Positions 1 through 64,000 of a DNA stretch of 64,000 bases are shown one piece after another. The stretch is from Microvelia longipes (taxonomy: Eukaryota; Arthropoda; Insecta; Hemiptera; Veliidae): the NCBI GenBank assembly GCA_018340805.1, contig JACMZG010001863.1, positions 22,043,049 to 22,107,048 on the forward strand, given 5' to 3'. Positions within the stretch are counted from its first letter, which is position 1. Every line of letters starts with the position of its first letter. The notes beneath the pieces were generated by a model. It saw nothing but the letters and a program-made list of their open reading frames with translations, was not told where the DNA came from and made no database searches. The translations under genes were made by a program, and so were the position numbers.

Positions 1-56
1 GTATTGGTGATGTTACTGGTATAGTAAGGATGGAACATGCTGGATCTGCTGCAAAG
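1..56 (+). CDS. La: La (SSB) RNA-binding protein, internal exon, 5' partial
   Basis: First visible exon of a three-exon C-terminal portion of La (exons 1-56, 1150-1327, 2561-2649), 106 residues plus stop in total. La binds the 3' oligo-U tail of RNA polymerase III transcripts in the nucleus and protects them from exonucleases. This exon reads IGDVTGIVRMEHAGSAAK from base 3 and ends at a GT donor at 57-58, phase 0. It fits the start of the second (C-terminal) RRM of La. Joined to the next exon it gives the LNADSNGKLKVGDEELEVRV stretch, which matches the La pattern of a small-residue loop, then a strand ending in VLEGE. The La motif and first RRM must lie left of the window. The assignment rests on remembered family sequence, not a search. 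Confidence 0.8.
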
Positions 57-730
57 GTGATTATTATTCAGGAAAAATATATATACTTATTTATATTGTT
101 TAGTACTGAGTAATATTTTATAATACATTAGTCATAAGTTGTTCCAATAACAATAATATTGCTTCCTAACTAATAAGTAGAGGGAAGTCATTGCAAAAAA
201 AATCAAGCAGTGGCCATCAGAATGTAGATGATACTTGTTATAAAAATCAAATATTACTATATGAAAATTGTTTCTTGCTTTGAGGGCAATTTGTAAGTTC
301 TCAAAATAATAATTTAAAATTTTCAAGTACATTTCAAATACTTGTAAAAATTTAAACTAGAAAAAGGGTGACTACTAGAAAACTAGAAAAAGTAATTTAA
401 TTTGAAGCATTTTTAATTTAATTCGTCTACATCAAGGTTGAGTTTATAAAGAGGAAATTATGAAAATTGTAACTTCATCCTTAAATTAAAACTTTGTTTG
501 AAGCTAAAATTTGTTGAATAATCCTCTATAATGTAAGTAAATATCTGTGGTATGAAGCTGTTCTTAGCTTTATGCATTTTTATTTGTTTTTTGGACATTT
601 TGGTGTTTTAACTTTAGAACTTTGTTTTTAAATGTATAATTAAAGTACCATATAAGTCAAATCCTTGCTTTATCTACCTCTAAATCAAACATTGTTGTAA
701 TTAATGTTCTTCTAATTTTTATTTTTATGT

Positions 731-1012
731 TCTTCAGATAGGAAGCCCTAATTTATGTTTTATTTAAACGTTTATTGCACATTATTTACTGGCCTGATAT
801 GGTTTTATATGTATAGCTAGAATCAGGATTCCTCTTGTGCTATAACAAATTGCTTTTATTGAAATCTTGCTTCTTAACTGCAGCAAATTAACTTTTTAAT
901 AAAATCAAACAAATATAATTATACCTTTCTCTTTGTATTATTAGAGGATACACATTTTTATTTGCATTATTTTTACTTTCCCTCATGTATACTGTAAGTG
1001 TAAAGGAAAGTT
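731..1012 (+). repeat. Direct repeat copy A in La intron
   Basis: About 280 bases (cagataggaagccctaattt through the Pro-tract-like ccctcatgtatactgtaag) recur at 1990-2280 in the next La intron with only scattered differences. The 3' end resembles the terminal motif of the 5S-like family described elsewhere in this window. Confidence 0.75.
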
Positions 1013-1149
1013 TTTCTTAAATTTTTTTTTCTTACAAACCTTATTTTATTTTTATATGATTTTTAGCAAATTTTAATCAGTACTTGTAATAATATTTAAA
1101 TACCTGCCAGTACATTTAGAACTTCATAATTTAATTTTATATATTACAG

Positions 1150-1327
1150 TTAGTTGAAGCTCTGAATGCCGATAGCAATGGTAAATTGAAAGTTGGGGAT
1201 GAAGAGCTGGAAGTTAGAGTTCTAGAAGGAGAAGAGGAAACTAATTATTTAGACAGAGCTAGAAAAGAATTAAATAAGAGAAGACAGAATAATAGGCATA
1301 ACAAAAGGAGTAAACATAGAGGAGGAG
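1150..1327 (+). CDS. La: La (SSB), exon with end of RRM2 and basic tail
   Basis: Acceptor AG is at 1148-1149 and donor GT at 1328-1329 (GGTATGT), phase 1. The exon encodes the end of the C-terminal RRM (KVGDEELEVRVLEGEEE) followed by a long basic helix (DRARKELNKRRQNNRHNKRS) and a Gly-rich end. In La proteins the VLEGE strand followed by a charged helix is typical. Intron phases on both sides keep one open frame, which supports the model. Confidence 0.82.
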
Positions 1328-1989
1328 GTATGTGTAATTAATTTGATAGGGGTTCTCTTTTAGCGTTTTTACTTTTATTTTTATTGAATTTTTTTCTTCT
1401 TTACCTAATAGTTATTATTTATGATTTGACTTTACCTAAAATGCTGTATTATTTATTTTTTCTAAAAATTAAGTCAAGTGTTTCACCTTATTTATTTTTG
1501 TAAATAAAGTATTACTCTTTCCCGGTATTATTTATTAAATTAGTATTTATGTACTGATGCTTATATCCATCATATAATTTGCAAGAAAATGAATCCACTT
1601 ATAAACAGCTGGACAAAAGTAACCTGTATGACTACCTTATGGAGAGGTTTTTTTATTTATGCCACAAATCATTTTCTAAACATCCTATCCTTTGCTATGT
1701 TTTTTTTGTATTAACTGTCAGTAGGAAGTGATATTTAAGAGTTTATTTATGTTGAAATGAATATAAGAACATAATATAAAAACATAACCTAATAACATAA
1801 CATAAAAACGCATAAAATATTGCCCTAAATAATGAACAAATTTAAATGAATCAACTTTTTGTCGAGTGCCCCTTGCAGAATTATTTGGAAGACGGATGCC
1901 TTTTCATAACCCTTATCACCAGTCAGTGTTACCTACGTCAAGAATTTAGTCCAGCTGTTATCATTAATGCTCTTAAATTTTTATATGCA

Positions 1990-2280
1990 TGCTCTTCAGA
2001 TAGTAAGCCCTAATTTATGTTTTATTTAAATGTTTGTTGCACATTATTTACTGGCCTGATATGGTTTTATATGTATAGCTAGAATCAGGATTCCTCTTGT
2101 GCTATAACAAATTGTTTTTATTGAAATCTTGCTTCATAACTGCAGCAAATTTACTTTTCAGTGAAATCATACAAATATAATTATACTCTTCTCGTTGTAT
2201 TATTATAGGAATAACATTTTTATTTGCAATATATTTACTTTTCCTTATGTATATTACCGTAGGGTATTTAAGGAAGTTTT
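1990..2280 (+). repeat. Direct repeat copy B in La intron
   Basis: Second copy of the repeat at 731-1012, same strand. Either two independent insertions of one family or a local duplication; the intervening exon is not duplicated. Confidence 0.75.
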
Positions 2281-2560
2281 AATGCTACTATATAGGAAGT
2301 AGTAATGCTACTATTCCGTTTATAAAGCAAAAAATAAATTAAGTGAAAAAGCACATTTAATGGCTCTTAAGGCTTGTGGATTTACACACCAGAATTATTA
2401 TTTATGGAACCCAAAATTTATATTAATAATGTCTTTTTAATTAGCTCTATTTAACAATATTATTTCAATGCTTACATTGTACAGTGTACAACAATAATGT
2501 AATAATAATATTATATACTACCTGTATAAAATATAAATAAAATAATTGTTCCTATTTCAG

Positions 2561-2649
2561 GCCGTGGAGGTTTTGGTGATAGAGGTAGGAAGAGGAGAGG
2601 AGAACCAACTGATGATGGACCCCCATCTAAAGCAGCTGCAACTGATTAA
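2561..2649 (+). CDS. La: La (SSB), last coding exon
   Basis: Acceptor is TTTCAG at 2555-2560. With the G carried over from the previous exon it reads GRGGFGDRGRKRRGEP, then an acidic and Ala-rich end (ATD), with stop TAA at 2647-2649. The RGG-like and RKRR stretch is the usual basic C-terminus of La, where the nuclear localisation signal lies. A polyadenylation signal follows about 310 bases later. Confidence 0.82.
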
Positions 2650-2955
2650 ATTAACTCTTTTTTTGATACTACTCTTCTCTTAATACTATAAGCGTAAATG
2701 CTTAATAAATTGAGTGGCATGATCTTCTCTGCCTAGTGTTGTAGCAGAGAACTTTTATTAGTTATTTACTATGTACTAACAGCGTATTTAACAGGTGATC
2801 ATATTGCATTTACATTTAATAGGGTCCAGTTCTTGTACCATATTAGTGTAGTCTATTGAGTACAATGATGTTAAACAAAGCCCACCTAAATATCACGTCT
2901 TTTGATTTAAAATTTAAAAGAAATGGATTTTATAAAATTGTGATTTATTTGTATA

Positions 2956-2961
2956 ATAAAT
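2956..2961 (+). terminator. Polyadenylation signal of La
   Basis: AATAAA inside ataataaataaag, the first good signal after the La stop codon. Not tested; cleavage would fall around 2975-2990. Confidence 0.5.
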
Positions 2962-2969
2962 AAAGTTAC

Positions 2970-4790
2970 ACAAACTAATAATATTTGAAAAGTTATTCTG
3001 CAAAAAACTGTAGTATTTAAGTTAAATAATAGTTTGTAAAAATGTCATCAAATACAATCGTCTCTTGAAGTTCATGTAGCATATTGGCGGAATGGACTGA
3101 ATTCCATCTCCCTTGTTTAAGTGTATCCTGACTAGATTCCACTTGCTTAGATCATACTAGTGTACATAATACAATCCTTGGATTTGATAAGCTGTTTGTA
3201 TGTAGTTATTGTTAGCTCAAATAATTTGATTATCTCTGAAGGATCTATAACGAATCATTTGTAATTTTGTTAGTCTTTATACCTTTCTAAGATTTTAATA
3301 CTATTAGTAGTAATTAAAATCTATTAAAACTCTGTTCTAATTATACAAGTTAAATGTATATCACTCTTCAATGTAGCTATTAAATGTATGTTTTTATTTA
3401 TTTTCAAAATCTATTTTGAATTTTAAAAACTGATGACTCATGAAAGTGTTCCTCTCCCGTTTTAACTTCTTTCAAGGTTAAGTTCTTTGACTTAAAACAT
3501 TATAAGTTAAATTATTTTTCTTTACTTGATTTTCCACCTACTTAAAATTTTAGACCTTTCTTTTGTGCTTTATATGATATATTTTTAAATTTTTGTTTTG
3601 CCTATTTGGGCTTAAAAAGTCGTCTTCTATTTTTATATTATACAATTAAATTGAGCTGTGGAGTCTCACAATATGAATTAAAAGAAAACAGTCTCTCTAC
3701 AATAAATTGCTATATTTAACTATACTTTCAGTTTTACAGATCATAATCAGTGTCTGAAACAACAAAGTATAATGGTTTAGAAAAAAAAGTAAAGTTTTTT
3801 CTTTGTTGTTTTAAGCTCTGATGGTGGTCTATAAGACCAAACTCTGGGTTCTTTAAGTATAACCAGTTATTGTGAAGAGACTGTTTTCTTTCAATTCCTA
3901 ATTAAAGTTGTATTATTTTTGTTTCAATTAAGATTTCTTTAATTGGTTTTATATATTTAGTTTATTATATTTTGTATTTTTTATTTGTAAACTATGCTTT
4001 ATTCCAAATTATTTTTGTAGATTTTATTGCAATAATTATACCTGTCATTTTAGTTTAAACATAAGAAAAGGTTCTGTACCTATTTTTAATGTGTAAAAAT
4101 ATTTTATATAAGTTATATAATTAACAGTTATGTTATTATACAATTCAAACCACAGTTGCCAAATTTACTTTATAAATACTGCCTGGAATTAAATTTAAAC
4201 AATTAAAATTGAAATTACCTGATGATTGTCCATACACATAATCATACTCATGATGTTAATTTTATCTCAATAAATTATTTTTGATTGTAAAAAATTGTTT
4301 TTCTAGAATGTAAATAATAATCCCTGTTAGCTGATTTAAGTAATTAATTCTGTAAATCGTTGTAATTCTGTAAAATCGTCAAGCTGATTTTAACTTTCCC
4401 TGACACTCATTCTCATTTCTTCCCCTCTCCCTGTCATATAGAGGAAGAGGAAACAGAAGCTATCACACCTTAGGTAAACAGTAATGTAATGGCACCCTCT
4501 TTTTAATCCCACACCTATAAATCCCAATGGTTGAAGGAACTAATGTTCTTCATACATGGATGAATATCAATATATTTATATGGTCCACTGTTTTTACATA
4601 TACAATTTTATGTAAACAACTCACAGTTTTCGACTAATATATTTCGAAATTCACTAATATTGTGGTAGTATGCCTCTTACAAATACCACCTAGTAGTAAT
4701 AGGACCACCTAATACAAGCCTAAAACCATGTGGCCATGAAGCGGCACAGGAGGCTGTGGGCCTCTTGTTTTAATAAGAAAACAATAATGA
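2970..4790. other. Intergenic, La 3' flank
   Basis: AT-rich sequence without credible coding. It contains an inverted repeat: the segment 3673-3705 is the near reverse complement of 3869-3899 (shared core AAAGAAAACAGTCTC), a foldback element of about 225 bases. Nothing else is recognised apart from the possible exon at 4442. Confidence 0.5.
4442..4473 (+). other. Possible alternative terminal exon of La
   Basis: A strong pyrimidine tract (tttcttcccctctccctg) ends in ATAG at 4438-4441. With the phase-1 G left by La exon 1150-1327, the following 32 bases read EEEETEAITP and stop at 4471-4473. TAG is followed at once by GTAAAC, a possible donor. This would replace the basic La tail with a short acidic one. 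It is inference only; the segment is short and could be a chance match. Confidence 0.25.
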
Positions 4791-5411
4791 AAAAATCGGG
4801 TGCAGGGTACCTCAGAACTTTTCCTTATCACATCGGATTAGATACGCTCATCCTCCCTGCTCAGAAAATACTAGTCATTAATTTAGTCCTCATATAGTAA
4901 ATACATCTGTTTCATTCCCAGCGGTCATCCATCCAGGCACAGAACACGCTCGATGCTGCTTAACTTTTATAATCCAAAAAATCATGGATGTACTTGTCGT
5001 ATTTATTTATTGGGTAAAGGTATAATTTTGTACCAAATTACCAAAATATTTTTTTAAATCTTATACAAGTCAGTTGATAAAAAAAACTAATTATAAAAAA
5101 GACATGAAACATGACACATATTCTCAAATTGATTGCAACATTTTCCGGGTTTTATGATTTGTCAAAAATTTTGCTGTCATTATTGTAGGTTAATAACGTC
5201 ATAAAAAAATATATTCCAGATAGCTCATCTACACATATAGACTGATTTTTGTACAAAGTTTCAACTCTATAGCATAACTACACTGTTAGCCACAATGATA
5301 ACTAACACAAACACATACAGACAACTTTTTGAACACCGCTTAAGATGTTATAAAAATATCTGAAACAGATTATTTTCTATATACCTACGTTATAACTGAG
5401 GAAAAGTAAAA
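4791..5411 (-). repeat. 5S-like dispersed repeat, copy 1
   Basis: Minus-strand copy of the family seen best at 47925-48505 and 57225-57990. On + it begins AAAAATCGGGTGCAGGGTACC and ends with CTGAGGAAAAGTAAA. The stretch 4920-4975, read on minus, is ATAAAAGTTAAGCAGCATCGA followed by a box-C-like GGATGGATGACCGC, as in the 3' half of 5S rRNA. It also carries the family's TGACGTTATTAACC and CTGTATGTGTT blocks. Confidence 0.7.
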
Positions 5412-6044
5412 GGTCGAACTACAAGATGATACCTACTAGTTTCACTGCATTAAAAAACTGAAATGCATTTTTCCAAATCATGATCCAGATTGAGTGGAGT
5501 GACATCCCACTTTAAAAAGCAATACATATCAAGGACTTAGATACAAACTCTTTATTTTTAGAAAGATGTTTATTAATAAAATATATCAACAAAAGTATAA
5601 ACTAAATAATAAATTATAAAAATATTACAGAACTTATTCATCAAATGTGTTTGAATCTGTATTAAATGTCTGTTCTTTATTTACTATTGTACTTGTTTAG
5701 AGATCAGAATAATTTTGGGTTTCTAAAGAAGTACTAGTTATTGTTAGAGAGTAAATTCTGATTTGCAGAAACTAATAAGTATAGGAAAATAATGATGTAA
5801 TAATTTGATGACCATAATTGTTAATAATTCCTTTTAATTATTAGAAGTTTTCTTTTTTTTATTTTCATTGATTACACAAATCTTCTTTTCTCATTTAATT
5901 TTGTTTTTGTAAAATTAAAAAAGTTAAGTTAAGATCAACTTTATATAAGATATCCTTGGTTAAGATACAATCTTCAATTTTTTTCTTACTTATTTCCTAA
6001 TGAATATTGTAACTTTTCTTATCTTTACCTTACAGATAAAATAA
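5412..6044. other. Intergenic sequence
   Basis: AT-rich; nothing recognised beyond the lectin 3' end at its right edge. Confidence 0.4.
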
Positions 6045-6050
6045 TTTATT
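6045..6050 (-). terminator. Polyadenylation signal of the C-type lectin
   Basis: AATAAA on minus (TTTATT on +), 73 bases after the lectin stop codon, a normal spacing for a short 3' UTR. Confidence 0.55.
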
Positions 6051-6122
6051 TTGATTACATTTTAAAGCTTATCAGTTTTTTGTTTGTTTTGATTATATTT
6101 GGTTGTAACTGGTTTGAAAGAC

Positions 6123-25767
<19,645 letters not shown>

Positions 25768-25797
25768 CTTGACTTATATCTAATCCCTTATGATTAT

Positions 25798-27417
25798 CTG
25801 TAACAAACGAATTTAAAACTTAAAATTAATTATAATGAAATAGTTATTTATACATAAAAAAGTAAAATAAAAATCCATTTTTTGTAAAGCTGGAAAATTA
25901 CTAGAGAAAGTTAATTATAATTAAATAGTTATTATACATTAAAGAAGTTAAATAAAATTAAATTTTTCTCAAGCTTGTAAGTAGCAAGAGGCGAAACTGG
26001 AGGATCCGTGAATTATAAATCCCGAGGCGTAGCAGAGTAAATTACACTTTATTCTAAGAGCTAAGCAGGAGGGAATAATTGCTGCTACGGGAGGAAAGCG
26101 ATTTAACGTACACCTGTAATACTGACATTTTACTCAGATTGGTGATTATTCACATTATACCTTAAAAACTGAAATACCTGTAAACCCGTTTTGGAGATAA
26201 CCCAACGGGAACCCCATCGGTTGATTCCTATACGTTATTAAAACTTTTTAAGTATTAATAGCAACTTTTAAGTAGTAGCAATAGTAGTTTTTAAGTATAT
26301 TAACTCTTGGTCATAATGGAAGTCTAAGTGACAGAGTAAGCCTAATTGGGCACTATAAGAGGTCTTAATGCCTTGGGTATTGTGTCAACAAAAAAAAAAG
26401 AAATGAGTTTTAAACTATAATATAAGGACTGCGTATTTTCAAAATGTATAATAAATCGAGATCTCTACTCTGGCTACAAACTTAAAAGTGCTGAAAGTCC
26501 TTAAATGGCCACGACCCCGCTATTGATTTTGAGTTGGCATTCTTTGAAAACAAAAGTATAAACGGTAAGTTTTAAATAATTAAATCAATTTAAATTTTAA
26601 ATATAAGCTACAAAACCACTTCCTTCTTTTTATTAATTATAAGGCAAACTTATCACGTACTTTAACATCACAGGGTATTGTCTTATGATATAATAGATTA
26701 CAAAACATTAAATTCAAGTAAAATTTGTAAAAATAAAACTACCTTATAAATCATGGGTATCTAACGAGGCCAGAGAGTTTATTTTTGTTAACACTTTTTT
26801 GAACTGACATTAAAGCATAACAAGCCTCACGCCATTTCTTACGTTTGACAAGTTACTTTCTCCTAGATCGGCTTAACTTTGACCTCTTACAAGTTAAGAC
26901 TATAATAAAGTTCTTCCTCAACACGTCATCTACATAATAAGACACTTCCGTATTACACCGAATTTATTTGTTCCGTTATATAGCCGGTTAATGGATTAAT
27001 AATAAGAATTAATTTGGAAAGAATTATACAAATTGACTATGAAAGTGTCACAAAAATTTGCGTAAATTCAAACAAAAACAGGCCTACGCGCCTTTCTATT
27101 GCCTATTTTCTTTCTATAGCATTTTTGTCCTTTATTATATCCTGTAGTCTTTCTAATCGTCATACCGCCACAATATTAGCCAATTTATAAATACATTAGG
27201 CATAAACCGTTATTTGTTTAAATAAAAGTTGTTCTGTCAAACGATAAAATTTGATATTTTTGTCTGCCTTTTATAGTAGAATGTGTTTATTGTGTTTTAG
27301 TTAGATCTATTAAGTTTCCGATAAATAAAATATTTATAAAAAATTTAAAGGCTTTATTGTGGGTTAATAATGTCATAAATATTTCATAAACAATAAGGTT
27401 TTGATTTTTGTACAAGT

Positions 27418-27419
<2 letters not shown>
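25798..27419. other. Upstream region of the C-type lectin gene
   Basis: Expected to hold the lectin promoter and a 5' UTR exon; neither can be placed with confidence. A (TA)n tract lies at 27420-27470. Confidence 0.4.
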
Positions 27420-27468
<49 letters not shown>

Positions 27469-27489
27469 TAAATTTATTTAAGTAATTTA

Positions 27490-27700
27490 TACTTTTCCTC
27501 ACCTACTACCTATTTTAGGTATGTACACAGAAAACGTATTGTGTTCACCCAAAACAGCAAAATCGAGTTTTCATCAGTCCGTTTTAGGTATTGTAAGATA
27601 ATTTGTGTGTATTTTTCATGTCGTTTCTTCTGTCTAGTTGAGTGTGTGTCTGTGTCACGCATAGCTCCCGCTGTGACTATATTAGTTGCGTTGCCCGGAA
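27490..27700 (+). repeat. 5S-like dispersed repeat, copy 6 (5' end, diverged)
   Basis: ACTTTTCCTCACCTACTACC, GTACACAGAAAACGTATTGTG, GTCCGTTTTAGGTATTGTAAG and GTCACGCATAGCTCCCGC match the family's 5' blocks in order. Confidence 0.5.
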
Positions 27701-28104
27701 AATAAACTGTTTTAGACCTTGCTATCCCTGGTACTGACTCCAAAAATGAAATTTTTTATGAAAAATTTTAAAACCGAAAAGTTGACTAACGGAGTTGACA
27801 CCTTTACAATAAACGATAGAACTTGAATTTGCTATTGGCAGCTATTTTATTTGACATTCAGCATATTTTCGGAAGTGAAAAGATCAGTAAGAGTCCTAAG
27901 AAATTTAAAATCTAAATTATTTTTACTTTTGAGGTTATCAGTGAACATATAAATAATTAATGTTACTATGTTTGTTACTTAAGTTTGTTTACGCTTAATC
28001 ATTTATATAAATTTTTACCGCTATAATTCAAATATTTGAAAATGTAAACAGTCTTTTTGTTTAAATAATAAATTAAAAAAATTAAAACAGTATTATTGTT
28101 TTAA

Positions 28105-28535
28105 TCCTGATTATTTAAGATTACTTACTTTATGAAAAAGCTGTGATCATACTAGCAGCCTTTATTTAGCAAATAGTATCTTAATGTAAAAAAATAAATA
28201 AAAATAAAATGCCCGTTTTAGGGCCTTTCGGCCCATCAGGGTTTCACCCTGCGGGAACCACCTCAGGTGGGTTGCATCTACTACACTCTAGGAATTAATT
28301 AAAGTTGGCGAAATCTTTTTAATACAAATACTATTAATAAAATCTTAGAGCATAGCCCGGGCTGCGAACCCCGGACCTCCGATGCCTAAATCGAACGCCT
28401 TTACGATCACGGCCACGGAGGCAGACCAGTATCTTAATGTACTTATGTTTTATGAGTACATTGTGATACTATTCGCTAAATTATTACTGTAAGTATGATC
28501 ACAGCTTTTTCATAAAGTAAGTAATCTTAAATGAT
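28105..28535. mobile_element. Foldback MITE interrupted by a SINE
   Basis: The left arm 28112-28180 (TTAAGATTACTTACTTTATG, AAAAAGCTGTGATCATACT) is the reverse complement of the right arm 28466-28535. The SINE at 28189-28427 sits inside the left half with its own target duplication, so the MITE is older. Confidence 0.8.
28175..28441 (-). mobile_element. tRNA-derived SINE (family S), full copy with 14 bp target duplication
   Basis: Transcribed from minus. The head (28426 downward) is GCCTCCGTGGCCGTGATCG with a B box GGTCCGGGGTTCGCAGCCC. The tail ends CGGGCATT followed by a T/A-rich tract. Flanked by AGTATCTTAATGTA at 28175-28188 and 28428-28441. The tail contains the hairpin AGGGCC-GAAA-GGCCCT and, just before it, CCCTGATGGG. 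Other copies are at 41415, 44920, 45500 and 53106. Confidence 0.88.
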
Positions 28536-28539
28536 CATT

Positions 28540-30190
28540 ATTGAAGAAAAGCTACTTAGGGCTTTAGGTAATCTTAAAATTATGAGGACAAGCAAAGCAA
28601 GCCCGAAGTTATTACTAGACGCTGGGTTAACTTTCCATCTGATGTCAGCACAGCGACATCAGTCAGTTAAACTTTGGTTTGCTACCTCTGTAGACTGAAG
28701 TAATTCCACCGATTTTGTTTTGGCCGCCATAACAATCTTAAGGCCGAAATTGTGAGAAAAACTTTTTCCTCACAAAAAAATTTCGAGGAACATAATAGGT
28801 TATAAAACTTTTGTTTTATAAATAGAGTGCTTTATTTGAGAAAACCATTTGGCTTTTTTATCAAATAATTAATTTACTGATCGTGTGCTTAAGAACAGTT
28901 ATGTCAAATAAAACTGTTATTGATTTGTTCAATAAATAATATTTAACAAATATTTATAAAAAATTTATATAAATAATACATTGAGTAGTAGAATATTTAT
29001 TTAATCTTATAGTAAATAATATTATGTTACCATAATATAACTGCAATATACATAAAACATGATAAAAATTCAAATATTTAAATATCAATTATTGCACTAT
29101 TTGTTTTAACTGATTGTACTTTTTAGACAGTAGTGCAGATATTTTAATGAAATGAGTTTTTATTTTTTCAACAAAAGCATACGATGGTGCAATAAATTTC
29201 AACATGGTTTCATTTTATTTCATTACACCTATGAAGGTCTTCTAAAAGAGGGTTCAAGATGACAAACTCAACTGGTGATGAAGTTTCTATGGGACGAGAT
29301 GGGTCTAAAATGATTAACTGTCAAACATGAAAATATCTTTTGTTTTTAACAAGGAGTGACGAAATTTCGCTGATCATCCTCTAATAAGTAAAAACACCTG
29401 ACTACATTAAGTCTTTAAAATATTAGATTTTATAATGTGTCGTTTTTTACTTGCACAACTCACTTAAAAATTTTATCCTTGAAAGCTGTCTTTCTTTAAG
29501 TGGTAAAAATGATTCAGACAAAAAACTTCATTTCTTCAAGGCATTAACACGGAGAAAAGTTATTATAATCTAACTATTTTTTGAGGAAATATATACTACA
29601 ATAAAAATTTTAGTGCTGTATTTTCGCGGACTACAATACTCAGTACTGTACAGATTTTATCTGTTTTTTAATTTTGCCTAAAAAATTGTTTGACCATAAA
29701 ACCAAAAGTAAAAACTAAAGTATAAATCCAATACTTTAGTACACAATTTATTTAAAAATATTCAATTGAATAATGCACATACATTAAATAAATATTTTAA
29801 GCTAATTATATGCAAGTTTTTAAATAAGATCATTTTAATTATTTAATATATTATTTTATAATTAAATAAGATACTATTGATTTCTTTTTTTGCCTAATTG
29901 AAAAATAGAAAGAGGTATCCTTGCCAATATTGGAATTTTATAGAATTATTAGGTTTTTATGATCAATGTAGATCTAGATAAAAGTTTTTGGCTTCGAGTA
30001 AATAATTGTTATGCGACGACTACTTCACTTACACAATAAACTTTAAAGATTGAGATTAAAGTAATATTACTTGATCTTTAACTTTTATGGGATAGAATTG
30101 CTTCTACAAAATAAGGTCATGTCTGAAGTCACAATAAGCTTTCATAGAATAGTGTTGTGGAATCCTAATAAAACTTAACATCATTCCAGT
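28540..30190. other. Intergenic, unassigned
   Basis: AT-rich. The palindrome TGATGTC-AGCACAGC-GACATCA is at about 28639-28660. GAGGACAAGCAAAGCAAGCCCG near 28584 recalls the 5S-like family hairpin. No genes seen. Confidence 0.35.
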
Positions 30191-30284
30191 GTTTTTTTTT
30201 TACCTTTTAACGGTAAAAAACGTTTTATTTTAATTAAAAGTAAAATTTTAACTCATAATATTTAAAAAAAATATTATAACAAAA

Positions 30285-30660
30285 CTATCTTTTATTTTCA
30301 CCAAAAAGTGAAACAAATAACATCAATTTCATCTTTCCACAAATAAGAGGAAAAATATAATAACAATGCCTATTTCTTGTTTTCACAAATAAGAGGACAA
30401 AAATACAATTGCAACAACTTCTTCTTTCCTCAAATAAGAAGAAAAATAAAATAACACCAACTTCTTGTTTCGACAAATAAGAGGAAACAATATAATTACA
30501 ACACTTCTTCTTTCCTCAATAGAGGAAAAATATAATTACAACAACTTCTTCTTTATAAGAGTAAAACAACTTCTTTCCTCAAAAAGAGGAAAAATATATT
30601 ACAACAACTTCTTCTTTCCTCAAATAAGAGGAAAAAATATAATAAAAACACTTCCAAATA
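30285..30660. repeat. Minisatellite of hairpin units
   Basis: About seven degenerate units of 45-60 bases, each with CTTCTTTCCTC, a short AAATAA loop and GAGGAAAAATATAAT. TTTCCTC/GAGGAAA can pair in every unit. An inverted repeat of about 35 bases follows (30657-30737, AACAACACC and GGTGTTGTT). Looks superficially like a CRISPR array, but unit length and spacers are irregular. Confidence 0.75.
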
Positions 30661-30739
30661 ACAACACCTAGTTGAAAAAAATTATTAAAATACGTTGGTG
30701 TTTTAATTATTTTTTTCCACTTGGTGTTGTTATATTTTT

Positions 30740-31567
30740 TGCAAAGATAATTCGGGAAGACGAAGCTGGTGTTATTATTTTAAACCATTTTACGGGGCTC
30801 TCTGAAGACAAATGTAAATTAAGAGCTTGTTTTTAAAAAATGTAGTATTATTTAATAGAGCTCAGGCTTTATTGCAAATACGGGTTTAAGGTCGTATTTG
30901 CATTTAAGGATTTTATTAAAAACTAATGTCTATTAAGTTGCCAGTAGTGTATATATAATATAATATATAATGTAATATAAGCTATATTAACATCTATTCA
31001 ATGTTTTATATTAACTCTTGAGAATAATCCTAACTCTAACAACTCGATTTAATCTAAGTTAAGTCCAAATAACTACCTCAAAAGATTTTGTATATAATTT
31101 AACTTAATATTCAATTTAAAAGTGAATTGAAAATCTTCGATGTAACCCAAGCTAATTGTATAAGCTTAAGTGCTGAAAATACGCTAGGAACAAAGTTGTG
31201 CGGTACTTGAACCACAAAAATACGCCCACAAAAATTACAACAATACAGTAGAATGTTTACAAAACTAGGTCATAGATAAAGTTTCATCTTCATGCGTCGT
31301 CACGATGTTGATCCCTCACGAGTTTCCCTCGGGACACAATGTCTTAAAATTATTTACAAAATATCTTTTCTAGATCATCTTATTACTATGATCAACTTAG
31401 CTAACTGTTTATAAATCATATTTCATTAAGGACTGCTACATTGTTAGCAATATTTCAACTTAACTGCCTACGGCTGTTTGCTCACTTTATTAAAAATCTA
31501 AAACGTAAATCAACATTTTAAACACAGTTCGAATTTAAAAATAATATACTTAAAGCAAAATTAAATT
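30740..31567. other. Intergenic, unassigned
   Basis: AT-rich sequence between the hairpin minisatellite and the Penelope-like element. No genes or repeats recognised. Confidence 0.35.
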
Positions 31568-31615
31568 AATCGAAGAATCAGCTACCGTCGATACTTGCTG
31601 TTGGATATAAATATC

Positions 31616-31652
31616 CCTGGACCGGTTTCGGCATAACGCCATCATCAGCAGG
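31616..31652 (-). ncRNA. Hammerhead ribozyme in left Penelope arm
   Basis: Same 37 bases as at 32864-32900 on the opposite strand: the core CTGATGA is the complement of 31642-31648 and cleavage is expected after the base paired to 31620. In the element's coding orientation this is the downstream copy. Confidence 0.75.
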
Positions 31653-31783
31653 CGGGGCAACACTCGAGCTCTCAACTAATAAAGTTAAATCAGTGATTAA
31701 CTTCTAGTCTCAATGAGCACGACGAGCCCTCTGAAGATAAGGGAGGAAGTAGGAAAGGGTTTATAAAGGGAATGTGTACTGAG

Positions 31784-32680
31784 TCAAGGCCGTGACCCTG
31801 AGTAGTCAGGTGTGTGAGTCAGGTGTGCGTGTGAGCCATCTGGCGTTATGATGCTTTGTGTCTTTATTATGATGTGTACCGTGTCATGGTTTTCCCGTTT
31901 TCGTTTTTTGTCAAGTGTTGGTTTGAGTACCGAAAAAGTAATGTCCGAATTGAAAGTAAGTTGTTCGTTAATAATTGTCTTGTCAGTAATTCTGTGTTTG
32001 TATATTTCTAGTCTTTCAAGTACGTCAAGTTTAGGTCCTTTTGATTGTTTGTGTAGCAGTTTCATAGAGTTTGACATTGAATCTGGTTCGTGTCCGTGTG
32101 TGCGAAGGTGGTTGGCAAAGTTAGAATCTGATTTATCTTTTATGAATGAGCGTAATTGCTCTTTATACCTAGTGTTTAGAGTACGATATGTTCTACCTAT
32201 ATAATTTTGTTGGCAATCTTTGCAAGTTATCTTGTAAACTCCACTTTGGTTATATAAATTTGAGTTATTTGGGTTATTGGAGTTATGTGCTAGTTTGTTA
32301 CCTATGTTATTGTTTGTTTTGAAGGCTGTTGCTAAGTTGTGTTTATTTAAGAAGTTTGCAAGTCTGTAAGTTTCTTTCCCTACGTAGGTTAAAGCTGTCC
32401 ATTGTCTGTTAGTATCTGTCTCGTCTGTTGTGGTGTTGGCAGAGCCGTTTTTCCGTTTGTATTGTGTGATGAGTTTGTCGATGTCGGTCCTATTGTATCC
32501 GTTCCTGTCTGCTATGTCGTATATCGTATTAAGTTCTTTTTTGTAGTTGTCAGGTGTCATAGGTATGTTGTGAAGTCTATGTATCATGGATCTGTAGGCT
32601 GCTAATTTGTGTTGCATTGGGTGGTTTGAAGTTGCGTGTATTGTGTGGTCGGTTGCTGTTGGTTTTCTGTATATGCTAAA
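31784..32680 (-). pseudogene. Penelope-like polyprotein C-terminus with GIY-YIG endonuclease
   Basis: Open from 32680 to stop at 31786-31784. The upstream part, FSIYRKPTATDHTIHATSNH, is the last piece of the Penelope reverse transcriptase; the catalytic RT motifs are gone. Counting from the Met at 32617 (277 residues to the stop), the endonuclease starts at about residue 126. It has GVY 126-128, C132 and C135, YIGRT 139-143, R150 in NTRYKEQ, and H170/H174. The Cys and His residues match the zinc-binding insertion of Penelope GIY-YIG domains. The fragment cannot mobilise alone because the RT is missing; the endonuclease reading frame itself is intact. Confidence 0.88.
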
Positions 32681-32863
32681 GTCACACGCACACCTGACTC
32701 ACACACCTGACTACTCAGGGTCACGGCCTTGACTCAGTACACATTCCCTTTATAAACCCTTTCCTACTTCCTCCCTTATCTTCAGAGGGCTCGTCGTGCT
32801 CATTGAGACTAGAAGTTAATCACTGATTTAACTTTATTAGTTGAGAGCTCGAGTGTTGCCCCG

Positions 32864-32900
32864 CCTGCTGATGATGGCGTTATGCCGAAACCGGTCCAGG
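32864..32900 (+). ncRNA. Hammerhead ribozyme in right Penelope arm
   Basis: Helix I is CCTG (32864-32867) with CAGG (32897-32900). The core is CTGATGA (32868-32874). Helix II is GGC and GCC around GTTAT, with one T (32875) before it. GAA is at 32887-32889; ACCGGT (32890-32895) is a loopless palindromic helix III. Cleavage is expected after C32896. Loopless helix III motifs in Penelope elements are thought to work as dimers. Confidence 0.75.
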
Positions 32901-32948
32901 GATATTTATATCCAACAGCAAGTATCGACGGTAGCTGATTCTTCGATT

Positions 32949-33974
32949 GCTTCTTCAACTTGCGGTAAATACAACCTTTTTAATTTCAAAATTAAATTAA
33001 ATGTTGAGAAATATTTACATTGACGACTTGATCTATAATTTTATGATAAACTTAAACAAATTAAGTTTAATTTTTTAATTAAACAAATTAAAAATATTTT
33101 TTTCTTTGTACTTTTCCTAACCTCATAACTAACACTGAAAAAATTATGAAAATATTTTAGATGATTTATAAATATTATACAATTTTATAAGATCTTGGTC
33201 GTATAGGACGTAACTTTCATAAATATATAAAGTAATCTGAACCAATAAACTGTAATTTAAATTGACACATTTTAACAATATTTTAAATTAATTAGAAATT
33301 AGTAATTAAATCATATCAGAAGTCGAAGGTTGTTCTTGTGTTTATCTTCTTTTTTCCAATTATTATATCTGTTTTTTTTTATTTTACCTATACATTTTCC
33401 ATAGCAGTGAATGCTAACTTACATTAGAGTTTTAGGGAATTTTCAATACATCAAGAGTATGTGGAAGGTGTAGAGAAAGGACGTGGGGGACAAATTCTAC
33501 TTGGACTTCTAATTTCAAAAATACATACATCCTCGATATGTGTGTGTGTGCGCGAGTGTTTGTGTGATTGTGTGTGAGTCAGAGAGTCACTAGATGTTTT
33601 TCTGTCAGACGGTAACTCTCGCAGACATTTTAAGAAATTAAGAAAACAAATTAAGCTCGTGGATGCCTCGGAACTTATTAATTGTGAAAAGTGTATGACG
33701 TCATTAATCTATTTTGACGCAATCGAACTTTTTAAAAAATCGGTGTAGATAGGGTAAGAGTAATTGTAGTAGGGTAGTTGTCGAATATGGTGTACTCAAT
33801 ATGGATTTGGTGTTCTGGATCTATTCAAACCGGTTTATGCTCAACGGGACTCACCGTTTAACCGGCAAAGGCAAAAACCATAGGAAAAACGACATCCTAT
33901 AACATATTTTTAGGGTGTACTGCCACTAAAAAACACTTTAAGTGCAAAATTTTTATTTCCCATTATATTAGCTA
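32949..33974. other. Intergenic, unassigned
   Basis: AT-rich. 33540-33720 has a GTGTGTGT-rich block and AAAGTGTATGACGTCATTAA, reminiscent of the 5S-like family middle part, but too diverged to call. No genes seen. Confidence 0.35.
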
Positions 33975-34194
33975 TTTTTTTCTTTTCCTCATATATACCG
34001 TAGGTATATAGAAAAAGTATTGTCTTTAGACAAAAAATTTGATACTGGGATGTCACTGCAACTATCCGTTTCAGGTGTTTTAAGACCTCCTAAGCAGTTT
34101 TCACTAAGTTGTCTGTCTGTAAGTGTGTGTGGTTCATCAGTATTAGTTAAACTTTTATCATATGACTTGAGTACTTTTTTTAACCTTTACTTAA
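33975..34194 (+). repeat. 5S-like dispersed repeat, copy 7, left part
   Basis: TTTTCCTCATATATACCGTAG, GGTATATAGAAAAAGTATTG, CTATCCGTTTCAGGTG and AGTTGTCTGTCTGTAAGTGTG in family order. It is interrupted at 34195 by the satellite array. A 5S-like segment reappears at 41040-41125 on the far side. Confidence 0.72.
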
Positions 34195-34364
34195 TATATC
34201 ATTTGATACTACCGAGTTTTGCAAAACATGAATAGTTGACACAATATAATTGTGCGAGAGACACCTAGGAAATGTAAACAAGCAAAATGCAATGCTACAT
34301 CTGGGAACTGTTCCATCATTCGACATTCGTCATCATTGATGGCTCGACATAATGTCATGTCCCA

Positions 34365-34405
34365 CTCTGTTTCGTTACGTCTAACTCATCAGGGCGCCGA
34401 CAGAG
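34365..34405 (-). ncRNA. Hammerhead ribozyme of the satellite (first + unit)
   Basis: On minus: CTCTGT (34405-34400) pairs with ACAGAG (34370-34365) as a 6 bp helix III. C at 34399 is the cleavage base (GTC). GGCGCC (34398-34393) is helix I. CTGATGA (34392-34386) is the core. GTTA-GACG-TAAC is a 4 bp helix II with a GACG loop, followed by GAA. All conserved core positions are present. Helix I is a loopless palindrome, so it could form only between two molecules or by a different pairing. The motif recurs about every 316 bases in the array. Confidence 0.8.
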
Positions 34406-37400
34406 CCTGAACTCACTCTGACCTTCAATTAATTCCGAAGAATATAATGTGAAGTACTTACCAGAGACGAGCGGTGCTCTCTTACCGCCATCATGCATGG
34501 CAAGCAAAACATATATCATTTGATACTACCGAGTTTTGCAAAACATGAATAGTTGACACAATATAATTGTGCGAGAGACACCTAGGAAATGTAACAAGCA
34601 AAATGCAATGCTACATCTGGGAACTGTTCCATCATTCGACATTCGTCATCATTGATGGCTCGACATAATGTCATGTCCCACTCTGTTTCGTTACGTCTAA
34701 CTCATCAGGGGCCGACAGAGCCTGAACTCACTCTGACCTTCAATTAATTCCGAAGAATATAATGTGAAGTACTTACCAGAGACGAGCGGTGCTCTCTTAC
34801 CGCCATCATGCATGGCAAGCAAAACATATATCATTTGATACTACCGAGTTTTGCAAAACATGAATAGTTGACACAATATAATTGTGCGAGAGACACCTAG
34901 GAAATGTAACAAGCAAAATGCAATGCTACATCTGGGAACTGTTCCATCATTCGACATTCGTCATCATTGATGGCTCGACATAATGTCATGTCCCACTCTG
35001 TTTCGTTACGTCTAACTCATCAGGGCGCCGACAGAGCCTGAACTCACTCTGACCTTCAATTAATTCCGAAGAATATAATGTGAAGTACTTACCAGAGACG
35101 AGCGGTGCTCTCTTACCGCCATCATGCATGGCAAGCAAAACATATATCATTTGATACTACCGAGTTTTGCAAAAACATGAATTGACACAATATAATTGTG
35201 CGAGAGACACCTAGGAAATGAAACAAGCAAAATGCAATGCTACATCTGGGAACTGTTCCATCATTCGACATTCGTCATCATTGATGGCTCGACATAATGT
35301 CATGTCCCACTCTGTTTCGTTACGTCTAACTCATCAGGGCGCCGACAGAGCCTGAACTCACTCTGACCTTCAATTAATTCCGAAGAATATAATGTGAAGT
35401 ACTTACCAGAGACGAGCGGTGCTCTCTTACGCCATCATGCATGGCAAGCAAAACATATATCATTTGATACTACCGAGTTTTGCAAAACATGAATAGTTGA
35501 CACAATATAATTGTGCGAGAGACACCTAGGAAATGTAACAAGCAAAATGCAATGCTACATCTGGGAACTGTTCCATCATTCGACATTCGTCATCATTGAT
35601 GGCTCGACATAATGTCATGTCCCACTCTGTTTCGTTACGTCTAACTCATCAGGGCGCCGACAGAGCCTGAACTCACTCTGACCTTCAATTAATTCCGAAG
35701 AATATAATGTGAAGTACTTACCAGAGACGAGCGGTGCTCTCTTACCGCCATCATGCATGGCAAGCAAAACATATATCATTTGATACTACCGAGTTTTGCA
35801 AAACATGAATAGTTGACACAATATAATTGTGCGAGAGACACCTAGGAAATGTAACAAGCAAAATGCAATGCTACATCTGGGAACTGTTCCATCATTCGAC
35901 ATTCGTCATCATTGATGGCTCGACATAATGTCATGTCCCACTCTGTTTCGTTACGTCTAACTCATCAGGGCGCCGACAGAGCCTGAACTCACTCTGACCT
36001 TCAATTAATTCCGAAGAATATAATGTGAAGTACTTACCAGAGACGAGCGGTGCTCTCTTACCGCCATCATGCATGGCAAGCAAAACATATATCATTTGAT
36101 ACTACCGAGTTTTGCAAAACATGAATAGTTGACACAATATAATTGTGCGAGAGACACCTAGGAAATGTAACAAGCAAAATGCAATGCTACATCTGGGAAC
36201 TGTTCCATCATTCGACATTCGTCATCATTGATGGCTCGACATAATGTCATGTCCCACTCTGTTTCGTTACGTCTAACTCATCAGGGCGCCGACAGAGCCT
36301 GAACTCACTCTGACCTTCAATTAATTCCGAAGAATATAATGTGAAGTACTTACCAGAGACGAGCGGTGCTCTCTTACCGCCATCATGCATGGCAAGCAAA
36401 ACATATATCATTTGATACTACCGAGTTTTGCAAAACATGAATAGTTGACACAATATAATTGTGCGAGAGACACCTAGGAAATGTAACAAGCAAAATGCAA
36501 TGCTACATCTGGGAACTGTTCCATCATTCGACATTCGTCATCATTGATGGCTCGACATAATGTCATGTCCCACTCTGTTTCGTTACGTCTAACTCATCAG
36601 GGCGCCGACAGAGCCTGAACTCACTCTGACCTTCAATTAATTCCGAAGAATATAATGTGAAGTACTTACCAGAGACGAGCGGTGCTCTCTTACCGCCATC
36701 ATGCATGGCAAGCAAAACATATATCATTTGATACTACCGAGTTTTGCAAAACATGAATAGTTGACACAATATAATTGTGCGAGAGACACCTAGGAAATGT
36801 AACAAGCAAAATGCAATGCTACATCTGGGAAACTGTTCCATCATTCGACATTCGTCATCATTGATGGCTCGACATAATGTCATGTCCCACTCTGTTTCGT
36901 TACGTCTAACTCATCAGGGCGCCGACAGAGCCTGAACTCACTCTGACCTTCAATTAATTCCGAAGAATATAATGTGAAGTACTTACCAGAGACGAGCGGT
37001 GCTCTCTTACCGCCATCATGCATGGCAAGCAAAACATATATCATTTGATACTACCGAGTTTTGCAAAACATGAATAGTTGACACAATATAATTGTGCGAG
37101 AGACACCTAGGAAATGTAACAAGCAAAATGCAATGCTACATCTGGGAACTGTTCCATCATTCGACATTTCGTCATTGATGGCTCGACATAATGTCATGTC
37201 CCACTCTGTTTCGTTACGTCTAACTCATCAGGGCGCCGACAGAGCCTGAACTCACTCTGACCTTCAATTAATTCCGAAGAATATAATGTGAAGTACTTAC
37301 CAGAGACGAGCGGTGCTCTCTTACCGCCATCATGCATGGCAAGCAAAACATATATCATTTGATACTACCGAGTTTTGCAAAACATGAATAGTTGACACAA

Positions 37401-39244
37401 TATAATTGTGCGAGAGACACCTAGGAAATGTAACAAGCAAAATGCAATGCTACATCTGGGAACTGTTCCATCATTCGACATTCGTCATCATTGATGGCTC
37501 GACATAATGTCATGTCCCACTCTGTTTCGTTACGTCTAACTCATCAGGGCGCCGACAGAGCCTGAACTCACTCTGACCTTCAATTAATTCCGAAGAATAT
37601 AATGTGAAGTACTTACCAGAGACGAGCGGTGCTCTCTTACCGCCATCATGCATGGCAAGCAAAACATATATCATTTGATACTACCGAGTTTTGCAAAACA
37701 TGAATAGTTGACACAATATAATTGTGCGAGAGACACCTAGGAAATGTAACAAGCAAAATGCAATGCTACATCTGGGAACTGTTCCATCATTCGACATTCG
37801 TCATCATTGATGGCTCGACATAATGTCATGTCCCACTCTGTTTCGTTACGTCTAACTCATCAGGGCGCCGACAGAGCCTGAACTCACTCTGACCTTCAAT
37901 TAATTCCGAAGAATATAATGTGAAGTACTTACCAGAGACGAGCGGTGCTCTCTTACCGCCATCATGCATGGCAAGCAAAACATATATCATTTGATACTAC
38001 CGAGTTTTGCAAACATGAATAGTTGACACAATATAATTGTGCGAGAGACACCTAGGAAATGTAACAAGCAAAATGCAATGCTACATCTGGGAACTGTTCC
38101 ATCATTCGACATTCGTCATCATTGATGGCTCGACATAATGTCATGTCCCACTCTTTCGTTACGTCTAACTCATCAGGGCGCCGACAGAGCCTGAACTCAC
38201 TCTGACCTTCAATTAATTCCGAAGAATATAATGTGAAGTACTTACCAGAGACGAGCGGTGCTCTCTTACCGCCATCATGCATGGCAAGCAAAACATATAT
38301 CATTTGATACTACCGAGTTTTGCAAAACATGAATAGTTGACACAATATAATTGTGCGAGAGACACCTAGGAAATGTAACAAGCAAAATGCAATGCTACAT
38401 CTGGGAACTGTTCCATCATTCGACATTCGTCATCATTGATGGCTCGACATAATGTCATGTCCCACTCTGTTTCGTTACGTCTAACTCATCAGGGCGCCGA
38501 CAGAGCCTGAACTCACTCTGACCTTCAATTAATTCCGAAGAATATAATGTGAAGTACTTACCAGAGACGAGCGGTGCTCTCTTACCGCCATCATGCATGG
38601 CAAGCAAAACATATATCATTTGATACTACCGAGTTTTGCAAAACATGAATAGTTGACACAATATAATTGTGCGAGAGACACCTAGGAAATGTAACAAGCA
38701 AAATGCAATGCTACATCTGGGAACTGTTCCATCATTCGACATTCGTCATCATTGATGGCTCGACATAATGTCATGTCCCACTCTGTTTCGTTACGTCTAA
38801 CTCATCAGGGCGCCGACAGAGCCTGAACTCACTCTGACTTCAATTAATTCCGAAGAATATAATGTGAAGTACTTACCAGAGACGAGCGGTGCTCTTTACC
38901 GCCATCATGCATGGCAAGCAAAATATTCATTGATACTACCGCCCTGATGAGTAGACGTAACGAAACAGAGTGGGACATGACATTATGTCGAGCCATCAAT
39001 GATGACGAATGTCGAATGATGAACAGTTCCCAGATGTAGCATTGCATTTTGCTTGTTACATTTCCTTGGTGTCTCTCGCACAATTATATTGTGTCAACTA
39101 TTCATGTTTTGCAAAACTCGGTAGTATCAAATGATATATGTTTTGCTTGCCATGCATGATGGCGGTAAGAGAGCACCGCTCGTCTCTGGTAAGTACTTCA
39201 CATTATATTCTTCGGAATTAATTGAAGGTCAGAGTGAGTTCAGG

Positions 39245-39285
39245 CTCTGTCGGCGCCCTGATGAGTTAGACGTAACGAAACAGAG
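39245..39285 (+). ncRNA. Hammerhead ribozyme of the satellite (inverted unit)
   Basis: CTCTGT 39245-39250, cleavage C 39251, GGCGCC 39252-39257, CTGATGA 39258-39264, helix II 39265-39276, GAA 39277-39279, ACAGAG 39280-39285. The next unit has GGTGCC in place of GGCGCC, which keeps pairing as a G-U, while the unit near 40515 has lost two bases of helix I and would be weakened. Confidence 0.8.
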
Positions 39286-40989
39286 TGGGACATGACATTA
39301 TGTCGAGCCATCAATGATGACGAATGTCGAATGATGGAACAGTTCCCAGATGTAGCATTGCATTTTGCTTGTTACATTTCCTAGGTGTCTCTCGCACAAT
39401 TATATTGTGTCAACTATTCATGTTTTGCAAAACTCGGTAGTATCAAATGATATATGTTTTGCTTGCCATGCATGATGGCGGTAAGAGAGCACCGGTCGTC
39501 TCTGGTAAACACTTCACATTATATTCTTTCAGAATTAATTGAAGGTCAGAGTGAGTTCAGGCTCTGTCGGTGCCCTGATGAGTTAGACGTAACGAAACAG
39601 AGTGGGACATGACATTATGTCGAGCCATCAATGATGACGAATGTCGAATGATGGAACAGTTCCCAGATGTAGCATTGCATTTTGCTTGTTACATTTCCTA
39701 GGTGTCTCTCGCACAATTATATTGTGTCAACTATTCATGTTTTGCAAAACTCGGTAGTATCAAATGATATATGTTTTGCTTGCCATGCATGATGGCGGTA
39801 AGAGAGCACCGCTCGTCTCTGGTAAGTACTTCACATTATATTCTTCGGAATTAATTGAAGGTCAGAGTGAGTTCAGGCTCTGTCGGCGCCCTGATGAGTT
39901 AGACGTAACGAAACAGAGTGGGACATGACATTATGTCGAGCCATCAATGATGACGAATGTCGAATGATGGAACAGTTCCCAGATGTAGCATTGCATTTTG
40001 CTTGTTACATTTCCTAGGTGTCTCTCGCACAATTATATTGTGTCAACTATTCATGTTTTGCAAAACTCGGTAGTATCAAATGATATATGTTTTGCTTGCC
40101 ATGCATGATGGCGGTAAGAGAGCACCGCTCGTCTCTGGTAAGTACTTCACATTATATTCTTCGGAATTAATTGAAGGTCAGAGTGAGTTCAGGCTCTGTC
40201 GGCGCCCTGATGAGTTAGACGTAACGAAACAGAGTGGGACATGACATTATGTCGAGCCATCAATGATGACGAATGTCGAATGATGGAACAGTTCCCAGAT
40301 GTAGCATTGCATTTTGCTTGTTACATTTCCTAGGTGTCTCTCGCACAATTATATTGTGTCAACTATTCATGTTTTGCAAAACTCGGTAGTATCAAATGAT
40401 ATATGTTTTGCTTGCCATGCATGATGCGGTAAGAGAGCACCGCTCGTCTCTGGTAAGTACTTCACATTATATTCTTCGGAATTAATTGAAGGTCAGAGTG
40501 AGTTCAGGCTCTGTCGCCCTGATGAGTTAAACGTAACGAAACAGAGTGGAACATGACATTATGTCGAGCCATCAATGATGACGAATGTCGAATGATGGAA
40601 CAGTTCCCAGATGTAGCATTGCATTTTGCTTGTTACATTTCCTAGGTGTCTCTCGCACAATTATATTGTGTCAACTATTCATGTTTTGCAAAACTCGGTA
40701 GTATCAAATGATATATTTTTTGCTTGCCATGCATGATTGCGGTAAGAGAGCACCGCTCGTCTCTGGTAAGTACTTCACATTATATTCTTCGGAATTAATT
40801 GAAGGTCAGAGTGAGTTCAGGCTCTGTCGCGCCCTGATGAGTTAGACGTAACGAAACAGAGTGGGACATGACATTATGTCGAGCCATCAATGATGACGAA
40901 TGTCGAATGATGGAACAGTTCCCAGATGTAGCATTGCATTTTGCTTGTTACATTTCCTAGGTGTCTCTCGCACAATTATATTGTGTCAA

Positions 40990-41125
40990 CTTTAATTAAT
41001 AAATAAGAACACCACGTTTCATTTTAATACAACAAGTATATCTATGATTTTTGTTGGATCATAAAAGTTAAGCCGCATGAAGTGTTGTTAATGCCTGGAT
41101 GGATGACCGCTAAAAATTAAATGTA
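40990..41125 (+). repeat. 5S-like dispersed repeat, right part beside the array
   Basis: TTTTTGTTGGATCATAAAAG, TTAAGCCGCATGAAG and GCCTGGATGGATGACCGC are the 5S box A to box C segment, in the same orientation as 33975-34194. Confidence 0.68.
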
Positions 41126-41414
41126 CCCATGGAAGGAATCCCTTAAGGACATATTCTTTTTAAAAACAAATATGAGTTTAGCATGATATCAAAAAAAAAT
41201 TTAAAAAGAACGATTTATCTAAATATTTTTTTAGCACCGGTAGTCTCAAACCAGAGCAATTAGGGAAATGCGAAAACAATTATCAGTACACCCATGAAGA
41301 TGGGTGTTAAATCGAATGAAAGTGGTCCTAAAGCGATGCGACCAACGAATAGGCCACTCGATGCTTGGCTAGTAGAGTATAATATATTAAATCACTATTA
41401 TAAAGCAATAAATA

Positions 41415-41690
41415 CTAATAATGTCCGTTTAGACCCTTGCAACTCATCAGGATAACTCCTGCGAAAACCATCTCGGGTAGTAAAGGCAACCATTACGCTC
41501 CAAGGGTATTCTAAAGTTGTCAATAATTTAAATGAACAATGAGCGTCAATAAATTCAGCGTGTATTTAAGATTTATATAAAATATTATATAAACTGAGTG
41601 CGCGACCTAGTATGCGAACCCCAGACCTCCGTGATGTCAAAGGTCAATATACATACTGACGCTTCCACGACCTCGACCACAGAGGCGGCT
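41415..41690 (-). mobile_element. SINE family S, diverged copy
   Basis: On + it runs from AATGTCCGTTTAGACCCTTG to CCACAGAGGCGGC, with GCGAACCCCAGACCTCCGTG as the B-box region. Older than the 28 kb, 45 kb and 53 kb copies, with an insertion in the middle. Confidence 0.7.
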
Positions 41691-41699
41691 ATATAAAAA

Positions 41700-44205
41700 A
41701 TAATATTATTATTTGTTGAACACTTGTACAAACCTTCAAGCTACTAAACAAATAAAGACACTCCGTCTTAGTTTTTTTATTACTCCAATTTAGGTTTGTC
41801 ACATTAGGTTAATAATATTCGAGGAATGAATGTAATGTCATATGTAGGGAAAACAGAAGAAAAATAATACAAAATTATATTAACTTCGAGCTTACCTGAC
41901 GTACATAGAACTGTAATCAAAACTTCTCCCCAAACTTGTTTTATTATTAGTTATTGTTAATCTAGATTTTTTCACCATTCTCATTCGAAACTATATTTTA
42001 ATCTTCTCACATTTTTTCAATTTAGTCTTTGTCATTTTTTCCTCAACAATATCTTCTACTTAAACTGAATTTGAATAGGATCAATTTGGATTATCAAATG
42101 AGGCAATACTTAAGTGTTCTATCTACCTGCATTTCAAGATTTTTTTAATCATTAAGTTTTTTTTAAATGGGTTTTATCTATTAAAAAATGTTAATGGATT
42201 TTTAGAATATTGTAAAATTATTTTTTTTTAAATTATGTCTGCATTTTTGTTATATAACAATAAAATTAAAAACGCAAAGGGTCAATGATCTAGCCGGTCC
42301 TACGAATTAGAGTTTAGATATAAGAAACCGCTAGTTTCTGACATTTTACTATTAGGACATTGTTGACAATTTGGAATTAAAACCGGTTAAAAAAGATTTA
42401 AAAAAAACGGTTTAAAAAAAATTCACCATCAAGCATCAGGAAAGGTATCCTCGATCTTTGCCTCTGCTTATGGTGGAACTGATAAGCTAGCACAAGTTAG
42501 GAATTTTTTCATTGTGTTTGGCATACCGTTTTTATGGCAGATATCACTAGAGCCAACTAGTATGTGATTTCTGAACATGATTCCTTACTTTATCAAAAAC
42601 AAAAATAAATTATTTAGTTTTTAAATAATAAGCAGTCAGAGCACTTAATTGATAAACATTGCTTCAGTTGACTAAAGACAGAGTCTTCGCCTATAAGCTT
42701 AAAGTTCAGTTAAAGTTTAAGCCTACACATAAGCCTAAAAGTTACAGCTTCAGCCTATACCAAGTCTAAAGCGTTACAGCCTAAAGTTCAGTTATAGTCT
42801 AACCCTATAAGTTAAGGCTTCCGTCTATTTTAAGTCTCTACTATAAATGCCTAGGCCTTTACCAGAATTTTTGTAGTCAAGTCTCTGACTGCAGAGAAGG
42901 GCAACTTTTGGTGGATCCCACATGCATATTGACTAAAAAGGTCTATAAATAGGCTTATCATTTTAATCAAACAAACATGGTTTAACCAAAATAAATCATT
43001 TGGGTTTCGTGCAATAAAAGATCAAAAATTCAAACCTGACTTAACATATGCAAACCCATGATTAAATTTAACAATATGATTCGTTGCAATTTAAATTATT
43101 CGTTTGAAGTTTCAATTTTTTTAATTCTTCTAGATTGTTCAATTTTAAACTAAATTATTTTTTTTATAAAGAATTAAAAAAATAATAATACTATATGGGA
43201 GCAATCCTGTTACTTGGTTAAATAAATATATTATGTTCCAGTCGATTTAATTAAAGCAAACGCTAGTCTTATTTTTTGTTTCAACCAAAATGGTTTGTAA
43301 TAATGTTATTATATCTTTATAAAATGTTTATCCTACGTAATATCACAGGAATAAGCCTAACTCAATCCTAAATCCTATTCTTGAATACAGTCCTAAGTGT
43401 ATCCTTCTATTTCGCTGATGATTTCATAAAATAATTAAGGTGATCTCAAATAAATTATAAAAAATTATTACAATAAATCCAAGGTTTTTCTTTCAATATC
43501 AATAACCTGCTTTAAAAGACACCAAAACAATAGACCGACTTCCTTATATAACTAAACGATTCACAAACGCAACAATTTTAATAATTCATTATCTAGATAT
43601 AGGACTACATGCTTGATTATTCATTCTGAATATAGATTCATGAATCTTGAGGTAATATGCATAATATTGCTTTGATTATATAGGCGGTATGAGCTACGTG
43701 AAACCACGAAGGATTCAATAACTCACTTCCTTCAACTACAAGTTCAAGGTGCAAAGATGTAGCCTTAACTTAAATAATTCTTTTCAATTGTAGGACTTTT
43801 TTATTTTCTTTTTTTATCAAATATGAGTTCAAATGTCACAAGGTCATATCCGTCTTTTTGTATTTTTTGGGTAACTTTTGAATGTTTTTTAAAGGATATT
43901 GATGATAGTACACGGTATAAAGCAAATCTTATTTAGCTTATGACGCTCGCGATAATATGTATAAGACCTCATGGATCAGCCCTGTGAAACTTAGCTTAAT
44001 TGTACAATAGTTCTATCCGACAGCAAGGCTAATTCATAATCTGATTCTGTTGTTGATTAATTAAATTATTTATTACCCTGGTACCTGACCTTAAATTTTT
44101 ATAACCTCCTTTAAAAGGCCCTCAAAGTCTTTACTTTTAGGTTTTAATTTTGGGACTTAATACCTTATTTGACCTAAAATGTGCAAAATTAACTTATATT
44201 ACTAG
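41700..44205. other. Intergenic, unassigned
   Basis: AT-rich. 42660-42860 is a degenerate minisatellite around AGCCTAAAGTTCAGTTATAGT. No genes recognised. Confidence 0.35.
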
Positions 44206-44209
44206 ATAG

Positions 44210-44565
44210 AGTTATATCAATTGATACCATCGAGTTTTGCAATAAAATGAATAGTTGACACAATATAATTGAGCGTGAGACACCTAGGAAATGTAACAAG
44301 CAAATAGCTTTGTTAAATCTGGGAACTGTACCATCATTTGACATTGATGATTATTGATGGCTCGACATAATGTCATGTCCTACTCTATTTCGTTACGTTA
44401 TCGGGGCGCTGACAGTGCCTGAACTCAACATTAAGTGAAGTATCTACAAGAGTCGAGCGATGCTCTCTTAATGTCATCATGCCCGACTAGTAAAACATGT
44501 ATAATTTGATACTACCGAATTATATTTCCTTACTGTCTCTCGCGCAATAATATTTTGTCTACTGG
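44210..44565. repeat. Solitary diverged copy of the 316 bp satellite element
   Basis: One + unit from TATATCAATTGATACCATCG, followed by a short inverted end (TTTCCTTACTGTCTCTCGCG, ending TTGTCTAC). The hammerhead segment is decayed: CTGATGA reads CCGATAA on minus and helix II is altered. Confidence 0.85.
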
Positions 44566-44917
44566 ATAGGACAACAGCAAACAGTTGAAGCTCTTTGATT
44601 TCAATTTTGATATTTATTTGATTTTGAAAGCTCTTTAATTTCATAATAAATACTAAGCTGTAAAACAAATTTGTTTAACGTCTGGAGGTCATAACTTTTT
44701 AATATTCGTTAAATTGTTAGTTAAAAGTTACGATGTATTTTTCGTTGCAAAAAGTGAGTTGAAGTAGTAACTATATTACTCTTATTTATTCAGTTATGTT
44801 TATAATTGCGTTGGTTCTACGCTGGCGATCATAACTTAAATTTAAGTGACCCTACAGTAATAAAGATTAATCTAAAATTACTCTGTTTAGTAAGATAACA
44901 AATTAGAGAATAATAAT
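44566..44917. other. Intergenic, unassigned
   Basis: AT-rich sequence between the solitary satellite copy and a SINE tail fragment. Nothing recognised. Confidence 0.35.
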
Positions 44918-45010
44918 AATAATAATGCCCGATAAGAGCCTTGTGGCCCATCAGGGATAAACCCTGCGGGAACGACCCGACGTGGTGATGACAACAGTTA
45001 CGCTTAATGT
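44918..45010 (-). mobile_element. SINE family S, tail fragment
   Basis: AATAATAATAATAATGCCCG, CCCATCAGGGATAAACCCTGC and GGGAACGACCCG match the family tail on minus; here the terminal tract is (ATT)n. The tRNA head is missing. Confidence 0.7.
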
Positions 45011-45448
45011 ATAATCTACTTATAAAATATAAATACTTTATTAGTATTTATACTAATAAAGTATTTTTATATTTAAGAATTAATTTATTTATACTTATAA
45101 AGTATAAAACTTAAACCAAGTCGGTGCAGACAACTTGCGGGAGCATTTATCAACTTGTAGAAGTCCAAAAATATCTGCCACATAAATGAACATTGTTTAT
45201 TTAAAAGTAAAAATAGGGCTTCATGGGTTATGCGCACAAAAATATACCGGCGGACTATTAATAAATATTAATATATGGTTAATTAAAACTTTGCAAAGTA
45301 GTCTTTAAATTATTAAAACCATTAAAGAAAATGGTCATGAAAGGATTAACAAAATACATGTCATACTTGGCAGCCGTGTTCTTATTAATTTCAATTCTTT
45401 TTAAAAGATGGGTAAGGCCCCTAATGACGAAAAAAACGTTTCGCGAAA

Positions 45449-45450
<2 letters not shown>
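45011..45450. other. Intergenic, unassigned
   Basis: AT-rich. Contains an inverted TATTAGTATTTATA/TATACTAATA stretch near 45040. Nothing else recognised. Confidence 0.35.
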
Positions 45451-45493
<43 letters not shown>

Positions 45494-45499
45494 TATAAT

Positions 45500-45689
45500 A
45501 ATGCCCGTTTTAGGGCCTTTCGGCCCTTCAGGGTATTCGCCCTGCAAGAATCATCTCGGGTGGGTCACATCTACTGTGCTCAAAATACAGCTAAAGTTGG
45601 CGAAATCTTTTTACATCAAATTCTATGGGTTGTGAACCCCGGACCTCCGGTGTCGAAGTCCAGTACTATACGACCGCAACTACGGGGGT

Positions 45690-45691
<2 letters not shown>
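45500..45691 (-). mobile_element. SINE family S between (TA)n tracts
   Basis: Full-length copy, 192 bases, with (TA)n at 45451-45500 and 45692-45755. Differs from the copy at 53106-53297 at about five positions. The B-box region is GGTCCGGGGTTCACAACCC on minus. Confidence 0.87.
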
Positions 45692-45735
<44 letters not shown>

Positions 45736-45755
45736 ATATATATATATATATATGT

Positions 45756-46260
45756 ATTTGTAGACACTTTCTTGTAAACACTGTATCTTTCGAACGGATT
45801 AATATTTTTTAACCAAACTTGGTACAAAAATCAACCTTTGGAAGGACACGAACCCTATTGAAAACTAGGTTTTTGTGACGTCATTAACCCGGTTTGCTGA
45901 GTCAGCGAAATTTTCAAAAAATCTGCAAAATTCAGGGTTAATATTTTTTGCCGCGAAAAACATCAATATTTATGTTTTTTAAGACGCTGAATCGAATGAA
46001 ACTAGTCCGAAGTCGATACGACCACTTTAAGTTACCAAAAAGTCGAAAAAACCACAAAAATTATAGAAAACCAAAATTACGGTCGTTAAAAATAAATTTC
46101 GAGTAGGGTGTCGTTTTCAATGTTTTTTGGGCCTCTGAGTTGAATGCCAGTGGTCCGGAGTCAATACGGCCACTCAAACTCAGGGTACCTGGGTTCACAT
46201 CCTGGAAGGGTCGATAAGTTTTTATCGTTTTTTTTTACTTAATATAAGTTTACAACTAGA
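45756..46260 (+). repeat. Diverged dispersed repeat
   Basis: Contains TTGTGACGTCATTAACC, GAGTCAGCGAAATTTTC and TCGAATGAAACTAGTCCGAAG, blocks shared loosely with the 5S-like family and with 12040-12130 and 41270-41350. No 5S segment here. Confidence 0.5.
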
Positions 46261-46262
46261 AA

Positions 46263-46407
46263 ATAATTCTGGCGCGGTGGTCTGCATGTCGGGCGAATTT
46301 CCTTCGGATGCGAAAACTCAAACCCAGAGTACCTGGGTTCAAATCCTAGTAGGGACAATAATTTTTTATCGTTTTTTTTACCTAATATAAGTTTAGAACT
46401 AGAAAAT
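46263..46407 (+). repeat. Direct repeat with tRNA-like B box
   Basis: AATTCTGGCGCGGTGGTCTGC and GGGTTCAAATCC with TTTTTATCGTTTTTTTTAC recur: one copy ends at about 46263 and the next at 46408. The head looks tRNA-derived, with a weak A box. Confidence 0.5.
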
Positions 46408-46939
46408 AATTCTGGCGCGGTGGTCCGCATGTCGGGCGAATTTCATTTAGAATGCGTTTTCCGTGCTAAACAACCCATTTCTTGCTTATGCAAGAACCAT
46501 GCCCATTGTGTGGTTCCGGTTCATTCTTTAGAACCTAAGCAGTTACTCAATTGTCAAGCACTGCTCGCAACTCATTTTGTCTGTATTTTTCAAAGGAAAT
46601 GCGCTAAAACCTTTCAAGATAACTGACTAAGCTTAAAGATATGTAACTAAGCTTTAAACTAGTGCAAATAATAGTGCGTACTTCTAATTTTAAAGGCATA
46701 GTTTTGTACTACCAACTGGATAATTATGCGCATTTCCTTTGGAAAATACAGACTAGAGTAAACTGCTTAAATTGAGTAAATTTAAAATTGATAAATTGAG
46801 TAACTGCTTAGGTTCTAAAGCATGAACCGGAACCACGCAATGGGCATGGTTCTTGCATAAGCAAGAAATGAGTTGTTTAGCACGGAAACACGCATTCTAA
46901 ATGAAATTCGCCCGAGATGCGGACCATCGCGCCAGAATT
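46408..46939. mobile_element. Foldback MITE with about 170-200 base inverted arms
   Basis: The left arm AATTCTGGCGCGGTGGTCCGC, then ATGTCGGGCGAATTTCATTT and GAATGCGTTTTCCGTGCTAA, is mirrored at the right end (CCCGAGATGCGGACCATCGC and GCCAGAATT). No coding capacity. Confidence 0.85.
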
Positions 46940-47924
46940 TTTTACTCTAGCCGGCCTGCGCAAATTGGATTGCAAAGTTTCGACCTCCACCCACCGGCTT
47001 TTTGGGTCCTCACACAGTCCGGTCGGACTGCGCATTCCAGTTTTCACTGGCCAACTGTAGGACTGCACAGTCTGTATCTTGTGTTTACACACGTTCCGGC
47101 AAGACTGAGCAAACTAGGGTTTGCGCAGGTAGGACGGAGTTAAACAGTTTATGTAGTCAAATAAGTTGGATATCTTATCTATTTTTACAAAATTTATTTT
47201 TTTTCAATAAAATATATTATGTCAGCTTAACTTTAACTCCATTACATTTTGACAATAAATGACAAATTTATTACAGAAATCTTGATTACAATAAACGAAT
47301 AATTTAGTATGACGTTATTGTAAGAGGGCCTTCTAAGCGCAAATGATCACTCTAAGCGGTTCATAACATTATCCGTGATTCTGATAACCGGCATTGACTG
47401 TATTTTCTAAAATAACGACCGATATAAAAATGATATTTGGTGAATCAATTTGTCACTATAATCAAGATTCGTATTATCATATCATTCGTATATCAAATTC
47501 ATATGAAATTTCAACTTGATAGGTAAATATTTACCATGTATTCAGATTCGGTTGAAGTTACAATTTAATTGCTTGTACCAACTCTGAACCGGCTTTCTCG
47601 ATTTAGAGGCCAAACAAAACACAGAGAAAGAAACCTTTTTCCCAATGAAAACTCCAACTTTTAATCATACCTCTTGTCATTTTAATTCAATTCCTGTTTT
47701 GAATTATAGTAAAACATAAAATTGTATGAAGTAGTCTCTATTTTTAAATATAGAGTGCCCATTGAGAATTACAAGCATTTCTGTCCACCCAATAGAATAC
47801 AAAATTTCGGGTAAATTACATAATAAATTCACCAAAAAAGGTAAGCAAACCCAAGAAACTAATAACTAATGTGTTTGTCACCCTAGGCTGGTCAGGGCCT
47901 AGGGAATTAACTTTATTATTAATT
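46940..47924. other. Intergenic, unassigned
   Basis: 46940-47140 is GC-richer (CAGTCCGGTCGGACTGCGCA is palindromic at about 47016-47035) and may belong to a further element. The rest is AT-rich with nothing recognised. Confidence 0.35.
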
Positions 47925-48505
47925 TTTTACGTTTCCTCATTTATACCGTAGGTATATAGGAAAAGTATTGTGTTTGCAAAAAAATCCGAAATGTCACTGG
48001 AATTATCCGTTTCAGAGCGTTTTTAAGGCCTCCTGAGTGGTTTTCGCAAAGTTGTCTGTCTGTATGTGTGTGTGTGTGTCTGTTATCATCGTAGCGCCCA
48101 GTCTACTTATGCTATAGAGTTAAAATTTTGTTAATGAGCTAGTCCGAAAATATTTTTTATGACGTCATTAACCCGCAATAAGGAGTCAGCAAACGAAAAA
48201 TCATAAAACGCGAAAAAATGATGAAGTTTAGCACGCATAACACTAACATATGTGCTAAGTTTCATCTCATTATCAGTATTTGTTCAATTTTTATCGAATG
48301 TCAATGCTGTATGGTGACCGCTGAAAATAAAACCAGTGAATTTACTATCTGAGTGCGAGCGAAGTGAGTCCGAAATTTGGAGTAAAAATTTGGCGAATTG
48401 TATATTCTGAGGACGAGCGAATTCCGAAGTAGGGAGGATGAGCGTAGCGAATCCAATGTGGAGGAAAAGTTCTGAGGTACCCCGTACCCGATTTTTAGGG
48501 GAATA
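47925..48505 (+). repeat. 5S-like dispersed repeat, reference copy lacking 5S box A
   Basis: Runs from TTTCCTCATTTATACCGTAG to TACCCCGTACCCGATTTTT. Order of blocks: CCGTTTCAGAGCG, GTCTGTCTGTATGTGTGTG, CATCGTAGC, TTATGACGTCATTAACC, AGTTTCATCTCATTATCAG, TATGGTGACCGCTGAAAATA, GCGAGCGAAGTGAGTCCGAA, GTACCCCGTACCCG. Box A of the 5S segment is deleted. Confidence 0.75.
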
Positions 48506-51500
48506 TATTTAAGCGATTTTATAATATAATAAAAAAGAGATTTTTTTATTTAATTAAGGACTACTAAAAGGACTCCGACAATTTAGAGCCTTATTTAACC
48601 TTTAAAGAATAATATATTAATTTAATTTTTTATTATTTAATAATATTAAATATTATTTTATCTTACTGTTTAATATTTTTTCTAATGCTAATTCTATTAA
48701 AGTTACTTATTTGGTTAATATTTCTCATACTTTAATTTAATAAAATTTTCTTATTTTTACAACAAATAAAAATTTATTGTTTTATCTATTTTAGCCATAA
48801 TTATAGTTATTTATCCTTATACATCTATTATTATAATGTATAATAATTAATAATCAGTATTCCTTTACTTACTTCATAATTTATGAATTTATCAGTATGA
48901 TATTTGTTTCTATATTATGATTTCTCCGGAACGGGCATAATGGACCCACATAAAAGGTCTAAGTAAGTCCCTTGAAAATAATTTCCACCGCTTGAGAAAA
49001 AAGTAATAATAGTGTGGAAAAATAATAAAAAATAATTCTCTATTTTAAAGATTAAAACAATTATAAACAATTAAGGTTAAAAGTGTAATAAAAAACATAT
49101 AAATACTTACGAAGTAACTTATTACGTCGATATGATATAATCCTTAAATTATAAAGTTCTATTGATGAGTTAGAGTTTACAACTGATCAAGTCGAGACAG
49201 TAAAGCAATGTTTATTTTGATATTTCTTGCCAGGGTGAGTCTAAGAAATGTTGTTAGTGGTAGTGGAAGGGGAATTACAGGGTAGTAGGGTAGCAGGTAC
49301 TTTCACTTCTCCCTTCCCAACTAGGACCTTTATACTTGCCAACTTGGGGGGAGGGGAAGGTTACGTACAGTCATAATACTTAAACTTAACAAAAGGAATT
49401 AAATTCTGGGTTCTCATCGTTTATTCACTAAATTTTTAATTCAGTAGGTTAAGATAATTATATCTGTTCCTAATATTTCTAATTTATATTAATCGCGAAT
49501 ATTTTGCTTAGATTGAAGAAGATAAGTGGTTGTCCAATGATCCAATACCATTTTCTAGTATTTTTAAAGCTTTTCAGCCTATTAGATATGCCCATTATCC
49601 CTAATACTAAAATAGTTTTCTTTAAGGAGGGGGGGGGCATAAAAAAGAGGTAAAAAGTAAAAGCTAATGCAATAGGAGAGCAAATAATAAGATGATAATA
49701 TAAAAGCTAACCCTGTTAAATTGTATATAAGGGTTGTCCTTTCCTTTCAAGACAAGGAAACAGTAGAACTATCCTACTTTCAACATAACTGATGAAAAAT
49801 TACTTGGACCTCTGATACGTACAAAAACACTGTTCCTATAATAACCACAAAGATGGTAGTTTAACACTTGTTAAAAAAAAGCTACATGTACACATGCACA
49901 ACAAGTTTAGTCTTCCAATGTCCTTGAAAAATGGGAATGGGCGTATCATACCTTTTCTATGTAAAAAACTGTCGTCAACCTCCATCGCTACTTAGACCCG
50001 TGACAAATAGAGGCTAGGGGGCTTCGCTACTCATCTGGCGAAGTAGTTTTCAGCGAAAGTCCATTAAAGGTGTGTGAAATTGCCTCCTCTTGGATTGGTT
50101 TCTCCCCCCAAGTTTTGTCTGCTGTCAGGCCTACCCCTACTCCCTGGGATACTGATAACTATATGATGAAATTATATTGGTGTTAAGCGAGTTAGACAAT
50201 AAAATGAAAAACACAAATTTTATAGGCTTCTTAGATACTTATAAACTCAATGTGGGGCAGTGATGTCCTATGCCGATCTATATTTTAAACAGTGGCGGGA
50301 CCTTCTTATGCTTCCTCTGTGTAGTCTACGTCCTACGTTAAGACCTTCATTGTAGCTTACACTTAACGAAGACAAATGGTCTGTGTGAACATGGCCTAAA
50401 TTTTTATTTCTCAGACAGCTAGTGGTCTTTAAGGGAAGACATTCCCTTAAAGACAAAGTTTTAAAAACTTGCTGCTGGCAGTCCAGATTTAAGAATGATC
50501 GTGAAATCTTTTAGGGGCGTTTACCTTCTATCTATAATATAGTTGGGTTAATTATTATTCTTTCTCCTTCTAGAAAGTATTGGATAATCTGGGCGTCAAT
50601 AGTGGACGCTCCTTACTTATAATGGTATGTTAATGCTGCTTTTTTATTTTAACTATTCTTGTTAACTTAAAAGAGCATACACCTAATAATGACACTATTC
50701 AAATTTTCAAACATAATAAATAACATAAAAACGTATCATATTGAAATTAAATAGTTTTAGTAGAAAAACGCATTTAGGAAAATGTACATTAAAAAGAAAT
50801 ATAAAATGAGCAAATGACCTACAAACAATACAAGTGCATTAAAAAAGTCATAAGATTCTCAGAGTAAGATTAGTTTGAAAACGTTTCGTAGTAGTCAAGT
50901 CAAGGTATTGCAGTGTTAATATGTCTGTTAGATAAATCACTAGACTAACAACCTTTGTTTAAATTCTTTCCCTGGAATAGCCTTGTAAGATAAGATTGAT
51001 AAGACTGTCTCCTCTAACTTGGCTGTTAACCTCCACGACGACAAAGTTTTTAGAAAATGAAGAATCTCCATTGTTTTTCCAGCTCGATGAACCTCTCATG
51101 ATTTTCTTTCTTTCCCTTAAGTATCATATCATAGATAATGAAACCTGATGATTATTTCTTAATTAGCCGTAAATTTCTTGTTTCTTAATGCTTCCATTTC
51201 TTGTTTTAAGAATTTTAAACAATAATTAATAAAATATAGATTTTTATGATTATCAAAAATGTAATGCAACAATGGATAGAAGGTATGATAGTATGCTCAC
51301 CCATGACGCAGAGAAAAGCCGTGTGATGACTGATAACTAAGTTTTACATTCAATGACACATGAGCGTGAAAATCAGAAGATGGATATAAAAAAAAATTGT
51401 TTTAATTATGCCCTGTGCATCGATCTAGTGCTAGTATTACAAATTACACCTTATTAATTTAGGCTTGGGGAATGTTCATTTTCTTGCATTATATAACTGC

Positions 51501-53020
51501 TTTGAGCCATCACAATTGCATTGTAAAAAATATTTTAAATGGTTTAATTGAGGAATAAGCAAACTTCAAAGCCCCGCGGACCCCCATTGTAGATAAATGG
51601 TGCTTGACAGACCCCTGTCCTTTTTGTTACACCCCCCCCCCTCCCCCCAAGTAATCAATTCAATTTCTAGTATTCGTCACTCAACTTTCAGGTTTAAATA
51701 ATATAAATTTAGACTTGTGAAGCAGCTCTATACTTTACAATACAAAAGAGCATGGAAAATGATAGTACTTTTTATGATGGTCTGGATTCGATATTATGGG
51801 GTACTCCCACTAATAGAAAAAAAGCCTCGTCAGAAAATAATAACATTTTTAATTTCGATTATAATAAGTATTTATTTTTTATTTTTTGATTAATCATCAA
51901 GTTCGTTATTTAATTTTGTTTTAACTTCATTATTTTGACTTGTTTATGTTTTGACTTAGTGACGTTACAGACTTCTATTTTTATCACAAAAAATTATATT
52001 TTCCTCTCTATCTCGGTCATATGTTTTATGAAAAGCGCTCCAAATTTGGTAAAGGTCATATTGAAGCCGTATAATAAGTCTAGTATTGATAGATTTTTTG
52101 AATCGTAAAAAGTGCATTTTTAAGCATGATATCAAAACACGGACGCTAGACACATCAGTATAATTTTTTAAGCGTGAAACCATACTTTTTGAGCCCTTTT
52201 TTCAACTAACTAAATTTTAGTAAAGGTAGCTGCAAACTTTTACCTCTGCCTACCTCAGCATATTAAAGCTGTTGTACAGGAATCACAACCTTAAAATGCA
52301 ATTAATTAATAATTATGAAAGATACCCTATACCATTTTCCACTATTTGCGACTCGATAAAATCATGAATATGTTTCTATTGGCATAATAATTTAGCCCAT
52401 AATACACCCTATAAGTTCTTAATGACCCAACAAATGCCTTCAAATCATCATAAACGCTTGAAACTTTAAGCTGTAGGAAACTTCATACGGGGAAAATTTG
52501 AATTTTTTTCCATAAATTATTAATCAAGATAAATCATGAACTGTCAAATTATTAAGTTGGAGCTTACTTTTAAATGTATTGAACTTCTAATCAATGTTTT
52601 TATTTTGTTGAACTCATTTAAAGGTTCATTATTTTCTTTCTATTGCTTTATTGATTCATTGAAGCCCCATTTATTTAAAATTTGACACAAGAAGTTTGTA
52701 TAAAAATACACAAGGTTTAGGATTGCACGAATATATCGGTAGGAACATAATACTTTACATATCTTATAAATAATTATAAGACAATCTTCAACCTTTTACA
52801 TCTTTATAAGTTTTTTTCTTGAAAATAAATTATAAAGATTCACTGCGAGTTCAAGGATTTTTTATTTTTAATAGGAGAAAAAGATAAAGTATATCTAGTT
52901 TAAATTATTTAAGACGGATTTAAAGTTTTAATGAAAAATTATAAGAACATTTTTAGGATAATGCTTTCAATATCCTATGACTAGAATATTTAAACAACCA
53001 TGATTCACCCTTTTATCGTC

Positions 53021-53026
<6 letters not shown>
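48506..53026. other. Intergenic, unassigned
   Basis: 4.5 kb of AT-rich sequence with G- or C-runs near 49625, 50105 and 51640. No exon, transposase or clear repeat was recognised. 49970-50460 is GC-richer and could be a decayed element. Confidence 0.35.

Positions 53027-53105
<79 letters not shown>
53027..53105. repeat. (TA)n microsatellite, left of SINE
   Basis: TA tract ending at the first base of the SINE at 53106. Confidence 0.95.
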
Positions 53106-53107
<2 letters not shown>

Positions 53108-53294
53108 ACCCCCGTAATTGCGGTCGTATAGTACTGGACTTTGGCACCGGAGGTCCGGGGTTCACAACCCATAGAATTTGATGTAAAAAGATTTCGCCAA
53201 CTTTAGCTGTATTTTGAGCATAGTAGATGTGACCCACCCGAGGTGATTCTTGCAGGGCGAATACCCTGAAGGGCCGAAAGGCCCTAAAACGGGC

Positions 53295-53297
<3 letters not shown>
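53106..53297 (+). mobile_element. SINE family S between (TA)n tracts, + strand copy
   Basis: tRNA-like head CTACCCCCGTAATTGCGG, B-box region GGTCCGGGGTTCACAACCC, body CGCCAACTTTAGCTG, tail AGGGCCGAAAGGCCCT then AAAACGGGCATT and (TA)n to 53382. Near-identical to the minus copy at 45500-45691. Confidence 0.88.
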
Positions 53298-53337
<40 letters not shown>

Positions 53338-53338
53338 T

Positions 53339-53381
<43 letters not shown>

Positions 53382-53587
53382 ACTTATGAATAAAATCAAT
53401 TCAATATTTTTTTATTTATTTTTGGTTTATTTGTTTATTTACATTTAGTAATAAGCTAATTTAGTCTAATTTACAGTATTTATCAAACCGTGGCCTGATT
53501 TAAAAAAAAACATTAATAAGTGTAACAAATTTATATTTGTAAGTTAACAATAAGGTAATTAAAATCTTGGGCTTAATCACATATAGT

Positions 53588-53850
53588 AAAAAAAAATCGG
53601 GTACAGGGTACCTTGGAATTTTTTATCAACACATCGGAGTCATCCTCCTACAATGGACTCACTTGCCTCGTCCTTACAATATACAAATTGCTACATTTTA
53701 CTGTATCACGTCTTCAGACTTGCTTCGCTCGTCTACAGATAGTAAATACAGTCTTTTACTCCCTGAGAGGTCACCCACAATCCATTCAGGTGCTGACTTC
53801 TCTTATTGATGCCTTCTATGATCCAACAAAAACCTACGTAGATACTTAAC
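53588..53850 (-). repeat. 5S-like dispersed repeat, copy 9 (3' half)
   Basis: AAAAAATCGGGTACAGGGTAC on +, ACTTGCTTCGCTCGTC (family hairpin), GAGGTCACCCACAATCC and CTATGATCCAACAAAAACC in family order on minus. Confidence 0.7.
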
Positions 53851-53864
53851 ATATTGATAAAAAA

Positions 53865-53868
<4 letters not shown>

Positions 53869-53961
<93 letters not shown>

Positions 53962-54163
53962 CAATATTTAAATATTACTACTAATATTTAAATATATTAT
54001 ATTACTACTAAAACTACAAATAATTTAAATATTTTAAAACTCTTTGAAGTTTAACCAAATACTAATGATTTATTATTTTTAAAATGAAAATTTTTAAAAT
54101 TTTAAAATTTTAATGTCAAATAAAAAAAGAATTAAAAATATATTTCTGTTCGTGTCCCTACAT

Positions 54164-54217
<54 letters not shown>

Positions 54218-54234
54218 ATATATATATGTGTGTG

Positions 54235-54281
<47 letters not shown>
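53869..54281. repeat. TA and GT microsatellite cluster
   Basis: (TA)n at 53869-53960 and 54160-54226, then (GT)n at 54227-54281. Frames of Tyr-Ile or His-Thr across these are artefacts. Confidence 0.95.
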
Positions 54282-54283
<2 letters not shown>

Positions 54284-54299
54284 ATCATGTCATGTATGT

Positions 54300-55120
54300 C
54301 GATGACAAAATTGAGAATAGCAGCGTTAAAACATGGTACTGGGTAAATTAAAACTTTATCCTCAAAATTTCGGACTCGCTTCGGTCGTTTTTAGAGCAGA
54401 GGCGAAGTATGACGTCTTGGTGGGGCTGACAAATATAAATACACTCTCTATTTAACAATCTAATTAATTTCTTCTGATAGGTAATAACCCTTAGAAATTC
54501 CGATTCGGGCCCGACTTTGGTGTGATTTTAAGTTTTGCTTTTAAGTTGGGGTTAAACTGTCGAACCGAAGGGAAACAATATTCCTTTCATATTTCGTAAA
54601 ATATTTGTGGTAGAGATAGATATATAAGCTTTGTTGTATTGACAAATATCTATCTTATAGAACGACATAATTGTGGAAAAATATATCAGTCCTATCAAAT
54701 AATTTTTTGTGTGAAACTAAAGTCTCTCTCAACATTTTGCAAAATGAAACTACCTCTTTTCTCAACTGGATCTAACTGGCGCTGCAAGATTTTGCTACTA
54801 CCTCTGTTTGGAACGGAGGTTATTGTTTTTAAAGTCAAACCTTTTGTTATTTTATTCATCCAAACCTGGAGATTCGATTAGATTGTATTATCATTGCTTG
54901 CAAGGATAAGAAAAAAATATACCCTAAAAAATTGTCCAAAATTGTGTAGAGATTGGCTGTGAACCAATCACTAATTTAAGTGACGGTTGACAGCTATAAA
55001 CAAAGCCTTATCTCTTCTATAAGAATAAACCAATCTTCCACTAATGCAACTAAATTCTTTTTTAATTATTCCAGGTTATTCGAATCCTCAGGCAATTCAT
55101 CTTCAATGTAATCCTCTAGG
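54300..55120. other. Intergenic, unassigned
   Basis: No coding or repeat signal beyond a piece of CGGACTCGCTTCGGTCG near 54370 that recalls the 5S-like family. Confidence 0.35.
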
Positions 55121-55127
55121 TCATATT

Positions 55128-55343
55128 TATCCATTATATAATGGATAAAATATTTATCCATTATATATTGGATAAAATATTTACTCCATATATATAATGG
55201 ATAAAAATATTTTATCCCTTTATATAATGGATAAAAAATATTTATCCATTATATAATGGATAAAATATTTATCCATTATATAATGGATAAAATATTTATC
55301 CATTATATAATGGATAAAATATTTATCCATTATGTAATGAATA
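55128..55343. repeat. Tandem palindromes, period about 29 bases
   Basis: About seven copies of ATCCATTATATAATGGAT joined by AAAATATTT. Each unit is a perfect or near-perfect palindrome, so the array can form a series of cruciforms or hairpins. Repeated Met-Asp-Lys-Ile-Phe-Ile-His in one frame is an artefact. Confidence 0.9.
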
Positions 55344-55419
55344 AATATAAAAAGGACCGAACCATAGCCTGCTCCCAACTCAATTTCATTATTAATCGAC
55401 GTTGTTGCCCCAAACAGTC

Positions 55420-56250
55420 GAGGGAAGGGGGCGCAACCCTAGGGTTATTGCAGCCACCGCTTCAGAATATCATGGTAGTCAAAATAGTAAGTGGAATAAT
55501 TGGTTGGCGTCAGAATGGACAGTTAGTCCAAGCTTTTGGGCGTAAAACATTGTTCTTGCTATGCTAAAGCTCAAAATGGAATGTTAGCCCAAGGTCTGGG
55601 CGTAAAAACATTGATCTTGCTATGCTCAAGCTTAAAATGGAATGTTAGCCCAAGGTCTGGGCGTAAAAACATTGTTCTTGCTCATGCTCAACCTCAAAAA
55701 TGTGGAAATGTTAGCCCAAGGTCGTTCTAGGGCGAATACATTGTTCTGCTATGCTCAGCTCAAAATGGGATGTTTAGCCCAAGGTCTAGGGCCGGTAAAA
55801 CATTGTCTTGCTAGGGGGGTCGCAACCCAGGGTTATTGCAGCCTCACCGCTTCAGGAAGTATCATGGTAGGCAAAATAGGTAGTCGGAATAATTTGGTTT
55901 GGCGTCAGAGATGGGACAGTTAGTCCAAGGGGCTTGGGCGTAATAACATGTGTTCTTTTGCTCATGCCCAAGCTTAAAAAGGAATGATTAGCCCAGGTCT
56001 AGGGCGTAAAAACATTGTTCTTGCTATGCTTAAGCTCAAAATGAAATGTTAGCCAAGGTCTGGCGTAAAAAACATTGATCTTCTATACTCAAGCTCAAAA
56101 TGGAATGTTTAGCCCAAGATTGTAGGCGTCCACTCGTAACCCAACTTTGTTTTTGCTCATTGGCTCAAGTTCCAGAATGGAAGTTAGCACGTGTATAAGG
56201 GTAATAAGGTTTGCTTCTTGCTATTCTCAGCTTCTAGAATGGAAACAGTT
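55420..56250 (+). repeat. Degenerate tandem array, period about 60 bases
   Basis: About 10-12 units with CAAGGTCTGGGCGTAAAAAC, ATTGTTCTTGCTATGCTCAAG and CTCAAAATGGAATGTTAGCC. A longer block starting GTCGCAACCC-AGGGTTATTG occurs at 55428 and 55818. Many one-base gains and losses distinguish copies. Confidence 0.85.
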
Positions 56251-57224
56251 GGGTCCATCATCTTGGTCTATTTAAAATGCTTTGCTCAATACGGAGGGAA
56301 CAAAAATCAGGGTGGAAAGTTAAGGTTACTGTCTTCGAACGGTAAACGCGGAAACTTGCTTGGTTTTTTCGGTTCCGCTTCTTCTTCTTGGCTACAGCTC
56401 TGGGCTTAAACTCTATGGTTCCCGTCGGCTTGCGGCCTAAGGAACAACAAAGAAAATGGGGTTACGTAACTACTCTGTTTCCTCCCTTGGTACTAAATAC
56501 TATTCCTAATGGCCTTAACTTATTTTCAACTTATATTCATTACTTTTTCTTAAAAACTAAGTTATTAATTTGTGACTAAATTTACAAATTTCATTCCTAA
56601 GAATTTTTCATAGGTGTTTCTTTTGAAAAAGGTTAAATAATTATAACTATATTTGCATTAGCATGTATTTATGTATACTTATTATTTCATGGATGTTAAA
56701 TTATACATATTATTAACAAAATGAAAGGGGATATGGAGGATAAATAAGGATATAATTGTTTATTATTAAATCTATAGAGCTGCAAGGTCCTTCTTTTCAT
56801 CTGCAATGCTAAAGAAGTTCATCATAAGGTCATAGCGTCATCAAATTATTATATAACTTTTTGAATACAATGTTCTAGGTCCATGATAGTTTTAGTATCA
56901 ATTTTATATATTTTAAAATTTGTGCAAAGATGGTAAAAATATGTGATTGTTATCAAAAAGGCTAAATGCTTTAATGGTTATATGCCTACCAAACTTGATT
57001 CTTTGCTGTTGTAAAGAATCTAATAAAAACGAAGGGGGCTTTTGGATTTGATTTTTAAAGATAAATGTAGATTTACATATGCTGAAACGTGGATATTCTA
57101 AGAAAGCTTAACATGATTACGTGGATCCTAGCACTATAATACCTCATTCGTTAGAAACGCACCAATTCTGCAGTAGAGCGCGTTATTGGATGTTATGATG
57201 TCCTCGACCAGTGGTTTCCAACCT
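56251..57224. other. Intergenic, unassigned
   Basis: No gene recognised. Open frames here are short with no family resemblance. Confidence 0.35.
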
Positions 57225-57990
57225 TTTCAATTTTCCTTAGGTATACCGTACGTATGTAGAAAAAGTATTTTGTTTGCAAAACAATTCGAAACCAGAATTT
57301 TAACTGTATTGTCCGTTTTAGGTGTATTTAAGTTCGTTTAAATTCTCCTGAGTTATTTCTCAACAAGTTGTTTGTCTGTATGTGTGTCATTTCGTGGCTC
57401 CTGGGGTATTTATGCTAGAGAGTTGAAACTTGGTACAAAAATTAATTTTAGGTCTATTTCTGCTATCCGGATAATATTTTTTTATGACGTCATTAACGTT
57501 TTTTATAATGACTCAGCAAAAATGTAGAAAATTCATAAATCGCGGTAAAATTTTTTGATTGGGTTGAGATTTGGTGGGCATATAATCATATATAAGCCCA
57601 ACCTATATGTGGAAAGTTTCATCTCATTATCAGCTTAAATTTTAATCAAATTACTTGTATACGTTTATTTATTATATTAAAAAAATCGAAAAATAATCCT
57701 CTTTATTTAAAATTTGGTACAAGTGTCTCCCTTTACGTAATAAATAAGTATTGTAAGTTTCGTTTATATACGGCAACGACAAGTATATTAACGGTTTCTG
57801 ATGGATCATAAAAGTTAAGCAGCATCGAACGAGGTCAGTATCGCTGGAAATAAAACTAATGTAATTACTATCTGAGGACGAACGAAGCGAGTCCGAACAC
57901 GTGTTGCTGTATAAAGTTGGCGAATCGTATATTCGGAGGACTAGCAAAGCGAGTCCGAAGTAAGGAGAATGAGCGCAGCCAATATATCCG
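57225..57990 (+). repeat. 5S-like dispersed repeat, most complete copy
   Basis: Starts TTCCTTAGGTATACCGTACG and keeps all blocks including the 5S segment. 57798-57852 has GATGGATCATAAAAGTTAAG, CAGCATCGAACGAGGTCAGT and CGCTGGAAATAAAAC, and upstream ATACGGCAACGAC may be the start of the 5S part. Downstream are GAGGACGAACGAAGCGAGTCC and a second variant, GAGGACTAGCAAAGCGAGTCC. Confidence 0.78.
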
Positions 57991-57999
57991 TCCGGTTAG

Positions 58000-59219
58000 A
58001 AGAAGTCACTAATGTAATGGGTGTCGTATATTATTTTACCCAGATATTCTTTGCGTCCAACAAAAACCCTCCCAGGGGGTCGCGAAGAATAAATAATAAT
58101 AATAATAGTACAGTCATTGACCGAAAAAATTCCACCTCAAAATGGGTGGCAAACACCCCCAGGAAAAAGCACCCTGTGGGTCAAGGTTGAGGTAAGCTAA
58201 TTCCAAATTTTCAAGTCATTCCATCGATAGTGAAGCAATCGGAGTATTATGCTTCATTGACTGTACTATAAAATTCGTTTATTTATAGAATAAAAAAACA
58301 TGCTAAATTAATATAAATTAGTATTATAGCTATTTACAATAATTTTATTATTAGAGCTACTATCTAACTTATTATTGGAGAGAAAATAAACATTTTTAGG
58401 TACTGTGCGTCTCTCACCTTAAAGCAAGTTTGGAAGAAAAATTTACTTTTACTGACCCACTCAATATTCAACAGTTAAATACACCGACTTAGTAAATTTT
58501 ATAGAGCGTTCTCAAATATTTATCAATTTTTCCACTCCCACCCTTTTATTTTTCTTATCTGCGATTATTCACTTTAATATTTTAAGATAACATGATATTA
58601 AAATGAGTCCCACTTGTTGCCTTGTTTGCCTTGGTGTATTAATATAAAATATATTGATAAGGGTTCTACAAATTGATGAAATCACTCCTCCCCCACTAAA
58701 TTACTCCTGGACAGAAATATTTATTATTAGATTAGCTATATTAGCAATTTTGATAATGATAATATTAATAAAGTTATAAAATTTATTGCTAGTCGTTAAT
58801 ATATCAAGTTATTAGTGAGTTAAAGTGGGTTAAAATGCCAGTTAATGAGTCTAGCTCATCAGGGCCGCCGCCTCCAGGTGCCACTGTTGATTTTAAAACA
58901 TTATTTGGGTAATCACTTTTGATATAAATTGTATTAGATGTGTGGTAGAGCCGTGTGATTACGATAATACTGATATATGATATGGCAATGATTTTAAGCT
59001 TAACATACCTGGGTCAATTTGAATGAGATATATATCCACACCATACAGCAATTGCTCAACTTATGGTGCAGCATGTGATGTGAATGTTACATGATATACT
59101 ATGTAATGTACGCACATCATACTTTATACTTATTTTCTCTATGACTGTTGGTCAATCCATGAAAAACCGTAACACTGAAATTTGCTTCTATAAGGAGTCC
59201 CCTAATTATTTTTTCATTA
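58000..59219. other. Intergenic, unassigned
   Basis: AT-rich; no gene recognised. Confidence 0.35.
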
Positions 59220-61665
59220 TGGTAAGCCAACTATCCCAGATAGTAAGTACAGCATGTAAGCTCATGAGCAGTAAGTACTGCATGTAGCCAACAGTAAGTA
59301 CTGTCATTGTACCCAGCAGTAAGTACTGCATGGTAATCCAACAGAAGTACTGCATGTAGCTCAACAGTAAGTTACTGCACTAGCCCAGCAGTAAAGTACT
59401 GCATGTAGCCCAACAGTAAGTACTGCATGTAGCTCAACAGTAAGTACTGCACGTAGCCCAGCAGTAAGTACTGCATGTAGCCCAGCGTAAGTTTACTGCA
59501 CGTGCCTAGCAGTAAAGTACTGCATGTAGCGCCCAGCAGGTAAGTACTGCATGTAGCTCAGCAGTAAGTACTGCATTTGTTAGCCCAACAGTAAGTACTG
59601 GCACGTAAGCCAGCAGTAATACTGCATGTAGCCCAGCAGTAAGGTTACTGCATGGTAACCCAACAGTAAGTACTGCACGTAGCCAGCAGAAAGTAACTGC
59701 ATGTAACCCAAACAGTAAGTACTTGCACGTAGCCAGCAGTAGTACTGCATGTAACCCAACAGTAAGTACTGACGTTAGCCAGCAGTAAGTACTGCATGTA
59801 ACCCAACAGTAAGTACTGCATGTTAGCCCAGCAGTAAGTACTGCATGTAAACCTAAGCAGTAAGTACTGCATGTAGCTCAACAGTAAGTACTGCACGTAG
59901 CCCAGCAGTAAGTACTGCATGTAGCCCAGCAGTAAGTACTGCATGTAGCCCAGCAGTAAGTACTGCACGTAGCCTAGCAGTAAGGTATTGCATGTAGACC
60001 CAGCAGTAAAAGTTACTGCACGTAGCCCGCAGTAAGTACTGCATGTAGCCCAGCAGAGTAAGTACTGCATGTAACCCAACAGTAAGTACTGCATGTAGCT
60101 CAACAGGTAAGTACTGCATGTAGCCCAGCAGTAAGTACTGCATAGCCTAGCAGTAAGTACTGCATGTAGCCCAGCAGTAAGTACTGCACGTAGCCCAGCA
60201 GTAAGTACTGCATGTAACCCAACCCCAGTAAGGTAACTGCATGTAGCTCAACAGTAATACTGCACGTAGCCCAGCAGGGAAAGTACTGCATGTAGCCCAA
60301 CGTAGTAAGTACTGCACGTAGCCCAGCAGTAAGTACTGCATGTAGCCCAGCAGTAAGTACTGCATGTAACCCAACAGTAAGTACTGCATGTAGCTCAACA
60401 GGTAAGTACTGCACGTACCCAGCAGTTAAGTACTGCATGTAGCCCGCAGTAAGTACTGCATGTAGTCCTAGCAGTAAGTACTGCACGTAGCCCAGCAGTA
60501 AGGTACTGCATGTAGCCCAGCAGAAGTACTGCATGGTAGCTCAGGCAGAAGTACTGATGTAGCCCAACAGTAAGTACTTTGCACGTAGCAAACAGTAAGT
60601 ACTGCACGTAGCCAGCAGTAGTACTTGCCATTTGTAGCCCAGCAGTAAGTACGTGGCATGTAACCAAACAGTAAGTACTGGCAATGTATCCCAACTGAAA
60701 TTACTGCATGTAGGCTCAAACCAGTTAAGTACTGCAAGCGAGCCGAGTAAAAAGTACTTGCATGTAGCCCTAGCAGAGTACTGCAGGTGTAGGGCCCAGC
60801 AGTAAGTACTGACGTAGCCTAGCAGTAAGTATTGCATTGGCCCAGCAGGTAAGTACTTTGCCACGTAGCCCAGCAGTAAGTACGCATGTAGCCCAGCTAG
60901 TTAAGTTTCATGTAACCTAACAGTAAGTACTGCATGTAGCTCAACAGTAAGTACTGCACGTAGCCCAGCAGTAAGTACTGCATGTAGCCCAGCAGTAAGT
61001 TACTGCATGTAGCCAGCATAAGTAACTGCACTAGCTAGCAGTATAGTCTATTGTCATGTTAGCCCAGCAGTAAGTACTGCACGATAGCCCAGCAGGTAAG
61101 TACTGCATTGTAGCCCAGCAGTAAGTACTGCATGTAACCCAACAGGTAAGTACTGCATGGTAGCTCAACAGTAAGTTACTGCATGTTTAGCCCAGCAGTA
61201 AGTACTGCATGTAGCTCAGCAGTAAGTACTGCATGTAGCCCAGCAGTAAGTACTGCACGTATAGCCGCGAGGCAGTAAGTACTTGCATGTTACTCCAACG
61301 TAAGTACTGCATGTTAAGCTCAATACAGTAAGTACTGCACGTAGCCCAGGCAGTAAATTACTGCATGTAGGCCGAGCAGTCAAGTACTGCACGTAGCCCA
61401 GCAGTAAAGTACTGTCATGTAGCCCAGCAGTAAGGTACTGCATGTAGCCCAGGCAGGTAAGTACTGCACGTATTCCTAGCAGTAAGTACAATAGCCATGT
61501 AGCCCAAGCAGGTGTACTGCACGTAAGCCCAGCAGTAAGTAAACTGCATTGTAGCCCAGAGTAATACTGCAGGTAGCCTAGCAGTAAGTACTGCATGTTA
61601 GCCCAGCAGTAAGTACTGTCATTGTAGCCTAGCAGTAATACTGCATGTAGGCCTAGCAGTAAGTA
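59220..61665. repeat. 24 bp satellite array, about 100 copies
   Basis: Unit GTAGCCCAGCAGTAAGTACT plus GCAT. Common variants are GTAGCTCAACAG, GTAACCCAACAG and CGTAGCCTAGCAG. The pair GTAACCCAACAG then GTAGCTCAACAG recurs near 60070, 60220, 60370, 60912 and 61135, hinting at a higher-order period near 150 bases. Indels are very frequent. Leu/Tyr/Gln-rich frames on minus are translations of the repeat. Confidence 0.95.
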
Positions 61666-63278
61666 TGGAGATGAGCTCTTATATGAATGCGCTCACGTCA
61701 AAATATTTAGAAAATTGCACAAATTCCAGTTTTCTTGTATTCAAATTTTCCTAAAATTGAGAGTTTTTTCGTCAAAATCGCGATGAATACAACTTTGAAG
61801 TTATGAATTTGTTGTATCCCAAAAATCACTAAATCGCCCATTATTTTTTCAAAGAAAAATTCTGCTAACTTTAGCATAAAGAATTGTTTCGAGTTGTTTT
61901 TGAAAGAGCCATAACGTTTGGTAGCAGTTCATCCGATTTTTGATGACTAAACACTCGTTTTTTACAAAAAATGTAATCACTTTTAAAAAATTGTTCTTCT
62001 TTCCTGTTTTGCACAAGCCCCACAGGAAACCACTTATTTCAAGAAAAATGAAATTTGTGCGATTTTTATTAAATTTTGAGCATGCGCCAATCATATTGAA
62101 GGGCTCCATTCTCGATTGGCAGACTATGTTTTTTCTTCATATTTTAAGGCATTTTCAGAAATATTTGGTTTGAAGTAGTTGCAAAATGAGTCACATTTTT
62201 CAGGTCCGGCTCTTGGACTTAAAAGCTTAAGGAGGTATTACTTCGGTCCCGCTACTCTTGATTATAAAAGAATCCCTTATTTTCTACCCTAATTGTGATT
62301 TTATAATGTCAACCTCACAAAAAAATCCCGCGCACGCATATACTACTAATCAACTTCTTTTCTTGGTCTTTTGATGCTTTTACCAAAATCATTAAAAGAT
62401 CAATCTTCTAATCATCAAGAAGAAGATCATCTTCTTCCAATCATCTTTTATTACATCATCCATTCGTCTGTTAAAAAAAGTTTTACCTTAGACTTGAGTC
62501 GCAATTTAGCTTATTAGTTAAAGTATTTCAGAGCAAGGTCTCATACATTTCTTAACATAATATATATTATAACCACGTTAAAAGGAATTAAAATGACGGA
62601 CAGGTCAAGAAGAGTGTTCGGATAGCTCTATAATATGTTATATATTTTCTGAAAGGACTTGCCAAGTAGGTAAAGAATGTGATATTGGTTTATTTGTTTT
62701 TAAAACATTCTAACCCAGTTATTTGTAGAATAATTTTAATAGAAGAAGTAGAATTATTTTAAAAATTATTTGTTTTTAAGGTACGAATATCTCGAAAATT
62801 CATGTTTATAGCTCCTATCACTAAAAGTTTTAATGTTAACGACTAACTTTTCACCAAGACTTTTAAATTTTTATTTTAAATTTAAATTTTTAAATAAGAG
62901 AGGGTATTTGATATTCCATGAAGATTTTTGGCATTTTTAAAAGGCTTTTGTGATGAAATGCCATAACATATTAAACATTGTTAGTTTGTGTGAACAACGT
63001 ATAACGTAATATTAAATTTCTTAGGGTCCATTCGTATTATTCTCAGCCTGGCAGAAAATTTTTAAATTTAAGCGCCAAAGAACACATGCGTGCGCAACTG
63101 AAACTTATCAGCTTGTACCTAGCGCTTCTAGCGGTTAGCCCAAGAAAGAGTTCATTTAATCATTTTCTTTTTTTTGTTTTTACTTTACTCTTGAAATTAA
63201 TTTCCCTGATAAACTTTTACAATTATTTTATTGTGTATTTTGTTTGATACTAATTGAAAGGAATAATTTGAACACAGG
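61666..63278. other. Upstream region of MED15, partly unassigned
   Basis: 61666-62250 is AT-rich sequence of unknown origin next to the satellite. The MED15 promoter probably lies in 63030-63160, where the only GC-richer stretch occurs (AAGCGCCAAAG, ATGCGTGCGCAAC, GTACCTAGCGCTTC). No TATA box is convincing. Confidence 0.4.
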
Positions 63279-63337
63279 ATGTCGGGGGAGGAGAACTGGA
63301 GAACACCGAGTTTCCGCCAAAGTGTCGTTACGAAAAT
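63279..63337 (+). CDS. MED15: Mediator subunit 15, first coding exon, 3' partial
   Basis: ATG at 63279-63281 opens MSGEENWRTPSFRQSVVTK plus two bases, ending at donor GTAAGC (63338), phase 2. The pattern of an acidic lead, W-R-T/S-x-x-F-R-Q-x-V-V/L-x-K-I matches the start of the KIX domain at the N-terminus of MED15 (Drosophila Arc105). MED15 is a tail subunit of Mediator that links transcription activators to RNA polymerase II in the nucleus; the KIX domain binds activators. The rest of the gene lies beyond the window. Short match, but distinctive. Confidence 0.72.
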
Positions 63338-64000
63338 GTAAGCAAGTTGTTTTATTTGTCAAACAAGACACATATTTTTAATCTAATGATCGCAATAGAG
63401 TTGGTTTTTTTTAAACTTTGACTTGACTATGCTTAATAAGAAGTATTACTCTATGTATTGTAGGTTTATTGTAGTTCCTCTCTTGGTTGTTACCGGCTAT
63501 AGGTTCACCTAAAGTAATGTGAAAGTAAGAGCAAAGCATTGGGGATAATTACTCACAGCGTATCAAATCCGTGGATCTGATTCAGTCCTCAGTATAAACA
63601 ATTAGTACGTTCACACACACTTCTAGATCCGTGAATTGTATGGAATACGATCTCTCAATAATGTTAGCTGTATGAACCATGCGGAGGGGATCCGATCGCA
63701 TACGCTAGAACTAGGGAGATGGAATCTTAATGGATACCCCCGATACGCTGTATGTACCTTTAGAGACGATCGTATTTAACGGATAACCTTCTCGTCGAAC
63801 TTTTATTTCACTTCTATATTACCGTTCTTGATCAAATAACTTTTGGAATATTTTTTTTTTAGTGTAACTTTATTATTATGCTAGAAACACAATTTAATTA
63901 AATATATTTTTTTGTTTTAAACTTTCTTAAAACCAAAAATAGACCTTCCCTATAAAAGACACCATGTTTTGGCGGGATCAGTTATCACGTAATCTCATTC
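63338..64000 (+). other. MED15 intron 1, start
   Basis: Intron sequence. CAGCGTATC at 63557-63565 and GATACGCTG at 63742-63750 could be the tips of a small TIR element of about 195 bases, but the arms diverge after nine bases. Confidence 0.45.

What the first reader, a model, noticed from the sequence alone, without database searches (positions are those of the whole stretch)
34195..40989. Satellite whose every unit encodes a hammerhead ribozyme with a loopless helix I
On the minus strand of the + units (for example 34405-34365) and on + in the inverted units (39245-39285) the order is CTCTGT, C, GGCGCC, CTGATGA, GTTA-GACG-TAAC, GAA, ACAGAG. All conserved hammerhead positions are present, and helix III (6 bp) and helix II (4 bp) are perfect. 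The strands enter through helix III (type III layout), whereas animal hammerhead satellites and retrozymes known to me (schistosomes, cave crickets, newts) are mostly type I. Helix I is the palindrome GGCGCC without a loop, so activity would need two RNAs pairing, a mirror image of the dimer model for loopless helix III. The unit with GGTGCC keeps pairing, and the dead solitary copy at 44210 has lost the core. This predicts self-cleaving 316-base monomers and perhaps circular RNA.
Basis: partly seen in the sequence, partly recalled or inferred. Interest (0 to 1): 0.93.

Follow-up and report, generated by a model that had tools for sequence, protein, structure and literature searches.

The report
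Hammerhead satellite with Penelope-type insertion ends
A 6.8-kb block of repeats in what is probably an arthropod genome encodes a self-cutting RNA motif that seems able to work only when two copies pair, and its ends and target duplication look as if a Penelope-type retrotransposon copied it from RNA into the genome in one event.

Summary
The array has 22 hammerhead cores, one of them cut at an internal junction. Rfam's type III model (RF00008) matches 20 of 22 at E <= 0.0075 (16 at 37.0 bits) and a 21st at E 2.3; all are below the gathering score of 48.5, and helix I has no loop. The array is not a classical satellite. It is one 6,794-bp insertion (34196-40989) with an 11-bp target duplication; two paralogues of the flanking repeat carry the target once. 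It consists of two head-to-head arms of 316-nt units. The outer ends sit at two fixed points of the unit, 41 nt apart, and two other copies in the window use the same points within a few nt. All 34 variants are private, as after a single burst. This is the anatomy described for Penelope-like elements (PLEs): inverted arms, a 30-40 bp 'tail' on one arm, a short AT-rich duplication. A PLE with that anatomy lies 1.2 kb away, and its repeats carry what reads as a minimal hammerhead whose palindrome is in helix III. Best reading: a PLE-mobilised retrozyme with a type III hammerhead that works only as a two-unit complex. Cleavage, circles and the enzyme are untested.

The parts
34185..34195 (.). Left copy of the 11-bp target-site duplication, CTTTACTTAAT
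   Evidence: Coordinates and paralogue comparison; as good a match in 6 of 2000 random pairs
34196..40989 (.). E1, the whole insertion (6,794 bp): two head-to-head arms of 316-nt units
34196..38940 (-). Long arm, ribozyme sense on the minus strand: 15 cores; outer end at the tail end point (unit nt 202-204, counted from the predicted cleavage site), inner end at unit nt 184
38939..40989 (+). Short arm, ribozyme sense on the plus strand: 6 full cores plus one truncated at the junction (38944); outer end at unit nt 161-164, inner end at unit nt 3
40990..41000 (.). Right copy of the target-site duplication, CTTTAATTAAT (one mismatch to the left copy)
34364..34406 (-). Example type III hammerhead with loopless palindromic helix I (GGCGCC)
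   Evidence: RF00008, 37.0 bits, E 4.2e-5; below the gathering score of 48.5
39244..39286 (+). Example hammerhead in the inverted arm
   Evidence: RF00008, 37.0 bits
39561..39603 (+). Hammerhead with helix I GGTGCC (still self-pairing through G-U)
   Evidence: RF00008, 35.6 bits; sequence
38148..38190 (-). Hammerhead damaged in helix III (AC deleted)
   Evidence: RF00008, 22.9 bits, E 2.3; sequence
44210..44559 (.). E2, an older solitary copy with the same two end points and an inverted end; ribozyme core lost; possible duplication TACTAGATAG / TACTGGATAG at 44200-44209 and 44560-44569
   Evidence: as good a duplication in 0.036 of 2000 random pairs
20580..20690 (.). E3, a mini-copy made only of the two ends (tail end plus inverted end); no duplication found
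31557..33000 (.). Neighbouring Penelope-like element: inverted terminal repeats 31568-31834 and 32682-32948 (267 nt, 100% complementary), 39-bp tail 32949-32987, duplication AAAATTAAATTAA at 31557-31569 and 32988-33000
31784..32698 (-). 5'-truncated ORF of that element with a weak GIY-YIG endonuclease match
   Evidence: Pfam GIY-YIG E 0.017, 15.9 bits, below its cut-off of 22.6; of 19 homologues, 8 are annotated with PF00078 (RVT_1) and 2 with PF01541 (GIY-YIG); two of the 19 rescanned
32864..32900 (+). Minimal type I hammerhead-like motif in the element's terminal repeat: CCTG-CTGATGATGGCGTTATGCCGAAA-CCGGTC^CAGG, with loopless palindromic helix III ACCGGU and one extra T after the core; the same motif lies in the other arm (core start 31648, minus strand)
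   Evidence: Pattern scans, sequence; read by eye, no Rfam match

Best explanation
The block is a non-autonomous retroelement of the retrozyme kind. Its 316-nt RNA carries a type III hammerhead whose helix I is a loopless palindrome (GGCGCC). Inferred cycle: (1) read-through transcription of an array gives a multimeric RNA; (2) a single unit cannot close helix I, but two units pair through GGCGCC:GGCGCC, so multimers are cut after GTC while monomers, linear or circular, would be spared; (3) a Penelope-type protein nicks an AT-rich site with an 11-nt stagger and primes reverse transcription from both DNA 3' ends, starting at two fixed points of the RNA 41 nt apart, each at the 3' foot of a small hairpin; (4) both cDNAs run along a circular or multimeric template, giving 15 and 6.5 units, and are joined head to head. 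Shown: the motif, near-fixed ends in three copies, the target duplication of E1, the private-variant pattern, and the same anatomy in a PLE next to it. Inferred: cleavage, circularity, the identity of the enzyme, and the two-unit activity.
For: Motif; chance control 0 of 35. Two-unit (substrate plus enzyme strand) hammerhead is the minimum-energy cofold. Fixed ends: unit nt 202-204 on one side and 160-164 on the other in E1, E2 and E3. The hairpins end 0-5 nt before those points. E1 duplication: as good a match in 6 of 2000 random pairs; two paralogues of the flanking repeat carry the target once, with weak homology continuing to its left (as good in 10 and 9 of 500 shuffles). Private variants: 34 of 34 events distinct across both arms (also 18 units). 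Neighbouring PLE with inverted arms, 39-bp tail on one arm and 13-bp AT-rich duplication. Published PLE facts: inverted pLTR, optional 31-bp tail on one arm, 8-10 bp duplications, pLTRs sufficient to move other DNA (PMC3846280; passages, discussion); both DNA strands cut and extended, two start sites bracketing the 30-40 bp tail, start in a stem-loop, AT-rich targets (PMC11167929, main text). Polarity fits: the ribozyme strand is the template strand in both arms. The short arm's inner end lies 2 nt from the predicted cleavage site (chance about 7 in 316, noticed after the fact).
Against: The unit has no sequence similarity to the neighbouring PLE's terminal repeat plus tail (as good in 0.385 of 200 shuffles), so that family need not be the helper. 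E3 shows no target duplication; the E1 and E2 duplications have one mismatch each. The paralogues of the E1 site differ from it by about 30 nt just left of the target. Two complete motifs cofold best into a non-hammerhead duplex (-32.0), and ViennaRNA does not favour the hammerhead in a three-unit transcript (helix II probability 0.09-0.17). All Rfam scores are below the gathering score. Variation in the array shows no constraint on the motif. In the one PLE studied in vitro, ribozyme mutants inserted as well as wild type and no RNA-seq reads began or ended at the cleavage site (PMC11167929), so a hammerhead is not required for that reaction. Three copies only, all from one 64-kb window; the rest of the genome could not be searched. 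No RNA data.
Confidence: 0.6

Rival explanations
1. A non-autonomous Helitron/Helentron-type element whose core is a tandem repeat, as described for oyster satellites, with sub-terminal inverted repeats and a hairpin near the right end.
For: Fixed ends with one inverted sub-terminal repeat and a hairpin near the right terminus; satellite arrays inside such elements are in print (PMC7492417, search listing only).
Against: E1 has an 11-bp target duplication, whereas Helentrons are recalled to insert without one. The long inverted arm of 6.5 units and the private variants of both arms are not explained.
Confidence: 0.1
2. A foldback or TIR DNA transposon (for example Mutator-like, recalled to make 8-11 bp duplications) whose long inverted repeats contain the tandem units; the hammerhead is incidental to movement.
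For: Long inverted arms with internal tandem units; duplication of about 10 bp.
Against: The two termini are different sequences: one arm has about 41 nt that the other lacks, in all three copies. A transposase was not sought properly: Pfam was run on three of the ten listed ORFs only.
Confidence: 0.08
3. An ordinary satellite array expanded by unequal exchange, with a hammerhead that is a passive relic.
For: Core positions vary as freely as the rest inside the array; one copy (E2) has lost the core; the fold is not favoured in long transcripts.
Against: None of 34 variants is shared between units or arms; bounded insertion with a target duplication; ends shared with two other loci.
Confidence: 0.12
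4. LINE-type (twin-primed) insertion of a multimeric retrozyme RNA, not PLE-type.
For: Retro-insertion with target duplication and inverted arm; LINEs are named alongside PLEs as candidate helpers (PMC7229834 discussion passage).
Against: The second start point is fixed within a few nt in three copies; in LINE twin priming the inversion point is recalled to vary.
Confidence: 0.1

Closest known systems
Metazoan non-LTR retrozymes (coral, mussel, axolotl; PMC7229834, passages and section 13)
   Same: Tandem units of 150-450 bp (here 316), low GC (here 0.42), one hammerhead per unit, target duplication longer than 4 bp
   Different: Those carry type I hammerheads; here type III with a loopless helix I. 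Their mobilising machinery is unknown, with PLEs proposed; here the ends have PLE anatomy
Newt/axolotl satellite hammerheads and PLE hammerheads that act as dimers
   Same: A palindrome replaces a hairpin loop so that two RNAs must pair
   Different: There the weak, palindromic helix is helix III of a type I ribozyme (PMC7229834 passages; PLE case from the title of Lunse 2017 and recall); here it is helix I of a type III ribozyme
Penelope-like elements (Penelope/Poseidon; PMC3846280 passages and discussion, PMC11167929 main text)
   Same: Inverted arms, tail of about 30-40 nt on one arm, short AT-rich duplication, two fixed start points
   Different: No coding sequence; many tandem units per arm; different sequence
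Plant LTR retrozymes
   Same: Type III hammerhead, circular RNA cycle
   Different: Plant elements have LTRs, PBS, PPT and 4-bp duplications (PMC7229834, PMC11722881 passages); their helix I has about 6 bp and a 6-8 nt loop (PMC7936874 passage)
Discontinuous Clec2 hammerhead of mammals (PMC6155905 passage)
   Same: Atypical type III in an animal, strands far apart
   Different: Found in Clec2 genes with a very large helix I, not a repeat family

Membership tests
Hammerhead ribozyme (type III, RF00008) | Complete conserved core CUGANGA...GAA plus NUH cleavage site | tested here: met
   cleavage triplet GTC
Hammerhead ribozyme (type III, RF00008) | Score at or above Rfam's gathering cut-off (48.5 bits) | tested here: not met
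   Best 37.0 bits; the whole model is matched, but with no nucleotides in the helix I loop and four fewer in the loop II region than the consensus
Hammerhead ribozyme (type III, RF00008) | Helix I closed by a loop that can contact loop II | tested here: not met
   GGCGCC has no loop; two units are needed
Hammerhead ribozyme (type III, RF00008) | Self-cleavage | not testable with these tools
   Needs in vitro transcription
Metazoan retrozyme | Tandem units of 150-450 bp, low GC, hammerhead per unit | tested here: met
   316 bp, GC 0.42; 20 of 22 cores matched at E <= 0.0075, a 21st at E 2.3
Metazoan retrozyme | Type I hammerhead | tested here: not met
   Type III layout
Metazoan retrozyme | Abundant circular RNA | not testable with these tools
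   No RNA data
Penelope-like element | RT and GIY-YIG ORF | tested here: not met
   No stop-to-stop ORF of 120 aa or more within the array
Penelope-type insertion (mechanism, not membership) | Inverted arms, tail of 30-40 nt on one arm only, short target duplication | tested here: met
   E1: inverted arms, 41 nt, 11 bp; E2 partly (duplication 0.036); E3 without duplication
Plant LTR retrozyme | LTRs, PBS, PPT, 4-bp duplication | tested here: not met
   Duplication of 11 bp; PBS, PPT and LTRs were not searched for separately
Helentron/HINE | Insertion without target duplication (recalled) | tested here: not met
   11-bp duplication

The most novel reading that the evidence does not exclude
Penelope-type machinery copies a circular hammerhead RNA from both DNA ends at once, round and round, so that a head-to-head 'satellite' of more than twenty near-identical units is born in one insertion; and the RNA is guarded by a mirror-image dimer hammerhead (palindrome in helix I, type III) that cuts only multimers and spares single circles.
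Probability: 0.4. Interest if true: 0.9.

Novelty: new variant of a known kind. Interest (0 to 1): 0.78.

Why it matters
A review states that animal retrozymes show no motif that tells which retrotransposon moves them (PMC7761336, section 9), and PLEs were only proposed (PMC7229834 discussion passage). Here the insertion itself carries the published PLE fingerprint beside an actual PLE, which makes the question testable by counting ends and duplications genome-wide. It would also explain how some satellite arrays start: in one reverse-transcription event, not by slow expansion. The ribozyme would show that the dimer trick, known for helix III, also exists for helix I.

Tried and rejected
Ligation-scar idea: variants seemed to cluster at the predicted cleavage site (4 of 32 internal events in 6 nt, binomial 0.003), but the scan statistic is 0.23-0.49 and a second GGCG site has 3 events, so this is not claimed. 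Descent of the unit from the neighbouring PLE's terminal repeat: no similarity. Stable rod-like circle: circular fold z = -1.8 on the ribozyme strand and -1.7 on the other, so weak. Constraint on the core: none seen inside the array. Exact copies of the core in viral contigs: 0. Host identity: protein hits only suggest an arthropod (beetle names; aphid, fly, spider, flea beetle and also frog names). Hammerhead in the 349-bp dimer at 24735: none by pattern. Literature: seven of nine full-text searches bear on prior reports; they listed 14 of 14, 17 of 17, 15 of 23, 15 of 7,400, 15 of 34, 12 of 104 and 15 of 21 papers. In those listings, and in the passages I opened, I saw no report of a type III hammerhead with a loopless palindromic helix I or of PLE ends on a retrozyme; most listed papers were not opened. 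Two key papers on PLE hammerheads (Lunse 2017; Cervera 2014) are not held and are cited from reference lists and recall.
Full report
OBSERVATION. The window holds two abutting 316-bp arrays, 34194-38941 and 38940-40991, in opposite orientation. Every unit carries a hammerhead core on the same strand of the unit. 22 cores are present: 21 found, plus one cut by the internal junction at 38944. Rfam's type III model matches 20 of the 22 at E <= 0.0075 (16 at 37.0 bits; 35.6, 35.2, 32.3 and 31.7 for four with lesions), one with a helix III deletion at 22.9 bits and E 2.3, and not the junction core. None reaches the gathering score of 48.5; the alignment has no nucleotides in the helix I loop and four fewer than the consensus in the loop II region. 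Outside the array, a scan for CTGANGA followed by helix II of at least 3 bp and GAA found four sites, two of which are the PLE motif described below. Among 35 contigs holding a similar core by chance in viral (22) and prokaryote (13) collections, 0 of 35 have a palindromic helix I and 0 of 35 have helix II of 4 bp or more; one has an 8-bp helix III.

HELIX I. GGCGCC lies directly between the cleavage site (GTC) and CTGATGA. A hairpin with no loop cannot form. For a single 43-nt motif the best fold is not a hammerhead (-11.2 kcal/mol, against -7.0 for a hammerhead without helix I). The strand GCUCUGUC-GGCGCC of one unit with the core strand of another has the full hammerhead as its minimum-energy fold (-20.6), and the palindrome duplex alone is worth -11.7. 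Two complete motifs, however, cofold best into a symmetric non-hammerhead duplex (-32.0) (all). In a 948-nt three-unit transcript the hammerhead is not favoured: helix II probability is 0.09-0.17, and forcing it costs 3.2 kcal/mol (two-unit form) or 4.9 (local helices II and III) of about 298. The two-unit model is therefore plausible but not shown.

THE ARRAY IS AN INSERTION. The flanks of the array belong to a dispersed repeat. Joined, they read ...ACCTTTACTTAATAAATAAG..., and two paralogues in the window read CCTTTACGTAATAAATAAG (about 57730) and ACCTTTACCCAATAAATAA (about 5021, minus strand), with one copy of the target. To the right of the target the homology continues. To the left it resumes only after a length difference of about 30 nt and is weak (as good in 10 and 9 of 500 shuffles). 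E1 therefore spans 34196-40989 between an 11-bp duplication (34185-34195, 40990-41000). In 2000 random pairs of positions, as good a duplication occurs in 0.003; for the older copy E2 (44210-44559) the value is 0.036; E3 (20580-20690) has none (0.75).

FIXED ENDS. On the unit numbered from the predicted cleavage site, the left end lies at nt 202-204 and the inverted right end at nt 160-164 in all three copies. The hairpins GUAUC-AAAU-GAUAU (nt 189-202) and GCACAAU-UAU-AUUGUGU (nt 143-159) end 0-5 nt before these points. One arm thus has about 41 nt that the other lacks. E1's long arm has 15 cores, its short arm 6 plus a truncated one. E1's short arm ends internally 2 nt from the predicted cleavage site (chance about 7 in 316, noticed after the fact); the long arms of E1 and E2 both end near nt 180-186.

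ONE BURST. Aligning both arms to the tandem consensus gives 34 variant events; all 34 are distinct, none recurs in another unit (23 indels, 11 substitutions). An earlier alignment of the 18 units that could be cut out whole agrees. Two of 34 events fall in the 22-nt core (2.4 expected) and 8 of 34 in the 41-nt motif (4.4 expected): no constraint since insertion. Some variants may be sequencing errors; this cannot be told here.

THE NEIGHBOUR. At 31557-33000 lies a Penelope-like element: inverted repeats 31568-31834 and 32682-32948, 267 nt and 100% complementary; a 5'-truncated ORF with a weak GIY-YIG match (E 0.017, below cut-off), of whose 19 homologues 8 are annotated with RVT_1 and 2 with GIY-YIG (two rescanned); a 39-nt extension on one arm; and the duplication AAAATTAAATTAA. 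Its repeats contain CCTG-CTGATGATGGCGTTATGCCGAAACCGGTC^CAGG, which reads as a minimal type I hammerhead with a loopless palindromic helix III, ACCGGU, and one extra T after the core. This was read by eye and Rfam does not list it. The repeat has no sequence similarity to the 316-nt unit.

MECHANISM. Published PLE anatomy: an inverted pLTR next to the element, an optional 31-bp tail on one arm, 8-10 bp duplications, head-to-head arms, and pLTRs enough to move a host gene (PMC3846280: passages, discussion). A purified PLE protein cuts and extends both DNA strands, starts reverse transcription inside the RNA, in a stem-loop, at two sites that bracket a 30-40 bp tail, and prefers AT-rich targets (PMC11167929, main text). 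E1 matches these features, and its ribozyme strand is the template strand in both arms. I infer that a PLE-type enzyme copied a multimeric or circular retrozyme RNA from both DNA ends. Against a role for the ribozyme in that step: in the same study ribozyme mutants inserted normally, the ribozyme needed protein to cut, and no reads began or ended at the cut site. The PMC3846280 authors prefer antisense self-priming for such structures; that variant is not excluded. The long arms need either a circle or a long multimer as template; the data do not decide.

NOVELTY. Animal retrozymes in the papers seen carry type I hammerheads (PMC7229834: abstract, passages and section 13); dimer activity there concerns helix III (same paper; PMC6155905 passages). 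Type III motifs in animals are known outside retrozymes (PMC7936874 passages; PMC6155905). Of nine full-text searches, the seven on prior reports list nothing that by title or start of abstract describes the present architecture; several lists are short extracts of long ones, most listed papers were not opened, and two key papers are not held. I therefore call it a new variant of a known kind.

LIMITS. One window, three copies, no genome (genome search did not complete, 11 tries), no RNA, host known only by protein hits as probably an arthropod.

Noticed in passing
window 31557-33000: A recent-looking Penelope-like insertion with 100% identical inverted repeats, a 39-nt tail on one arm and a 13-bp target duplication; its repeats carry a minimal type I hammerhead-like motif with palindromic helix III.
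   Followed up: yes
window 20580-20690: A mini-element made only of the two ends of the 316-bp element, with no ribozyme; lies about 85 bp after a 52-base A run.
   Followed up: partly
window 15448-16341 (+): A 297-aa ORF with 60 homologues in the search (named ones include aphids, a fruit fly, a spider, a frog, a flea beetle), no significant Pfam domain; possibly a mobile-element or multi-copy gene.
   Followed up: partly
window 59242-61665: A 24-bp minisatellite of about 97 copies, open over long stretches in the minus strand.
   Followed up: no
window 46172-46444: Two tandem 143-bp units with a tRNA-like B-box stretch (GGTTCAAATCC, read by eye), possibly a SINE.
   Followed up: no
window 24735-25438: A tandem dimer of a 349-bp unit, 96% matching; no hammerhead core found in it by pattern.
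   Followed up: partly
unit nt 315-4 and 226-229 of the 316-bp array: Both GGCG sites collect more variants than average (4 and 3 of 32); not significant by scan statistic, cause unknown.
   Followed up: partly
window 34125-34184: The left flank of E1 is about 30 nt shorter next to the target than two paralogues of the same host repeat; may be a small deletion made at insertion or repeat variation.
   Followed up: partly
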